Below, piece after piece: positions 1 to 64,000 of a stretch of 64,000 nt of DNA. Source of the DNA: Opitutia bacterium ISCC 52 (GTDB taxonomy: Bacteria > Verrucomicrobiota > Verrucomicrobiia > Opitutales > UBA2995); assembly GCA_014529675.2 (NCBI GenBank), contig CP076040.1:4615501-4679500 (forward strand), read 5' to 3'. Numbering within the stretch: the first letter of the stretch is position 1; each line of letters opens with the position of its first letter. The position numbers were made by a program, and so were the translations under genes. Under the pieces are notes generated by a model. That model made no database searches. It was not told where the DNA came from and was given only the letters and a program-made list of their open reading frames with translations.

Positions 1-2
1 TG

Positions 3-107
3 GTTCGAGGTAGAATGCTTGAAAGGCATGTGTTGGCTCAGGCAGTTCGGTGGCATTTGGAAAACCGAGTGCTCGTCTATGGTCGAAAGACAGTCGTGTT
101 TGACTAA
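3..107 (+). CDS. purU: formyltetrahydrofolate deformylase, C-terminal end only
   Basis: The frame beginning at base 3 is open from the window edge to TAA at 105-107. It reads as the last 34 residues of a protein, including [20 protein letters not shown] and ending [10 protein letters not shown]. This matches, from memory, the C-terminus of PurU, where a conserved arginine/glutamate helix is followed by a V-YG-(N/R)-(K/R)-T strand. PurU hydrolyses 10-formyl-tetrahydrofolate to formate and tetrahydrofolate. The active site lies upstream of the window, so only the family tail is seen. No other family with this ending comes to mind, but the piece is short. Confidence 0.72.
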
Positions 108-188
108 CTTTCCCTGCTGCCATGGGGCTTCCGTTATGAGGTTGACTAAACCCACTTTTGCCTAAATGTCAGACGGTTTCAAATTTTC

Positions 189-914
189 ATGGCCTCAAAA
201 TCTAAAGACACGTCCAATTCTGGCGACAATCAAGATACCTTCGAGAAATTGGATGAAGCGTATGCAGAATCCAGTGTGGAGGAGCAATTGCTCGTTTATT
301 GGAACCGCCATAAGAACCAGATCGTACTAGGCATAAGTGTAGTCGTTGTTCTGATTATTGGTTTTCAAATTTCCAAGTGGTGGAGTGCCAAAGCGATTTC
401 TGATCGTGGGCAAGCCTATGCGGAGGCAAGCGACGATGCACAGAAACAGGCATTTGCTGATGACAATTCTGGTTCAGATCTTGGCGGAATTGCCTATCTC
501 GAACTGGCCGACAGCGCCTACTCCGAAGGTGAATATTCTTCAGCCGTCTCCCTCTATGAGAAAGCATTCAAAGCATTCGAGATGATTGAGTTCAAGCAAC
601 GCGCTCATCTCGGCCTGGCAATGTCTCGTTTGCAAGCAGGAGAAGAAGGCAATGCCAGCAAGGACCTGCAGTCTATTGCCGACAACTCAGAATACCCTGA
701 TGCGGCTCGAGGTGAAGCGCTTTACCAATTGTCTGTCATCGATTGGCAGAACGGAGATTTCGTCTCCATGCTAGCCCACCAGGATCGGATCGACGGGCTG
801 GTCAATGCAGGAAACTGGCAGGGTAAAGCGCTCCAATTGCAGAGCTCCATTCCTGAATTAAAGGAGTTGGTTGAAGCGAGTGCTGCTGGAGGAGAGACCG
901 CTCTCGAAAACTAA
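189..914 (+). CDS. YfgM-like membrane-anchored TPR protein
   Basis: 241 aa. A polar N-terminal segment is followed by one transmembrane helix (about residues 44-62), then a helical C-terminal domain with repeated TPR-like pairs (for example AYLELADSAYSEGEYSSAVS and the AMSRLQAGEEGNA region). One N-terminal anchor plus an exported TPR domain is the layout of YfgM/ancillary SecYEG-translocon proteins. The sequence does not show what it binds. It starts at an ATG 81 bases after purU. Its stop codon overlaps the stop of the converging ExbB remnant. A general TPR scaffold of unknown role is the main alternative. Confidence 0.6.
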   Translation: MASKSKDTSNSGDNQDTFEKLDEAYAESSVEEQLLVYWNRHKNQIVLGISVVVVLIIGFQISKWWSAKAISDRGQAYAEASDDAQKQAFADDNSGSDLGGIAYLELADSAYSEGEYSSAVSLYEKAFKAFEMIEFKQRAHLGLAMSRLQAGEEGNASKDLQSIADNSEYPDAARGEALYQLSVIDWQNGDFVSMLAHQDRIDGLVNAGNWQGKALQLQSSIPELKELVEASAAGGETALEN

Positions 915-1348
915 GTCTCTTCCTCCTTTCCCTCATCGAGGGTGTCCATCAATACATTGGCAGCTTGGATCGTTGCCAGCATCCCGTTGTTCACACGGTT
1001 GCGCATCATAAAGAAGCAAATCATGGATGGAATTCCGATTACCAAGCCCGTGGCTGTCGTAATGAGTGCTTCGCCTATATTACCAGCAAATAGCTCGGGG
1101 CGCCCCATTCCGCTGGTGGCCATAGTTTGAAAGGCGCCAATCATTCCGCTTACCGTTCCGAGCAGACCAATCATGGGTGCGACCGCTGCAATTACATTTA
1201 GGTAGGTTAGCAATCCTTCCTTCTCGGCCCGATTGGTTTCCTCCGCCAACCAGGTTTGAAAACCATCGGGATCGCGTTTGATTTTTTCCAACGCCTGAAG
1301 GATAGACTGAGTCTCAGCTGCTTGCGTGTCGTTCCCGTATGTGATCAA
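911..1348 (-). pseudogene. MotA/TolQ/ExbB proton channel, C-terminal half only
   Basis: The frame encodes the second and third transmembrane helices of an ExbB/TolQ subunit, with the diagnostic APMIGLLGTVSGMIGAF segment and a following GEALITTATGLVIGIPSM helix. ExbB proteins normally have a first transmembrane helix and about 60-90 more residues before this point. Here the only in-frame start is a TTG. Upstream codons in the same frame read as TPR-protein sequence (AYQQDGKTDQAYPVFEEAL), continuing the broken gene at 1356-3272 after a one-base shift. This therefore looks like a TPR gene fused by deletion to an exbB lacking its N-terminal helix. A channel without the first helix would not be expected to assemble with ExbD. 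No exbD follows. Confidence 0.7.
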
Positions 1349-1355
1349 AGCTTCC

Positions 1356-3272
1356 TCAAAAACCGGGTAAGCTTGATCCGTTTTTCCATCTTGCTGATAG
1401 GCCCAGCCAATACAGAGCTTCGGTCACTCGAATCTTCGGGCTTTCGTCCTCTTCAAGAAATGATTCAAACAGCTGCACCATACCAGGATAGTCTTCCTGT
1501 GCGCGGTATATCTTGCCGCGTTGAAACAGGCTATACAGATACATATCCGGTGACTCCCAGGATACGGAATCGAATGATGCTGTGGCTTCCTCCAGCAAAC
1601 CTTGGCCCATTAAAATGTCACCTCGAAGCACATGCGCTTCATTCACGCGCTGATGCCGTGCAAAGTTTTTCAGATAGTCGTCGATGGTTTCAAGCGCGGG
1701 CTCATAGTCTCTGGCAGAGTAATGAGCTGAGGCGAGCCGGTAGAGAATTTCTGGATATAATGGGTGACGGGAATCCAAGCTGCGAAGCTCTGAGAGTTGA
1801 TCGATACAGGCGGCATAATTTCTTTCGAAGAAATATGTGAGGGCGTTCCAGAGCCTGGAATTTATAGCAAGCTGTCCTTGTGGATGCTCAGTTGCATAGC
1901 GCGCGAAATCTGTTCTTGCCGCTTCATAGTCTTCCAACACTACCTGATTGAATCCACGAGTGAATACCCACCGTCCGTGCAATGGGTGGTCGGGGAACGA
2001 TTGAATCAGGTCGTTGAGAACGTCGATGCTCTCGGAAAAGCGGCGTTGTTCCAGATGAGCTTTGGCGATTAAGTAGAGCGCTTGGGGTGCCAGCTTGGAG
2101 TCGGGATAACGTTCCACAAAGTTTCGCGCTATAGTCAGTGCTTCCTCCCAGTCCTGCAATTGATGTGCGCATATCACCCAACGATAATGCGCCTCCTCTC
2201 GAATAGATGTTTCATATGCTTCCTTGAGGGAGATGTATTCAAACATCAACCACACCTTATACAATTGCCCATCGAACAGCAGGCATTGCCCGTAGTGCAA
2301 ATAGAAGGTGGGTGTGTAATCCTCCGAAGTTTCAAGGGCTTCCAGTTGCTGAGTGAGCTGTTGTTCAAGTCGGCCCAGGTACTGTTGCTGGTGACGATTG
2401 GTGGCCAGGATTGCGCGGCGCCTACCGCTCAAGATACGAAGTTTGAGATCGTCCAGTTTCTCCTTTTTCAGACGAACAAGTTGGGATTTTGGAGGGACCA
2501 GTTGAAATAACTTCAAAGCCGCCTGGTAGCGACCTGTTGCCATCGAATACTCTCCACAGCGCAAGGCCGAAAAAGCCAATTGGGCCAATTCTGGCATCGT
2601 AGTAATCGACCAGGTGTTGTTAAGCATCCGTGCTGTAGCTTGGTCCATCTGGCCCGCGTTCAAGTGAGCTTGAATCGCTTTCAGCTGTCCTTGCATTTTT
2701 AAGGAATCGGGTGCTGATGAATTAGAAAAGGCGTCGAGTTCAGCCAGACCTTCTTCCAGCATGTCATCTGCGAAGAAAAGGTCTGCCTTCTCTAAATTTG
2801 CCAGGAAGGCTTCGAGCGTTCCGGCTACATGTTTGATATACCGGTCGAGAGCTACGCGAGCTTTGCTGTTATTACCGGCTCCTTTGTGCGCGTGAGCCCA
2901 GCCTTAGAGTAGGGCGGCATTCTGCTCAAGCGCTTGTGGGTAGGATGCTTCCAATGAGTCGAGTGTATCGGCTGCTTGTTCAAATTGACCTGCCCCGAGC
3001 TCCGCCAATCCTTTCAAGGGTAGAATACGCCTCTGGACTTCCCCCTCCAAATACTCGTCTTCTGCTCCAAATGTAAGCTCCAGCGATTGAAACAAACTCG
3101 CTGCAGTTTGAAGGTCTCCAGAACCTGCAGCTTCTATACATGCTTGAAGAGCGTCTTTGAACGTAAGGCCTTCAAGCTCTGTTTGTCCGTATGTGTTGGG
3201 TAGCCATATTAGCCATCCAATTAGTAAACACATACCTGTGAAGATTGGATTTTGAGCCCGAATGCCTGTCAT
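1356..3272 (-). pseudogene. exported TPR protein, broken by TAA and frameshift
   Basis: Read from 3272 downwards, the gene begins with a signal peptide (TGMCLLIGWLIWLPNTYGQT) and TPR-like helices, then meets TAA at 2904-2906. The same frame continues without interruption (GWAHAHKGAGNNSKARVALD) into a further 468 residues of typical TPR repeats, such as YPDSKLAPQALYLIAKAHLE and HYGQCLLFDGQLYKV. Near 1395-1405 the TPR pattern leaves this frame: LYWLG should continue as AYQQDGKTDQAY, which lies one frame over. The gene thus carries one nonsense codon and one single-base shift. TPR proteins next to ExbB/ExbD are common in Verrucomicrobiota and are thought to work at the envelope. Sequencing error is the alternative explanation for both lesions. 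Confidence 0.75.
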
Positions 3273-3367
3273 GAGAGAAGAACCCGGATTGTTAAAGTCG
3301 GCACTGGTTTTGGCAACTTCTTGTTGTGCTTTTCTTTACTCTGACAATCGCTAGAGTTCGTTGGCTT

Positions 3368-3928
3368 ATGGGAGATGTTCTTGAATCACTGACAGAAGAT
3401 CACATTGCCTGGTCAATGAAGCAGAAGATCTTTTTTGTTTCTACTGCGCCCCTTAGCGAATCCGGTCATATAAATTGTTCACCGAAAGCCAGCGGGTGCT
3501 ATCAGTTTCCTGATAACGGGACCTTCATTTATTCCGATTTCACGGGTAGTGCCAATGAAACGATTGCGCATGTGAATGAAAATGGGCGCATCCTAATAAT
3601 GTTTTGTTCATTCGAAGGACCGCCCAGTGTCATGCGCTTGCATGGGCAAGGCCAAGTGATTTTGCCGGGTCACCAAGACTTTGATACATTTAAAAAGCAA
3701 TTTCCGCAAAATCTAGGCCTTCGTTCGTTCATCAAGGTAACTATCAACCGAGCCTCCGTTTCCTGCGGATATTCAGTCCCTCTATTTGAATTTGCCGGGC
3801 ATCGGGATGCATTGGACAAGTGGGCTCATGTGCAAGGCGAGGAAAAGCTTAAGGAATACCGGGCAATGAAGAATAGCACCAGCATTGATGGCCTTCCCGC
3901 TTACGAGCGCCTTCGTCGTAAAGAGTGA
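3368..3928 (+). CDS. pyridoxamine 5'-phosphate oxidase-family FMN-binding protein
   Basis: 186 aa from the ATG at 3368. A GTG 42 bases upstream would add an unconvincing extension. The N-terminus reads as a short helix, then the split-barrel strand KIFFVSTAPLSESGHINCSP, followed by FIYSDFTGSANETIAHVNEN and RILIMFCSFEG. These are the flavin-binding strands of the PPOX/Pyridox_oxidase family. Family members are FMN- or F420-dependent oxidoreductases or flavin-binding proteins. The substrate cannot be read from sequence. It is transcribed away from the broken TPR gene and is followed by the tRNA gene. Confidence 0.75.
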   Translation: MGDVLESLTEDHIAWSMKQKIFFVSTAPLSESGHINCSPKASGCYQFPDNGTFIYSDFTGSANETIAHVNENGRILIMFCSFEGPPSVMRLHGQGQVILPGHQDFDTFKKQFPQNLGLRSFIKVTINRASVSCGYSVPLFEFAGHRDALDKWAHVQGEEKLKEYRAMKNSTSIDGLPAYERLRRKE

Positions 3929-3974
3929 CTGTTCCAGGTGAGAAACACGCCCTCAAACCGTTGTAAATAACCGA

Positions 3975-4004
3975 TTGACAAAGTCGATGAAAGCCTTGTG
4001 ATTA
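3975..4004 (+). promoter_or_regulatory. candidate sigma-70 promoter of tRNA-Pro
   Basis: A perfect TTGACA (3975-3980) is followed after 18 bases by TGATTA (3999-4004), about 15 bases before the tRNA 5' end. The -35 is consensus and the -10 is weak, so this is a suggestion from spacing and position only. Confidence 0.35.
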
Positions 4005-4019
4005 CGCCCTCCTTAATAT

Positions 4020-4097
4020 CGGGGTGTAGTTCAGCCTGGCTAGAGCGCCTGCTTTGGGAGCAGGAAGTCGGCGGTTCGAATCCGTCCACCCCGACCA
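4020..4097 (+). tRNA. tRNA-Pro (anticodon TGG)
   Basis: The acceptor arms CGGGGTG (4020-4026) and CACCCCG (4087-4093) pair perfectly. Discriminator A and an encoded CCA (4095-4097) follow. The anticodon stem CCTGC/GCAGG encloses the loop TTTGGGA, giving anticodon TGG, and the T loop is TTCGAAT. UGG reads all or most proline codons. Its antisense strand produces the familiar spurious GFEPPTSCSQSRRS peptide. Confidence 0.97.
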
Positions 4098-4102
4098 TTT
4101 TC

Positions 4103-4128
4103 AACCACCGACCAAGTGGTTTTCTTTT
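4103..4128 (+). terminator. intrinsic terminator after tRNA-Pro
   Basis: A 6-bp stem AACCAC/GTGGTT with a 7-base loop begins five bases after the tRNA CCA end. A T-rich tail TTCTTTT follows immediately. Position and form fit a rho-independent terminator for the tRNA transcript. Confidence 0.7.
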
Positions 4129-4273
4129 GTACCTTTCCAACGGAGGTGTGGGTGGGGCGATGTCCTCACGGATTGCGGTGGTCAATTCGGCGAAAAAAAC
4201 AATCTGCCCTCTTTCCTCATAATCCCTTCTTTCCCGACTTGAATTGCTAAACAAATCCCTCTTTAGTGGCGCC

Positions 4274-4870
4274 ATGGAAAATTTGGCAAAAGCAACGCCT
4301 ATTATTGCGATCGCAGCCTTCGTGTGCGGTTTGGTTGGCTTAATCCTTGGAATTGTAGCCTTTCAGAAGTCTTCAGAGATCGATGCGGTGACAGAAATTA
4401 AGGATGCTAACGCGACCATCAGTGAGAGCGTAGCTGGTTTACAAACGGAGATGGATGGCATTTCAAAGAAGTATGTAACGCTCACGCAATTGAAGGAATT
4501 TGCGAATTCAACACAGGACGGATTTAATCAAATCACTGATACGATCTCCAAGACTCGCACGGATGTCCGCGCGAATACGATCAAAGTCGCCGAGTTAGAG
4601 ACCAAGCTTCAAAGTGGTGGGGTTGTTCGTAGATCAACTCCCAGTTCCTCCAGTTCGAGTTCATCGTCTCCATCGGCTACCTCTGATTCCTCTGCAGCTG
4701 CAGCGTCTTCGGGCCCTGCAGGTGGGGCCGAGTACACCATCCAATCCGGTGATACTTTGGGAAAAGTCGCGGCTAATTTTGGAGTTACTCTAGATAAGCT
4801 CTTAAGTGCTAATCCCGGTGTGCAGCCTCGCTACCTCAAGGTAGGGCAGACCATTGTGATTCCTGAATAG
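4274..4870 (+). CDS. membrane-anchored LysM peptidoglycan-binding protein
   Basis: 198 aa from the ATG at 4274; a TTG 30 bases upstream is the only longer option. One N-terminal transmembrane helix (about residues 7-29, AIAAFVCGLVGLILGIVAF) is followed by a coiled-coil stretch, a Ser/Ala/Gly-rich linker (about residues 120-152) and a C-terminal LysM domain (YTIQSGDTLGKVAANFGVTL, then NPGVQPRYLKVGQTIVIPE). LysM binds the glycan of peptidoglycan, so the protein probably links the inner membrane to the wall. No hydrolase domain is present. Confidence 0.85.
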   Translation: MENLAKATPIIAIAAFVCGLVGLILGIVAFQKSSEIDAVTEIKDANATISESVAGLQTEMDGISKKYVTLTQLKEFANSTQDGFNQITDTISKTRTDVRANTIKVAELETKLQSGGVVRRSTPSSSSSSSSSPSATSDSSAAAASSGPAGGAEYTIQSGDTLGKVAANFGVTLDKLLSANPGVQPRYLKVGQTIVIPE

Positions 4871-4886
4871 GCTGTCGGTTTAGAGA

Positions 4887-5435
4887 ATGTCCACCCAGTC
4901 CGATCCCTCCTGCTGGGAAAAAAAGGAGTCGGAGCTCGTTGCGGATTGTCGGATTTTTAAACTATTTAAAAACCGCTTTCGCCATCCGGTAAGTCAAACC
5001 GAAGGCGATTTCTTCGCCATAGACGCTGCTGATTGGATAACGGTGGTGGCCATAACAGAGAATCAGGAGCTGGTAACTGTTCGGCAATTTCGATTCGGTA
5101 TCGAAGATCTATCTTTGGAAGTACCTGCGGGCTTAATGGAATCTGGAGAGGATCCTCTGGCAACCGGACTTCGAGAATTACGAGAGGAAACCGGTTTCGA
5201 GGGGGAAGATGCCGAGTTGCTTGGCTGGGTTTATCCGAATCCAGCGATTCAGAACAATCGTTGTTTTGTCATTGGCGTAAATAATGCCCGTCAGGTTGCT
5301 TCGACTGAATGGGATGAGCATGAGGAGCTTCAGACTCAGCTTATCCCTCTAGGCGATATGTCGCAAAGGATTCAAACGGGTGAGTTTCGGCACTCCTTAA
5401 GTATCTGTGCTTGGAGCTACTATTGTATGAAGTAG
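4887..5435 (+). CDS. Nudix hydrolase, ADP-ribose pyrophosphatase-like
   Basis: 182 aa. It contains a complete Nudix box (G-x5-E-x7-REL-x-EE-x-GF) formed by GLMESGE and RELREETGF, about residues 88-110. The preceding strand VRQFRFGIEDLSLEVPAG is typical of the NudF/ADP-ribose pyrophosphatase branch, which hydrolyses nucleoside diphosphate sugars with Mg2+. The substrate remains a family-level guess. It starts 16 bases after the LysM gene and is probably co-transcribed with it. Confidence 0.82.
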   Translation: MSTQSDPSCWEKKESELVADCRIFKLFKNRFRHPVSQTEGDFFAIDAADWITVVAITENQELVTVRQFRFGIEDLSLEVPAGLMESGEDPLATGLRELREETGFEGEDAELLGWVYPNPAIQNNRCFVIGVNNARQVASTEWDEHEELQTQLIPLGDMSQRIQTGEFRHSLSICAWSYYCMK

Positions 5436-5544
5436 CCCTTCTTTGGATCAGGGAATTGGCCTCCTTGTTGGTGGGTGGGGGAAAAATATTGAATGATTCC
5501 TCTGGAAATCAGTCTTACCTTAAACCATCCTCGTTTTCCCTTTT

Positions 5545-6573
5545 ATGAAACTTCTCGTAATACCCATCATCATTGGCGGTTTGATTTTTACCGTCTTAGC
5601 CATTCCCAAGGCATGGTTGGCATTGGCGTATCTTGACGAAGCGGGCTGGCCCTATGCCAAAGCCTTTTTTACCCGCATCCTCATCGACTTTCTTTTTGCT
5701 TGGGTGATCGCTTGGGTGGTTTGGATTCAGCTCGAGCGCAAACCCTTGGTAACCACTGTCGCATTTTGTCTATCTGCTATTTTTGTTACCGCCTTCTGGT
5801 ATTCTCCGATTAAAAATGCGCCGCGATCCTTCCGGCATGAGATGGCGTTTCTCTATGAGTACGTGGAGGCTGAGCCTCTACGGGCGTTGCCCCGTGCGCC
5901 AAGTAAGCGTGTCGCTCAATCCGAGAAAGCCCCTGAGCTAGCGCCGGGTACCGCACCTTCCACCGTTGAGCAAGAATTAGAGCCACAAGGCCCTGAACAA
6001 CAAGTGGAACAGACCTTTTATACGATCCTCCGGGCGATCAAAAAGTACGATTACGATACCGTCCTTACCTTGTCCGATCAGAAAACCTGGGATTATTTCA
6101 CCGAGCTCAGAGAGCTCGCGCTCACCGCAGACCGAGCGGTTCTTGAAAAACTTAAACCCATCAATCGTTTTCAGATTCTCGCCCTCAGGCACCTCAAGGG
6201 AGCCCAAGAGTTGGTGGGGATGAATGAGAAACGTCTTTTCGAACAGGCGGTACTCCAAGGTTGGTTCTATGTAGGAGACAAGCCTGATGTGCGAATTGAC
6301 TACATTGACTTGATGCCCGGTGGGAATGAGGCTTTGGCTGATATCATTGTAAAGAGCATCATTCCGGACGAGCGACTTGAGTTTACGCGGGACCAAGGGA
6401 TCTGGAAAATGAATTTGCTGCAATTGCTCCCCAGGCAGGAGGAAAACATGCTGACGACTCTACATGAGCGAGAGCAATCGGAAGAAGAGTTCTTCAAAAA
6501 TTTCCTCAAGCAGGAGACCGGGCGCGATCCATCTCCTGATATTTGGGATCCACTGCTGCCTGAACAAGGTTAG
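5545..6573 (+). CDS. unknown membrane protein with soluble C-terminal domain
   Basis: 342 aa, not recognised. Three hydrophobic helices lie near residues 3-24, 45-64 and 70-90. A Pro/Glu/Gln-rich linker (about residues 112-150, with repeated APG and PEQ steps) comes next, then a helical, charged domain of about 190 residues. Part of that domain (EQVEQTFYTILRAIKKYDYD, later LTLSDQKTWDYFTEL) resembles small helper domains that sit outside the membrane, but no catalytic motif is visible. It lies alone between the Nudix gene and the sdh operon. Confidence 0.6.
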   Translation: MKLLVIPIIIGGLIFTVLAIPKAWLALAYLDEAGWPYAKAFFTRILIDFLFAWVIAWVVWIQLERKPLVTTVAFCLSAIFVTAFWYSPIKNAPRSFRHEMAFLYEYVEAEPLRALPRAPSKRVAQSEKAPELAPGTAPSTVEQELEPQGPEQQVEQTFYTILRAIKKYDYDTVLTLSDQKTWDYFTELRELALTADRAVLEKLKPINRFQILALRHLKGAQELVGMNEKRLFEQAVLQGWFYVGDKPDVRIDYIDLMPGGNEALADIIVKSIIPDERLEFTRDQGIWKMNLLQLLPRQEENMLTTLHEREQSEEEFFKNFLKQETGRDPSPDIWDPLLPEQG

Positions 6574-6585
6574 ACGAAGTTTAAG

Positions 6586-6633
6586 ACTTTTAAAAGTAAT
6601 AGGACTCTTCAGACTATCTAATAACTATAGTCT
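6586..6633. repeat. short palindromes upstream of sdhC
   Basis: The AT-rich gap before sdhC holds a perfect 12-base palindrome ACTTTTAAAAGT (6586-6597) and an inverted repeat AGACTAT-9-ATAGTCT (6611-6633). They could be operator sites or transcript hairpins in the sdh leader. No T-run follows, so they do not look like terminators. Confidence 0.35.
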
Positions 6634-6731
6634 ATTAACCTTTCTAATAGTACTGGACTTTACTTTTCAAAGTGGTCCTTCTAGCTTCAACGATTTAGCA
6701 GCATGCTGATTAATTTTACTGTTTCTAGTCT

Positions 6732-7490
6732 ATGAGTCTTCTCGCTTCTTCATTAGGTAAGAAATACATCATGGCTTTGTCCGGGCTGGTGCTTTCGCTG
6801 TTCGTTCTTGGCCACATGGTAGGTAATCTCCAAGTATTTGGAGACCCTTACTTGATCAATGCTTACGGTTACAAACTGCAACACCTGCCGTACGGGCTTT
6901 TATGGGTCATACGTCTTTTTCTGCTGCTCTGTGTAGTAGCGCACATCTGGGCTGCCATAACGCTCAATATGGAGAACAAAAAAGCGAGGCCGGAAGACTA
7001 CCACACCAAGGCGACTGTCCAGGCTTCATTGGCTTCCAGGACTATGATCATGTCTGGCTTGATCATCCTTTGTTTCCTGATTTTCCACCTGTTGCATTAC
7101 ACCGTGCGATCTGTTCCAGGACATGAATATAACTATTCGATTGTTGCGAGCGACGGAACAGAGTATCCAGCTGAAGTTCCTCTCGTGCATAATGGCAGGA
7201 CCAAGGTCGACGCTTATGGGAAACCGTTAATTGTTCACAACGTGCATGGTATGATGATCGCCGGGTTTTCTTACCCGCTGCTGTCTCTATTTTATATCAT
7301 AGGTACTTACCTCTTGTGCATGCACCTCTCCCATGGAGTGAGTAGTATGTTCCAATCGTTGGGCCTGCGAAATGAAAGTTGGCGATATCGCCTCGACGCA
7401 CTGGCCAAAGTCTACGGTTGGATTACTTTCATTGGTTACGCATCCATCCCCCTGAGCATCTGGTTAGGGCTTGTTCAAGCATCCTCCTAA
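6732..7490 (+). CDS. sdhC: succinate dehydrogenase cytochrome b subunit
   Basis: 252 aa with five hydrophobic helices. The N-terminus (KKYIMALSGLVLSLFVLGHM, VGNLQVF) is that of the single-polypeptide cytochrome b558-type anchor, which carries both haems and replaces the separate SdhC and SdhD. Candidate haem ligands are the histidines in GHMVGN, VVAHIW, FHLLHYT, HNVHGM and MHLSHG. It anchors the complex in the inner membrane and passes electrons to quinone. No sdhD is present. sdhA begins 27 bases after its stop, giving the order C-A-B. Confidence 0.93.
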   Translation: MSLLASSLGKKYIMALSGLVLSLFVLGHMVGNLQVFGDPYLINAYGYKLQHLPYGLLWVIRLFLLLCVVAHIWAAITLNMENKKARPEDYHTKATVQASLASRTMIMSGLIILCFLIFHLLHYTVRSVPGHEYNYSIVASDGTEYPAEVPLVHNGRTKVDAYGKPLIVHNVHGMMIAGFSYPLLSLFYIIGTYLLCMHLSHGVSSMFQSLGLRNESWRYRLDALAKVYGWITFIGYASIPLSIWLGLVQASS

Positions 7491-7517
7491 CCAGCAAACG
7501 AGAAAGATTTTTAGGTC

Positions 7518-9452
7518 ATGAATTTAGACGCAAAAATTCCAGAGGGTCCCCTCGAAGATAAGTGGCAGAACCACAAGTTCAGCAGTAAGCTGGTCAACCC
7601 TGCCAATAAGCGGAAGTATAACATCATCGTGGTCGGGTCCGGGTTAGCCGGAGGATCATTATCCGCTTCGCTCGGTGAAATGGGTTACAACGTAAAGTGT
7701 TTCTGTTATCAGGACAGTCCACGGCGGGCTCACTCCATCGCCGCTCAAGGCGGTATCAATGCCTCCAAGAATTATCAGAACGATGGGGATAGCGTGTATC
7801 GGCTTTTTTATGACACGATCAAGGGGGGTGACTTCCGATCTCGTGAAGCCAATGTTTATCGCCTTGCTGAAGTCAGCGGCAACATCATCGACCAGTGTGT
7901 GGCGCAAGGTGTGCCATTCGCCCGGGAGTATGGCGGCTTACTTGCCAATCGCTCGTTCGGTGGCGCCCAGGTATCCCGCACATTTTACGCTCGAGGGCAA
8001 ACAGGTCAGCAACTCCTCTTGGGAGCATACTCTGCCTTAAACGCTCAGATTGCCAGTGGCCAGGTTGAGATGTATAACCGGCACGAGATGTTGGAGCCGG
8101 TCTTGGTAGACGGTCATGCCAAGGGCATCATTACCAGAAACCTGGTGAATGGTGAGATCGAATCCTGGAGTGCCGATGCGGTAGTTCTGGCAACCGGTGG
8201 CTATAGCACCGTATTCTTCCTTTCTACTTGTGCAGCCGGAGTCAATGTCAGCGCTGCTTTCCGTGCCTACAAAAAAGGTGCCGGTTTCGCTAACCCTTGT
8301 TACACCCAAATTCACCCAACCTGTATTCCCCAGGAGGGAGACCACCAGTCAAAGTTGACCTTGATGTCGGAGTCACTCCGCAATGATGGTCGTGTCTGGG
8401 TTCCCAAGGATGCGGCCGTATCTGAGAAGCTGCGTAATAAGGAAATTCGTCCGCGTGACGTAGCCGAATCTGATCGCGACTACTTTTTGGAGCGCAAGTA
8501 TCCTAGCTTCGGCAACCTTGCTCCTCGTGATATCTCAAGCCGGTCGGCCAAAGAAGCCTGCGATGAAGGCCGCGGTATTTCTCGCACTGGATTTGGTGTC
8601 TATCTGGATTTCGAGGACGCTATTGGTCGTCTCGGACAGCCAGCGATTCAAGAGCGTTACGGCAACCTGTTTGAGATGTATGAGCGGATCTCCGGTGATA
8701 GTGGTTACGAAACCCCGATGATGATTTATCCTGCACCGCACTATACGATGGGCGGACTCTGGGTTGATTACAATTTGATGAGTAATATCGAAGGGCTCTT
8801 CGTGCTTGGAGAGGCTAATTTCTCTGATCATGGGGCGAACCGTCTGGGAGCGAGTGCTCTTATGCAGGGACTAGCCGATGGTTACTTCGTCGCACCCTAC
8901 ACCATTGGAAACTACCTGGCACAGGCAGGATTCGGTGCCCCGGATCCTGAGGGTCCAGCTTTCAAGGAAGCGAAGGCATCAGTTGTAGATCGCACCCAAC
9001 GCATGCTTGATGTGCAAGGTAAGCGCTCTGCGCGATCCATTCATATCGAACTTGGCCGAATCATGTGGGAATACTGTGGGATGGCTCGCACGGATGAAGG
9101 TTTGCGGAAAGCGTTGAAGCTTATTCCCGAACTACGGGAACAATTCTGGAACGACGTTCGTGTGCCTGGTCATGGTCAACAACTCAATGTAGAGCTCGAA
9201 CGGGCCGGTCGGGTTGCAGATCACCTCGAGTTTGCGGAGCTGATGTGTCATGATGCTCTTAACCGCGACGAGTCCTGTGGAGGGCACTTCCGGGAAGAGC
9301 ACCAGACAGATGAAGGAGAAGCAATGCGGGATGATGAAAACTTCTCCCATGTATCGGTTTGGGAAAACCAAGGGGAAAACAACGCCCCGATTAAGCACAA
9401 AGAGGATTTGGTCTACGAATCCGTAAAAATGGCCACCCGGAGTTACAAGTAA
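7518..9452 (+). CDS. sdhA: succinate dehydrogenase/fumarate reductase flavoprotein subunit
   Basis: 644 aa, normal length. The N-terminus has the FAD dinucleotide fold ([20 protein letters not shown]). The segment with the covalent-flavin histidine reads [14 protein letters not shown]. Later motifs include [14 protein letters not shown] near the dicarboxylate site, and [20 protein letters not shown] with the capping residues of the C-terminal FAD site. The C-terminal helical domain contains [14 protein letters not shown]. The enzyme oxidises succinate to fumarate. It belongs to the B-type complex with sdhC and sdhB. Confidence 0.96.
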
Positions 9453-9466
9453 CCGGAGACAATTTC

Positions 9467-10228
9467 ATGAAACTGACTTTACGTATTTGGAGACAGGAAG
9501 GGGCGGATGCCTCAGGAGGATTGGTAGATTATACAATGGATGACGTGTCCCCCGACTCGTCATTTCTAGAGATGCTCGATCTGCTCAATGAAGATTTGAT
9601 TGATAGTGGCGATGACCCGGTTGCCTTCGACCACGATTGTCGTGAAGGCATATGCGGCATGTGTTCATTGACCATCAATGGGGTTCCGCATGGTCCGGAG
9701 CGCATGACCACCGTCTGCCAATTGCACATGCGACATTTCAATGATGGTGAGACAATCACCATCGAACCTTGGCGTGCTAAACCCTTTCCGGTGATTCGCG
9801 ACCTCATTGTTGATCGCACACAGTTCGACAAGATTCAGCAAGCAGGTGGATTTATATCCGTTCGTACTGGAAGTCCTCCCGATGGGAATGCTATTCCGAT
9901 CTCAAAGGAGGTGGCCGATTATGCCATGGATGCAGCAGCTTGTATTGGCTGTGGAGCTTGTGTGGCAGCCTGTAAGAATGCCTCGGCAATGTTGTTCACA
10001 GCGGCGAAGTCATCCCAATTGAATTCCCTTCCTCAAGGGAAGCCTGAGAAAGATCGCCGCGTGCTCGGTATGGTTGCAGCCATGGACGAAGCTGGTTTCG
10101 GAAATTGCACCAATTATGGGGAGTGCCAGGCAGTTTGCCCTAAGGGAATTACTCTCGATTTTATCGCCCAAATGAACCGTGACTACGCCGTGGCCTCCGT
10201 AAAGAAGCTCTTTGGCAACGTTGGTTGA
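9467..10228 (+). CDS. sdhB: succinate dehydrogenase iron-sulfur subunit
   Basis: 253 aa. The N-terminal ferredoxin fold has the 2Fe-2S cysteines in [17 protein letters not shown] with a later TVCQLHM cysteine. The C-terminal ferredoxin domain has [15 protein letters not shown] and [15 protein letters not shown], the ligands of the 4Fe-4S and 3Fe-4S clusters. It carries electrons from the SdhA flavin to the SdhC quinone site. It is 14 bases after sdhA, with GGAG upstream of the ATG, and is the last gene of the operon. Confidence 0.96.
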
Positions 10229-10297
10229 TTAGCCTAATTTTCTAGGGGTTCTATAAGAATCCGGCCATATGGTAGGGTAAGATCGTATAATCAGTGT

Positions 10298-10321
10298 AAA
10301 AGTCATGCCTCGATGGCTTTT
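10298..10321 (+). terminator. candidate sdhCAB terminator
   Basis: AAAAGTCAT (10298-10306) and ATGGCTTTT (10313-10321) form a 9-bp stem with one G-U pair and a six-base loop, 70 bases after sdhB. The distal arm ends in four T residues. There is no longer T tail, so termination strength is uncertain. Confidence 0.45.
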
Positions 10322-10409
10322 GAAGGCGAATTGAGACGTATTTCTTCAAGAAATAGACGGGTATCAAACTCATTTCCTATTTCTTTGATTTATAGAATAC
10401 TCCTCAATA

Positions 10410-11549
10410 ATGATCTCGGACAAATCCATTGATATTTCGAATAAGGTAATTCTCGTCATCGACGACAGTTCCCTAGACCGGAAACTGATATCAAAAGTCC
10501 TGGAACGAAAAAGTTTCCAGGTGTTTTCTGCTGCTAGTGGAGAAGAAGGTATTTCCATGATTCAGGAGGTCTTGCCCGACCTGATTCTTTTGGATATTAT
10601 GATGGAAGGTATGGATGGACTTGAGATATGCCAACATCTGAAAGGGATGCCCGAGTGTAAGAATGTGGCCATCATCTTCATGACTGGTAAGACCGATTCG
10701 GATACCATTCTGCAGGCTTTTTCGGAAGGGGCATCTGACTACATTACCAAGCCTTACCGAATCAAAGAAGCGATGGCTCGTATCGAGACCCACTTGAAGG
10801 TCCGTGCCCTGCTCGAGCAACATACTGAATTTATTAAGGCTCTAACTCAGGCGAATACTGAGAAATCAAAATTCTTGGGTATAGCTTCTCACGATCTTAA
10901 AAACCCTTTGGTTTCCATCAACGGATTGGCTCACTTCCTCGCCTCTGGAAAGTTTGGCAACATGAGTTCCACTCAGGCCGAAATGGTTTCCAGTATATAT
11001 GAAGCCTCCGAAGCCATGCTGGCTCTTGTGAATGATCTATTTGACGTGGCTCTTATTGAAACGGGTCAGCTCAAAGTTGAAATTGATGAAGTCGATTTAT
11101 ACAAACTGGTGAAGACTTCTGTGAATCTCTATCGAATTACAGCGGAAAAGAAGGAGATTCAAATTGAGTTTGTTGATAATGATATTCCCGATATCGTTCG
11201 ATGCGACAAGCGACAAGTACGTCGGGTGATGGACAACTTGCTTAGCAATGCCATCAAGTTTTCTGAAGCAGGTACTACGATTCGAGTAATCATCGAGAGT
11301 GACAACAATTGGGTCTTCTTCCGCGTGGCCGATGAAGGACCAGGTGTTCCTGAGGATGAGTTCGATAAGCTGTTCGAGAGTTTCTCAAAGACTTCTGCCC
11401 AGCCAACTGGTGGAGAAACCAGTACTGGTTTAGGTCTGAATATCTGCAAAAAAGTGATGAAGGCCCATGGCGGTGACATCTATGCTGAGAATTTGCCGGA
11501 AAAAGGAGCTCAATTTTCTGTCCAACTACAAAATTCTGCCGTTAGCTAG
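10410..11549 (+). CDS. response regulator-histidine kinase (REC-HisKA-HATPase)
   Basis: 379 aa. The N-terminal receiver domain has Asp18/Asp19 in LVIDDSS, the phospho-acceptor Asp62 in DLILLDIMMEGMDG, and the conserved TGK and KPYR at its end. A short helix leads to a dimerisation domain with the H-box His161 in GIASHDLKNPL. The ATPase domain has the N-box DNLLSNAIKFS, DEGPGVPE and TGLGLNICKKVM. No sensor or membrane segment is present, so it is cytosolic and probably receives phosphate or signals from a partner. Its target is unknown. The next gene starts six bases downstream. Confidence 0.92.
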   Translation: MISDKSIDISNKVILVIDDSSLDRKLISKVLERKSFQVFSAASGEEGISMIQEVLPDLILLDIMMEGMDGLEICQHLKGMPECKNVAIIFMTGKTDSDTILQAFSEGASDYITKPYRIKEAMARIETHLKVRALLEQHTEFIKALTQANTEKSKFLGIASHDLKNPLVSINGLAHFLASGKFGNMSSTQAEMVSSIYEASEAMLALVNDLFDVALIETGQLKVEIDEVDLYKLVKTSVNLYRITAEKKEIQIEFVDNDIPDIVRCDKRQVRRVMDNLLSNAIKFSEAGTTIRVIIESDNNWVFFRVADEGPGVPEDEFDKLFESFSKTSAQPTGGETSTGLGLNICKKVMKAHGGDIYAENLPEKGAQFSVQLQNSAVS

Positions 11550-11555
11550 TTCCAT

Positions 11556-12428
11556 ATGGAATTAGAAGTTGTTTGGAATGCCGGCGCGACGCTCGGCGAA
11601 GGTCCCATTTGGTATAATGATCGTCTACATTGGATAGACATAGAACAAGGGAGGCTTCACATCTACGAACCCAAGGCCGATACGAAGCGGAGTTTCACCT
11701 TGCCAGGTAAGGGAGGCACTGTCGTCCCTCGGACTTCTGGAGGATTGATCGTTGCGGGTGCCTACGGCGTGGCTTTGTTTGATCCGAGAACCGAAAAATT
11801 TACTCCTCTCCCCAACCCTCCTGCTGAGACGTTGGCTGGACGTTTCAATGACGGTAAGTGTGATCCGCAAGGACGGCTTTGGGTGGGCACTATGGCAAGC
11901 CAGGACGGAGAGCCTGCAGGCAGCCTCTATCGCTTGAACCATGACTTTCAATGCGAGATAATTCAGGATGGGATCGGCTGCTCCAATGGCCTGACCTGGA
12001 GCCACGATCATTCAACCTTCTATTACATCGATAGTTTTAAAAACCGGATCGAGGCCTACGATTTTGATCCTGATAGCGGTAATATCGACAATCTCCGAAT
12101 TGTTCGAGAGGAACCCAAAGAGAATGAACATCCCATTTTCGATGGCATGACCATTGATACCGAAGGGCGACTCTGGGTAGCCAGATGGTTCGGTAGTTGC
12201 GTCCAGTGTATCGATCCGAACTCAGGTAAAATCCTGGAAACAATCGAAGTCCCAGTTCGTAAAGTTACCGCTTGCTGGTTTGGAGGGGATGACCTGGGCG
12301 ATCTTTACATCACCTGTGCTTCAGTCGATGAAACGGAAGACCAACTAAAAGATCAACCCCACGCAGGAGCACTCTTTCGTTGTCGTCCAGGTGCAAAAGG
12401 TATTCCAGCTGTCCCGTTCGGCGGTTAA
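11556..12428 (+). CDS. SMP-30/gluconolactonase/regucalcin-like lactonase
   Basis: 290 aa, a six-bladed propeller of normal length. Metal-site signatures are visible in order: LGEGPIWYNDRLHWIDIEQG with Glu15, RFNDGKCDPQGRLWVGTM, CSNGLTWSHD (Asn near residue 143), and FDGMTIDTEGRLWVARW with the catalytic Asp near residue 197. The family opens sugar lactones such as gluconolactone using a divalent metal. It lies six bases after the signalling kinase, and its stop is eight bases from the converging PhoD-like gene. Confidence 0.88.
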   Translation: MELEVVWNAGATLGEGPIWYNDRLHWIDIEQGRLHIYEPKADTKRSFTLPGKGGTVVPRTSGGLIVAGAYGVALFDPRTEKFTPLPNPPAETLAGRFNDGKCDPQGRLWVGTMASQDGEPAGSLYRLNHDFQCEIIQDGIGCSNGLTWSHDHSTFYYIDSFKNRIEAYDFDPDSGNIDNLRIVREEPKENEHPIFDGMTIDTEGRLWVARWFGSCVQCIDPNSGKILETIEVPVRKVTACWFGGDDLGDLYITCASVDETEDQLKDQPHAGALFRCRPGAKGIPAVPFGG

Positions 12429-12435
12429 CGGCAGC

Positions 12436-14016
12436 TTAGTCTTTCCTTCTCTCCGGCGCCTTTAACCAATTTGCAGAAATCACCGAGGCGTCTGTGACGA
12501 CCCCTTCATCGGCGCCTTCTTTTTGGTTCAGCAAATTTCCATCCGTGTCGTAATACCGGATGCTCATTCGTCGATCATCCAAAGGCCCTTCGAATGAGAG
12601 CGTGGAAAAATTTCGAACCCCTACAGTGTCTTTTTCTCCCGGAAAAATATCATAGCGATGGATATTATCATCAGGGCCATCCCATGAACCGGCTGTGAGT
12701 GGGCTGGTGGTCACCTCCATGAAGCGATAGGTTTTGCCCTTGAGTCCTGCCTTGCCGGGTACACCTGCTTGCCCTCCGCCCTTAAGCTCGACCAAATTGA
12801 CTTCGCCGAAGTGTACATCACCACTCATAAAAACAACTCCGTCGATGCCTTCTTCCATGATACGGTCGATGAGATATTGATACTCCTCATCGAATAACTG
12901 GTAGGTATCAACTGAACCCGTTTCTCCCAGAACCGTGTTTCCGATGCATATAATATTAAAATTGGAAGGATAGCTGGGAAGGTAACCACCGGTTGATTGG
13001 CCCTGACGGTACTTCAGAGAACTGATCAACCAATCCACCTGCTTCTTGCCCAATAAAGCTTTTTCTCGATCAAACGCTTTCAAGTGTTCGGGGCCGTCTC
13101 GGTAGAAACGATTATCCAGAAGGTAGACATTCACATCACCTTGATTAAAGAAGGTAAAGATTCCGGGTAGGGTAGGGAGACCTGCAGATGGATTGCCATA
13201 GAATAGGTTAAAGGCTTTCGTGGTCTGGTCTTTGTTCCAAAAGTCCCAACCTGAATCATTGGGCCCATAGTCGTGATCGTCCCAAGTCGCGTAGTTGGGC
13301 CGATTGGCCAAAAGGCCCCTCAAGTGCGGAAGCGAACGGTCGTGGGTCCAGCGCTGCAAGATTCCTGTCCAAGAGGTCCAATCTGCTTCGCGCAGGTAAA
13401 CATTGTCTCCCAGCCATACAAAAATATCCGGGTCTTTATCGTAAATACTTTCAAAGATCTCATAGCCTGCTCCGTATGGATCCTCATTACTCAAACGATC
13501 ATAACCGCCTTCTTGGTTGATGTAAGCACAGCTCCCAAAACCAATAGTAAAATCGAAAACTCGATGCCCCTCTTTTCGAAAGCGCCAATTTTTCGGAGTG
13601 GAGAAGGTTAATGGAATAGCTTCCCCATTGCGAAATTCCTCACGGAAACGAGGAGTCACTTTTTCTCCATCGATCCAGACCTCGTAAACATAACTACTAT
13701 CGGAGCGCACCTCATCAGCCAGGCATTTGGCTACAAACGCGGTTTGCTTTTCAGTTTGGATGGGTGCTGATTCCATTACGTGGGATCGGTCGCCTTCAGC
13801 CCAATATTTAATAATCACTTCTGAAGGACCTGTTGTCTGTACCCAGATAAGCACTTCAGCCATAGATGCATGTCCAATCATGGGCCCAGACTGTAGCTTC
13901 TGGTAGGTATTATCGGCTTGTGCAGTTGTAAGCCATGCCATGCAGCTCAAACAGAAAAGGATTTTCCACTTAGATATATTTGACAGCGCTAATGTTGCTC
14001 CTTGTGACCGTTCCAT
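12436..14016 (-). CDS. PhoD-like alkaline phosphatase, exported
   Basis: 526 aa. An N-terminal hydrophobic segment (about residues 17-35, ILFCLSCMAWLTTAQA) looks like a signal peptide; the first 16 residues may be extra. Metallophosphatase motifs appear in order: GFGSCAYINQ, FVWLGDNVYLREADW, ATWDDHDYGPNDSG and MSGDVHFGEVN. These are the metal ligands of PhoD-type phosphatase/phosphodiesterases (Ca/Fe). The insert with DNRFYRDGP and the late SPLTAGSWDG fit the branch called alkaline phosphatase D family. The substrate is unknown. It is divergent from the next gene, with 62 bases between start codons. Confidence 0.85.
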   Translation of the reverse strand: MERSQGATLALSNISKWKILFCLSCMAWLTTAQADNTYQKLQSGPMIGHASMAEVLIWVQTTGPSEVIIKYWAEGDRSHVMESAPIQTEKQTAFVAKCLADEVRSDSSYVYEVWIDGEKVTPRFREEFRNGEAIPLTFSTPKNWRFRKEGHRVFDFTIGFGSCAYINQEGGYDRLSNEDPYGAGYEIFESIYDKDPDIFVWLGDNVYLREADWTSWTGILQRWTHDRSLPHLRGLLANRPNYATWDDHDYGPNDSGWDFWNKDQTTKAFNLFYGNPSAGLPTLPGIFTFFNQGDVNVYLLDNRFYRDGPEHLKAFDREKALLGKKQVDWLISSLKYRQGQSTGGYLPSYPSNFNIICIGNTVLGETGSVDTYQLFDEEYQYLIDRIMEEGIDGVVFMSGDVHFGEVNLVELKGGGQAGVPGKAGLKGKTYRFMEVTTSPLTAGSWDGPDDNIHRYDIFPGEKDTVGVRNFSTLSFEGPLDDRRMSIRYYDTDGNLLNQKEGADEGVVTDASVISANWLKAPERRKD

Positions 14017-14078
14017 ACGATCAAGCTGTAAGGTTCCAGGCCATCACTCAACTAAAGAGTAAAAAAAATAGTATCGCC

Positions 14079-14603
14079 ATGAAACATTACGATTATCAGA
14101 AAACGCTCGAACTTGTCTGGCGGAAGGCCGTTGATCTCTACCAAACTGGCAACCGTGACAGTGCCACCTATTTCGATGAAGTAGAGCTGGAATTTTTAAC
14201 ATCCATCGGTGCCAACGCTCAGGAGATCTTTGATTTTGCGGAAGACTTTGTCGATGGGGGAGAGCCAGATTTCACGACCGTCGCTATGATCCATGATGTG
14301 CGTCGAGCTTATCTCCGCGAACAGCAAAACGGCACTGCTTCTTCCGCTATGCTGGATCCAAACTCTTTGCCCCCTAAGGACTCGGAAGCAGAGGGTATTC
14401 GTTGGTTGCCACGGATTATTCCTAAAGCAAAAGCCAAGCTCCGCGGTGAGCTCCATCCTGATGTTATGTATAGCTGTGGAGGGGATCGTCACTTTCTTAA
14501 AACCAATGACATTCACGCCGCTGAGTTTCTTCGAGTCGTTTGGGAAAACGAAGACAACGACCAAGCCATTATCGATTGGGTCGCCAAGCGAGTGAATGGG
14601 TAA
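14079..14603 (+). CDS. DUF5069-like protein
   Basis: 174 aa from the ATG at 14079; the longer frame from 13980 would run into the divergent gene. The C-terminal part (GIRWLPRIIPKAKAKLRGEL, then CGGDRHFLKTNDIHAAEF and DQAIIDWVAKRV) resembles the short DUF5069 domain seen in Verrucomicrobiota, which has no assigned activity. The N-terminal 90 residues are helical and acidic, and I do not recognise them. There is no signal peptide or membrane segment. Confidence 0.55.
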   Translation: MKHYDYQKTLELVWRKAVDLYQTGNRDSATYFDEVELEFLTSIGANAQEIFDFAEDFVDGGEPDFTTVAMIHDVRRAYLREQQNGTASSAMLDPNSLPPKDSEAEGIRWLPRIIPKAKAKLRGELHPDVMYSCGGDRHFLKTNDIHAAEFLRVVWENEDNDQAIIDWVAKRVNG

Positions 14604-14648
14604 GGGTATATCCCTTGATCCGATCTAGGGCTAACTGATAGCAGGCAG

Positions 14649-14665
14649 TACTTATATCATAAGTA
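14649..14665. repeat. perfect 7-bp inverted repeat
   Basis: TACTTAT and ATAAGTA flank a three-base loop in the 115-base gap before mog. It could be an operator or a small hairpin. No T-run follows. Confidence 0.35.
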
Positions 14666-14718
14666 GATGGGGTCATTCCGCAGTTGCCCTAAGGTCACTC
14701 ATTCCTAAGGTTCGCCGC

Positions 14719-15246
14719 ATGGTAAAAATTGGCGTCATTAATGTGTCTGACCGTGCGAGTCAGGGTGTTTATGAAGATATCCCGGGCAAGGAAGCGGTTC
14801 GCTTGCTCCGCAAATATCTCACCACTGAATTTGAACCGGTCTACAAGGTCATTCCAGACGAGCAGGATCAGATTGAGGATGCCCTAAAATATATGGCTGA
14901 TGAAGCAGGTTGTTGCCTGGCCATCACCACTGGAGGGACGGGGCCAGCACTCCGCGATATTACTCCGGAAGCAACGGAAGCCGTTTGCGAAAAGCTGCTA
15001 CCTGGATTCGGAGAGGCGATGCGAGCGGAGTCTTTGAAGATAGTCCCCACGGCCATCCTTTCCCGGCAAACTGCTGGGACGCGCGGCAGTTGTCTCATCA
15101 TCAACTTACCTGGCAAGCCCAAAGCCATCGAAGAGTGCCTCCAAGTCATTTTCCCAGCTATTCCCTACTGCATCGATTTAGTGGGTGGTCCTCATTTAGA
15201 AACCGATCCTATTGTGATGAAAGCGTTTCGTCCCAAGGCTAAGTAA
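14719..15246 (+). CDS. mog: molybdopterin adenylyltransferase
   Basis: 175 aa. The MoCF-biosynthesis fold is shown by IGVINVSDRASQGVYEDIPG at the N-terminus and the signature TTGGTGPALRDITPEAT, with the catalytic Asp in RDITPEAT. The sequence from RQTAGTRGSCLIINLPGKP closes the site. Mog adenylates molybdopterin before molybdenum insertion. MoaB shares the fold, but the length and the N-terminal SDRAS favour Mog. No other molybdenum cofactor gene is in the window. Confidence 0.85.
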   Translation: MVKIGVINVSDRASQGVYEDIPGKEAVRLLRKYLTTEFEPVYKVIPDEQDQIEDALKYMADEAGCCLAITTGGTGPALRDITPEATEAVCEKLLPGFGEAMRAESLKIVPTAILSRQTAGTRGSCLIINLPGKPKAIEECLQVIFPAIPYCIDLVGGPHLETDPIVMKAFRPKAK

Positions 15247-15259
15247 AGTAGTCTGCTCC

Positions 15260-16084
15260 ATGCCCCCTGCGATCGAGACTCATGAAAAAGCCATCAGTCA
15301 GTGGTTAAAGCCCAACGGCGTAGGTGTCGAAATCGGTGCCCTCACAACGCCGATTCCTGGATTAAAACCATTCTATGTAGACCGATTTGCGGAATATGCC
15401 GGTCAACCCTGCTTGGCTGTTTATTGGGGGGATGCCTGCCATTTGCCCTTTCGTTCCAATTCGCTCGATTATGTGGCTTCCTCCCACGTTTTGGAACATG
15501 TGGCCAATCCTGTTGCTGCCTTATTGGAGTGGCATCGTGTTCTAGCCCACGGGGGTGTCATCTACATGGTTATTCCTGATAGGCCATTCACCTTTGACCA
15601 TCCTCGTGGGCTCACCGACCCGGAGCATATGTGGGCGGATTACGAGAATCAGGTAGATCAATATGATGGAACCCATATCTATGACTTTGTGGATAAGATC
15701 GATTGGCCCATGTACCGACCGGATGTTGTACCGGAGGACCTTGATAGCGATCGAGCGGCATTTCGTGATCAGCTCGTTTATGACTTAGAGCACAAGAAAG
15801 AGTTTAACATGCACTTTCATGTTTTTGAGAAATCGAACCTGGAGCAGTTTATTCAGTTAATTGCCAAAAGGAAGAAGTTGTCCTGGAAGATAAAAGGCTA
15901 CGTAAACAGTTTTCCGGCTGATTGTCCCAATGGAATCTTTATGGCGATTCGCGTGAATAAGAGTTGGATCGAAAGCTTCAAGTCATGGGTCAATCGACTC
16001 CTGACTCGGCGAAAAAAGACTTTTCCACTCTTACCTTCTGCAAAGCCCATTTCGGATTCAGACAAAATGCGACGGAGTTGCTAG
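15260..16084 (+). CDS. class I SAM-dependent methyltransferase
   Basis: 274 aa. A Rossmann-type methyltransferase core is visible: the glycine loop GVGVEIGALTTPI, an acidic residue at the end of strand 2 (FYVDRF), LPFRSNSLDYVASSHVLEHV for motifs II/III, and LAHGGVIYMVIPDRPFTFDH for motif IV. The HVLEHV form is that of methyltransferase type 11. Substrate unknown. The C-terminal 40 residues are basic and possibly unstructured. It starts 13 bases after mog. Confidence 0.78.
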   Translation: MPPAIETHEKAISQWLKPNGVGVEIGALTTPIPGLKPFYVDRFAEYAGQPCLAVYWGDACHLPFRSNSLDYVASSHVLEHVANPVAALLEWHRVLAHGGVIYMVIPDRPFTFDHPRGLTDPEHMWADYENQVDQYDGTHIYDFVDKIDWPMYRPDVVPEDLDSDRAAFRDQLVYDLEHKKEFNMHFHVFEKSNLEQFIQLIAKRKKLSWKIKGYVNSFPADCPNGIFMAIRVNKSWIESFKSWVNRLLTRRKKTFPLLPSAKPISDSDKMRRSC

Positions 16085-16280
16085 CATCCCATACTTAACG
16101 AGTGCGTTGGCAGATTATGTAACCCCAAGCTGGCCTGATCGTTATTTGTACTACTCTTGTCAAAATTATTTGTAAGTTTCGATCGCATTCAGGAAACGAA
16201 TGCTCAAACCTTAGGTCCACTGGATTTATTAACCAGGAGTAGCCTTCTTATCCCCAAGCATTCACAATTAGATTATTTTT

Positions 16281-17273
16281 ATGAGCGACGCGAACGAATC
16301 GGAGATTCTCAGCAACATACAAAACGCCCGAGAGCGGATATCAGCCGAGCTGAGCAAGGTCATTATCGGCCAGGAGACGATCATCGAGCAAATGATCATC
16401 GGCCTCATGGCACGAGGCCATGCGCTCCTAACCGGGGTCCCAGGTTTAGGGAAAACCTTGTTGGTAAAATCAATTGCCGAGACCTTTTCGCTTTCATTCA
16501 AGCGGATTCAGTTCACGCCTGACCTGATGCCGGCGGATATCCTCGGCACGGAAGTGGTCGAGGAGGACAAAACCACTGGAAAGCGACTATTCCGCTTCGT
16601 GCATGGCCCCATATTTGCCAACATCGTTTTGGCCGACGAAATCAATCGAACACCACCCAAGACCCAGGCGGCTCTTTTAGAAGCCATGGAAGAGCGCCAA
16701 GTGACGGCAGCTGGTCAAACCTTTCCCCTGGAACCGCCCTTCTTTGTGTTAGCGACGCAAAACCCGATTGAGCTGGAGGGCACCTATCCTCTTCCGGAAG
16801 CGCAGCTCGACCGATTCCTCCTCAATGTGGTTATGGACTACTTACCGCAAGAGGACGAAATACGCATGGTAACGGAGACGACGGCCGTGCAAAAGGAAAA
16901 GCCTGAAAAAGTATTTACCCCCGAGGAAATTCTGGAGATCCAAAATTGGGTGCGCCAGGTTCCTGTATCTGAGCACGTAGTGGGTTATGCGGTACGGCTC
17001 GTTTCTGCGACTCGCCCGGTTTCGGATGACGCTCCTGACTTTGTTAAGGACCAGATCAAATGGGGGGCCGGCTCACGTGCCTCGCAAGCCCTCATACTTG
17101 CAGGTAAGGCAAGGGCGCTTCTCAACGGTCGCTACACGGTTGCCGTTGAAGATGTGCAAGCCTTGGCCATTCCGGTGCTTCGTCACCGTATCATTCCCAA
17201 TTTCCACGCCGAAGCAGAAGGCATCACCGCCGATTCTGTGATCAAGCGGCTACTCGAGACCATTTCTGAGTAA
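16281..17273 (+). CDS. MoxR-family AAA+ ATPase
   Basis: 330 aa, normal length. Walker A is GVPGLGKT (about residues 52-59), Walker B is VLADEINRTPP, sensor 1 lies in FFVLATQNPIELEGTYPLPE, and the arginine-finger region is AQLDRFL. The C-terminal lid follows. MoxR ATPases act as chaperones that remodel or activate partners carrying von Willebrand (VWA) domains. The three VWA-type genes directly downstream are the natural partners. First gene of a tightly spaced operon reaching 27981; 196 bases of non-coding DNA precede it. Confidence 0.95.
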   Translation: MSDANESEILSNIQNARERISAELSKVIIGQETIIEQMIIGLMARGHALLTGVPGLGKTLLVKSIAETFSLSFKRIQFTPDLMPADILGTEVVEEDKTTGKRLFRFVHGPIFANIVLADEINRTPPKTQAALLEAMEERQVTAAGQTFPLEPPFFVLATQNPIELEGTYPLPEAQLDRFLLNVVMDYLPQEDEIRMVTETTAVQKEKPEKVFTPEEILEIQNWVRQVPVSEHVVGYAVRLVSATRPVSDDAPDFVKDQIKWGAGSRASQALILAGKARALLNGRYTVAVEDVQALAIPVLRHRIIPNFHAEAEGITADSVIKRLLETISE

Positions 17274-17282
17274 CAAGCACGC

Positions 17283-18185
17283 ATGGCCGTTGCCTACAAA
17301 GATTTATTGGATCCGGCTCATTTAACCCGGATCGAAAATTATTTCCTGATGGCCAAAGCGGCCGTCGAAGGTTTTTTATCCGGCATGCACCGCTCCGTAT
17401 TTCACGGCTTTGGAACGGAGTTTCTTCAGTACCGCAACTACGTGCCAGGAGAAGATCTCAAATACCTGGACTGGAAGGTGTACGCCAAGCGAGACGAACT
17501 GGTGACGAAAGTGTTCCAGGAGGAGACCTCCATGAACTGTTACTTTGTTATCGATGCCAGTGCTTCGCATCACTACCAGGGAGATCGGGCGGCTTGTTCC
17601 AAGCTTCGCTATGCTTGTATGATCGCAGCCAGCCTGGCTTACCTGGCAACCCGGCAAGGAGATAACATCTCGCTCTTCGCTTACCAGGATTCCATTGTTG
17701 AAGCACTCGAACCGGGACACCGTAATGGGCAGCTGCATCGCTTTTTGCAGGCCCTGACACGTTTGCAGCCTACTGGAGGTGCCAATCACGAAAAGCTTCT
17801 CAAATCAATAACCCACCATATGCGGAGTCGCGGACTGGTGGTTTACTTGTCCGACATGTTGGAAGCAGAGGACACTCTTCCACGCATGCTGCAAAACTTA
17901 AGCTTCCAGCATTGCGATTGCTTGGCCTTGCAGATCCTCGATCCGGACGAACTGGATTTGCCACATGGTTATCCCATTCGATACATCGATGCCGAAACTA
18001 ATCAGGAGGTGACGACCTTTGCTGATGCTGTGCGAGGAGATTATCAACAAGCCATGGATCAATTTATGGGTGACCTTAAAGGAGGCTTTCGGCGGGCACA
18101 GGTCGATTACAAGCCCTTGCTTACCACCGACCATCTCGGCCGCGCTTTGAGCCAATATTTGCACCATAGGGAGTCGATTGTGTAG
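17283..18185 (+). CDS. DUF58 protein with VWA-like fold
   Basis: 300 aa. The DUF58 signature is present (FLQYRNYVPGEDLKYLDWKV, YAKRDELVTKVFQEE), followed by the metal-ion-site loop FVIDASASHH near residue 90. It is cytosolic, with no membrane segment. DUF58 proteins are regular partners of MoxR ATPases and of BatA-like membrane proteins, and may bridge the two. The next gene starts one base after its stop. Confidence 0.92.
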   Translation: MAVAYKDLLDPAHLTRIENYFLMAKAAVEGFLSGMHRSVFHGFGTEFLQYRNYVPGEDLKYLDWKVYAKRDELVTKVFQEETSMNCYFVIDASASHHYQGDRAACSKLRYACMIAASLAYLATRQGDNISLFAYQDSIVEALEPGHRNGQLHRFLQALTRLQPTGGANHEKLLKSITHHMRSRGLVVYLSDMLEAEDTLPRMLQNLSFQHCDCLALQILDPDELDLPHGYPIRYIDAETNQEVTTFADAVRGDYQQAMDQFMGDLKGGFRRAQVDYKPLLTTDHLGRALSQYLHHRESIV

Positions 18186-20153
18186 ATGCTTAATTTTACG
18201 AACAGTCTCTTTCTTTTCGCTCTCGCCGGCTTGGCAGTGCCGATTCTGTTGCACCTTATCAACCGGGAATTGGCAGTGAATTTGAAGTTTCCTTCTATTC
18301 GTTTTATTCATCGCTCCCAGCTTCCTCGCAAAGAAAAGCGTAAGCTCCGTGACTTGCTACTCCTGCTCCTTCGACTATGCCTCTACGCGGGCATAGTGCT
18401 GGCATTTGCCAAACCGGTTTGGGTTGAGCCCTTACCTGAGGTTGCCGCCGGTGGATCCTCCCAACAAACGATCTATGTAGTCGACGCCTCCTCCAGTATG
18501 AGCCGAGGATCGGTATGGGCCGATGCTGTCAATGCGGTTCAACGTGACATGACTGAGGACGATGCTCAGGAGCGAGGTCTTGTCGTATTTGCAGATCGGG
18601 TACTTGCCCAGATTCCGCCAACTACCGATGGGGATTCCCTCGAGACTACTCTTCAAGGCATTACACCCGAATATACCGCCGGTAATCCGGGAACTGCTCT
18701 TGATACCGCGGTTCGACTTTTTCGACCTGAGACGAAGCAGCGTCTTGTCCTGGTCTCCGATTTCCAGGAGACTGATTGGCAACGCGATCTGCCAGGAGTG
18801 CCCGAGGATGTCGAGATGGCCTTTCTCACACCTTCAGCCAGCAGGGGTCCCAACATAGGTATTGTAAACGTGAATACGGTGCCAGTTGGGAAGAATCAGG
18901 CGCGAGTATTAGTATCACTTCGGAACTTTTCTGAGGACGGTGAAACCCTAAACGTTACCCTAAACGGAGAAGGCATTTCTGAGGAGAAATCCATCAACCT
19001 GCCTGCTGGCCAGTCTGGCAACCTCACCTTTCTACTTGATGTGGAAGAGGCAATCGCTCTAAGCGCAAATATTCCAGCCGATAGCTATAATCGTGATAAC
19101 GTCTGGCACTTTTGGGTTGCTCCGCCACCGGTGGTAAGGGTCTACGCCTTCCTCCCGAATCTCGATGAACCGCAGGCGGTCAATGCATTCTATTTTTTGC
19201 AGACAGCATTGGAGGTGGAGTCGGAAACCGATTGGGTGCGCTTTGAAGTGACCGCTCTGGATCGAGGATTCTTTGAAGCCAGTCTGTTGGAAGAGGCCGA
19301 TGTGGTTATTGTTCCAGCTGCGGGCTCCTATTTGAGAGATGAGCAATGGGAGGATTTAAAGGCCTACCTCAATCTAGGACGAACGGCATTGTTACTGCCT
19401 GGAGAAGGATTCCCCAAACACTTCCGGGCACTCGAAAACAATGATATTATGCAATCTCGCTTTCTGGGACTTGCCGGGAATACCAATGAGCGTCAGCAAC
19501 CGTACCATTTAAATTACATAAACCCCTCAAGTCGTCTCGCTCAGACATTTGGCGACGGGGCTGGTAAAGATCTGTTCCTGGTTAACGTATACCGTTACGT
19601 TCGATTACAGGCTTCTTCGGAAGATACGGTTTTGATGGCCTTTGAGAATGGGGAACCCGCTTTGCTCAGTTTGGCAGTCGGGCAGGGGACCGCGTACGCT
19701 TCCACCTTTGCCTTCGATCCAAGCTGGACGGATCTACCCTTGAGAAACTCATTTTTGCCTCTGGTACGTGAACTGGTTCAGGAAGGATTCGATACGGATC
19801 GACTGAGGAGCAAATTGTTTATGGAAGAGGCATTTGGGCTGAGTGATTCTGTGGAGGCTCCTGGCGCCCTCGAGCTGGAAGGCAAGTTTGTAGAAGTGAA
19901 TGTCAACCCGAGTGAATCGGTCTCTGCCCGTGTGGATACCGAGCAGTGGTTACCGGCGTTGCTATCCCAGAAGCCTCTTTACGCTAAGGCTTCCTCTTCA
20001 TCGGCGCCTTTGCCTGGGGCCGGTGGTGTGGAAACTCCATTGTGGCCATGGCTGCTAATGATTGCCCTTCTTTGTCTTTTCCTGGAGTCTGTTGTTACCG
20101 GAATGAAAGACTCCCTTCAACCCTCTGCCCTGGGGAAGGCCGATCCTGCCTGA
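18186..20153 (+). CDS. BatA-like VWA membrane protein
   Basis: 655 aa. The N-terminus is the BatA domain: helix 1 (FLFALAGLAVPILLHLINRE), the KFPSIRFIHRSQLPRKEKRK loop, and helix 2. A VWA domain follows with the metal site YVVDASSSMSRG near residue 98. A large beta-rich extracytoplasmic region and a C-terminal helix (near residues 622-642) complete it. BatA-type proteins of Bacteroidota are linked to aerotolerance and cell-envelope stress, but the function here is inferred only from domain layout. It lies in the operon between DUF58 and the 1042-aa protein. Confidence 0.85.
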   Translation: MLNFTNSLFLFALAGLAVPILLHLINRELAVNLKFPSIRFIHRSQLPRKEKRKLRDLLLLLLRLCLYAGIVLAFAKPVWVEPLPEVAAGGSSQQTIYVVDASSSMSRGSVWADAVNAVQRDMTEDDAQERGLVVFADRVLAQIPPTTDGDSLETTLQGITPEYTAGNPGTALDTAVRLFRPETKQRLVLVSDFQETDWQRDLPGVPEDVEMAFLTPSASRGPNIGIVNVNTVPVGKNQARVLVSLRNFSEDGETLNVTLNGEGISEEKSINLPAGQSGNLTFLLDVEEAIALSANIPADSYNRDNVWHFWVAPPPVVRVYAFLPNLDEPQAVNAFYFLQTALEVESETDWVRFEVTALDRGFFEASLLEEADVVIVPAAGSYLRDEQWEDLKAYLNLGRTALLLPGEGFPKHFRALENNDIMQSRFLGLAGNTNERQQPYHLNYINPSSRLAQTFGDGAGKDLFLVNVYRYVRLQASSEDTVLMAFENGEPALLSLAVGQGTAYASTFAFDPSWTDLPLRNSFLPLVRELVQEGFDTDRLRSKLFMEEAFGLSDSVEAPGALELEGKFVEVNVNPSESVSARVDTEQWLPALLSQKPLYAKASSSSAPLPGAGGVETPLWPWLLMIALLCLFLESVVTGMKDSLQPSALGKADPA

Positions 20154-20154
20154 A

Positions 20155-23100
20155 ATGACTAACGCTGTCCTACAGTTAAAGCCCATTGCTTACCGGCTGT
20201 TGTTGCTTCGCATTGCAGCCTGGGTGGGTGCCTGCCTGGCAGGAATGGGGCTACTCTTTTGTTTGCTCCAGTTATTGGAGTACCTGTTTGTTTTCAAAGA
20301 AAGCACGGCTTTTTTCTTTAGCCTCGCTGCGATTTCGGTTTCTGCGACGGTGACGGCAATAGGCTTGATCCGAATTATACGTAATCAGGTCCAGCTAGCC
20401 GACTTGGCGAAACAGGTTGAACAGGCACATCCGGAATTAATGGACAGTCTCAACGCTGCGGTAGAAATTTCGCATGTCCCGCAGGCAGAGCGATCTACCT
20501 TGGAAAATCTGCTCGTTCAATCGGTGAATAAGCAGACTGCCGATTATAACTTGGACAAGTTATTGATTCCACGCAGCTACAGCTTTTTCCCACTATCTGG
20601 TATCTTCGTGTTGGCTGTCTTGTTACTCGGATTTGCTCACTTTTTTGATGTCTCACAGAAATTTCGGTATCAGCTTGGCGATTGGGTGCGTGGACAGTCT
20701 ACTGGGTTTTTAGTAACTCCAGAACCTTTAGAAGTTGCGCGCAATGAAGACCTTCGGGCGGAAGCTGTTCCTACCCGCTGGGATCAGCAATGCATCATTG
20801 AGTTTAAAGAAAACGGGGAGACGGTGCGTTTCCCGATGAATGCCGCCGGCGATGGTCGATCGGATTTTGTGTTTTATGATGTCTCGGAAGACTTTCAATT
20901 TCGAGTTGAGACGCAATCGTTGACTTCTCCCTGGTACATGGTGCTCGCCTACGATCCTCCCGTGATTGATCTCTTCCAGCTCTCCGTCGAACCACCTGCC
21001 TACAGTGGTTACGAGTCCGAGTCTTACGACGCACTCAAAGACCTGGAGTTGCTGGAAGGCACGTTGCTTTCATTCGAACTGACGGGTGAATCGATCGAGG
21101 AACTGTCAGTTGAATTTGGTGAAGATGCATTGCCGTTGATGAAAAATGACTCGGGTACCTTCGGGTTCGATATTCGTCCTGACGAATCATCTTCTCTTCG
21201 CTTTGTCATGTCCAACAATACCGGACACCGAGCTCAGACAGAAACGGTAGAGCTTAAAGTGCTACCCGACGAGAAGCCGGTGGTCGAATGGATCCAGCCA
21301 GGAAAAGACACGACGGCTAAACCAGAAGATTTGATACCTCTTGAATTGTTCGTGGCGGACGACTTCGGGGTGAATGCCTTGATCCTTAATCTTTCTATAT
21401 CGGGAACTCGCCAACAATCTCTGGCATTACACCAGGGTGACCTTGATCGCGAACCCGGTCCGATTGAACTCAACCTGTTTGAATCTTTGGATCTATTCGA
21501 ACTCGAAGTGCTTGATGGGGATGTGATTTCTTATTCGGCCACCGTCATGGATAATAAGGAGCCTGAGCCGAACATCATTCGTTCGGAAGTCTTCTTTATT
21601 GAGATAAGAGTCGACAAAGAACCGATCGAACTCGAAGGCATGGATGGAGAAGGCGAAACGGAGGAAGTGGATGTTCGTGCCTTGGTCATCGAGCTCAAAC
21701 GAATCATTCGCGATACCTACGCTGCGCTTGGATTACCTCCCGACGAAAACCAGTTTGCCAATCAGGAGATTGGAACAGATCTGGCAGAATTGCGGGGCGT
21801 TATAGAAAATGTCATGGTGCAGGCGGCCCCCATCCTTACACAACAGGGGCAGGAACACTTGATGGAATTTCTTATTCGGTCTCGAGAAGCTATGGAAAAG
21901 GCGGAGACAATGATTAACAGTAACGCGACTGATCTCGCTATTGCGCCAGAGGAGCAGGCGCTTGCAGAACTAGTTTCTTTCGAAGCAGAACTCAGCCGCA
22001 ATCAAAGCAATTCCGAAAGCCAAAGCGAGTCCGAGTCAGAAAGCGAATCGCAAGGGCAACCACAAGATCCACAAAATCAAAATCAGAGTGAGGCTCCACA
22101 ATTTGCCGAACTACCGGAGGCATTGGACGACCTGAATTCGATCATTGATCAGCAAAATAATTTGAATGAGGAAATGGATCGTGCCTCTCGCCGCAATCCG
22201 ACCGACGAGGAGTTGGCCGAACTTGCAGAAGCGCAGTCCGAACTTTCTCGTGAGGCTGTGGAAATGCGTGACCGCCTTGAACGTTTGATGCCCGGAACCC
22301 CAGCGGCTCCTCTAGTGGATCAAGCAGCCGAGCAAATGAATCAAGGAGCCGGTCAATTGCAGGAAGGAGAACCTTCCATGGCTCAAGGAAATGGTCAGCG
22401 TGCTCAACAAGGTTTGATGAGCGCTGCAACTTTACTTGAACAGGGCATTAACCAGGTTGCTGCAGCCATGATGGAAGGATTGGCAAGTGAAGGGCAGCAA
22501 TTAGCCGCTCAGCAACGTCAAGCGGCGAGCCAAAGCCGCCAGGCAGACGAAGGTGAACTGAACCAGGAAGAACAAGCGGGCCTTAAGGAACAGCAGGAAG
22601 GCATCTCTGAATCCTTTGAAGAATGGCAGGAACGACTCGGTGAAGTAGCCAATCAGCTACGGGAGCAATTTCCTGAAGCCGCCTCTGGGTTAGAGGAACT
22701 CGCTGAGCAGGCCGATGAGGAAAATCTCGAAGGGCAGATGTCCCGGGCTGAAAACGCAATACATTACCGGCGTTATGGCCGAGCCTTTCCTATTCAGGAT
22801 GAGTTGGCTCAAGCTATGGACAATCTTTCAGAAAGTATCGAAGAGACCGCCTCAGAAATGCCGCAACTGGCTGATGCCGCAATGCGTCGTGCCCTGGCAG
22901 AGCTACAGGAGGCCCGTGAGTCTTTGCAGGAAATGCAGGCCGAGGGTGAATCTCCAGAAGGGCAGCAAGGGCTAAGAGCCTTACAAGGGCAGTTAGGAAA
23001 TACCCTTTCTGATATCGCCAGCCAATTGGATGACCCTGAGTTACGAGAATTTGCGGGTGAATTAAAGACCGAAGAAGAATCGGAAAACTGGTCTGGTCAA

Positions 23101-23283
23101 GTGCGTGCAACGGACGAGTTGCTAGGTAAGGCAAGTCAAGTGTTGCTGGAGCGACTGCGGTCGGCTATCCGTGAGCTTCAACTGGATATGTTGAGACAAT
23201 CCAGTGATCCGCCCGAGCAGTATCGTTCGCAAGTGGAACGATATTTCGAGCAATTGGCAGAGGAAGGAGCGAATAACTCGTAG
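20155..23283 (+). CDS. large Glu/Gln-rich coiled-coil membrane protein (DUF4175-like)
   Basis: 1042 aa. Three N-terminal hydrophobic helices (about residues 13-40, 44-67 and 142-163) are followed by an Ig-like/beta region (about residues 180-460). A low-complexity segment of repeated Ser-Glu and Gln (about residues 615-645) comes next, then about 390 residues of helix dominated by Glu, Gln and Ala. The layout resembles DUF4175 proteins, which also sit beside MoxR operons, but I cannot confirm the family from sequence alone. No enzymatic motif is visible. It is the largest gene of the operon and probably forms a long periplasmic stalk. Confidence 0.65.
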   Translation: MTNAVLQLKPIAYRLLLLRIAAWVGACLAGMGLLFCLLQLLEYLFVFKESTAFFFSLAAISVSATVTAIGLIRIIRNQVQLADLAKQVEQAHPELMDSLNAAVEISHVPQAERSTLENLLVQSVNKQTADYNLDKLLIPRSYSFFPLSGIFVLAVLLLGFAHFFDVSQKFRYQLGDWVRGQSTGFLVTPEPLEVARNEDLRAEAVPTRWDQQCIIEFKENGETVRFPMNAAGDGRSDFVFYDVSEDFQFRVETQSLTSPWYMVLAYDPPVIDLFQLSVEPPAYSGYESESYDALKDLELLEGTLLSFELTGESIEELSVEFGEDALPLMKNDSGTFGFDIRPDESSSLRFVMSNNTGHRAQTETVELKVLPDEKPVVEWIQPGKDTTAKPEDLIPLELFVADDFGVNALILNLSISGTRQQSLALHQGDLDREPGPIELNLFESLDLFELEVLDGDVISYSATVMDNKEPEPNIIRSEVFFIEIRVDKEPIELEGMDGEGETEEVDVRALVIELKRIIRDTYAALGLPPDENQFANQEIGTDLAELRGVIENVMVQAAPILTQQGQEHLMEFLIRSREAMEKAETMINSNATDLAIAPEEQALAELVSFEAELSRNQSNSESQSESESESESQGQPQDPQNQNQSEAPQFAELPEALDDLNSIIDQQNNLNEEMDRASRRNPTDEELAELAEAQSELSREAVEMRDRLERLMPGTPAAPLVDQAAEQMNQGAGQLQEGEPSMAQGNGQRAQQGLMSAATLLEQGINQVAAAMMEGLASEGQQLAAQQRQAASQSRQADEGELNQEEQAGLKEQQEGISESFEEWQERLGEVANQLREQFPEAASGLEELAEQADEENLEGQMSRAENAIHYRRYGRAFPIQDELAQAMDNLSESIEETASEMPQLADAAMRRALAELQEARESLQEMQAEGESPEGQQGLRALQGQLGNTLSDIASQLDDPELREFAGELKTEEESENWSGQVRATDELLGKASQVLLERLRSAIRELQLDMLRQSSDPPEQYRSQVERYFEQLAEEGANNS

Positions 23284-23288
23284 TACTC

Positions 23289-25463
23289 ATGTATTTTGAT
23301 TTTCCATTTCCGATCTGGGCAGTTCTTCTGGTGGTTCTATTGGCTGCCGGAGCCTTGGTGTGGAGTGTATTGCGTTTGCAGGCTTGGATTCCCAGCCGCT
23401 ACCGGATCGCTTTGGCTTGTTTGAGGGGTGCTGCTTTGCTGGCCTTATTCTTAGCCTTAGCGAATCCTTATTTTGTCCGAGAAAATCCGGATCCGGAAGC
23501 CTTCGAGCTTGTGGTCCTCGCCGATACGTCTGGGAGTATGGACACTCCGGATACAGAAGGGGCTCTTAATCGTGAGGCGGTGTTGCGAGAGATGATCGAA
23601 TTTGAAAACCCGGAAAATCTTTTTAATGGTCCGCTCGCTACGTACCCACTTAATCCATACTTATTTCAGGAATCGATTCTTCCTTGGCGCCTGGGTGGTG
23701 CTTTCACACCTGCGGGGCAAAGTGCTCCCGGAGATGCTTTAATGCAGGTGCTAAAACAAAGCCAGGATCGTGGCAGATCCTTGGGAGGAGTTTTATTGAT
23801 CTCCGACGGACATGAGAATGCAGGCACCCTTTTAGTCGAAGCCGCCCGGCAATATCGTGACGCCGGTATCCCTATCTCAGTCATCGGGATAGGAGAGAAT
23901 GCTCCTCCCGGAGATATCAGTGTGCACTTTACCGATTCGCAACTGGAAGCCGAAGTTGGGGAGGTCGTTAAAGTCAGTGGCAAGGTTACGAATGATTTCA
24001 ATACGGATAAACCGGTAACCGTTCAGCTATTCCGTGGGGGTGAGTTGCTGCAGGAAAAAACCATTAAGCTCGAATCTGGAGAAACGCGCGACGTAAACTT
24101 CGAAGACCGTGCAGAATACGCCGGGGTGCGTACCTATCGCTTACGGGTGGAGCCATTGGTGGAGGATACCAATCCCGCTTCCGATGTGGATTTTGCTACC
24201 ATGGAGATCAAAAAGCCAGACGAGTACCGCTTGCTTTACCTCGGATCTCAACTGCACTGGGAATTTCGCTTTCTTAAACAAGCGTTGAAAGATGATCCCG
24301 GCTTTTCACTCGATAGCTTTATCCGTACCGGACCGAAGTCATACCTGCAAAATAAAGCGGCCGAGGAGGAATCCGTACCTTTAACCGAGCTTCCCCAAGA
24401 ACCGTCATTTTACTTTGAGTACGATGCACTGATTATTGATACGCGGTTAACACATTTGCTCAGCGAGGCTGTCCTGAATTCTTTGCGCAACGTGGTAACC
24501 AAGCGAGGAGCTGGTCTGCTTGCGCTGGGACCTATGGACCAATCACCGAAAGTCCTAACCTCCATGTTGCCAGTGAAAGAAGCCGACGTGGTTTTGTATA
24601 AGGACAAACGGTATCTCGAATTGGAGATGGATCCTGTATTTGCAGGAAATAAGGGAGGTTCCCTTTTTCAAAGCCCTGGGCCCTTCCTGCCTGAGAACAC
24701 GCCGGTTTATTTAGGAAGCTCTGTCAGTCGTGGAGGACGAACCTCTGCTGCAACGAAGGGTCGCAACACCCCCGTTCTGGTGGTTCAAGCATTTGGGGCC
24801 GGGAGCACTGCATATTTAGGCACCGAGAATACCTGGCGCTGGCGGATGGAGTCGGACAAGGGAGTAGAGCAGCATGGACTGTTTTGGCGCCAGCTTCTGT
24901 TTTGGTTGGCCAGTGGTGGTAAGGAACGTATGGACATGCCATTGCAAGGGACGGTTCAGTCTCTCGATAGTTCGGTCGACCTTGATCTAAAGGTCCGAGC
25001 ACAGGATTTTGGAGCCGAGTCAAATGCTCGTGTATCTGCCTTTATTGAAAAACCCAACGGAGAGACTGCGGATGTGTTGCTCAATCCATCTCTGACTTTG
25101 CCGGGTCAATATGAGGGCGATTTTCTGCCTGCTGATTCAGGAGAATTCCATGTCCGCTACTCAGTGGAGTATGAGGATGGTGAGCTCCTGGAGCAGGATG
25201 CTTTTTTTGCCGTATCACCTACAGGACCGGAATTGTCCGACACGTCCTTTAAAGAATCTCTATTAAGAGACGCCGCTCGTCTGAGTGGTGGTGAATACAT
25301 CTCATACCGGGATTGGAAGTCGATTAAAGACATTCCTGTCGCCGATCATATCCCGGTGGTTCAGCAGCGAATTTATTGGGCACACAGTTGGCCCTATTTC
25401 ATTGTGTTGGCTTTGTTTCTTCTGAGTGAATGGTATCGCAGGCGGATCCTGGGACTCAAATGA
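23289..25463 (+). CDS. membrane VWA protein, second of the operon
   Basis: 724 aa. Two N-terminal helices (about residues 5-28 and 36-57) precede a VWA-like strand with metal site VVLADTSGSMDTPD near residue 77. VLLISDGHENAGTLLVEAAR follows and is typical of VWA helix 4. An Ig-like segment, a glutamine-amidotransferase-like stretch (YRLLYLGSQLHWEFRFLKQA, then YDALIIDTRLTHLLS) and a C-terminal helix (about residues 697-715) complete the protein. No catalytic cysteine could be identified, so the amidotransferase-like domain is probably structural. The following gene starts inside its last codons (ATGA overlap). Confidence 0.78.
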   Translation: MYFDFPFPIWAVLLVVLLAAGALVWSVLRLQAWIPSRYRIALACLRGAALLALFLALANPYFVRENPDPEAFELVVLADTSGSMDTPDTEGALNREAVLREMIEFENPENLFNGPLATYPLNPYLFQESILPWRLGGAFTPAGQSAPGDALMQVLKQSQDRGRSLGGVLLISDGHENAGTLLVEAARQYRDAGIPISVIGIGENAPPGDISVHFTDSQLEAEVGEVVKVSGKVTNDFNTDKPVTVQLFRGGELLQEKTIKLESGETRDVNFEDRAEYAGVRTYRLRVEPLVEDTNPASDVDFATMEIKKPDEYRLLYLGSQLHWEFRFLKQALKDDPGFSLDSFIRTGPKSYLQNKAAEEESVPLTELPQEPSFYFEYDALIIDTRLTHLLSEAVLNSLRNVVTKRGAGLLALGPMDQSPKVLTSMLPVKEADVVLYKDKRYLELEMDPVFAGNKGGSLFQSPGPFLPENTPVYLGSSVSRGGRTSAATKGRNTPVLVVQAFGAGSTAYLGTENTWRWRMESDKGVEQHGLFWRQLLFWLASGGKERMDMPLQGTVQSLDSSVDLDLKVRAQDFGAESNARVSAFIEKPNGETADVLLNPSLTLPGQYEGDFLPADSGEFHVRYSVEYEDGELLEQDAFFAVSPTGPELSDTSFKESLLRDAARLSGGEYISYRDWKSIKDIPVADHIPVVQQRIYWAHSWPYFIVLALFLLSEWYRRRILGLK

Positions 25464-26968
25464 AGGCATCGAAGTTTAGAATCATTTTTTATCTACTGGG
25501 CAGTTTCTGTTTATTCGCTTCCTTTTCACTGAACGCACAAGAAGCCGCCACTGAGGATGCGCAGCTCACGCATGAGGAAACCATCAGCCGTGCGTTAACT
25601 GACTTGCAATCAGCCAATGTAGATGCCCGTGTGGGATCCATCATGCTTCTGGGTAAGTATGAAGATCCCAGTGCATTGAATGGTGTGGTAAAAGGCTTAT
25701 CCGATGCTCATGTGCGAGTGAGGCGGGCAGCGTTGGTTTCTCTAGTTGAAATTCAGGCTTCCATGCCACCCCATGCAGTAGAACCGATGATGCTGTTACT
25801 TAATGATGAGGATGCAGAGATTCGTCGCATGGTGTCTTCGAGTTTAGCTATGCTGATCAACTTGTGGAATTCGTATAATCGAGGAAGCCAGTTGATTCCA
25901 ATTCGCCCAACGTTGCCTCTTCAGGTTCGACAACGATTCATCAATGCTTTTCTCGATGAGGATGTAGTGGTTCGACGGAACATGTTGAATTACTATTTCT
26001 ACTTGGGTATTCAACTTCCTGAGACAGTGCTCGCGTCTCTATTGGGAGATACGGATGATATGGTGCGCCTCGAAGCCTTGCGCCTTTCTGCCCGCATCAA
26101 TCGCCATACCACCGTGCTCCAACAGGCCGAGAGTTTGGTCATTGATTCAGTCCAGAGTATTCGTCTGCTCTTTGCCAACATGTTGGCTACTGACCTTACG
26201 GGTTCCGCCATGCCTTGGTTGGAAATCTTGTTGGAAGATGACAATGCGGAAGTCGTGAACGAGGCTCAGTTGTCGATATTTCGATTGAATCCTGGTTTCC
26301 CTATGGCTCAAAAGATCACCCAAGCTGTCTTGGCAGGGAGCTATAACCAGGAGCAGGGAACGACCTTCATTAAGAACCTCACGGTATTAGGGACGGATGT
26401 ACGAAGCCTGGTGGATCAATTGCTGAAATCGGACAATCCGACCTACCGTTTGGAAGCCCTGCGAATTTACCTAGGGTATGCTGATATAAAAGCGGATAGC
26501 AGCCGCATCCTTGAGTTGGCTCAGGACAAATCGGAGCGGGTGCGTATTCAGGTTCTAAACTTTCTACGATCCAGTCGTGAAAAGGTGCCTGAAAAAATAA
26601 TAGAAGAATTAGCCTTCGCTCGTGACTCCAAGGTCCGGGAAACTGCACTTGGTTTGACGCGTCGATATGACGATAAGGAAGCTGAGCCCATGTTGTTTGA
26701 CTTTCTAATCGATGAAGATTCGCGTATCCGAATGATGACTTTGGACGAACTCGTGCGACGTGGTATGCCAGATGTAAAAGAAACCCTACACTTATCCATG
26801 GAGGATAGCGATTGGTTGATCCAACGTCGTGCGGTCATGCATCTTATCGGTATGAACGATCCTGAGGAACTCAATTTCTTGAAATCGGTCGTGGACAAAG
26901 ATCCACAACATCCGCTTGCCCTCTACATAAAAGATCAGATGCTTAAGCGATTGGGTGTCCAACTGTGA
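25460..26968 (+). CDS. exported HEAT-repeat protein
   Basis: 502 aa from the ATG at 25460, which overlaps the previous stop as ATGA. A signal peptide (FRIIFYLLGSFCLFASFSLNAQ) is followed by tandem helical repeats of the HEAT type across nearly the whole length, such as DARVGSIMLLGKYEDPSALN and SKVRETALGLTRRYDDKEAE. HEAT solenoids bind proteins. The signal peptide places it in the periplasm, where it could bind the extracytoplasmic parts of the VWA proteins. No enzymatic motif is present. Confidence 0.85.
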   Translation: MKASKFRIIFYLLGSFCLFASFSLNAQEAATEDAQLTHEETISRALTDLQSANVDARVGSIMLLGKYEDPSALNGVVKGLSDAHVRVRRAALVSLVEIQASMPPHAVEPMMLLLNDEDAEIRRMVSSSLAMLINLWNSYNRGSQLIPIRPTLPLQVRQRFINAFLDEDVVVRRNMLNYYFYLGIQLPETVLASLLGDTDDMVRLEALRLSARINRHTTVLQQAESLVIDSVQSIRLLFANMLATDLTGSAMPWLEILLEDDNAEVVNEAQLSIFRLNPGFPMAQKITQAVLAGSYNQEQGTTFIKNLTVLGTDVRSLVDQLLKSDNPTYRLEALRIYLGYADIKADSSRILELAQDKSERVRIQVLNFLRSSREKVPEKIIEELAFARDSKVRETALGLTRRYDDKEAEPMLFDFLIDEDSRIRMMTLDELVRRGMPDVKETLHLSMEDSDWLIQRRAVMHLIGMNDPEELNFLKSVVDKDPQHPLALYIKDQMLKRLGVQL

Positions 26969-27981
26969 TGCAAACATTTAAATACATTCTTATTCTGGCC
27001 CTTGGCCATATGCTTCTGCCAACGATGCACGCGGTCGTGGAAGCGGAAGGCGAAAAAGCAGAACCGTCCCTTCCCAATAAGGATGTGCCATATCTCAAGG
27101 TTGTGCAGTTGGTTCAGGGAGATATGATGCGGCGTCAGTATGCCGATGCATTGCCCAGCCTGCTCGCCGAGGTTCGGGAACGGACTACCCTGAACGTGGA
27201 CCCGTTTCCCATCTACATCGAATCTTTCGAGGATGAGGTCATTTTTAAACACCCGGTGATCTACGTAAACTTTGCTGATCGAGCCGACTGGACATTGACT
27301 TCAGGCGAAGTGAAGAATTTACGGCTCTTCATTGAGCGTGGAGGTTTTCTGTTTCTGGATGCCGGCATCAACGCGTCTTTTCTCCGAGGCAATGTGCGAC
27401 ACGGTCAGATGCATAGTTTCGCCGACTGGGAAGTCAGTCCAGAGGTGGAAGCTGCTTTCAAACAAATTTATCCTGAACGCCGGTTCGAGCCCTTGTCCCG
27501 TAGCGATGTGTTTTTCAAGTCCTACTATGCCGGCTTGCCGGATGCCACCCCATTACCTGAAGCAATTCGCGAATTCATCATCAATGAGAAATGGCCGCAG
27601 GGAACGTATTCCACAATGGTCATGCGCGAGGATGACCGGGTCGCCGTCATGGCAATGCCCATCATGGCCATGGGTTGGGGGAAATCTGAGTTTGGTCAAT
27701 GGACCACCCGCATTGGGTTTCGAGTGCGTGAAGGTGCGGAGGGATTATCGGACCGTCTGAGTGAAGCTGCTTACGGAGGTGAGAGCTATGACACCACGCG
27801 CGAAGATGGCCGCAGTGATGTGATTTATTGTGAAACACCCGGTATGCCTGCCTGGGTCGAAGAGCCAAATGGGGATTGGCGTGTTTTTCGGTACTACCAT
27901 AGTCAGGAGATCAGCGACTATGCTCATGCTTTCTATACCCGCTTGGGTGTGAATCTGTTTGTTTATATATTTAGTCAGTAA
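26968..27981 (+). CDS. exported DUF4159 protein
   Basis: 337 aa. The ATG overlaps the preceding TGA as TGATG; a GTG three bases earlier is possible. A signal peptide (YILILALGHMLLPTMHAV) leads to the DUF4159 domain: HPVIYVNFADRADWTLTSGE, then LFIERGGFLFLDAGIN, the pattern of the class I glutamine-amidotransferase-like fold without catalytic Cys. DUF4159 proteins regularly accompany MoxR/DUF58/VWA operons in Planctomycetota and Verrucomicrobiota. It closes the operon; the next gene is 50 bases downstream. Confidence 0.8.
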   Translation: MQTFKYILILALGHMLLPTMHAVVEAEGEKAEPSLPNKDVPYLKVVQLVQGDMMRRQYADALPSLLAEVRERTTLNVDPFPIYIESFEDEVIFKHPVIYVNFADRADWTLTSGEVKNLRLFIERGGFLFLDAGINASFLRGNVRHGQMHSFADWEVSPEVEAAFKQIYPERRFEPLSRSDVFFKSYYAGLPDATPLPEAIREFIINEKWPQGTYSTMVMREDDRVAVMAMPIMAMGWGKSEFGQWTTRIGFRVREGAEGLSDRLSEAAYGGESYDTTREDGRSDVIYCETPGMPAWVEEPNGDWRVFRYYHSQEISDYAHAFYTRLGVNLFVYIFSQ

Positions 27982-28031
27982 CCAAAGGCCTAGGTCAGCG
28001 TTACTATGTTTCTAGCCCCTTCGATTATTTT

Positions 28032-29765
28032 ATGAATACAAGATCTAAGAAATTCGCCCTAGGCGCTTTGCTGTTTATATCCGGACTGTCCCTGACAGCG
28101 CGTGAGTTGCCCAACTTCAACCTGCTCGATACGCGGGAAAATAACGTTGAGCTCTATGGTGCACGTGGAAAGGCAGTGGCGCTGTTCTTTACTGGCACGG
28201 GTTGCCCGATTGCTCGGAAGAGCGTTCAGACCTTTACGAAACTCGAGCGAGAATACGCTGCCCAGGGAATTGAATTCTGGATCGTTAATTCCTATGCCGA
28301 TGAATCGGCGCGAGACATTCGTCGTGAGATCGGACGATTGGGACTTCGGGATATGACCTACCTGCTCGATACTAAACAGACGGTGGCTTATGCCTACGGG
28401 GTCAATCGCACCGCTGAGGTGATTTTGATTGATACCTTTTCTTGGGAGCCTGTTTACCGCGGTGCTATCAATGATCAGCTCAGTGAAGGAGCCGAAAAAC
28501 CCAAGGCGACCAAACACTATTTGAAGGATGCAATGGATCAACTGCTGGCTGGTGACGAGATCACAACTCCACGAACGCGGTCGGTCGGGTGTATTATTTC
28601 CTATCCGAAAGTCAGCACATCGGATGACGCACCCGACTACGCGGCTCAGGTTGCGCCGATATTGAAGAAGAATTGCGTGGAGTGTCATCAGCCTGGCGCG
28701 ATTGGGCCCTGGAGTATGACCAGTCATAGTCGGGTATCCAATTACTCCGCCATGATGGAGGAGGTGCTGTTGACCCGGCGCATGCCTCCTTGGGATCCTC
28801 ATCCCAAGTACGGAAATTTTATCGGTGAACAGAACCTGACCCGTGAAGAGGAGCATACCCTGCTCAGCTGGATCAAGGCCGGTAGCCCCAAGAGTGAAGG
28901 GCACGATCCGTTGACCGATCCGCTACCTGAAACGCCCTATTGGCGTCTTGGGAAACCGGATGCAGTTATTAAGCTTCCAGAAGTCCAACAGGTTAAAGCA
29001 ACCGGGATTGAGCCCTACCGCTACATTGAGGTGAAGAATCCATTCAACGAAGATGTGTGGCTCAACGGTATGGATGTGAAACCCGGGAATCTGACGGTGG
29101 TCCATCACGTCATTCTTTACGTGAATTGGCCAGGTGCACCGAGAGACGGCGGCAGGCTGGGGCAGTTCTTCTACGGGTGGGCACCGGGTGCCGATTCTCT
29201 GAAATACCCGGAGGGCGTTGCCAAGCGTCTACCGGCTAATTCGACGCTGACTCTGGAAATCCATTATACTACCACCGGGGAGCCAGAGTCGGACATGACC
29301 GAGATGGCTTTCTACCTGGCTGATGGTCCACAGGAGCGGAATGGTGAAACACGGCAGGCCATCGATACTGACCTGGATATTCCTCCGGGCGAGTCCGATG
29401 CCCGCCACATGGCTACCTATGCATTTAAGAAGCCATCGACGATCTACGGATTGTTCCCTCATATGCATTTCCGCGGTAAATGGATGCGGTATGAGCTCCT
29501 AACCCCTGATGGAAAACGCAAGACCTTGCTCCACGTACCGCGGTACGATTTCCAGTGGCAGCTATCATACTATTTGAAAGAACCGCTTCGCGTACCGGCA
29601 GGTTCTTGGCTGGTGGTAACGGGTTCATTTGATAATTCGGTTGGCAACCCCAACAATCCTGACCCAACCCAACGCGTGGTCTTTGGCGAGCAATCCTGGG
29701 ATGAAATGTTTATTGGCTTCTTTGAAGCCGCGGACGATCCGGACCCGGAAGTGGCGTTAAAGTAA
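28032..29765 (+). CDS. exported redoxin-cytochrome c-copper monooxygenase-like protein
   Basis: 577 aa with a signal peptide (about residues 1-24). Three modules follow. The first is an AhpC/TSA-like redoxin with one peroxidatic-type Cys (FFTGTGCPIARKS). The second is a c-type haem site CVECH near residues 215-219 with a downstream Met in the region RRMPPWDP. The third has the histidine pairs of the peptidylglycine-monooxygenase fold: VVHHVILYVN near residue 358, LEIHYTTTG near 413 and FPHMHFRG near 477. The third module could bind copper. This combination is common in Planctomycetota and Verrucomicrobiota, but its substrate is not established. It follows the MoxR operon and may be its last member. 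Confidence 0.8.
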   Translation: MNTRSKKFALGALLFISGLSLTARELPNFNLLDTRENNVELYGARGKAVALFFTGTGCPIARKSVQTFTKLEREYAAQGIEFWIVNSYADESARDIRREIGRLGLRDMTYLLDTKQTVAYAYGVNRTAEVILIDTFSWEPVYRGAINDQLSEGAEKPKATKHYLKDAMDQLLAGDEITTPRTRSVGCIISYPKVSTSDDAPDYAAQVAPILKKNCVECHQPGAIGPWSMTSHSRVSNYSAMMEEVLLTRRMPPWDPHPKYGNFIGEQNLTREEEHTLLSWIKAGSPKSEGHDPLTDPLPETPYWRLGKPDAVIKLPEVQQVKATGIEPYRYIEVKNPFNEDVWLNGMDVKPGNLTVVHHVILYVNWPGAPRDGGRLGQFFYGWAPGADSLKYPEGVAKRLPANSTLTLEIHYTTTGEPESDMTEMAFYLADGPQERNGETRQAIDTDLDIPPGESDARHMATYAFKKPSTIYGLFPHMHFRGKWMRYELLTPDGKRKTLLHVPRYDFQWQLSYYLKEPLRVPAGSWLVVTGSFDNSVGNPNNPDPTQRVVFGEQSWDEMFIGFFEAADDPDPEVALK

Positions 29766-29883
29766 GCATTAAACGGATTGATTAAAGATGAGGGCAGAAG
29801 GTTTCTTTTCCGTTCTCTCGATTTTCTCAGAAGGGATCGGAATATCTACCCCCTCCCCATGACTTCTTAGATCTAAAGCTTAC

Positions 29884-30250
29884 TTACTTGAGATGGAGCC
29901 CACTCTGGTCGTCTACTTTCGCTTTCATTCCCCAGCCACCGAAACCTTCCTTTAGGGTGAACAGGACTTCGTTGTCGCCTTCTTTGAGGTTGAGGTAAAG
30001 GGAGTCGAAAACCCCGATGGTTCCCAGGTAGCGGTAGTCGCGTGTTCGAAAAGCGTTGGTACCTGCGTAGACAAGCTGACCGTTTACGAAGGCCTGGATG
30101 TCGTCACTATACCCGAAGTCGAGTCGCTGAATCTGGTTTCGAGCGATGAAGGAAAGACGCGATTCCGATTAAGCCTGCGGTTGGCCTGAAATACAAAAAA
30201 ATCGCCGGTCGTGTAAGAAATCGTTCTGTCCAGCTTACTAATAGGGTAAA
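29884..30250 (-). pseudogene. 3' fragment of a protein gene, frameshifted
   Basis: The minus strand of this otherwise gene-free 499-base gap keeps coding sequence. Reading from 30165 to the TAA at 29884-29886 gives the open stretch RLSFIARNQIQRLDFGYSDD, then IQAFVNGQLVYAGTNAF, RTRDYRYLGTIGVFDSLYLN and GFGGWGMKAKVDD. This is a coherent beta-rich domain end. Upstream, TTGDFFVFQAN lies in another frame, so a shift sits near 30165-30180. No start region is left before the sigma gene. The parent family is not recognised. The remaining bases 29766-29883 contain nothing I can interpret. Confidence 0.6.
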
Positions 30251-30264
30251 CAGGATTGAAACGA

Positions 30265-30783
30265 ATGAAGCGACAGGAACAAGAACGCGTATTTGCTGCA
30301 TGGATGAACGACCATAAAGGGCTCATCTACAAAGTGGTACGCGCCTACGCCTCCAATGCAACGGACCAGGAAGATCTGTTTCAGTAGATAGCGGCTCAGC
30401 TCTGGTTCTCGATACCCAAGTTTAAAGGGAAGTCTTCCGAGACAACCTGGATCTGCCGGGTGGCGTTGTTTTGTTCTATGTCCTGGACGAAAAAAGAATC
30501 CCGCCGACGGAAAGGGAAGGGGGCCTATAAGAATGAGCAGACGTTTCTGTCTCTCAATCCGGAAAAGGAAAACTCACGCCTAACTTGGTTGTACGAGCAA
30601 ATCAACCAGCTAAGCTCGATCGACCGTTCTCTGACCCTCCTTCTCTTAGATGGATATAGCTATAAGGAGATGGCGAGTATTCTCGGTATTACGGAGAGCA
30701 ATGTGGGGGTCAAAATAAGCCGTATCAAGAAATCACTTACGGATAGAATAAATCAAATGGAAGACGAGCATCATGAAATTTGA
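30265..30783 (+). pseudogene. sigma-70 family (ECF-like) factor with in-frame TAG
   Basis: From the ATG at 30265 the frame encodes region 2 (ERVFAAWMNDHKGLIYKVVR, DQEDLFQ), meets TAG at 30385-30387, and continues as IAAQLWFSIPKFKGKSSETT without a frame change. The region 4 helix-turn-helix follows in the same frame (LLLLDGYSYKEMASILGITE, SNVGVKISRIKK). With the TAG read as an amino acid, the product would be 172 aa. In relatives the position after DLFQ is normally Glu, so GAG to TAG is the simplest cause. The downstream 107-aa piece alone has region 4 but lacks the core-binding region 2. The next gene overlaps its end. Confidence 0.75.
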
Positions 30784-31354
30784 AGACTTGCAAGTAATCT
30801 GGAAATCACAGGAGGAAAAGCCGGTATTTACGATCGACGCTGATGTGCTACGGGAACGACTTGAAGCGTCAGACCGTGAGATGAGTCGCTTTTTTGCGTA
30901 TGAGGAATGGTTCTATATCATCATGGTTGCGATCTTGGGAATCATGATCATTTCCGAACCGATCTTGGAGCCTCATGATTATCATCAGCTGCCGATGGGG
31001 GCTGGGCTTTTGCTATTATCAGCCTATTTGTTAATCCATAGGCAGCGCAGCAAAAAACAAGCATTAGACTTTGACCGCTCACTTGTTGGAACGGTCGACT
31101 TATCTATTTACCGTCTTGAGTCCTACGTCCGATGGGTCAAAAGGGCAAACTTGCTCTACTGGTTGTTTATGATAGTTATCGGTGTGGTTACCTTTGCACT
31201 TCACCACGATAGCAAACCCATTTGGATTTGGCCTCTTATGGTTTTGTTTTGGGCATTTGCATACATCGCTCTGCGCGTACAACTGAATACGAAACGAAAT
31301 CGTATTAAAGATCTAACAGGCTTACGGGATAAATTGGGGAATGGGCCACTTTAA
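30773..31354 (+). CDS. membrane partner of the sigma factor, possible anti-sigma
   Basis: 193 aa. A short N-terminal cytoplasmic part (MKFEDLQVIWKSQEEKPVFT) is followed by four hydrophobic helices in two pairs (about residues 45-62, 68-84, 122-141 and 148-167). The N-terminal FEDLQ-IW motif is one I associate with small membrane proteins encoded directly after ECF sigma genes in Bacteroidota and Verrucomicrobiota. Its start overlaps the end of the sigma gene by 11 bases, which implies co-translation. A role as anti-sigma factor is inferred from position; no zinc-finger motif is present. Confidence 0.6.
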   Translation: MKFEDLQVIWKSQEEKPVFTIDADVLRERLEASDREMSRFFAYEEWFYIIMVAILGIMIISEPILEPHDYHQLPMGAGLLLLSAYLLIHRQRSKKQALDFDRSLVGTVDLSIYRLESYVRWVKRANLLYWLFMIVIGVVTFALHHDSKPIWIWPLMVLFWAFAYIALRVQLNTKRNRIKDLTGLRDKLGNGPL

Positions 31355-31424
31355 TATTTGAGATGCATCCGTTTTGACAAGAATGGCTTACACCCTCAGC
31401 TTTAGGTTCTGTATTGGGTTCTCT

Positions 31425-31844
31425 ATGATTAAACGCAGGAAACGTCAGCAACCGGAAGAGGAGTTCCAAATGGCTCCCATGATCGATATGGTTTTCCTGT
31501 TGTTGGTGTTTTTCATGTGCGTCAGCTCACTCTCCCAGGCAGAGAAACCGGATGCAGTTAAAGAGCTACCCGAGTCGCATGCCAGCGAAGTGCCTGATGA
31601 TGTGTCGGACCGTGGTATCATTTCCGTTAAGACAGATGGATCACTCTATCTAGGGCCATCGAGTATCACGATGGAGGATCTGAAAACGCGGATCGGTGGA
31701 AAGATCAAAGACAACCCAAACCTCCAGATCTTCGTTCGCGCCGACAAGGCGACCCCCTTTGCTGAAATCAAGAAAATCCTGGAGGCCTGTGCTGAGATGG
31801 GAGCCTACGAAGTCATCTACGCAACCTTTCAAGCTTCGGAATAA
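31425..31844 (+). CDS. ExbD/TolR family protein 1
   Basis: 139 aa from the ATG at 31425; the frame extends upstream to 31374 without a better start. It shows the ExbD pattern: a basic N-terminus (KRRKRQQPEEEF), then MAPMIDMVFLLLVFFMCVSS with the proton-path Asp in the transmembrane helix, then a periplasmic domain ending FAEIKKILEACAEMGAYEVI. ExbD works with an ExbB channel to drive TonB or envelope machines. No exbB is adjacent. The second exbD starts two bases downstream. Confidence 0.9.
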   Translation: MIKRRKRQQPEEEFQMAPMIDMVFLLLVFFMCVSSLSQAEKPDAVKELPESHASEVPDDVSDRGIISVKTDGSLYLGPSSITMEDLKTRIGGKIKDNPNLQIFVRADKATPFAEIKKILEACAEMGAYEVIYATFQASE

Positions 31845-31845
31845 C

Positions 31846-32289
31846 ATGGCGCGTTTGAAGAAAAAGCCGGAACCCAAGTCATCAATCCCGATCGCCCCAA
31901 TGATCGACGTGGTTTTCCTGTTGCTCATGTACTACCTCGTTACTTCGACTCTGGATAAGCAGGAAGCTGATATTTCTTTTCAACTGCCTGGCGTAGTCGA
32001 GCAATCAGAACCTGTGGACATGCCCGATGAGCAAATCATTGAGATTGGGGATGATGGCCAGGTGATCGTGAACGAGTTTGCCTACGATGCACCCACTTCG
32101 TCACGTTTTCTAGAGCTGGTTGGTATGCTCACTCGCTTCAAGGAGGCCAGCGATGCCAACAAGTTAGAAGCCCTGGTAATCATAGCTCCCAGCGATAGCA
32201 CCACCCATCAAATGATCATCAAAGTTATGGATGCCTGCTCCGTCGCAGGGATAACAGGCGTTAATTTCGCTATTTCAGAAGACTATTAG
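31846..32289 (+). CDS. ExbD/TolR family protein 2
   Basis: 147 aa. The N-terminus has SIPIAPMIDVVFLLLMYYLV with the conserved Asp of the transmembrane helix, and the periplasmic domain ends MIIKVMDACSVAGITGVNFA, the usual ExbD finish. It overlaps no gene and follows exbD 1 by one base after its stop. Paired exbD genes behind one exbB are common in this phylum, but the exbB is missing here. Confidence 0.9.
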   Translation: MARLKKKPEPKSSIPIAPMIDVVFLLLMYYLVTSTLDKQEADISFQLPGVVEQSEPVDMPDEQIIEIGDDGQVIVNEFAYDAPTSSRFLELVGMLTRFKEASDANKLEALVIIAPSDSTTHQMIIKVMDACSVAGITGVNFAISEDY

Positions 32290-32342
32290 ATCCATATTAA
32301 CCATTGTAATTCGGGGCTGTATTCGTTTTGTCTTCGTCGATT

Positions 32343-33746
32343 ATGAGTAAGTCATCCAAGCAGGCAACCTGGGGTGGCCGGTTTTCTAAGGGACCGGCTG
32401 AGCTCATGTTGCGTTTCAGTGAGTCCGTGTCGTTCGACCAGCGGCTTGCTTTGTTCGACCTTCAATGCAGCGAAGCTCACTCTGCTATGCTTGAGGAAGT
32501 CGGAATTTTGAGCGCTTCCGAGAAGGAAGCCATCCATACCGGATTGGCTACACTCCGTAGCGAGATTGAATCAGGAGAATTTGCCTGGGACATGTCTCTG
32601 GAAGACGTGCACATGAACATTGAGCAAGTGCTCACTGAGCGGGTACCCGAGGCGGCGAAATTACATACTGCACGGTCTAGGAATGACCAGGTTGCCACCG
32701 ACATGCGGCTCTTTTTCAAAGCAGCTTGTAGCGAACTGCAATCCGCCTTGGAAGCTGTACTCTCCGCCTTGTTGGATCAGGCTGAAAAGAATCAGCAGAT
32801 TTACATACCTGGATATACCCACCTCCAGCGCGCCCAACCTGTGAGTGTCGCTCACCATTTGTTGGCCTACGCAGAAATGATCAGTCGCGATCTTATCCGG
32901 GTTGCAGCCGTTCAAGACCAGGCCAATTGGTGCCCTCTAGGCTCCGGTGCCATTGCAGGGACAACCTTGCCGATCGATCGGGAAAGTTCAGCCCAGAAAC
33001 TAGGATTTGTGGACCAAGACGGACACGTCCGGGTCACACAGAACAGCATGGATGCCGTAAGCGACCGGGATGTGCACCTGGATTTCACATACGCCTGCTC
33101 GGTTGTTGGGATCCATTTATCCAGATTGGCCGAGGATCTCATCCTCTGGTGCAGCTCTGAATTTGGCTTTGTCGACTTGCCGCAGAACTTTTGCACTGGG
33201 TCTTCTCTTATGCCGCAGAAGAAGAATCCGGATGCCATGGAATTAGTCCGGGGCAAATCGGGCCGTGTCGTGGGAGACCTCCAAACCTTGCTTACCATGG
33301 TCAAGGGCTTGCCGCTTACCTACAATCGGGATCTTCAAGAGGACAAGCCGCCTGTGTTTGATGCACTTGAGCAATCACTCATTTCTCTTCAAGTCGTTGA
33401 AGGAGTCGTTTCCGGTATGGAAATGATTCATGATAAGTGTGCTGAAGCAGTGGCTGACCCTGCTCTGCTGGCTACCGACGTGGTTGATTATCTAGTCCAA
33501 AAGGGAGTTCCGTTCCGAAATGCTCACCATATTATTGGGGCCTTGGTCGCTTTGGCAGAAGAGAAATCTTTGCCGCTCAACGAGTTGTCTCTCCAGGATG
33601 TCCAAGGGGTGGATGAACACTTTGAGGCTGATTGGGTGGATTGTTTTGATGTGGTTAAAGCCCTGGAAGCTCGTGAGAAGGTTGGAATGCCGGGGCCCAA
33701 TGAGGTAAAATCCCAGATTGTCCGCCTACGTGGGAAGCTGGCTTAG
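32343..33746 (+). CDS. argH: argininosuccinate lyase
   Basis: 467 aa from the ATG at 32343 (a TTG 15 bases upstream is less likely). Motifs: [15 protein letters not shown] at the N-terminus, [39 protein letters not shown], and the superfamily signature [20 protein letters not shown] with the catalytic Ser in the flexible loop. It cleaves argininosuccinate to arginine and fumarate, the last step of arginine synthesis. It stands alone, with 159 bases to the next gene. Confidence 0.97.
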
Positions 33747-33905
33747 GGGTTATTAAAGGGATTTATAAATACGGCACCTTCTGGTCAGGCCAGATGACTT
33801 TTAGTTTTCTCATTGCATAGGCCCACATGCTGTTAGAAGTATAATTGCTTAATTGCCTCACCACTCATCTGGCGGGGCATTCCAGTCTATATCGATTTGT
33901 ATTGA

Positions 33906-37379
<3,474 letters not shown>

Positions 37380-37427
37380 TGCGATTCAAACTTTAGTCGA
37401 GAGCCACCCCTTTGTTACAAAGGAGGT

Positions 37428-37458
37428 CCAGGCGTTCGATTAATATTCCCACGCCTGG
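37428..37458 (+). terminator. 8-bp inverted repeat after the PEPCK gene
   Basis: CCAGGCGT (37428-37435) and ACGCCTGG (37451-37458) are perfect inverted copies around a 15-base loop, 48 bases after the stop. It is GC-rich as in a terminator, but no T-run follows, so it could act by another route or be an operator for the downstream gene. Confidence 0.45.
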
Positions 37459-37485
37459 GTGTCCATAATAAGCTCCCCAGCTATC

Positions 37486-38448
37486 ATGACTATTTATCCA
37501 ATCCGTTTATCATGCTTCCTGTTTCTCCTAGGTGTTTGTTTACCTACTTTGAACTCAGCCGAAGAAGAAAAGATCTTTATTGCTGTAGTAGGAGGCACTT
37601 CCTTTGGCGCCCCTGAAAAATTTGGTAATGGTTTGGTCGAAGAGGAAGGCTATATCCAGGTCGAGACACCGGTGGGCTTAGGGCCGAAGCTCTATAAGAT
37701 GCGATACAAGGGTGTGCCTTTCTATTATGTCCGGATGTATGGTTTTGAAACCAAAGTTCCAGGAGAGAACGACGGCAATGTGCATGTGCGAACCTGGTAT
37801 TCGCTCTACAAAGCTGGCGTAACTCATGCGTTAGGCGGAGCAAGCTCGGGAGCGATTCGGACCGATTGGGACTACGATGATCTGGTTATAATTGATGACT
37901 TTATGATCATGGAAAATCAGCGACCTCAGAATATTTTAGACTTTGCGGGAATTGAGCGCCCAGGCGTATTTGCCAGTTTTGCTCACCCGTTTAGCCCTTC
38001 TTTGCGGGGACTGCTTATCGATGAAGCGCGCAAAGCTCAGCCTGGCTACACGGGCAAGTTATGGGAGCATGGGGTATTCTTTCAAAACAATCCTGGGCGC
38101 TTTGAAACGGCTGCTGAAATACGGGCCATGCGCATTCTTGGAGGAGAAATTACCAGTCTTCATACGGGTACTTGTACCGAGTATGCGCGGCAGCTTGGAA
38201 TTCGTTGGGCATCCATTTGCTCCATTGCGAATCCCGCGGTTGGCGTTCGCCCGTTCAGCTTCGAAGAAATGCAATCGAGCGTGCAGCGAATTGCTGCCCA
38301 GGCCATTCCCATTGTTCTGGAAACCATTGCACGAATTCCTCAAGAAGCCATGGATCCGGAAACGATAAGTACCGGTGAAGTATTCACGGGCTCATACGCA
38401 GATCCTGATGCGGAGTCCTCGAAGATAATCGAGGCTGATCGAAACTAG
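37486..38448 (+). CDS. exported MTAP/PNP-like nucleoside phosphorylase-fold protein
   Basis: 320 aa from the ATG at 37486. A clear signal peptide (about residues 1-24, [20 protein letters not shown]) precedes a PNP_UDP-type domain. Its segments [44 protein letters not shown] and [20 protein letters not shown] line up with methylthioadenosine phosphorylase (GPRFET-AEIRM--LG-D). MTAP normally has Met-Thr (MT-PE) where this protein has [12 protein letters not shown], so substrate choice may differ. Nucleoside phosphorylases of this type are cytosolic as a rule; the signal peptide is unusual. It converges with and overlaps the next gene by four bases. Confidence 0.75.
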
Positions 38449-40451
38449 TTATAAAGCTTCGCCGGATCGCTTACCGATTGTAGGCACATGGAACCAATAC
38501 AGCGTTGGTAACCGGACGGCTGGTTTTCGGCATCGGTGATCATGGTTATGCGGCGACTCCAGGGTAGTTTACGCAATTCATCGGGCAGTTTGTCGAGGTT
38601 GTCGACGTCCTTGGCTTTAATCACTTCAATGCCATTTTGTTCGGCCATGAGTGCGCTCAATGCGTGAGGCACTCCATGCGGGTTGCGAGCAATGAGCCCG
38701 GTGTAGCCTTGTCGGAGTTCCCTCATGGCTTCCTCGTAAGTGGAATCCACGGTGATGAAGTAGAGAGTGGTAAGCACCTGCAACATAGATGCATTGCCGG
38801 ATGGGGTGGCGTTGTCCCACCATTCCTTTTTTCGAGCAATCAGAGATTCATGGTCATTTGATGTGAAATAGTAACCCACAGAACTGCCGTCCGAGAAGTG
38901 TTCCATAACGCTTTTGGCTATGGTTTCGCAGCGCTCGAGGTAAACCTTTGATTCACCTGAGTAGTGGAAGTCTACATACGCAATGATGCTGATGAGTGCT
39001 TCTGCATAGTAGGCATAGTCATCCAGGTACCCATTTAGCTGGGCTTCGCTGTAGTAGACAGATTTTAGGCGATTATCTTCTGTCCTCACCTGGTCCCAAA
39101 TAAAGTCTGCGATTTCTTTTGCGGTGTCGAAAAGGTCTTTGCGGTCCAATGCAAAACCCGCCTCAGCGAGACCACGAATCATCAAGCTGTTCCAAGATGT
39201 GAGTTGCTTTTTATCCAGGCCGGGCCAAATGCGATTACTGCGGTGCTCGTAGAGTTTCTCGCGCGCTTCACTTAGAGACTCGCGAATTGCGATGTCATTC
39301 TCGGTGAGTGCTGGATTGGAAAACCCATGCTCAAAATTGCCTGCGTCCGTGATATTGTAGACGTTACAGAATTCAGTTGCGGCCTCTTCCCCAAGCGCTG
39401 CTTTGATCTCGTCGGGTTTCCACACGTAAAATTTTCCTTCTTCGCCTTCGCTATCTGCATCGAATGCCGAGTAAAACGCTCCATCAGGATTGCGCATTTC
39501 CCTCTGCGCCCAGCGTGCGGTTTCTTCTACAATCGCTTTAAAAAGCGGTTTGCGGTAGGTTGTGTAAGCCTTGGCGTAGATGTCCAGCAAGAGTCCATTG
39601 TCGTAGAGCATCTTTTCGAAGTGCGGGATAAGCCAATAACGGTCCACACTGTAGCGAGAAAAGCCGCCTCCGATTTGGTCATACAAGCCACCGTGCGCCA
39701 TTGCGGTTAGCGTGGTGTCGATGACCTCATCGATGCGTTGAACCACTTCCTGTTGGTCCGGTGCTTTCTTGGCTGACTCTTGCAGGCTGTTCCGTGCCTG
39801 AAGCAAAAAGTTGAGGGCCATGGAGGGTGGAAATTTTGGGGCCTGGCCGAACCCACCAAGCTGGTCGTCATGACGTTTGGCGAACTCCTGAGCTGCCTGC
39901 TCCAAGGTCGTCCGGTCGATGGTCGCATTGGTCGGTTCAGCCGGTGCGTTGGAGGCCATCAGATTTTTAATGATGCTATCTGCGTTTTCTTCCAGCTGTT
40001 CCCGATTCTTTTTATAGAAATCGATGACACGGATCAAAACCTGAGGCCAGGGAACCATGCCGTTTCCTCGGTCTTCGGGGGGAAAGTAAGTTCCGCCAAA
40101 AAAGGGACGCCCATCGGACAGGCAAAACACATTCAACGGCCAGCCGCCATGTTGGGCGATCATCTGGACCGCTTCCATATAGATCTGATCTACGTCGGGT
40201 CGCTCTTCCCGGTCTACTTTGATGCAGACAAAATGCTCATTCATCAGACCAGCGATGTACTCGTCTTCGAAGGACTCATGTTCCATGACATGACACCAGT
40301 GACAGGAGGAATATCCGATGCTGATGAGCAAGGGTTTATCCTCTGCCTTGGCTTTGGCGAATGCCTCTTCTCCCCAAGGATACCAGTCTACTGGATTGTT
40401 GGCATGTTGCAGTAGATAGAGACTCTTTTCGTTGACCAGATGATTGGGCAT
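38445..40451 (-). CDS. YyaL/DUF255 thioredoxin-fold protein
   Basis: 668 aa. The N-terminus [20 protein letters not shown] and the motif [20 protein letters not shown] (about residues 45-64) are diagnostic of the DUF255 family (human SPATA20, bacterial YyaL), with a thioredoxin-like Cxx[21 protein letters not shown] follows. The remaining 450 residues form an alpha/alpha toroid related to sugar-processing enzymes such as N-acylglucosamine 2-epimerase. The function is not established. There is no signal peptide, so it is cytosolic. Confidence 0.93.
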
Positions 40452-40515
40452 AATGAACCAGACTATGATGCCTACGGCATCTTAAATGTAAGCAAAACGT
40501 GGACTGTCTATACAG

Positions 40516-40890
40516 TCAGCTTTGAATAGTGCTGTCCAATGTCTTTATGGAGCTACCTACTTTTTCAAGCTCCATATGGAATTGGTTTCGCTCTTCGTCA
40601 GACAGATTACCTACGCTTTTCAAGCTATCGCGCAGTAGCTGAAAGGAACAGCCTAAATCGCTGAGCCCAAGGTTGGTTGCAGCACCTTGTAAATCGTGCA
40701 GCAGCTTTTCAGCTGTATCCGAATCGTGGCTATCGTGTTCAAGTTGAGTCGAGCTGTCTTTATAGTCTTCCCAAAATTTATTTAGGAGCGTGATTAAAAG
40801 GTCCTTCTTTCCCAAACATTGTTTGAGAGCAAAAGCTACCTGTATACCGGGTAGTTGGTCGGGGAGAGAGTGTGAAACATCTTCGTGCAT
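40516..40890 (-). CDS. Hpt phosphotransfer protein
   Basis: 124 aa. A single histidine phosphotransfer domain: the phospho-accepting His65 lies in LLHDLQGAATNLGLSDL, the usual H-x-L-K/Q-G-A-A-x-N-L-G form. No kinase or receiver domain is attached. It would shuttle phosphate between a hybrid kinase and a receiver. The only hybrid kinase in the window (46520-48426) is broken, while the receiver-kinase at 10410 is intact. Divergent from mutL, with 199 bases between. Confidence 0.85.
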   Translation of the reverse strand: MHEDVSHSLPDQLPGIQVAFALKQCLGKKDLLITLLNKFWEDYKDSSTQLEHDSHDSDTAEKLLHDLQGAATNLGLSDLGCSFQLLRDSLKSVGNLSDEERNQFHMELEKVGSSIKTLDSTIQS

Positions 40891-41009
40891 GGGGGAACTG
40901 CTTAGATGGCTTTTAAGGGATTAGCCAGAAACAATACGGCCTACTCAAAAACTTTTCTGTCAATTGTCCACTCTCTTTCCTAAACCTAGTTTTTTACCTG
41001 ATGTGAAAT

Positions 41010-41044
41010 CTAGGGTGATCCTTTAAAATCAATTCATACCCTAG
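41010..41044. repeat. spaced 7-bp inverted repeat upstream of mutL
   Basis: CTAGGGT (41010-41016) and ACCCTAG (41038-41044) are inverted copies 21 bases apart, in the divergent gap between the Hpt gene and mutL. The arms lie about two helical turns apart, which would suit a dimeric regulator, but chance cannot be excluded. Confidence 0.3.
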
Positions 41045-41089
41045 GAAAATGCTTTCGCTTCCACTGCGCATCACGCACACTGATTTTTT

Positions 41090-42862
41090 ATGTCCGAAAT
41101 TCGAGTACTGCCTGACAAAGTTGCCAATCAGATCGCCGCTGGCGAAGTGATTGAGCGCCCTGCTGCAGTGGTTAAAGAGTTGTTGGAAAATAGTCTAGAT
41201 GCCGGGGCTACTCGTGTCGAAGTAGAGTTCAAAAATGGGGGGCGATCTTACATTCGCATTGAGGATAATGGCTGCGGCATGACGCATGACCAAGCTATCC
41301 TTTCCATTGAGCGACATGCGACGAGTAAGATTCGGCAAGCCGATGATTTAATGCAGATAGCATCGTATGGGTTTCGCGGTGAGGCTTTGCCATCGATTGC
41401 CAGCGTGTCGCGCTTTCAGCTCAGGTCGCGTACCGAAGAGAATGAAGTGGGAACGGAAGTGATGATCAATGGAGGCAAATTGATTCACGTGAAGGACTGC
41501 GGAATGCCAGTGGGAAGCCGCATGGAAGTATCGCACTTATTTAACTCTGTTCCTGCGCGGCGGAAATTTTTGAAGGCTGATGCCACTGAGGCAGCTCATA
41601 TCATTCAATTGGTACGCGTATACGCGATCGCTAATCCCAACACGGGCTTCACTCTATTGGAAAACGGACGTCTGTTATTTAATTCGCCCGCTTGCCCCTC
41701 CTTGAAAGAACGGGTACGCGAAATATTCGGAAGCAACATTTCAGATGGGCTTATTCCGGTGGAAATGGAGGAGCCTGATTATAAAGCCCACGGACTGATC
41801 AGTGTTCCGGGAAGGGGACGTTCGACGCGTCATGAAATGATCACGATTGTTAACCAACGCCCGGTTACCAGTCCGACGCTCAACCAGTCATTGGTGGAAG
41901 CCTACCATGCTTATCTACCCCGAGGTCGCTACCCGATTGCCTTTCTTTTTCTGGATTTGGATCCCGGGGCCATAGATGTAAATGTGCACCCGGCAAAGCG
42001 TGAGATTCGTTTTCGCGAAGCAGCTCGGGTCCGAGGGTTTATTATCAGGTGTTTGCTTGAGCATTTGCGTGAGGAAACAGCGGCCAGCAAGCCGGATGAA
42101 GTGAAGGGGAGCCAACCGGAGGAGAATCTACCAAGCTCCAAACCCCAAGCTCGCCCTGTTGTATCTGCCGCACCGGTATCAGTAAGCCCGACTCCCAAGG
42201 TGGCCGTAAGTTCTGGGAAAGCACTGGCTCGTCCTAGCCCTGCGACTCGTGCAACACCTCAAGCAGATGAGAGTGAGCCAAATTGGGATACGGGATGGAA
42301 GTTTGTCGGCCATGTGCAACGGGGACTTGCTGTTTTCGACTCGAAACAAGGAATTGTGGTGCTGGATCGCCGCTCTGCCCACCAACGAATTTTATATGAG
42401 AAATTGGAGCAGCAATATTTGAATCAGAAAGTGCCTGCCCAACAGCTGCTACTTCCCGTGCCAGTTGAGTTGGATGCACTTGGATCCAGTCATTTGTTGG
42501 ATCATCTCGAATTTCTAAATAGCAGTGGGTTTCGACTTTCAGAATTTGGGCGTAATTTCTTTCGCATTGAAGCTGTCCCGGTTTGGACCACGCCCGAAGA
42601 AGAGGAAAGCCTAATCCTTGATTTGGTGGGGCTTATGAAAGACGGCAAAATGAGGAAGGATAAGCCGGTGGAGGCATTTGATCAAATTGCCCGACTCGCC
42701 TGTGCTAAGGCGGTCCGGCTCGATGATTCTGTCAGCGAGAGAGAAATGGTATCCTTGGTTTCTCAGCTATTTCAGTGCAAAAACCCTCTCATCAGCCCCT
42801 TGGGAAAGCCTACCTATTTTGAGATGGGGAGAAATGAGCTGGACCGCCGTTTCATGAAATAA
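41090..42862 (+). CDS. mutL: DNA mismatch repair protein MutL, nuclease motif degenerate
   Basis: 590 aa. The N-terminal GHKL ATPase is complete: NQIAAGEVIERPAAVVKELL, LLENSLDAGAT, IEDNGCGMT, YGFRGEALPSIASVS, and the lid/transducer motif VNVHPAKREIRFRE. A Pro/Ser/Ala-rich linker (about residues 335-400) leads to the dimerisation domain. There the endonuclease motif DQHA(x)2E(x)4E is replaced by DRRSAHQRILYE near residues 425-436, and the late HGRP-type metal motif reads SPLGKPTYFE. The C-terminal domain therefore probably does not cut DNA. It coordinates mismatch repair with MutS. Starts at the ATG 41090. Confidence 0.93.
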   Translation: MSEIRVLPDKVANQIAAGEVIERPAAVVKELLENSLDAGATRVEVEFKNGGRSYIRIEDNGCGMTHDQAILSIERHATSKIRQADDLMQIASYGFRGEALPSIASVSRFQLRSRTEENEVGTEVMINGGKLIHVKDCGMPVGSRMEVSHLFNSVPARRKFLKADATEAAHIIQLVRVYAIANPNTGFTLLENGRLLFNSPACPSLKERVREIFGSNISDGLIPVEMEEPDYKAHGLISVPGRGRSTRHEMITIVNQRPVTSPTLNQSLVEAYHAYLPRGRYPIAFLFLDLDPGAIDVNVHPAKREIRFREAARVRGFIIRCLLEHLREETAASKPDEVKGSQPEENLPSSKPQARPVVSAAPVSVSPTPKVAVSSGKALARPSPATRATPQADESEPNWDTGWKFVGHVQRGLAVFDSKQGIVVLDRRSAHQRILYEKLEQQYLNQKVPAQQLLLPVPVELDALGSSHLLDHLEFLNSSGFRLSEFGRNFFRIEAVPVWTTPEEEESLILDLVGLMKDGKMRKDKPVEAFDQIARLACAKAVRLDDSVSEREMVSLVSQLFQCKNPLISPLGKPTYFEMGRNELDRRFMK

Positions 42863-43036
42863 TGCCCGTTTTGAGGCTTTTGATCATAAAAAGTATGAAA
42901 AATTTGCATGAATTTTTGTGTTTTGGTGCTCGTCATCGTGATCCGCCTCCTTATTAAAACCCTCTCTACAAAAGGAGATTGAGCCCCGAATCTCACAACT
43001 AATGAGAATCGAAAAGACTAACCAGCAACTACGACT

Positions 43037-45535
43037 ATGAGTGTTAGCTCCTCTAAAAAGGCCACAAAGGGCACCAACGGATTCCACTTTAATACTGAGG
43101 ATTCAGTGGAGGGAATGAAAACCTCCATCCTGAACCATCTTAAATTCACGCTTGCCCGAGATCTGGGAAGTGCAGGTGCTCGAGACTATTGGGTGTCGAC
43201 CTGTATGGCCGTTCGGGACCGCATCCTGGAGCGCATGATTGCGACGCAGGAAAAGCACTATGAGGAAGACGCGCGCCGCGTGTATTACCTTTCTCTGGAG
43301 TACTTGATGGGGAGATTGCTGAATAACAATCTATTCAACACCGGTCTCGAAGATGAGGCACGCAAGGCTCTGAGTGACCTTGGCTATAACCTGGACGAGA
43401 TCCGCGAAGAAGAACCTGACATGGGTCTTGGCAATGGTGGCCTCGGCCGACTGGCCGCTTGTTTCCTCGATTCACTAGCCAGCCTTGATTATCCAGCAAT
43501 CGGTTACGGGATACACTATGAGTATGGCCTATTCCGGCAGGAGTTTGTTAATGGCCACCAAGTGGAGCATCCGGACAACTGGTTGCAGTTTGCCAATCCA
43601 TGGGAGGTCGTCCGGCCTGAGTACTCAATGGAAGTGCGTCTTTACGGGCAGGTAGAAACACAATTCGATTCTTTTGGGAACCCACATCAGGAATGGATCA
43701 ACCCTCAAGTGATGATCGGTGTGCCCTATGACATTCCTATCTGTGGCTATGGTGCTGGAACAGTAAACTTTCTCAGATTGTGGGCATCCAAGTCTTCAGA
43801 AGAATTCGATTTGGATACCTTTAATCAGGGTGGTTATGTCGAAGCGGTTCAGGATAAGGCAGTCAGCGAAACCATATCCAAGGTTCTTTATCCAAACGAC
43901 TCCTCTGAAAGTGGAAAAGAGCTACGTCTTGTTCAGCAGTATTTCTTTGTTTGCTGCTCTCTCCAGGATATTATTCGCCGGTATAAACTAAGCCATTCTG
44001 GCTGGGATGAATTCAGTGACAAAGCTGCAATTCAATTGAATGATACTCACCCGGCTCTCGCCATCGTAGAGCTTCTGCGCATCCTTTTGGATGAAGAGAA
44101 ACTGGAGTGGGACAAGGCGCTCCATATCATTGTAAAAACATTCGGCTATACCAATCACACCTTGTTGCCTGAGGCCCTTGAAAAGTGGAGTGTACCTCTC
44201 CTGCAAAAAGTGCTGCCTCGCCACCTCCAACTGATCTACGAAATAAATCAGTGGTTTCTGGATACTCAGGTAGATGCCAAATGGCCCAACGACGATAAGA
44301 TGAAGGCTGCCCTGTCTATCGTTGAAGAGGGAGATGTGCAGATGATTCGCATGGCTCACCTCTCCGTTGTTGGAAGCCATAGTACCAATGGTGTGGCTGC
44401 CTTGCATACTGATCTTCTCAAGAAAAACATACTGAAAAATTTCTTCGAGCTGTATCCCGACCGATTCAACAATAAGACCAATGGGATTACACCACGACGT
44501 TGGTTACTGGCTTGTAATCCAAAGCTTTCCAGCTTGATCGCTGAGAAAGTGGGCGATGATTGGCCGCTGGATCTCGACAAGTTGCAAAAGTTGCGACCCT
44601 TTGCTGACGATACTGAGTTTCAGCAGCGTTTCATGGAGATAAAACGGGAGAATAAAGTGGAGTTAGCCGCGATTATTCGACGCCTCTGCCACATCACTGT
44701 GAATCCGGATGCCATTTTTGATGTGCAAATCAAGCGCTTACATGAATACAAGCGACAGCATCTGAATTTGCTGCACATCCTCACGCTTTACTACCGTATC
44801 CTGCATGATCCTGATTATGATATGGTACCTCGAGTGTTTATCTTTGGAGCAAAAGCGGCACCCGGGTACTATCTGGCAAAGACCATCATTAAGGCCATCA
44901 ACTCAGTAGGAGAGGTCATCAATAACGACCCTCGGGTTCGAGATCGGATCAAGGTAGTATTCCTCCCCAATTATGGTGTTTCTTTAAGTGAGAAAATTAT
45001 TCCTGCTGCTGATTTGTCTGAACAGATTTCAACAGCAGGTAAGGAAGCATCCGGTACCGGCAATATGAAACTGGCTCTTAATGGCTCTTTGACCATCGGG
45101 ACGCTCGACGGAGCTAATGTTGAGATTCTCGAAGAAGTTGGCGAGGATAACATCTTCATCTTTGGACTGACGGTGGAACAAGTCGAAGCACTGCGTGCCA
45201 CTGGCTACAATCCTTACGACTATTACTATAGGAACGAGGAACTGCGTAACGTCGTTGACTGGCTCGGCAGTGATTCTTTCACCCCCAATGAACCGGGTGT
45301 ATTGGCTTCTTTGAGACACAGCTTGTTGGACGGAGGAGATCCCTTTATGGTGATGGCCGACTACAAGTCCTATGTAGCTAAGCAAGAAGAAGTGGATGCT
45401 GCATATAGAAATCAGGAAAACTGGGCTCGTATGGCAATTATGAATACTGCTCGCGTAGGAAAATTTTCTTCAGATAGAACTATTCATCAGTATTCCAAAG
45501 AAGTTTGGAATCTTAACCCCGTAAAAGTGGATTGA
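43037..45535 (+). CDS. glgP: glycogen/starch phosphorylase
   Basis: 832 aa, normal length. Family sequences are clear: [69 protein letters not shown] and [16 protein letters not shown]. The PLP-binding lysine lies in [20 protein letters not shown] near residue 678. The enzyme releases glucose 1-phosphate from alpha-glucan. No other glycogen gene is adjacent; a DUF3108 gene follows 47 bases downstream. The ATG at 43037 is preceded by a 174-base gap that includes a weak inverted repeat (GAGATT/AATCTC, 42975-42994). Confidence 0.97.
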
Positions 45536-45581
45536 GGATTCCCTACGGAACTCAACTCGCAAAGTAGAGTCGAAGCTACGT

Positions 45582-46391
45582 ATGCCTTATAACAACACTC
45601 GATTAGTACTTCGTTACAGATACGATAAAGTTCGTATGCTGCCGTTGGTGCTGACGGTGTTGATGCTTCTACCAGGGTGGATTCTCGCTGAAGAGGAAAC
45701 GGATCGTCCGTTCAATGTCGGCGATCATTTTAACTACGACATCAAGTGGGGCTTTCTTAAAGTAGGTGAAGCCGAGATGCTTGTAGAAGCGGTGGGTGAC
45801 GACGAGTCCAGTGATCTTAAATTTATTCTACTCATCAGGACAACCTCATGGGCAGATACGTTTTATCGAGTCAGGAACCGTATCGAGAGTACCACCGATG
45901 CGACCGTCACCAAGTCTCTCCATTACTCCAAAAATCAGCTGGAAGGTGGAAGGAAACGGGAGATTGAGGTGACCTTTGATTGGGATAAGAATGAAGCCCA
46001 ATATTCCAATTATGGTGAAAAGCTACCTCCCGTAGCGATCGACGAACTCAGTCATGATCCTTTCTCAGTACTTTTCGCCTACCGGTTGAAGGAATTCGTT
46101 CTTGGAGAACATATCAAAATACCTGTAACCGATGGTAAGAAAACCGTTGTCTCGGATATTAGGGTCATGGAGCGTGAAAAGGTAAAAGTGAAGGCTGGTC
46201 GCTTCGATTGCGTGCGTGTTAGGCCCGATATTAAGGACTTGGGTGGTGTGTTCAGTAAGAGTAAGGATTCGAGTATGGACCTATGGTTTTCCGACGATAA
46301 TCATAAATTGATCGTTAAAATGTCGAGTTCGGTGAGCGTTGGAAGCTTTAAGGTTGAGTTGAGAGACTACGTTTTAGGGGATTCAGGCTAG
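45582..46391 (+). CDS. exported DUF3108 protein
   Basis: 269 aa, or 251 aa if the second ATG at 45636 is used; the latter gives a cleaner signal peptide (MLPLVLTVLMLLPGWILAEE). DUF3108 sequences are visible: NVGDHFNYDIKWGFLKVGEA near the start, YRVRNRIESTTDATVTKSLH, DPFSVLFAYRLKEF, and a final strand pattern KAGRFDCVRVRPDIKDLGGV, with DLWFSDDNHKLIVKMSS. The domain is a beta-barrel-like periplasmic or outer-membrane-facing fold of unknown function. Confidence 0.8.
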   Translation: MPYNNTRLVLRYRYDKVRMLPLVLTVLMLLPGWILAEEETDRPFNVGDHFNYDIKWGFLKVGEAEMLVEAVGDDESSDLKFILLIRTTSWADTFYRVRNRIESTTDATVTKSLHYSKNQLEGGRKREIEVTFDWDKNEAQYSNYGEKLPPVAIDELSHDPFSVLFAYRLKEFVLGEHIKIPVTDGKKTVVSDIRVMEREKVKVKAGRFDCVRVRPDIKDLGGVFSKSKDSSMDLWFSDDNHKLIVKMSSSVSVGSFKVELRDYVLGDSG

Positions 46392-46519
46392 AAATTTTAT
46401 CTTATCTCTTTCTCCCTCTTCTACTTAATGACTTTTTCGGAGTTTCCGAGCCATCGTGGCTATGTTCTGAGTTGGTGAGGGAGGCTTTTCCCTAACCACT
46501 CTTCATCACGACTCCAACC

Positions 46520-48426
46520 ATGTCCCTCGCAATCAATCAGGACAATCCTCAGTCCAGGCAAGGTAGCATTGTGGATAAAGCTGAACGCAGGTTGGTTGAG
46601 TTGCTGTTTCTAAATAGTGAGATCTCGCTCTATGCCATGATGGTAATTGGGGAGGATTCTGGTGGATACTTACTCGTTCGGTGCCCTACTTTTGGCCTAG
46701 CGTATGGGTGGTTGCAGTCTGCGGTCTTCAGCTTATCCGGGTTTTCCATATTCGCAGCTTCCTGAAGCTGTCAGATGAGCAACGCGGGGATTGTGTTTCA
46801 CATGTAAAACAATTCTGGTTACTGGGTTCATTCAGTGCACTGACTTGGTCTTCGGCACTTTTGTTTTTCTACAATCCGGTCAATGAATCTTTCTTTATCG
46901 TTTATGCATTTGTAACAGCGGGCATTGCCTGTGTGGCCATTTCTTCCCTGGCATACGTCCCGAAGACGTATCCCATTTTCATTACCATCATTTTGCTGCC
47001 ACTTTCCTGGTTTTTTTATTCCAAGGGTGGAATGGAAAATATATTTCTTGGAACCACCGTTATGGCTTTCATTGGTTTCGGAACCGCCTTATCGCACCGA
47101 CTACGGGCCAACGTGACTCAATCCATTTCTCTCGAGCTGACCAACTTCGAGCTGGCTGAAACCTTGCAAAAGTAGAATACCAAAGCGGAAGAGCTAAACG
47201 TGGAACTGGTTAAAGAAATGGAGAAGCATGAAGAAACAGAACAAGAGCTTAAGGTTGCACTTGGAGAAGTTGAAGCTGCCAGTAAGGCGAAGTCGGATTT
47301 TCTCGCTATTGTGAGCCGTGAGATTCGGACATCCATGAATGGTATTCTAGGGATGCTCGATTTGGTGACGGATTCTGAGCTAGACAAAATGCAGAGGGAT
47401 TACCTGGATACAGCAAATCGCTCTGCTGAAACCTTACTTCGTCTACTCAACGATTTGTTGGATTTTTCAAAAAGCAACTAAGGAGGCCTGAAACTTGAGA
47501 GGACCGCTTTTCTATTTAAAGAGACTGTGGAGGAAATCGCTTCTCTTATGGCAGGTCGTGCCAAGAAGAAGGGATTAAAATTTTCATTCTCTTGGGATGA
47601 CACTGCACCTGATTGGGTATCAGGAGATCCAATACGCTTTCGCCAGATCATTGGAAATTTACTTGGCAATGCCGTGAAATTCACTGAGGAGGGCGAGGTC
47701 TCCGTTGCTCTGACCCACCTGGTTAGGGAAGACGAACTTATCCGCTACCATTTTGAGATAATGGACACGGGTATTGGAATCGATCCGGAGGCTATGGATA
47801 CACTTTTTGAGCCGTTTACTCAGGCGGACTTGTCTATGACCCGAAAGTACGGTGGAACAGTTCTGGGCCTTGGAATCTCCAAAGAATTGATCGAATTGAT
47901 GGGAGGTGGCATTGATGTATCGAGTGAGTTGCAGGGTGGCTCAAAATTCTCTTTCAACATTGTATTGGGTGAACCAGGTGCATTCGAAATTGAGCGCAAA
48001 ATAGCTCGAGCAGATGAGCTGCGAGGCCAAGACCATTTTCATGGTAGGGTCTTATTGGTAGAAGACGATGCGGTTAACCAACGTGTGATCCGTCTGCTTC
48101 TTGAGCGGCTAGGACTAGAAGTTCAAATCGCTGAGAATGGGCAGATTGGCTTTGACTACGCTGTTCAGAATAATTGGGACCTCATTTTTATGGATTGCCA
48201 GATGCCTGTACTCGATGGCGTCTCAGCCACACGGAAGATTCGTGCCTATGAAAAACAGCACGGCTTATCTCACACCGCCATTGTGGCGCTTACCGCCAAC
48301 GCTAAAGATTCTGATCGAATTCTATGCAAAGAGTCTGGAATGGACGATTTTCTGGCCAAGCCCGTTCGAAGGTCTGAGCTTTCAGGTGTGCTTGAGACAT
48401 GGCTTCAAGAGCCTATTCGTGTTTAG
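46520..48426 (+). pseudogene. hybrid histidine kinase, decayed
   Basis: The ATG at 46520 starts an N-terminal membrane sensor, but the frame changes near 46660-46680. Further helices continue from there (FWLLGSFSALTWSSALLFFY, YPIFITIILLPLSWFFY). In that frame a TAG (47173-47175) follows AETLQK and a TAA (47479-47481) follows LLDFSKSN, with coding resuming each time. The H-box reads AIVSREIRTSMNGI: the phospho-accepting His is Arg (CGT at 47317-47319) and the usual Pro is Ser. The ATPase G-box reads GGTVLGLGIS instead of GGTGLGLAIS. The C-terminal receiver (LLVEDDAVNQR, DLIFMDCQMPVLDG) is intact. It would have been about 635 aa. Confidence 0.88.
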
Positions 48427-49412
48427 TGGGCATCGGAATCCCCGTGTCTCAGGACGTGCACTGTAATTTCAGGCGGACAGAAAAACCGAAGCGGTAGCCT
48501 GCAACCACCCGTTCCCCTCGAGGTGTAGCCCTTGAGGTCGCCGTATTTCCAATTACCAGCCAGCATGTAGCTAGGGCAATCGCCATTATGCATCACCACA
48601 ATTCCGCCAGGTAAACAAATTTGTCCACCATGAGTATGGCCGGCTAGAACCAGGTCGTATCCCAATTGCAGAGCTTGTTGATGTGTTTCTGGTGCGTGGG
48701 AGAGTAGTATGCTAAATGCATCCTCAGGAACCGTGCCCCTTAATTTGTCGAAGTCATCTCCTTCGTAGAAATGAGGATCATCAATTCCGTAGATGTATAT
48801 CTGCTTCCCGTTTTTTTCATAAGTAACGGTTTCGTTTAACAAGATGGGCAGTCCCAAACTTTCAAGTGGTGGAACCAGCTCGATGGGATCATGGTTCCCC
48901 AATATGCCGTAAACAGGTTCCTTTAATGCTCCACACACCCGGTGCATGTATTCGAGGCAATCGCTTATGCAGCCTTTCGTATCGTCCCGGTAATCACCCG
49001 TAATTAAAGCGAGGTCGTAATCCAAATCTTGAATGATGCTTGCAATGACAGAGGTAAGGGCCGGATCCAGATCGAGATGTAGGTCAGAGATCTGCAGTAT
49101 TCTTAACCCATCCAGCTCAGGAGGAAGAGATGAAAAAGATATCTCATTTGTGACCAGCTGGACGTCCATGAATTTACGATAGCCGCGCTGATAGATCCCG
49201 AGAGCTTGGCATATAAAGCGAACCGACTCGAAAAAGAAGGGGATGCGGTCAGGATTGAACGGATTCTTACTTTGGAATACCTGTTTACTCTCTTGGAGTG
49301 CTTGCTTCTCTAACCTGAGGCTTAGAGCTTCTTTTCCAATACGGCGAACCAGCTCATCGGGGAGCTCTTGAGGGATTCTCGATTCAGGCTGCGTCGCATC
49401 TGCTCTCTGCAT
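48423..49412 (-). CDS. calcineurin-like metallophosphoesterase
   Basis: 329 aa. All metal-binding motifs of the superfamily are present: LQISDLHLDLD, ALITGDYRDD, GILGNHDPIEL, LLSHAPETH and LAGHTHGGQICLP. The N-terminal 110 residues are polar and lack a clear membrane helix. The domain resembles YkuE-type phosphoesterases, some of which act on UDP-diacylglucosamine, but the substrate is undecided. It converges on the decayed kinase with a four-base overlap of stops. Confidence 0.85.
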   Translation of the reverse strand: MQRADATQPESRIPQELPDELVRRIGKEALSLRLEKQALQESKQVFQSKNPFNPDRIPFFFESVRFICQALGIYQRGYRKFMDVQLVTNEISFSSLPPELDGLRILQISDLHLDLDPALTSVIASIIQDLDYDLALITGDYRDDTKGCISDCLEYMHRVCGALKEPVYGILGNHDPIELVPPLESLGLPILLNETVTYEKNGKQIYIYGIDDPHFYEGDDFDKLRGTVPEDAFSILLSHAPETHQQALQLGYDLVLAGHTHGGQICLPGGIVVMHNGDCPSYMLAGNWKYGDLKGYTSRGTGGCRLPLRFFCPPEITVHVLRHGDSDAH

Positions 49413-49518
49413 AGCAGATTTCTGTTATGAGAGGGCTTTTTCGGGATAACAACTTCTAAATGTTTATACTGGCCATGTGTGATTTTTAGTGAAGAGTCTG
49501 GTCCTCATTTTTTAACGT

Positions 49519-50610
49519 ATGTCTGATACATTACAGGATGCCTTCGACCCAGTAGAGGACGCCATTGCTGCCATTGCGGCGGGACAGATCGTCATTGTGA
49601 CCGATGATGAGAATCGCGAAAACGAAGGGGATTTGATATTTGCTGCTGAGAAAGCTACGCCGGAGTTGGTCAACATGATGATCCGCTACTGCAGCGGTGT
49701 TGTCTGTGTACCTTGCACAGAGCCTCAGTTACGGCGATTGGGGATCAATCCAATGGTGCCATATAATCGCGAATCTTATAGAACTGACTATACCGTATCT
49801 GTAGATGCGGCAGAAGGCATTACCACAGGTATCAGTGCATTCGATCGGGCCGAGACGATTCGTTTATTGGGATGTAGCGAGAGTACTCCTGATAGCTTTG
49901 TACAGCCTGGCCATTTGTTCCCGTTACGGTCTCGTCCGGGCGGGGTGCTTGAGCGAAGCGGTCATACGGAAGCCGCCGTAGATTTGGCTCAGTTGGCTGG
50001 TCTTTTCCCGGCTGGAGTCCTTTGCGAAGTAGTCAACGAGGATGGCACTATGGCCCGTCTTCCAGATCTGCTAGAATTCAAAAAGCGGTTCAACATGCCG
50101 CTCATCTCCATTGCCTCCCTCATTGAGTATCGGCACAAACGAGATCAACTGGTTGAAAGGATCGCTCAAAGACCTTTCAAATCAGAGTTTGGTGAGTTTG
50201 AGCTGATCGTCTATAAGAGCCGGGTGGATGGCCGCAATCATATGGCATTTGTTAAGGGCGAAGTTTCAGCTGAGCCGACCTTGGTCCGCGTGCAGAGTGA
50301 AAACTTGCTCGAAGATGTTTTTCGCTCATCCGAAGGTGACGGATTCGAGAATCTCGCTGCGTCTTTCAAGCGCCTGGCCGAGGAAGAAAATGGAGTCATT
50401 TTGTACATGGAACGACCGAACGGTGGACTTGAGCTCAAAGAAGGAAACGTTGAGTCTTCGGACATGGACTTCCGTGATTATGGTATCGGTGCCCAAATCT
50501 TGGTGGCTCTCGGACTGAAAGAGATTCGTTTGTTATCAAGCACTCGCCGCAAAGTGGTTGGCCTGGAGGGTTACAACCTTGAAATTGTCGAGCAAGTTCC
50601 CTTGAACTAG
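49519..50610 (+). CDS. ribBX: 3,4-dihydroxy-2-butanone 4-phosphate synthase with inactive GCHII-like domain
   Basis: 363 aa. The RibB half is complete: VTDDENRENEGDLIFAAE, RSRPGGVLERSGHTEAAVDL, and LCEVVNEDGTMARLPDL. It makes the four-carbon unit of riboflavin from ribulose 5-phosphate. The C-terminal half aligns with GTP cyclohydrolase II, but where active enzymes have three zinc cysteines (SECLTGDVFGSLRCDCG) this one reads SENLLEDVFRSSEGDGFENL near residues 256-275. All three are lost, as in the RibBX form reported in other bacteria, so the domain is probably not catalytic. First of a run with ribH, nusB, ftsY and aroB. Confidence 0.9.
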   Translation: MSDTLQDAFDPVEDAIAAIAAGQIVIVTDDENRENEGDLIFAAEKATPELVNMMIRYCSGVVCVPCTEPQLRRLGINPMVPYNRESYRTDYTVSVDAAEGITTGISAFDRAETIRLLGCSESTPDSFVQPGHLFPLRSRPGGVLERSGHTEAAVDLAQLAGLFPAGVLCEVVNEDGTMARLPDLLEFKKRFNMPLISIASLIEYRHKRDQLVERIAQRPFKSEFGEFELIVYKSRVDGRNHMAFVKGEVSAEPTLVRVQSENLLEDVFRSSEGDGFENLAASFKRLAEEENGVILYMERPNGGLELKEGNVESSDMDFRDYGIGAQILVALGLKEIRLLSSTRRKVVGLEGYNLEIVEQVPLN

Positions 50611-50632
50611 ACTTTATTCCCCTAACTTAAGC

Positions 50633-51124
50633 ATGAGTACTTATAAACCTGAATATGAGCCGTTCGATGGCAGCCCGTTTTCCTTTGGAATCGTCTGTTC
50701 TCGCTTCAATCCTGAAGCGGTGGAAGCCCTGCTCGAGAACACCCTCAAAGTGCTTCGCGACTCGGGTGTTAAAGAAGAGAATTTGAAGGTCATGCGGGTT
50801 CCTGGATCCAATGAAGTTCCATGGGGTGTGCAAATTCTGGCAGGGAGCGGTGAGTTCGATTGTTGTATTGGACTGGGCGTATTACTGCGTGGAGGAACCG
50901 TTCATTTTGAAGTGGTCGCACAAAGTGCTTCCGACGCCCTGCAGATGACATCGCTCAACGAGATGATTCCTGTTATCAATGGTATCGTAGTTGCGGATAC
51001 AGAGGAACAGGCTCTTGAACGTACCCAGGGAGAGATTAATCGTGGTTTGGAATTTGGGGAAGCCGCCCTCCAGATGGCGAAATTAAAACGTGCATGCCTG
51101 ACATTCGATGAGCAAGACACCTAG
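50633..51124 (+). CDS. ribH: 6,7-dimethyl-8-ribityllumazine synthase
   Basis: 163 aa. SFGIVCSRFNPEAVEALLEN opens the fold and MRVPGSNEVPWGVQILAGSG matches the conserved VPG-E-P loop. The phosphate-binding and catalytic region is GLGVLLRGGTVHFEVVAQSA (Arg and His in RGGTVHFE). NRGLEFGEAALQMAKL is the C-terminal helix. It condenses the butanone phosphate from RibB with the ribitylaminopyrimidine. It starts 22 bases after ribBX; nusB begins inside its last 17 bases. Confidence 0.95.
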   Translation: MSTYKPEYEPFDGSPFSFGIVCSRFNPEAVEALLENTLKVLRDSGVKEENLKVMRVPGSNEVPWGVQILAGSGEFDCCIGLGVLLRGGTVHFEVVAQSASDALQMTSLNEMIPVINGIVVADTEEQALERTQGEINRGLEFGEAALQMAKLKRACLTFDEQDT

Positions 51125-51551
51125 ACGACGACAAAACCGGGTGGCTGCTCTGCAGTTTCTTTATGCCTGCAGCTTAAATCCACCCGACGATTTACCAGGA
51201 CAACTCAACCTGTTCTTTAGCGGGAAGGACAAGGATCGTGAGTATTTTGCATTTGCTGAGGAGTTGATCCATGGCGTGCTGGAAAATTTGGATGATGTGG
51301 ACTCTGAGATCCGCAATTATGCTGAGAACTGGGACTTTGAACGGATTGCCAAAATGGATCTGTCCATTCTTCGTTTGGCCATATTCGAGCTGTTAAAACG
51401 ATTGGATATCCCCCCCATCGTTTCTATCAACGAAGCTATCGATTTGAGTAAACAATTTTCAGGACCCGATTCCAAGCGGTTCATCAACGGTATTTTAGAT
51501 AAGATGAAAGGGCAGATTCAACGCCCGCTGCGTGAAGCTACAGAACTGTAG
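51108..51551 (+). CDS. nusB: transcription antitermination factor NusB
   Basis: 147 aa. The all-helical NusB fold is shown by RRRQNRVAALQFLYACSLNP at the start and FERIAKMDLSILRLAIFELL and PPIVSINEAIDLSKQFSGPD, KRFINGILDKM at the end. NusB with NusE binds boxA RNA and supports rRNA transcription. ribH-nusB adjacency is found in many bacteria. The start overlaps the ribH stop by 17 bases, implying coupled translation. Confidence 0.95.
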   Translation: MSKTPRRRQNRVAALQFLYACSLNPPDDLPGQLNLFFSGKDKDREYFAFAEELIHGVLENLDDVDSEIRNYAENWDFERIAKMDLSILRLAIFELLKRLDIPPIVSINEAIDLSKQFSGPDSKRFINGILDKMKGQIQRPLREATEL

Positions 51552-51565
51552 AAACATTCGTTTTC

Positions 51566-52498
51566 ATGTTTGGACTGTTTAAGAAATTCAAATCGGGTTT
51601 TGCCCGCACGACTCAATCGTTATTCGGAGCAGTCGGAGGGATTTTCGGCGGCCGCAATTTATCTGCCGAATCGATCGAAGCCCTGGAGGAAGCCCTTTAC
51701 GGTGCCGACTTTGGAGTCGAGACGACTGAGGAGATCATTGAGGAAATCCAAGCCTCTTTCAAAGCCGAAAAAGAACTTCGTGGATTGGATGCTGCCGAGA
51801 TCGGCGCCAATGTTCTACGACGAGTGCTAAAGGGTGCTGAAGGACAATATCCAGAAGATGCTCCGAACCCGGAAGTGGTAATGCTGCTCGGAGTCAATGG
51901 ATCTGGTAAAACGACCACCACCGCGAAGCTCGGTAATTTGTATAAGAACGACGGGCGCTCGGTTTTACTCGCTGCCTGTGACACGTTTCGCGCTGCTGCC
52001 AATGAGCAGATCAAAACCTGGTCGGATCGGCTGGATATTGATTTGATCGCCAGTAAGCATGGAGCTGATGCTGCGGCCGTTGCATTTGATGCCTATCAAG
52101 CCGCCAAGAGCCGGAACCATAATCTGGTAATAATTGATACCGCGGGTCGCCTGCACAACAAGAGTCACCTCATGGGTGAGCTTGAGAAGATCATTCGTGT
52201 TCTGCAAAAGAATGATGAAGCCGCGCCGCACCACCGTTGGCTGGTGGTGGATGGAAGCTTGGGATCCAATTCTATTGAACAAGCTCGCACCTTTCACAAA
52301 GCGATTAATTTGACAGGACTCATCATCACCAAGCTCGATGGAACGAGTCGTGGAGGTGCCCTGGTAGGCATTTACCGTGAATTGAAGATCCCTATCTACT
52401 TTGTGGGACTGGGTGAACAACCGGATGATCTACAGCCATTCACCATTGATAATTATGTCTCTGCCGTTTTTGGTTTAGAAGAAGAAACACCTGCATGA
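51566..52498 (+). CDS. ftsY: signal recognition particle receptor FtsY
   Basis: 310 aa. The N domain (SIEALEEALYGADFGVETTE) leads to the SRP-type GTPase: P-loop GVNGSGKTTTTAKLG, DTFRAAANEQIKTW, the G3 site DTAGRLHNKSHLMGEL, and TKLDGTSRGGALVGIY. It lacks the long acidic domain of E. coli FtsY, as most bacterial homologues do. An amphipathic N-terminus (MFGLFKKFKSGFARTTQSLF) may bind the membrane. It docks ribosome-SRP complexes at SecYEG. aroB overlaps its stop as ATGA. Confidence 0.96.
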   Translation: MFGLFKKFKSGFARTTQSLFGAVGGIFGGRNLSAESIEALEEALYGADFGVETTEEIIEEIQASFKAEKELRGLDAAEIGANVLRRVLKGAEGQYPEDAPNPEVVMLLGVNGSGKTTTTAKLGNLYKNDGRSVLLAACDTFRAAANEQIKTWSDRLDIDLIASKHGADAAAVAFDAYQAAKSRNHNLVIIDTAGRLHNKSHLMGELEKIIRVLQKNDEAAPHHRWLVVDGSLGSNSIEQARTFHKAINLTGLIITKLDGTSRGGALVGIYRELKIPIYFVGLGEQPDDLQPFTIDNYVSAVFGLEEETPA

Positions 52499-53595
52499 GT
52501 TGGTACGAAACATCAGTAGAGGTAGACTTAGGGGAACGAAGCTATCCAATATGGATAGGGCGTGAGGTTGAAGCAGGTGTGCTTGAGACTGCTTCCAAGC
52601 TTATCAGCGAAAATCGCAAATGTGCCTTTATCCTGGATGCTGGATTCGCCACTCAACAGGCTGGTTTCGTTTCTAAATTGGAAGCCTTAGGTCCTGTGCT
52701 GAAACTCCCTGCAGGCGAAACAACCAAGAGCCTCCAAGAATTGGGCACCATCTTTGATTTTTTGGCTGCCAATACCTTTGACCGGAGCAGCTGTATCTTT
52801 GCTGTAGGAGGCGGAGTCATCGGAGATCTAGGTGGATTCGGGGCAGCCAGTTATCTTCGAGGAATAGATTTTTATCAGGTACCAACGACCTTGCTCTCGA
52901 TGGTCGATAGCTCAGTGGGCGGAAAGACGGGTATCAATATTTCCGCGGGCAAGAATTTAGTGGGAGCTTTTTGGCAACCTCAGGGCGTCTTTTCGAGTAC
53001 TGGATTTTTAACTACGCTTCCTGAACGGGATTTCAATTCAGGTATGGCTGAAGTGATCAAGCATGGCATGCTCAATGATCGCGCACTGTTTGAACAACTA
53101 GAGAGCCTGGATGTATTGCACGCAGAGCATGCGGAACTCCCAGGTATTATAAGACGTAACTGCGAGATCAAGGCAGCTGTGGTAAATGCTGACGAGAAGG
53201 AGCAAGCTTCCTCAGGAGGTCGTGCTTTGCTCAATCTTGGGCATACATTTGGCCATGCGGTTGAGAATGTCGCTGGCTATGGTGAATACATGCATGGTGA
53301 AGCGATTGGCCTCGGCTTGGTCATGGCAGCGGAGTTGTCTCTGCGGCTTGGAAATATTTCTGAAGGCGATGTGAAGCGCGTAACGGCCTTGGTGGGGCGC
53401 TATTCATTGCCTACCCGGTGCGTGGAGCCCATGTCAGTAGCTGCTTTAATGGATGCCATGCGACGAGATAAGAAAGTGCATCGAGGCACCTTGCGCTTCG
53501 TGGGGATGAAATCTATTGGTCAAGCATACACGATTCCTGAAGTAGCCCCGGATATGGTCAGCGAGATCCTCCTTAAGTATGGAGCGGTCGAGTAG
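52495..53595 (+). CDS. aroB: 3-dehydroquinate synthase
   Basis: 366 aa, normal length. The NAD-binding region is FAVGGGVIGDLGGFGAASYL, then RGIDFYQVPTTLLSMVDSSV and GGKTGINISAGKNLVGAFWQ. Metal ligands lie in MAEVIKHGML, NLGHTFGHAVE and YMHGEAIGLGL. It converts DAHP to 3-dehydroquinate in aromatic amino acid synthesis, in the cytosol. It is translationally coupled to ftsY. Confidence 0.97.
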   Translation: MSWYETSVEVDLGERSYPIWIGREVEAGVLETASKLISENRKCAFILDAGFATQQAGFVSKLEALGPVLKLPAGETTKSLQELGTIFDFLAANTFDRSSCIFAVGGGVIGDLGGFGAASYLRGIDFYQVPTTLLSMVDSSVGGKTGINISAGKNLVGAFWQPQGVFSSTGFLTTLPERDFNSGMAEVIKHGMLNDRALFEQLESLDVLHAEHAELPGIIRRNCEIKAAVVNADEKEQASSGGRALLNLGHTFGHAVENVAGYGEYMHGEAIGLGLVMAAELSLRLGNISEGDVKRVTALVGRYSLPTRCVEPMSVAALMDAMRRDKKVHRGTLRFVGMKSIGQAYTIPEVAPDMVSEILLKYGAVE

Positions 53596-53610
53596 GGGAA
53601 TTTTCCCTAC
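53592..53610 (+). terminator. hairpin at the aroB stop
   Basis: GTAGGGGA (53592-53599) pairs with TTTCCCTAC (53602-53610) around a very short loop, starting inside the stop codon. A GTTTTTG run lies about 15 bases further on. It may end the rib-nus-fts-aro transcript, but the T-run is not adjacent, so this is weak. Confidence 0.4.
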
Positions 53611-53669
53611 GCAGAAGTCCCTGTTTTTGTGTTGGCCAACTTTGTGAATCCCCAATTACCCTGCTTTTC

Positions 53670-54284
53670 ATGTCCTCTGTAGATGAGAGTATCGTCCGCG
53701 AGTATTTCGAACAGAATGGCTTTCTGGTTCGTCAACTGCGCAAGTATCAGGTTCAGTCTCGAAAAAAGACTACAGATGAAGAAGTGGATCTATTGGTGTT
53801 CAACCCCTCCTACATTCCGAATACGCGAAAGGCAGACTTTATGCTTTTTTCCAGCGAACTTAAATATATTCACAAGGCCGTAGTGGTGGTGAAGGGTTGG
53901 CACACGCTGAAATTTACGCCTGCGATGCTCAAGAGTAGCCCGGAGATCTTTCGATTTCTCGAAAAGACCGTCGTTAAGAAGGTGAGTGATCTATTCATCG
54001 ATAAATCTAAAAAGAACAAACAAGATCAGGAAATCGAAGACGATATGATGAAAATATTGGTGTTGCCTGGCCTTCCCACGGAGAACCCCTATCGAGAACA
54101 GAGTATCCAACTGCTTCAAGAAAAGGGCGTTGATGGGATCATTTCGTTTCGTTCCATGCTGTTGGATATTCTAGCCAAAGTGGAAGTGAACCGAAATTAC
54201 CAGAAATCGGACATCTTGCAGACCCTTCGGATATTAAAAAATTACGAACTGCTAGGTAACCCCCAGCTGGAATTGTTTAAGTAA
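53670..54284 (+). CDS. unknown protein, possible nuclease-like fold
   Basis: 204 aa, not recognised with certainty. Soluble, no signal peptide. The first half has an alpha-beta pattern: EYFEQNGFLVRQLRKY, then TTDEEVDLLVFNP and KAVVVVKGWHTLKF. Helix, strand with VD, and strand ending in Lys recall the PD-(D/E)xK nuclease core, but the residue two before the Lys is Val instead of Glu or Gln. Activity is therefore doubtful. The second half is helical. pdxA starts ten bases after it, so it is probably in the pdxA operon. Confidence 0.55.
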   Translation: MSSVDESIVREYFEQNGFLVRQLRKYQVQSRKKTTDEEVDLLVFNPSYIPNTRKADFMLFSSELKYIHKAVVVVKGWHTLKFTPAMLKSSPEIFRFLEKTVVKKVSDLFIDKSKKNKQDQEIEDDMMKILVLPGLPTENPYREQSIQLLQEKGVDGIISFRSMLLDILAKVEVNRNYQKSDILQTLRILKNYELLGNPQLELFK

Positions 54285-54294
54285 GGACTTTCTA

Positions 54295-55254
54295 ATGACT
54301 GAACAAAGCTCTCATCCGTTGCTCCCGCTTGCCATTACCAGTGGTGACCCTGCGGGAGTAGGTCCCGAGGTGATCTTGGATTGGGCAAGTACTTACGAAG
54401 GAGCTCGGGATGAATTTTTCTTTTTTGGACCTGAATCCTGGATAGTCGAATTGCGAGACCTTGGATACACCGGTCGTGGTCTTGGGTTCGCTGATTTTGA
54501 ATCAACACCGGGCCAGCCTGACAAGGGCGGGAGTATGATTGCGCGCGATGCGCTAATGAATGCGGCTCTGGGTGCAGTACAGGGAAAGTTTTCTGGGGCT
54601 GTTACCGGTCCAGTGAGCAAGGAACATTTGCAAGCTACCGGATTTGAACATCCAGGGCAGACCGAATATTTCTCGGAGCAGTGGGGAGGTTTCCCATCGA
54701 TGTCCTTTGTTGGGAAAGAACTTAAAGTAGTGTTAGCTACCTGGCACGTCTCTCTTCACGATATGTTTCATGAGCTAAGTCCTGTGAACCTGATTCGTGC
54801 AGTTACTCAGGCCGACTATCTCGCTAGAGCCTATGGCGTGGAGTCTCCCAGAATAGGCGTTTGTGGCCTTAACCCGCATGCGGGTGAAAATGGATTGTTG
54901 GGTAATGAAGAAGCGGAGTGGATTGACCCCATGCTCGAAGATTTGCGCGATAAATTCCCAGGAGTATCAAATGCACAACCTGCTGACACCGTGTTCTGGC
55001 GAGCTCGGCAAGGGGATTTCGATGTGGTCGTAGCGCTCTATCACGACCAGGGTTTGATTCCGGTAAAGACCCTGGAATTTGACCAGGCGGTGAACCTAAC
55101 GCTTGGGTTGCCTTACGTGAGGACGAGCCCTGATCACGGGACTGGCTATGGTATTGCCGGAAAAGGTATCGCAAGTTCGTCGAGTTTTGCTCATGCCGTG
55201 CAAGTCGCTCAGAAACTTGTAAAGTTCCGTGCTTCGGATGTGAAAGTGTCCTAA
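54295..55254 (+). CDS. pdxA: 4-hydroxythreonine-4-phosphate dehydrogenase
   Basis: 319 aa. ITSGDPAGVGPEVIL opens the chain as in all PdxA proteins. VTGPVSKEHLQATGFEHPGQ, with TEYFSEQWGG, holds the first metal histidine, and LNPHAGENGLLGNEEAEWI, VVALYHDQGLIPVKTLEF and TSPDHGTGYGIAGKG give the others. It makes 3-amino-2-oxopropyl phosphate for pyridoxal phosphate synthesis (DXP-dependent route). Starts at the ATG 54295. Confidence 0.95.
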   Translation: MTEQSSHPLLPLAITSGDPAGVGPEVILDWASTYEGARDEFFFFGPESWIVELRDLGYTGRGLGFADFESTPGQPDKGGSMIARDALMNAALGAVQGKFSGAVTGPVSKEHLQATGFEHPGQTEYFSEQWGGFPSMSFVGKELKVVLATWHVSLHDMFHELSPVNLIRAVTQADYLARAYGVESPRIGVCGLNPHAGENGLLGNEEAEWIDPMLEDLRDKFPGVSNAQPADTVFWRARQGDFDVVVALYHDQGLIPVKTLEFDQAVNLTLGLPYVRTSPDHGTGYGIAGKGIASSSSFAHAVQVAQKLVKFRASDVKVS

Positions 55255-55298
55255 TCCACTTGATTATCCGGAAAATTGCTTACAATGCTGCTATCACA

Positions 55299-55664
55299 AT
55301 GATTGATACGCTTCCAGAAGGTGTGCGGCTTGGTAATGATCGCTTGATCCAGCTTACCGAATCGTCTGCTGAGAAAATCAATGCACTTCTGTCCAATGAG
55401 TCGGAAAGCACGATACTTCGCGTGAAGATATCAGGCGGAGGCTGCAATGGGCTCAGTTACAAATTGAAATTTGTATCTGCATTCAAGCGAGGTGACATCG
55501 TGGTTGAGTCTTTTGGGGCTCAGGTAGTTGTAGATTCAAAAAGTGCCCTTTACTTGAGAGGAACCTCCCTGGACTATTCCCACGCTTTGGTGGCCGGTGG
55601 ATTCAAATTTGAAAACCCTAATGCCACTTCAAGCTGTTCTTGTGGTGAAAGTTTCAGCGTCTAG
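55299..55664 (+). CDS. A-type iron-sulfur carrier (ErpA/IscA-like)
   Basis: 121 aa from the ATG at 55299 (a TTG at 55260 is the alternative). The HesB/IscA fold has its three cysteines: ISGGGCNGLSYKLKF, and at the end FENPNATSSCSCGESFSV, where the last two lie in C-S-C instead of the usual C-G-C. A-type carriers deliver Fe-S clusters to client proteins, such as SdhB in this window. The suf genes are 5.7 kb away on the opposite strand. Which subfamily (ErpA, SufA, IscA) cannot be decided. Confidence 0.88.
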   Translation: MIDTLPEGVRLGNDRLIQLTESSAEKINALLSNESESTILRVKISGGGCNGLSYKLKFVSAFKRGDIVVESFGAQVVVDSKSALYLRGTSLDYSHALVAGGFKFENPNATSSCSCGESFSV

Positions 55665-55718
55665 ACTCTTTCTGAATGCGCTTGCAAAGCCTGTTTTATA
55701 CGTGCTTGAATCCGCGAC

Positions 55719-55757
55719 CTTAATCACTAATTGATTAAGCTAAAATCAAGATGGTAA
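55719..55757 (+). promoter_or_regulatory. inverted repeat and candidate infC promoter
   Basis: The 216-base gap before infC contains CTTAATC-7-GATTAAG (55719-55739). Overlapping it, TTGATT is followed after 18 bases by TAACAA. The repeat could be an operator over the -35. Both are visual matches only, and the leader of more than 100 bases before the ATG would leave room for infC autoregulation. Confidence 0.3.
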
Positions 55758-55880
55758 CAATAGTCGTAAACAAAACCGCCCGAAACAGCTGATGGCTGTG
55801 GCGTTTAATATGTCTGTTTGCGTTCGAGATTCAGAGGTTGTTTCCAACTACTTGCTTAATTTAACCAAGGCTTACTGTTA

Positions 55881-56492
55881 ATGCCAAGAAGAGGCCCCCG
55901 ACCTAGAAGGAACTTTGTTCCTAGAATTCGTAAGAACGAAAAAATCCGTGCTCGTGAGATTCGGGTTATCGGTCCCGATGCCAAACAAATTGGTGTCATG
56001 AGCCCTGCTGATGCACTTGCCATCGCAAAGAGAGTTGGCCTCGATTTGGTGGAAATTTCACCGAAGGCACGCCCACCTGTTTGTCGTATCCTGGATTTCG
56101 GAAAGTACCAGTACGAGCAATCCAAGAAGGAAAAGGAGAACAAACAAAAGAAAAGCTCTTCCGGAAAGGTGAAAGAAGTTAAATTTCGTGTTCGCATCGA
56201 AAACCACGATTTCATGTTCAAGGTCAAGCATGCCGAGGAATTCCTGGGTAAGGGAAACAAGGTGAAGCTTACGCTTATGTTCCGTGGTCGTGAGATGGAG
56301 CATAAGGATTTAGGCTTTGAGACCGTTAATCGCGCGGTTAAGGAACTTGAGCACATCGGACACCGTGACTCGGAACCCCGCCTTTCTGGCCGGATTATCA
56401 GTACTATGTTATCTCCTTTGCCCGAAAAGGATCGCGTGTATAAGTTTAATCAGCCGCACGACCAAGAATCGGAACCGGAAGAAGTCAGCTGA
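55881..56492 (+). CDS. infC: translation initiation factor IF-3
   Basis: 203 aa. The N domain reads [40 protein letters not shown], and [24 protein letters not shown], the IF-3 signature. The lysine-rich linker helix [14 protein letters not shown] follows, and the C domain contains [15 protein letters not shown]-3 keeps the 30S subunit free and checks the start codon. The start is a normal ATG, not the rare AUU of enterobacteria. It has an acidic C-terminal extension ([11 protein letters not shown]). rpmI and rplT, its usual followers, are absent here. Confidence 0.96.
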
Positions 56493-56514
56493 TTTCTGTC
56501 TAAAAAGTCCCCCC

Positions 56515-57549
56515 ATGAACGCAGCCAATCGGAAGTCATGCGGATTAACGGCCTTTATATCCGTTGCTTGTTTTTTTGTTTGGCTCGCTCCGACTACATT
56601 TGCTGACCCTCCTCCGACGCGTGCAGATGTTACGCTAGTTGGGACTGCCTATATCGATCTGGGTAAAATTGCTGGGCAGCTGGGTATGAAACTCAATGTT
56701 TCGAAAAACGTGGAAGAAGGAGTACTCTCGAGCCGGTGGACACGTGTCCGTTTCAAGAAGGATAGCCGGTTGATGCTGCTCAACAACTATAAGGTCTACC
56801 TGGGATATGCGGTGGCCTATCATCGCGGCAGACTATACTTGTCTGCCCACGATTTCGACAAAGCCCTCAAGCCTTTGCTGACCCCACAAGTCTTTACGAG
56901 CGTACCTAGGTTAAAAACGATTGTCATCGATCCGGGGCATGGCGGTAAAAACCCGGGTGCGATCAATAAGAACCTGGGTATGATCGAAAAGGAACTGACT
57001 CTTGACCTGGCACAGCGCTTGAAGTCGGTTCTCGAATCCCGTGGTTACAGGGTTTTTCTTACGCGAAATAAGGACCAGACAGTCGAGAATGGGAACAGGC
57101 CCATGATCGCCAATCGCTACAAAGCAGATCTATTTGTTTGTCTGCATTTTAATTCCGTAGGCTCACGCTCGGTAAAAGGAATCGAGACCTATACCTTTAC
57201 GCCACAAAATCAGCCCTCGACGGCTCGCAGTCGTTTGGTGGATGAAGATCGCAAAGCATTTCCCACCAATCGTTATGACCCGTGGAGTACGCTTTCTTCA
57301 TTTTATGTTCAGCGGCAGCTCATCAAAACCATGGGGGGAGTAGATCGAGGGATCAAAAAGGCACGCTTTTCGATGATGCTCGATTTGCAGTGTCCGGGAT
57401 TTCTAGTTGAAGGCGGTTTCTTCAGTCATTACGAAGAAGCCAGGAAAATTAAAACCATTAATCACCGGATTCGTTTAGCAGAAGCTATTGCGGACGGAAT
57501 CGGGACCTACCATAAGACGCTTCAACTAATCTCGAACCCGGACGCTTAA
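56515..57549 (+). CDS. N-acetylmuramoyl-L-alanine amidase
   Basis: 344 aa from the ATG at 56515. A signal peptide (about residues 8-31) is followed by a copper-amine-oxidase-like/LytC-type N-terminal domain and the Amidase_3 catalytic domain. Zinc and catalytic residues are visible in TIVIDPGHGGKNPGAINKN, IEKELTLDLAQRLK, LFVCLHFNSVGS and CPGFLVEGGFFSHYEEARKI. It cuts the amide between MurNAc and L-Ala in the periplasm. crcB begins two bases after the stop. Confidence 0.93.
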   Translation: MNAANRKSCGLTAFISVACFFVWLAPTTFADPPPTRADVTLVGTAYIDLGKIAGQLGMKLNVSKNVEEGVLSSRWTRVRFKKDSRLMLLNNYKVYLGYAVAYHRGRLYLSAHDFDKALKPLLTPQVFTSVPRLKTIVIDPGHGGKNPGAINKNLGMIEKELTLDLAQRLKSVLESRGYRVFLTRNKDQTVENGNRPMIANRYKADLFVCLHFNSVGSRSVKGIETYTFTPQNQPSTARSRLVDEDRKAFPTNRYDPWSTLSSFYVQRQLIKTMGGVDRGIKKARFSMMLDLQCPGFLVEGGFFSHYEEARKIKTINHRIRLAEAIADGIGTYHKTLQLISNPDA

Positions 57550-57551
57550 TC

Positions 57552-57932
57552 ATGAGTTTACTAGCCTTATTCTGGATCGGTTTAGGCGGTGCACTTGGTT
57601 CTATAATGCGCGCGGTTTTGTCTTATAGCATCACCTCCGATTTTCCATGGGCTACTTTTGTTGCCAACGCGGCAGGCTGTCTCCTCATCGGCATTGTGAT
57701 CGGTCATGAATCTGCGACGGTTGATTGGGCTCACCATACTCGTGGATTTGTAGTCATTGGGTTTTGTGGAGGCTTCACTACGTTTTCTACTTTTGGACTT
57801 CAGACGATTACGCAGCTGGAGTCAGGAAACCTGGCGGGAGCCTTTATCAATATTCTCCTTTCAATCGTCGTGTGCCTATTAGCCGTATGGGTTGGAATTA
57901 GGGCCGCAAAATTAGTATTTCAAGGGGGATGA
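57552..57932 (+). CDS. crcB: fluoride ion channel CrcB (Fluc)
   Basis: 126 aa with four membrane helices. Fluc motifs are present: GGALGSIMRAVLSY, TFVANAAGCLLIGIVIGHES, and VIGFCGGFTTFSTFGLQ, including the sodium-site and Phe-box residues. It exports fluoride as a dual-topology dimer, and one gene is enough. The gap to the amidase gene is two bases, so no fluoride riboswitch fits there. The next gene overlaps its stop by four bases. Confidence 0.95.
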   Translation: MSLLALFWIGLGGALGSIMRAVLSYSITSDFPWATFVANAAGCLLIGIVIGHESATVDWAHHTRGFVVIGFCGGFTTFSTFGLQTITQLESGNLAGAFINILLSIVVCLLAVWVGIRAAKLVFQGG

Positions 57933-59530
57933 AGAAACTGGCATGGGTTCTGGTGGCCTTTTGGCTGGCTGGTTCTTTAGAGGGGGCGATCAATCCCTCC
58001 AATGTCATCATTTTAGTAAACGAGTCGGATGACGAATCGATAGACTTGGGCTATTATTATGCGCTGAAGAGAGAAGTCCCTATCGAAAACATTATTCATC
58101 TGCCACTGCCTGCTGAAGAAAATATCAGTTGGGATGATTATTTAACCCGCTTGTATAATCCAATGATCTCCTGGTTAATTGAGGTGGGCTGGTTCGAGGG
58201 TTTTACCTCTGATAGAAAAGATGAACTGGGCAGAAATGTAACGATTGTTAATAGCCACAGTGTAGATGCATTGGTGATCTGCAAAGGGGTGCCTCTAAAG
58301 ATTGATTTCGATCCGACCAAAATGCCTCCTGAAGACACTTATTCGGAGGATCGAAAACCTTTCTACACAAATCGAGCCTCTGTAGATTCCGAGTTGGCGT
58401 TGCTCTCACTACCCAAAGCCAATATCGATGCTTTTTACCCCAACCCCATGTTTCGACGAACGGAGTCTCGCAATCTTTTCGATGTAAACCCCCTGGTTGT
58501 TGGACGCCTCGATGGGCCTAACTACGAATTAGCCAGATCTTTGGTCGACCGTGCTCTCAAGGCAGAATCAGAAGGGATTGCTGGACGAGCGTATTTAGAT
58601 CTCACTGGGCCTCATAAGATGGGGAACGATTGGTTTGAGAAGTTGGTAGCTTCGCTGGAGAAAAATGGCTTTGATGTGGAAAGCCATCGCGAGAATGGAC
58701 GCTTCAACCGCATAGATCGTTTTGATGAGCCTCTACTTTACTTTGGTTGGTACTCCGGAAGTGTGGATGGCCCTTTCACTAACTACCAATTCTCCTTCCC
58801 GAACGGAGCAATCGCATTACACATCCATAGTTATTCCGCTGCCTCGTTGCGTGATGGACGGAAAGGCTGGGTGGCTCCATTGATCACTCGAGGAGTAACG
58901 GGTACGTTTGGGAATACCTCCGAACCGTATCTATATTTTTCACACCATCCTCACTTGATCATGGAAGCGTTGTTCAAGGGACTATCCTTAGGACAAGCCT
59001 CACTATACTCCCATCCTGGACTCAGTTGGGTAAGTTTATATGTGGGTGATCCGCTTTATCAGCCTCCGATTGAATTAACGATATCGTCGTCCAAGAACGA
59101 GTACGATGTTATTCGGATGAGTCAGATTGCCCAAATTGCGGGAAATGCCACCGCATACAAAGCAGTGGTATCTGAACATGAGCGTACCCACCACTTTTCA
59201 ACAGGATTGTGGCTATGTGATCACTTTCTTGAACAAGGGAATGAGGAGAAAGCCTATCAGTCCCTTGCTTCATCCATGCATCCCCCAGCTGATGCTCCTT
59301 CACAGTGGGGTGTTCTAGTTTCCATGGCCGAGGCCTATCTTCGGTTGGGTAAGGATGAAGAAGCGATTTCGATCCTCGAAGAACTACTCAGCCATATGAA
59401 GGTATCTTCCGAGGCACAGAAGCTTCTCCTCAATCGCGCTTTGGAATTTGCAAGTGAGTATGAGCTTCCAGACCAGGCAGCCTTGTGGCGATCTCAGCTG
59501 GAAGCACTAATGCCTTCAGAAAAAAAATAA
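57929..59530 (+). CDS. exported TIGR03790-family protein with TPR tail
   Basis: 533 aa. Signal peptide (about residues 1-20, LAWVLVAFWLAGSLEGA). The start INPSNVIILVNESDDESIDL, then YYYALKREVPIENIIHLPLP, and VDALVICKGVPLKIDFD are the pattern of TIGR03790, a family known from Verrucomicrobiota and Planctomycetota with no assigned activity. The end is TPR-like (MAEAYLRLGKDEEAISILEE). It is coupled to crcB by a four-base overlap and converges with clpP. Confidence 0.8.
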   Translation: MKKLAWVLVAFWLAGSLEGAINPSNVIILVNESDDESIDLGYYYALKREVPIENIIHLPLPAEENISWDDYLTRLYNPMISWLIEVGWFEGFTSDRKDELGRNVTIVNSHSVDALVICKGVPLKIDFDPTKMPPEDTYSEDRKPFYTNRASVDSELALLSLPKANIDAFYPNPMFRRTESRNLFDVNPLVVGRLDGPNYELARSLVDRALKAESEGIAGRAYLDLTGPHKMGNDWFEKLVASLEKNGFDVESHRENGRFNRIDRFDEPLLYFGWYSGSVDGPFTNYQFSFPNGAIALHIHSYSAASLRDGRKGWVAPLITRGVTGTFGNTSEPYLYFSHHPHLIMEALFKGLSLGQASLYSHPGLSWVSLYVGDPLYQPPIELTISSSKNEYDVIRMSQIAQIAGNATAYKAVVSEHERTHHFSTGLWLCDHFLEQGNEEKAYQSLASSMHPPADAPSQWGVLVSMAEAYLRLGKDEEAISILEELLSHMKVSSEAQKLLLNRALEFASEYELPDQAALWRSQLEALMPSEKK

Positions 59531-59540
59531 GAACTTAGAA

Positions 59541-60119
59541 CTAGACGTTTTCTACAATTGCGTCAGCCAGGCCATACTCGATGGCTTCCTGCGCATTCAT
59601 GTAGAAATCGCGATCCGTGTCTTCGGTGATCTTCTCCAAGCTTTGGCCAGATGCCTCAGCGAGAATTTTGTTCAACTCCTCACGGGTGCGCTCCATTTCC
59701 TGGGCTTGGATATTGATATCTACTGCTGGACCCTGGAAGCGACCTTGGATCAAGGGTTGGTGGATCAATACCCGCGCATGTGGGTAAAGCAGACGTTTAC
59801 CCTTAGGAGCACCGCTCAAAAGAATTGAACCCATACTTGCCGCCAATGCTGTTACCACGACGGTAATGGGTGAAGTAATGAGCTTCATGGTGTCATAGAT
59901 CGCCATGCCAGCTGTGATGCTTCCACCCGGTGTATTAATATAGAAAGTGATTTCCTTTCCTGGATCGCTCCATTCGAGGTAAAGCAGCTTTTCTGTGACT
60001 TCCCGTGCGGACTTCTCATTCACGTCCGTCCAGAGGAAGACTTTGCGTTCTTCTAAAAATTTCTTCTGTACCGCTTCAGATAGTGGAGCTGGGTTTTTTG
60101 AATCCTGTTCTTCAGACAT
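59541..60119 (-). CDS. clpP: ATP-dependent Clp protease proteolytic subunit
   Basis: 192 aa. The catalytic triad is complete: Ser95 in ALAASMGSILLSG, His120 in RVLIHQPL and Asp171 in TDRDFYMNAQEAIEYGLAD. EITFYINTPGGSITAGMAIY is the oxyanion-loop region. ClpP forms a 14-mer that degrades substrates unfolded by ClpX or ClpA. Neither clpX nor tig is next to it, so this may be a stand-alone or extra copy. The N-terminus (MSEEQDSKNPAPLSEAVQKK) is charged and without the usual propeptide. Confidence 0.95.
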   Translation of the reverse strand: MSEEQDSKNPAPLSEAVQKKFLEERKVFLWTDVNEKSAREVTEKLLYLEWSDPGKEITFYINTPGGSITAGMAIYDTMKLITSPITVVVTALAASMGSILLSGAPKGKRLLYPHARVLIHQPLIQGRFQGPAVDINIQAQEMERTREELNKILAEASGQSLEKITEDTDRDFYMNAQEAIEYGLADAIVENV

Positions 60120-60249
60120 AGGTAGGAATGAAAACCGCTATTTGCGAAACTTCCAGTGGAATCTCCAGTTTTATTTCATGCACCTATTTCTATAAAATGA
60201 CGATGGACTCGACTATTGCCGACTCAATCGAGGTAAATATGGCTAAGAA

Positions 60250-60624
60250 TCACGCTGGCACCGGAGGAGGTACCTTGTTTTTCGCCTTTTTTCGCATCTT
60301 TGCGATATTAAACATGTTGAAGAAGTGCATGGCTCCAAGAACCAGTAGAACGACTCCCACTTTTGTAGCTACGTATTCTATGCCGTCCACCGTGCCTGTG
60401 GGTTTTGCCCCGAACCGCAGGAAAAGGCTCACAAATCCAAAGTTGATCAAATAAAACCCTACCAAGAGCAGATGATTCACTGAATCGGCCATTTGTTCGT
60501 TTCCTTTGAAAGATTCAACTATGAAGACCCTCCCATTGGTGTGCAGCGTTTTACCAACCCAGTAGGTGAGGCCCACGCTAATAAGAATATACAGAATGTA
60601 GGTTATTATGGCTGTTGTATTCAT
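60250..60624 (-). CDS. small conserved-looking membrane protein
   Basis: 124 aa, not recognised. Three hydrophobic helices lie at about residues 6-24, 49-69 and 84-105. The loop between the first two (KTLHTNGRVFIVESFKGNEQ) is polar, and the C-terminus is short and basic with PPPVPA. No motif suggests an activity. A 17-bp perfect inverted repeat sits 23 bases before its start. It lies downstream of sufT on the same strand but is separated by 104 bases. Confidence 0.65.
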   Translation of the reverse strand: MNTTAIITYILYILISVGLTYWVGKTLHTNGRVFIVESFKGNEQMADSVNHLLLVGFYLINFGFVSLFLRFGAKPTGTVDGIEYVATKVGVVLLVLGAMHFFNMFNIAKMRKKAKNKVPPPVPA

Positions 60625-60646
60625 TTTGATTTCCTTTTTCTTATGG

Positions 60647-60684
60647 ATTACAGCTATTTCTGTATAAACAGAAATAGCTGTAAT
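60647..60684. repeat. perfect 17-bp inverted repeat
   Basis: ATTACAGCTATTTCTGT (60647-60663) and its exact reverse complement (60668-60684) flank the four-base loop ATAA. After a four-base bulge, a second short stem (TTTCTT/AAGAAA) extends the pairing. No T-run follows on the minus strand, where the downstream gene lies, so it is not a standard terminator for sufT. It may be an operator, a processing site or a leader hairpin. Confidence 0.8.
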
Positions 60685-60728
60685 AAGAAAGTCAATCGAC
60701 AGACGCGGTTTTCAAATATGTGATTCTC

Positions 60729-61277
60729 TTAGACCAGGCCGAGGACCATCTTACCCTCTTCGGAAATCATATCCTGATTCCAGGGCGGGTCCCACACGAT
60801 ATCAACAGTGGCTTCAGAGACACCAGGCAGAGACATAATCTTGCTGCGTGCATCATCTGCAATGACCGGTCCCATCCCGCAGCCAGGTGCGGTGAGGGTC
60901 ATTTTCACATCTACCATATGTGTGCCATCGGCCTGTTCATCTGAATCACAGGAATAAACGAGGCCAAGATCTACAATGTTCACCGGGATTTCCGGATCAA
61001 AGACCGTTTTCAATTGTTCCCAGATGGAATCTTCTTCCAGAGGTCCTGCTTCGGCTGCTTCCTTTATCTTTTCCTGTGCTTCTTCGGGAACTTCCAATCC
61101 TAGCGAATCTGCATCGGCTCCGGCAATTCGACTCATGCCAAACTGAGAAACTACCGTAAAGGTGCCTCCCAGTTGCTGCGTGATGGTCACTGACGTTCCT
61201 GATGGAAGCGTCAGTAAGTTACCCTCTGGAATAACTCGGGCTTCGACGTCGCGATTGAGTACGATTTGTTCTGGCAT
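60729..61277 (-). CDS. sufT: SufT-like Fe-S assembly protein
   Basis: 182 aa, typical SufT length. The N-terminal half is a short beta domain ([20 protein letters not shown]). The C-terminal MIP18/DUF59 domain has [20 protein letters not shown] and [20 protein letters not shown], with the conserved Cys in the APGCG loop. [15 protein letters not shown] ends the domain. SufT acts as an accessory factor in Fe-S cluster maturation. It follows sufD by six bases. Confidence 0.92.
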
Positions 61278-61283
61278 GGTGAA

Positions 61284-62618
61284 TCAAGCAGTTACAAACT
61301 TTTGGTGAACCAATTCGCGATGGTAATTGGCCAGCTCTTCATTGGTTATCTTTTCTAAGATTTCTTCAAAAAATCCGAATACCAGGAGCTTTTGGGCAGT
61401 AGGCTTATCGATGCCGCGTGCTAGCAGATAGAAGAGTTCATTCTCGTCGATTTGGCCAGTGGTGGCTCCATGGCTGCACTTCACATCGTTGGCCAAGATT
61501 TCCAAACCTGGAAGCGAGTTGGCTTCTGCAGTTGGGCTTAGCAGCAAGTTGCGATTGGTTTGATAAGCATCCGTTAACTGGGCTTCTTCGGCCACTTTGA
61601 TGAGTCCTGAGAAAATGGTTTTCGAAGTATCCTGCAGTGCGTTTTTGAAAAGCAGATTCGAACGGGAGTTGGGTGCGTTGTGCGATTGGAGGGTTCGTTG
61701 ATCGATCTCCTGCTCTTGGTGTGCTACCGTCAGTGAAAGGATTTCGGCGTTGCTTCCCGCTCCTTCGATTACAGTGTGCCCTTCATTCCGTGCATGTTTA
61801 CTTCCCAGATTCAGCCCATAGGCAGTGATGTTGGAATCGCGTTCCGCCACCGTGGTAAGCCGGTTGAAAGAAAGAGATGCTTCATCCCAATTTTGCACGT
61901 AGTGATATTCCACATTGGCTCCTGGACCGGCGTAAAGGGTGCTTACACCGCAGGCCAGCTGTGCAGATTCCTTATCACTGGATCCGTAGATATCAACGAA
62001 AGTGACCTTACTGTTGTCCTTAGCGATCACGAGTGTGTGTGGGAATACCGCTGATTCTCCGCCATGGGCCCAATGGTAGCTGACTAATGGGAGCTCGATT
62101 TCCACGTTGGCTGGCACAAACAGAAGGGTTCCATTTCGGTTTAACGCAGTGTGAAGCGCGGCAAACTTTTCGGATCCCAAGGCTGATTCCTGAGCCATGA
62201 AAAATTCTTCCAGAATCTCAGGGTGTTTGGAAAACGCCCGTTCCAGCGGTTCAAAAATTACACCTTTGGCGCTGAGTTCCTCCGATAACGCTTCCTCCGC
62301 TACCAGGTCATCGTTTCCGAAAATCAATTTACCTGAAGTTTCCTTTACGTTCTGTGAGTTCTCAATGAGCGATTGCCACTCTTCTTCGCTCAAGCTCGGT
62401 GCCAGGCGAAAGCCTTCAACGCCGAGTCCTTTCACATTGGCAAAACGCCATGTCTCCATTTTTCGATTGGGAGCAGGCAAGGCCAGGTAATCGGCCCAGC
62501 TATTTTGCTTTTGCTTAACCAGCCACTGGGGCAGTTCAGAATGGCGATTCAGGAAATGGTCAAATACCGCTTCTGATAAAAATTCAGAGTCACTTTGTGC
62601 TGTGATCATGGATTGCAT
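61284..62618 (-). CDS. sufD: Fe-S cluster assembly protein SufD
   Basis: 444 aa. The SufBD beta-helix is recognised by VNVEIELPLVSYHWAHGGES-like strand repeats (VPANVEIELPLVSYHWAHGG), the RNEGHTVIEGAGSNAEILSL region, and DVKCSHGATTGQIDENELFY, LLARGID, the most conserved SufD sequence with the His of SHGAT. SufD partners SufB and SufC in the scaffold where clusters are built. It starts 24 bases after sufB. Confidence 0.94.
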   Translation of the reverse strand: MQSMITAQSDSEFLSEAVFDHFLNRHSELPQWLVKQKQNSWADYLALPAPNRKMETWRFANVKGLGVEGFRLAPSLSEEEWQSLIENSQNVKETSGKLIFGNDDLVAEEALSEELSAKGVIFEPLERAFSKHPEILEEFFMAQESALGSEKFAALHTALNRNGTLLFVPANVEIELPLVSYHWAHGGESAVFPHTLVIAKDNSKVTFVDIYGSSDKESAQLACGVSTLYAGPGANVEYHYVQNWDEASLSFNRLTTVAERDSNITAYGLNLGSKHARNEGHTVIEGAGSNAEILSLTVAHQEQEIDQRTLQSHNAPNSRSNLLFKNALQDTSKTIFSGLIKVAEEAQLTDAYQTNRNLLLSPTAEANSLPGLEILANDVKCSHGATTGQIDENELFYLLARGIDKPTAQKLLVFGFFEEILEKITNEELANYHRELVHQKFVTA

Positions 62619-62642
62619 CGTCTCTATGTTTCAATGGGGTGG

Positions 62643-64000
<1,358 letters not shown>

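Follow-up and report, generated by a model that had tools for sequence, protein, structure and literature searches.

Disrupted TPR-exbB locus in strain ISCC 52

Near the start of a 64,000-nt stretch of the Opitutia bacterium ISCC 52 genome (hereafter the window; positions 4615501 to 4679500 of a single 4.82-Mb contig, genome G000), an interrupted TPR gene runs into the C-terminal half of an ExbB, raising the questions of how this locus was broken, how recently, and to what system its exbB belonged. On the minus strand, positions 3272 to 1401 translate as a single frame with one TAA (2904 to 2906); past position ~1400, TPR sequence resumes in the +1 frame and continues free of stops into the ExbB C-terminal half, which ends at position 911 (Table 1). 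Pfam searches of the window matched TPR families at 1356 to 2762 and MotA_ExbB (PF01618) at 911 to 1348, the latter with 86.9 bits over profile positions 10 to 120 of 127, above the gathering score of 22.9. The fused frame contains only two hydrophobic segments, corresponding to ExbB helices 2 and 3, and thus falls short of the three membrane helices of a MotA/TolQ/ExbB channel. The original prediction, made from the sequence alone, had delimited the feature as 911 to 3272 and had described both the in-frame TAA and an ExbB half beginning in TPR sequence; translation and Pfam bear this out, and the TAA is absent from the closely related genome G005. It had also placed a one-base shift near position 1400, where the frame does change, but alignment to relatives shows a net loss of 5 nt within 1396 to 1409. 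An Rfam search of window positions 1 to 5000 for an RNA element near the locus returned only a tRNA (4020 to 4094).

Table 1. Features of the disrupted locus and of the exbD pair in the window
Feature	Positions	Strand	Evidence
TPR1 5' part; N terminus probably a signal peptide (by eye)	2907..3272	-	ORF 2904-3272; alignments to G005 and G002
In-frame TAA	2904..2906	-	Private to ISCC 52; tyrosine codon in G005
TPR1 central TPR repeats	1405..2903	-	Pfam TPR matches; dN/dS versus G005 of 0.10
Net loss of 5 nt within a short direct repeat of the TGGGC type	1396..1409	-	Same deletion in G005
TPR1 continuation in the +1 frame, to the deletion junction	1205..1402	-	dN/dS versus G005 of 0.10 over 66 codons
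Deletion junction, TACCT microhomology between TPR1 and exbB	1200..1204	-	Alignment to G005 and gene positions in relatives
3' end of exbB (codons ~147-244; helices 2 and 3), joined in frame to TPR1	911..1199	-	Translation, Pfam, hydrophobicity
TPR_21 (YfgM-like) gene, convergent, intact; conserved operon edge	189..914	+	ORF and relatives
exbD1, intact; putatively paired with the lost ExbB	31425..31844	+	PF02472, 78.4 bits for 31428-31841; co-occurrence, joined loci
exbD2, intact; putatively paired with the lost ExbB	31846..32289	+	PF02472, 70.7 bits; co-occurrence, joined loci

Intact operon in relatives

In three relatives (G001, G002, and G007), the gene order is TPR1, geneB (~330 aa), exbB (244 aa), and then the convergent TPR_21 (YfgM-like) gene; in a fourth (G004), the 3' part of the operon is present and a contig end cuts off the rest. 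TPR1 is an uninterrupted frame of ~970 to 1040 aa in close relatives, and the ISCC 52 copy is 88% identical in nucleotides to that of G005 over a 2107-nt alignment and 62.9% identical in amino acids to G002 residues 28 to 666. geneB has weak Pfam TPR matches or none, and its predicted structure comprises a small beta domain and a TPR-like solenoid. The intact ExbB proteins of G001 and G002 have an N-terminal signal-like segment and three hydrophobic segments. Intact exbB orthologues match PF01618 with 93.9 and 92.1 bits, and an intact orthologue lies far below the cut-offs of the NCBIfam exbB and tolQ equivalog models. Relatives that share the fusion and lack the first helix had been named as evidence against decay; the matches of all 61 exbB orthologues in the order begin at query residue 1 to 30, and therefore no relative carries the ISCC 52 fusion. 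Because these orthologues all start near full length and TPR1 is intact in close relatives, the broken state is not a matter of chance.

Measured against the relatives, ~2.17 kb is gone from ISCC 52, namely, the last ~300 codons of TPR1, the whole of geneB, and the first ~146 codons of exbB. The deletion proposed to have joined an upstream TPR gene to exbB is thus supported, with the addition that geneB was removed as well. Its size is an estimate, since exbB of G005 is interrupted by a ~100-nt contig gap at the same spot. The G005 contigs concerned (ends of C118 and C153) stop in exbB, one ~41 nt short of the window's junction position and the other ~62 nt past it; a population in which some cells carry a similar deletion allele could be the cause of this contig break. 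Later decay had been proposed too: the additional inactivating lesions are present, but "later" is unproven, because the order of the lesions in ISCC 52 cannot be told. As for the expected loss of the channel, it holds for this ExbB, while the genome retains eight other PF01618 matches and nine ExbD matches.

Isolated stop codons also occur elsewhere. A PNPOx-like gene adjoining the intact operon of G001 (G001:C8:40434-41015) contains one TGA and one TAA over the matched stretch and is open in G000, G002, and G005. Within genus g52, exbB of G151, G234, and G254 has one in-frame TAG each over the matched stretch. One TGA apiece is present in G051 exbB and G044 exbD2.

Putative partners at two other loci

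Comparison with TPR-ExbB-ExbD loci had been suggested from the sequence; it led to the intact operon but not to an adjacent exbD. The putative partner is the exbD pair 28 kb away in the window. By eye, an exbD directly follows exbB in none of the 13 loci with at least 2.4 kb of downstream sequence (two further loci with too little sequence were left out); in G014, a separate tolQ-tolR pair is found 1.8 to 3.0 kb downstream of exbB. The exbD1-exbD2 pair in turn has no PF01618 match near it, and each of the two ExbDs has one helix with an Asp (MIDMVFLL and MIDVVFLL). A further ExbD match in ISCC 52 (G000:C1:1605755-1606126) has no listed PF01618 match within 100 kb. The argH gene beside exbD2 is 80 to 83% identical in G001 and G004.

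Among 273 genomes of the order, with 61 orthologues of each gene, exbB and exbD2 are both present in 56, exbB only in 5, exbD2 only in 5, and neither in 207 (Fisher P = 4e-46, uncorrected for phylogeny). Positive calls had E values of at most 1.9e-53 (exbB) and 5.6e-44 (exbD2), and the counts were compiled manually; partial or weaker matches were counted as absent, for exbB in G000, G005, G258, G146, G086, G198, G190, G183, and G270 and for exbD2 in G258, G198, G243, G223, and G125. Some genomes with a single gene are incomplete (exbB only, G002, 75%, G106, 67%, and G254, 84%; exbD2 only, G087, 88%). For 52 of the 56 genomes that carry the two genes, no linkage of the loci within ~3 kb was seen.

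The third locus is that of a vWA gene, whose ISCC 52 orthologue (G000:C1:3751305) is intact, encodes 339 aa, and lies ~0.86 Mb from the window. Its dN/dS between ISCC 52 and G005 is 0.044. The predicted structure has the TM helix, disordered linker, and vWA domain architecture of a transducer (helix at 23 to 49, low confidence at 46 to 142, alpha/beta domain at 145 to 338; mean pLDDT, 69.8), and Foldseek matched the domain to vWA structures (best E value, 4.6e-9). Across 53 relatives, vWA and exbB are both present in 15 and both absent in 33, with exbB only in 2 (G044 and G051) and vWA only in 3; these three (G000, G005, and G006) are the lesion-bearing lineages. The vWA gene of G068 is split into two frames.

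These patterns suggest that the dead TPR1-geneB-exbB operon was, very probably, part of a system with the exbD1-exbD2 pair and the vWA gene at the two other loci. Alternatively, the operon is dead but the exbD pair and the vWA gene are not its partners and merely reside in the same larger genomes. We regard this as unlikely: the co-occurrence is uncorrected for phylogeny, and single occurrences exist (e.g., G006 and G111), but in four genomes (G250, G215, G068, and G186) all of the genes are contiguous and co-oriented in the order TPR1, geneB, exbB, vWA, exbD1, exbD2; more distant clusters in five others (G034, G029, G017, G026, and G014) are arranged as TPR, B-like gene, ExbB, ExbD1, ExbD2; and exbB and exbD2 are present or absent together in the examined genomes of families f4, f5, f10, and f21. 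In the G034, G017, and G014 clusters, the next gene encodes an N-terminal helix and a proline-rich stretch. As G006 carries exbD1-exbD2 and vWA without exbB, and G111, G075, and G087 carry exbD2 without an exbB orthologue, the exbD pair may also serve another ExbB.

Losses across the family

The operon is broken or missing in four of the eight family genomes compared (G000, G005, G003, and G006). In a tree of the YfgM-like protein, ISCC 52 groups with its sister species G005 (99/97) and G006 groups with G007; in G006, the YfgM-like gene is in place and the operon is absent. The breakage in the two sister species is opposite: ISCC 52 retains ExbD1, ExbD2, and vWA and has lost TPR1, geneB, and ExbB, whereas G005 retains geneB, vWA, and the contig-covered parts of exbB and has lost TPR1 and the ExbDs. 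The exbD locus of G005 carries its own deletion of ~2.0 kb, which removed exbD1 together with codons 1 to ~88 of exbD2 and joined the match up to window position 30078 to the match from 32113, with ~AGCTG at the join. The corresponding stretch of the window also contains an ECF-like sigma factor gene (30265 to 30777; Sigma70_r4_2, 40.8 bits, C-terminal part) with an in-frame TAG (30385 to 30387), which was deleted from G005 together with exbD1.

In G003, an exbB relic with several stops lies beside an ORF that by eye looks transposase-like, and at the thresholds used we did not find TPR1 (beyond weak TPR similarity), an exbD2 orthologue, the exbD pair, or the vWA gene. The relic likewise retains only the part after helix 1, and the purU gene beside it matches only as fragments in different frames.

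Recent death and a shared 5-nt deletion

ISCC 52 and G005 differ at synonymous sites with dS of ~0.43. G005 is free of the large deletion and carries its own TPR1 lesions (a 1-nt deletion, a 2-nt deletion, and two TAA codons), and yet it has the identical 5-nt deletion. dN/dS of TPR1 between the two genomes is 0.10 both before and after the frame lesion, compared with 0.055 to 0.137 for four intact neighbors and 0.084 for the 3' end of exbB. Synonymous versus nonsynonymous differences number 138:60 before the lesion and 18:9 after it, versus 160:65 in the four neighbors; the two parts of TPR1 do not differ from the neighbors (Fisher P = 0.75 and 0.66) and depart from neutrality (P = 1e-39 and 6e-6), and the neutral share of the divergence is at most ~10%. 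Since TPR1 thus resembles its intact neighbors, neither copy has been dead for long, and two separate origins of the 5-base loss are probable. A single ancestral pseudogene of the two species is rejected on the same counts, and the common deletion is hard to reconcile with a single, simple course of decay. Which copy died first could not be read from the branch-polarized amino acid changes, too few for this purpose (5 on the ISCC 52 branch and 6 on the G005 branch, with 52 of 63 unresolved).

The simplest reading of the alignments is that the same slippage deletion would have occurred twice in a two-copy TGGGC-type repeat. Short-repeat frameshift hotspots are known, for example, in lacI, and a repeated slippage deletion is plausible because the site holds a two-copy short repeat. 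There is a slim chance that the 5-nt deletion is instead ancestral and was tolerated, via +1 ribosomal frameshifting or as two polypeptides, until recent second hits in each species, and a slightly slimmer one that it was translated across by recoding under strong purifying selection until separate recent lesions. An identical deletion at this synonymous divergence, with the same low dN/dS on both sides and significant constraint after the shift, would agree with an ancestral origin. Over the 14 codons from the deletion to the 0-frame stop, however, five of six differences fall at third codon positions of the original reading frame (P = 0.018), which implies that the shift would have to take place exactly where the deletion lies; inspection by eye revealed no known slippery motif at this site, and the short repeat makes recurrence plausible. 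If true, the recoding reading would mean a natural programmed +1 frameshift inside the scaffold protein of a dispersed vWA motor.

Proposed motor and its loss

ExbB and TolQ form pentamers whose pore holds ExbD or TolR helices; driven by the proton gradient, they set a transducer in motion. By analogy with these families, ExbB in the intact relatives would be the proton-channel stator, the two ExbDs, with the conserved Asp in each single helix, would act in its pore, the vWA protein, through its TM helix, disordered linker, and vWA domain, would carry motion to the envelope, and TPR1 and geneB may be periplasmic scaffolds. In ISCC 52, a deletion of ~2.17 kb at a 5-bp microhomology fused TPR1 to the last ~98 exbB codons, and the TAA and the slippage-type 5-nt deletion further break TPR1. 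With helix 1 missing from ExbB and the scaffolds gone, the motor presumably cannot run, although ExbD1, ExbD2, and vWA are intact.

Errors of sequencing or assembly, with a living cell that still carries an intact operon, are a very improbable explanation of the lesions. Some room for error is left by G005, a metagenome assembly in which exbB is interrupted by contig ends around the position of the window's junction, but a 2.17-kb deletion with an exact microhomology join within one 4.8-Mb contig is no base-calling error, the four neighboring genes aligned to G005 stay in frame with ordinary dN/dS, and the 5-nt deletion recurs in two separate assemblies. We give next to no credence to the TPR-ExbB fusion as a functional new protein. 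In its favor, the join is in frame, which chance would yield in one of three cases; against it, the TAA and the frame shift lie upstream of the join, helix 1 is missing, a periplasmic TPR part would probably invert the topology of helices 2 and 3, and such a fusion occurs in 0 of 61 orthologues.

Taken alone, this is a recent pseudogene of an ordinary kind. What makes it interesting is the dispersed motor to which it leads, the opposite breakage of two sister species, and the identical 5-nt deletion: the broken locus makes an orphan exbB a lead to one candidate motor that is spread over three distant places and is present in roughly a fifth of the 273 sampled genomes of the order, and sister species with different broken parts are natural knock-outs in which the partnership can be tested. 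Recurrent recent loss within one family (G000, G005, G003, and G006) suggests that some lifestyle allows cells to do without the motor, a point relevant to the role of vWA transducers.

Comparison with known systems

In literature searches covering ExbB-TPR systems of Verrucomicrobia, orphan ExbB, ExbD in Opitut* bacteria, and vWA motors, we found neither the dispersed form nor such decay. Compared with CpoB/YbgF (TIGR02795), TPR1 of relatives scores above the NCBIfam cut-off (140.1 and 131.3 versus 90.1); unlike CpoB/YbgF, it is ~1000 aa long, has many repeats, and lies outside a tol-pal operon. As in ExbB-ExbD and TolQ-TolR motors, the exbB remnant (PF01618) and both exbDs (PF02472) match above the cut-offs, but here exbB and exbD are not adjacent and there are two different exbDs.

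The closest likeness is to the vWA force-transducer motors of the PVC group described in 2025 (PMC12204202), whose cluster, as described there, combines a single tolQ/exbB-like gene and two dissimilar tolR/exbD-like genes with a TPR gene and a gene encoding a TM helix, a disordered linker, and a vWA domain. The present system has the same gene set. Because exbB co-occurs with the exbD pair and four genomes join all of the genes with vWA, we conclude that the locus is very probably a fresh pseudogene of a dispersed variant of these motors, with the partnership drawn from linkage and co-occurrence. The variant differs from the clusters as described in several respects: it adds an exported TPR protein, geneB, adjoining exbB; the joined relatives place the vWA gene between exbB and exbD1; and the transducer helix of ISCC 52 has neither the SHLS motif with its His, given for the first family, nor the Asp of the second (PMC12204202). 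The described one-cluster gene set is seen in G250, G215, G068, and G186, whereas in ISCC 52 the genes are dispersed over three loci, one of them broken.

Follow-up and report, generated by a model that had tools for sequence, protein, structure and literature searches.

When a gene carries a stop codon and lacks catalytic residues, this is usually regarded as proving that its death coincided with the oldest lesion. The kinase locus at positions 46520 to 48426 of a 64,000-nucleotide stretch of Opitutia bacterium ISCC 52 (the window; contig CP076040.1) raises the question of whether such dating holds. The locus was compared among six genomes of the genus (G000 to G005), of which G000 is the 4.8-Mb single-contig genome containing the window.

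Architecture and lesions of the kinase gene

The locus encodes a hybrid histidine kinase comprising a membrane sensor, a HisKA domain, a HATPase_c domain and a receiver, in this order, all on the forward strand. The N-terminal coding part (46520 to 46651) starts at the ATG at 46520 and runs from RLVELLF to SLYAMMVIG, where the frame is lost; homologous N-termini are found in G002, G003 and G004. The membrane sensor (46656 to 47172) follows in the kinase frame, with several hydrophobic helices that matched no Pfam family. The HisKA dimerisation and phospho-acceptor domain (47287 to 47481), the HATPase_c domain (47623 to 47961) and the receiver domain (48049 to 48384) precede the natural stop TAG (48424 to 48426). 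In the read-through protein these three domains have Pfam E-values of 5e-17, 3e-26 and 1e-23, respectively, all far beyond the Pfam cut-offs. The gene is flanked on the left by a DUF3108-like gene (45582 to 46391, forward strand), conserved in five of the six species and not found in the G005 assembly. On the right lies a metallophosphoesterase gene (48423 to 49412, reverse strand), which is conserved and absent from G003. Both neighbours are assigned to their families by resemblance.

The best NCBIfam matches are the hybrid sensor kinases BarA, TorS and LuxQ (NF008318, TIGR02956 and NF041947), which show clear homology and the same order of HisKA, HATPase_c and receiver domains. However, the G000 scores are far below the equivalog cut-offs, its sensor has no Pfam family, and its catalytic His and reading frame are lost.

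Three separate breaks leave the gene without a single open reading frame. A 1-nt loss in a GGGGA run (46649 to 46655) causes a -1 shift, the only frame change in the gene, and the kinase frame is then interrupted by TAG at 47173-47175 and TAA at 47479-47481, both found by direct reading and by script. An earlier reading of the sequence alone had reported two in-frame stops and one shift, as found here, except that it placed the shift at 46660-46680, slightly downstream of its actual position. The catalytic changes that it described were also recovered by direct reading and by script: the H-box codon at 47317-47319 is CGT (Arg, context VSREIRTSMNG) and the G2-box codon at 47860-47862 is GTT (Val, context GGTVLGL). 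An additional lesion, which that reading had not listed, replaces the next conserved Pro after the H-box by Ser (47332-47334). Thus the G2 box, GTGLGL when intact, is GTVLGL in G000; in G005 it is GTGVCL.

Alignment with relatives' kinases, a check that the sequence-only reading had proposed, shows that the H-box His is present in all 110 homologues and in G005 and G004. Conservation among these homologues is 100% for His213, 100% for Pro218 and 98% for Gly394, so that the changes in G000 are not ordinary variation. The kinase locus is now a pseudogene in G000: its parts are joined by no frame, it lacks the phospho-accepting His, and its ATP lid is damaged. From established kinase chemistry, autophosphorylation should be impossible. 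A second apparently broken kinase, at 10410-11549 of the window, was a false alarm, the TAG there being the gene's own stop.

The same locus in related genomes

The closest relative is the sister species G005, whose gene is 93% identical. It carries the same TAG (L010:461-463), yet it keeps the His, the Pro and the Gln at the TAA site. The G005 assembly is fragmented and its contig starts inside the kinase gene, which leaves the 5' end of the gene out of this comparison. The TAA and the His to Arg, Pro to Ser and Gly to Val replacements are private to G000. Judged by this distribution, the lesions differ in age, the TAG being common to both species and the remaining point lesions confined to G000.

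G004 is more distant (62%). Between the same neighbours lies an open frame of 598 aa that retains every catalytic residue and has GAG at the TAG position; compared with this less disrupted orthologue, the G000 gene is broken. Roughly the first 40 codons of the G004 gene are severed by the loss of a different nucleotide, about 12 nt upstream of the one missing in G000, and the 598-aa frame starts at a TTG that overlaps the resulting TGA. At this 5' end (L011, reverse strand) the overlap of the short-ORF TGA with the TTG has the form TTGA, which could permit a coupled restart. A programmed frameshift at the N-terminus was considered and rejected, since G002 is unbroken where G000 loses its frame, and G000 and G004 have lost their nucleotides at different positions.

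The other three genomes retain only remnants. In G002, about 55 N-terminal and 50 C-terminal codons remain, with a large deletion between them. Only the last 23 codons are left in G001 (E-value 2e-8). About 19 N-terminal codons of G003 are recognisable by eye only, in a part that the query used did not cover; this genome has lost the kinase and the metallophosphoesterase together. After the G003 DUF3108-like gene (L156), most of the kinase and the entire metallophosphoesterase are missing, apparently through one deletion that ends just upstream of a ribBA-like gene. On this comparison, loss of or damage to the kinase locus has occurred repeatedly in the genus and by several routes, namely deletions in G001 to G003 and an N-terminal shift in G004. 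Within a single genus, the locus provides a small natural series of alternative ways to lose one gene, to which the G000 loss would belong.

Relatives of the sensor outside the genus are few and weak: a search of 273 genomes of the order found them in 5, all from a single other family. A scan of genome contigs for close orthologues returned only distant kinases, and a literature search found nothing on the kinase locus. Two hybrid kinases of 604 to 628 aa, L198 of G223 and L199 of G271, both from another family of the order, share the architecture of the G000 gene, with weak sensor similarity (25-26%). Unlike it, they are unbroken, with intact H-box and G-box; they are similar kinases rather than established orthologues.

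Selection on either side of the shared stop

We compared the G000 and G005 kinase genes codon by codon. This analysis revealed 154 synonymous and 46 nonsynonymous differences, with a dN/dS of 0.066, similar to the values of 18 neighbouring ORFs (0.012-0.107). Two of the ORFs in the window, at 61287-62630 and 62646-63998, have a dS versus G005 of 0.57 and 0.69, whereas most others nearby are at 0.2-0.5; their dN/dS is very low (0.036 and 0.012). Within the kinase gene, dN/dS is 0.034 before the TAG, in the sensor, and 0.084 after it. The domain values, a calculation that the sequence-only reading had also suggested, are 0.07 for HisKA, 0.081 for HATPase_c and 0.109 for the receiver. That reading had singled out the receiver as intact. 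Its phospho-acceptor Asp and Lys are indeed retained, but the domain is not specially preserved, its dN/dS being if anything above that of the others.

Differences by codon position show a third-position excess on both sides of the stop (7/2/54 before the TAG, 28/13/97 after). When G004 is added as the third species, a codon model in which both branches have omega = 1 fits worse by about 131 lnL units and is rejected, also when each half is taken alone. G004 is saturated at synonymous sites, so that branch-wise omega is poorly fixed and models with one neutral branch fit nearly as well. The resolved changes are divided about equally between the two branches, with 16 versus 14 nonsynonymous changes and 23 versus 29 synonymous codons. 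Relative to the neighbours, constraint is mildly relaxed downstream of the TAG (p = 0.011) and not relaxed in the sensor (p = 0.61). If the TAG arose once, a dN/dS of 0.066 between its two carriers contradicts neutral evolution ever since that first lesion. Purifying selection thus acted on the whole gene, on both sides of the TAG, through most of the period after the split and until recently; with an ancestral TAG, it would have acted across the stop. Such a history is not accounted for by plain decay beginning with the TAG.

The replacements at conserved sites point to a different regime in the latest phase. Sites conserved in at least 90% of the 110 homologues (18% of sites) received 3 of 13 G000-specific and 5 of 12 G005-specific replacements, together 8 of 25; by comparison, of the 119 replacements on the long G004 branch, 2 struck such sites (p = 1e-5). 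In G000 and G005 these rates equal or exceed the random rate, so that constraint has lapsed in both lineages. Since few replacements have accumulated, the lapse was late, and since the private lesions differ, it occurred independently. The test indicates a lack of constraint in the most recent phase only. The decay proposed by the sequence-only reading is therefore correct for the present state of the gene; the unequal age of the lesions and the purifying selection until recently were not part of it.

A probably tolerated stop and the alternatives

The TAG is common to two species, with dN/dS below 1 on each side. We consider it probable (about 0.6), from comparison of two carrier genomes whose tree cannot separate one shared event from two parallel ones, that the TAG is ancestral to G000 and G005 and was long tolerated before the recent death of the gene. 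The sense codon, GAG in G004, would have become TAG just behind the membrane sensor in their common ancestor. A long phase would have followed with both halves under purifying selection, during which some downstream product was most likely still made, by low read-through or by restart at a GTG 24 nt past the TAG (47200 to 47202). This candidate start has a weak Shine-Dalgarno-like sequence; it is present in G000 and G005 and absent from G004. Finally, each lineage would have lost constraint separately and recently, G000 acquiring the TAA, the His to Arg and Gly to Val replacements and probably also the shift, and G005 acquiring G396C and neighbouring changes.

No suppressor tRNA with a CUA anticodon was found among the 37 tRNAs, nor by a pattern search. 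Recoding of TAG was rejected on this ground and because TAG is the normal terminator of the kinase gene and of its left neighbour. Spreading of the TAG by gene conversion was likewise rejected, as the identical run around the stop is just 14 nt.

Other histories have to be weighed against a tolerated ancestral stop. Several lesions, catalytic residues among them, would suit a gene killed by the TAG in the common ancestor and drifting neutrally ever since, which is the sequence-only view carried back to the shared stop. Such drift predicts, from the numbers of synonymous and nonsynonymous sites, about 500 nonsynonymous differences versus the 46 observed, and the dN/dS of 0.066 and the rejection of omega = 1 make it barely credible. 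Sequencing or assembly error is also very improbable. G000 is judged from its assembly alone and the G005 assembly is fragmented, yet the TAG occurs in two assemblies of different species, the 18 neighbouring ORFs are intact, and along 17.3 kb of G005 every other syntenic ORF is open in both species, so that the lesions are specific to the kinase gene. With these clean neighbours, the shared stop and the changes at invariant residues, the earlier preference for true decay over error stands. Alternatively, both lineages may have kept a complete, working gene until a short time ago, each then losing it independently and acquiring the same TAG by chance. The low dN/dS would then need no tolerance of a stop, the genus loses this gene repeatedly, and replacements appear unconstrained in both lineages. 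However, the low dN/dS allows few neutral changes, and the chance of the same nonsense change arising twice within so short a neutral phase is about 1e-3 to 1e-2; independent events account for about 1.5% of shared stops in a survey of prokaryotic genes (PMC7918605). We regard parallel death as unlikely.

A last alternative gives the fragments a function today, the sensor and the kinase-receiver part acting without phosphorylating, in the manner of RocA, which binds CsrS and so modulates it. The low dN/dS of the two halves, the lack of any sign of relaxation in the sensor half and the binding of CsrS by the membrane part of RocA (PMC6635533) would fit. In G000, however, the shift removes the start of the sensor, the TAA interrupts the frame where HisKA ends, and invariant sites are replaced as under no constraint, which leaves a present function improbable.

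We conclude that the hybrid histidine kinase gene is genuinely broken and died recently, and that it is an ordinary pseudogene of a common kind. Its one unusual feature is a shared stop that seems to predate a long phase of purifying selection, in which case a count of lesions would give the wrong date for the loss. Prokaryotic genes with conserved in-frame stops and dN/dS below 1 have been described (PMC7918605), and the G000/G005 stop is likewise shared, with dN/dS well below 1. In that survey most conserved stops are very young, 71% being without a mismatch in a 30-base window, whereas the G000/G005 TAG has 4 mismatches within about 30 bases, and dS between the two genes is about 0.5. If ancestral, it would be among the long-lived conserved stops.

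More tentatively, the TAG may have split the ancestral kinase into a membrane sensor and a soluble kinase-receiver protein, both used for most of the time since the species split, a natural fission between sensor and core that was later lost. Parts of one kinase on separate products, as proposed here, are found in the split histidine kinases CheA3/CheA4 (PMC3591291) and Hik36/Hik43 (PMC7656254). These pairs separate the phosphorylated from the catalytic domain, whereas the cut in G000 lies between the membrane sensor and the kinase core.
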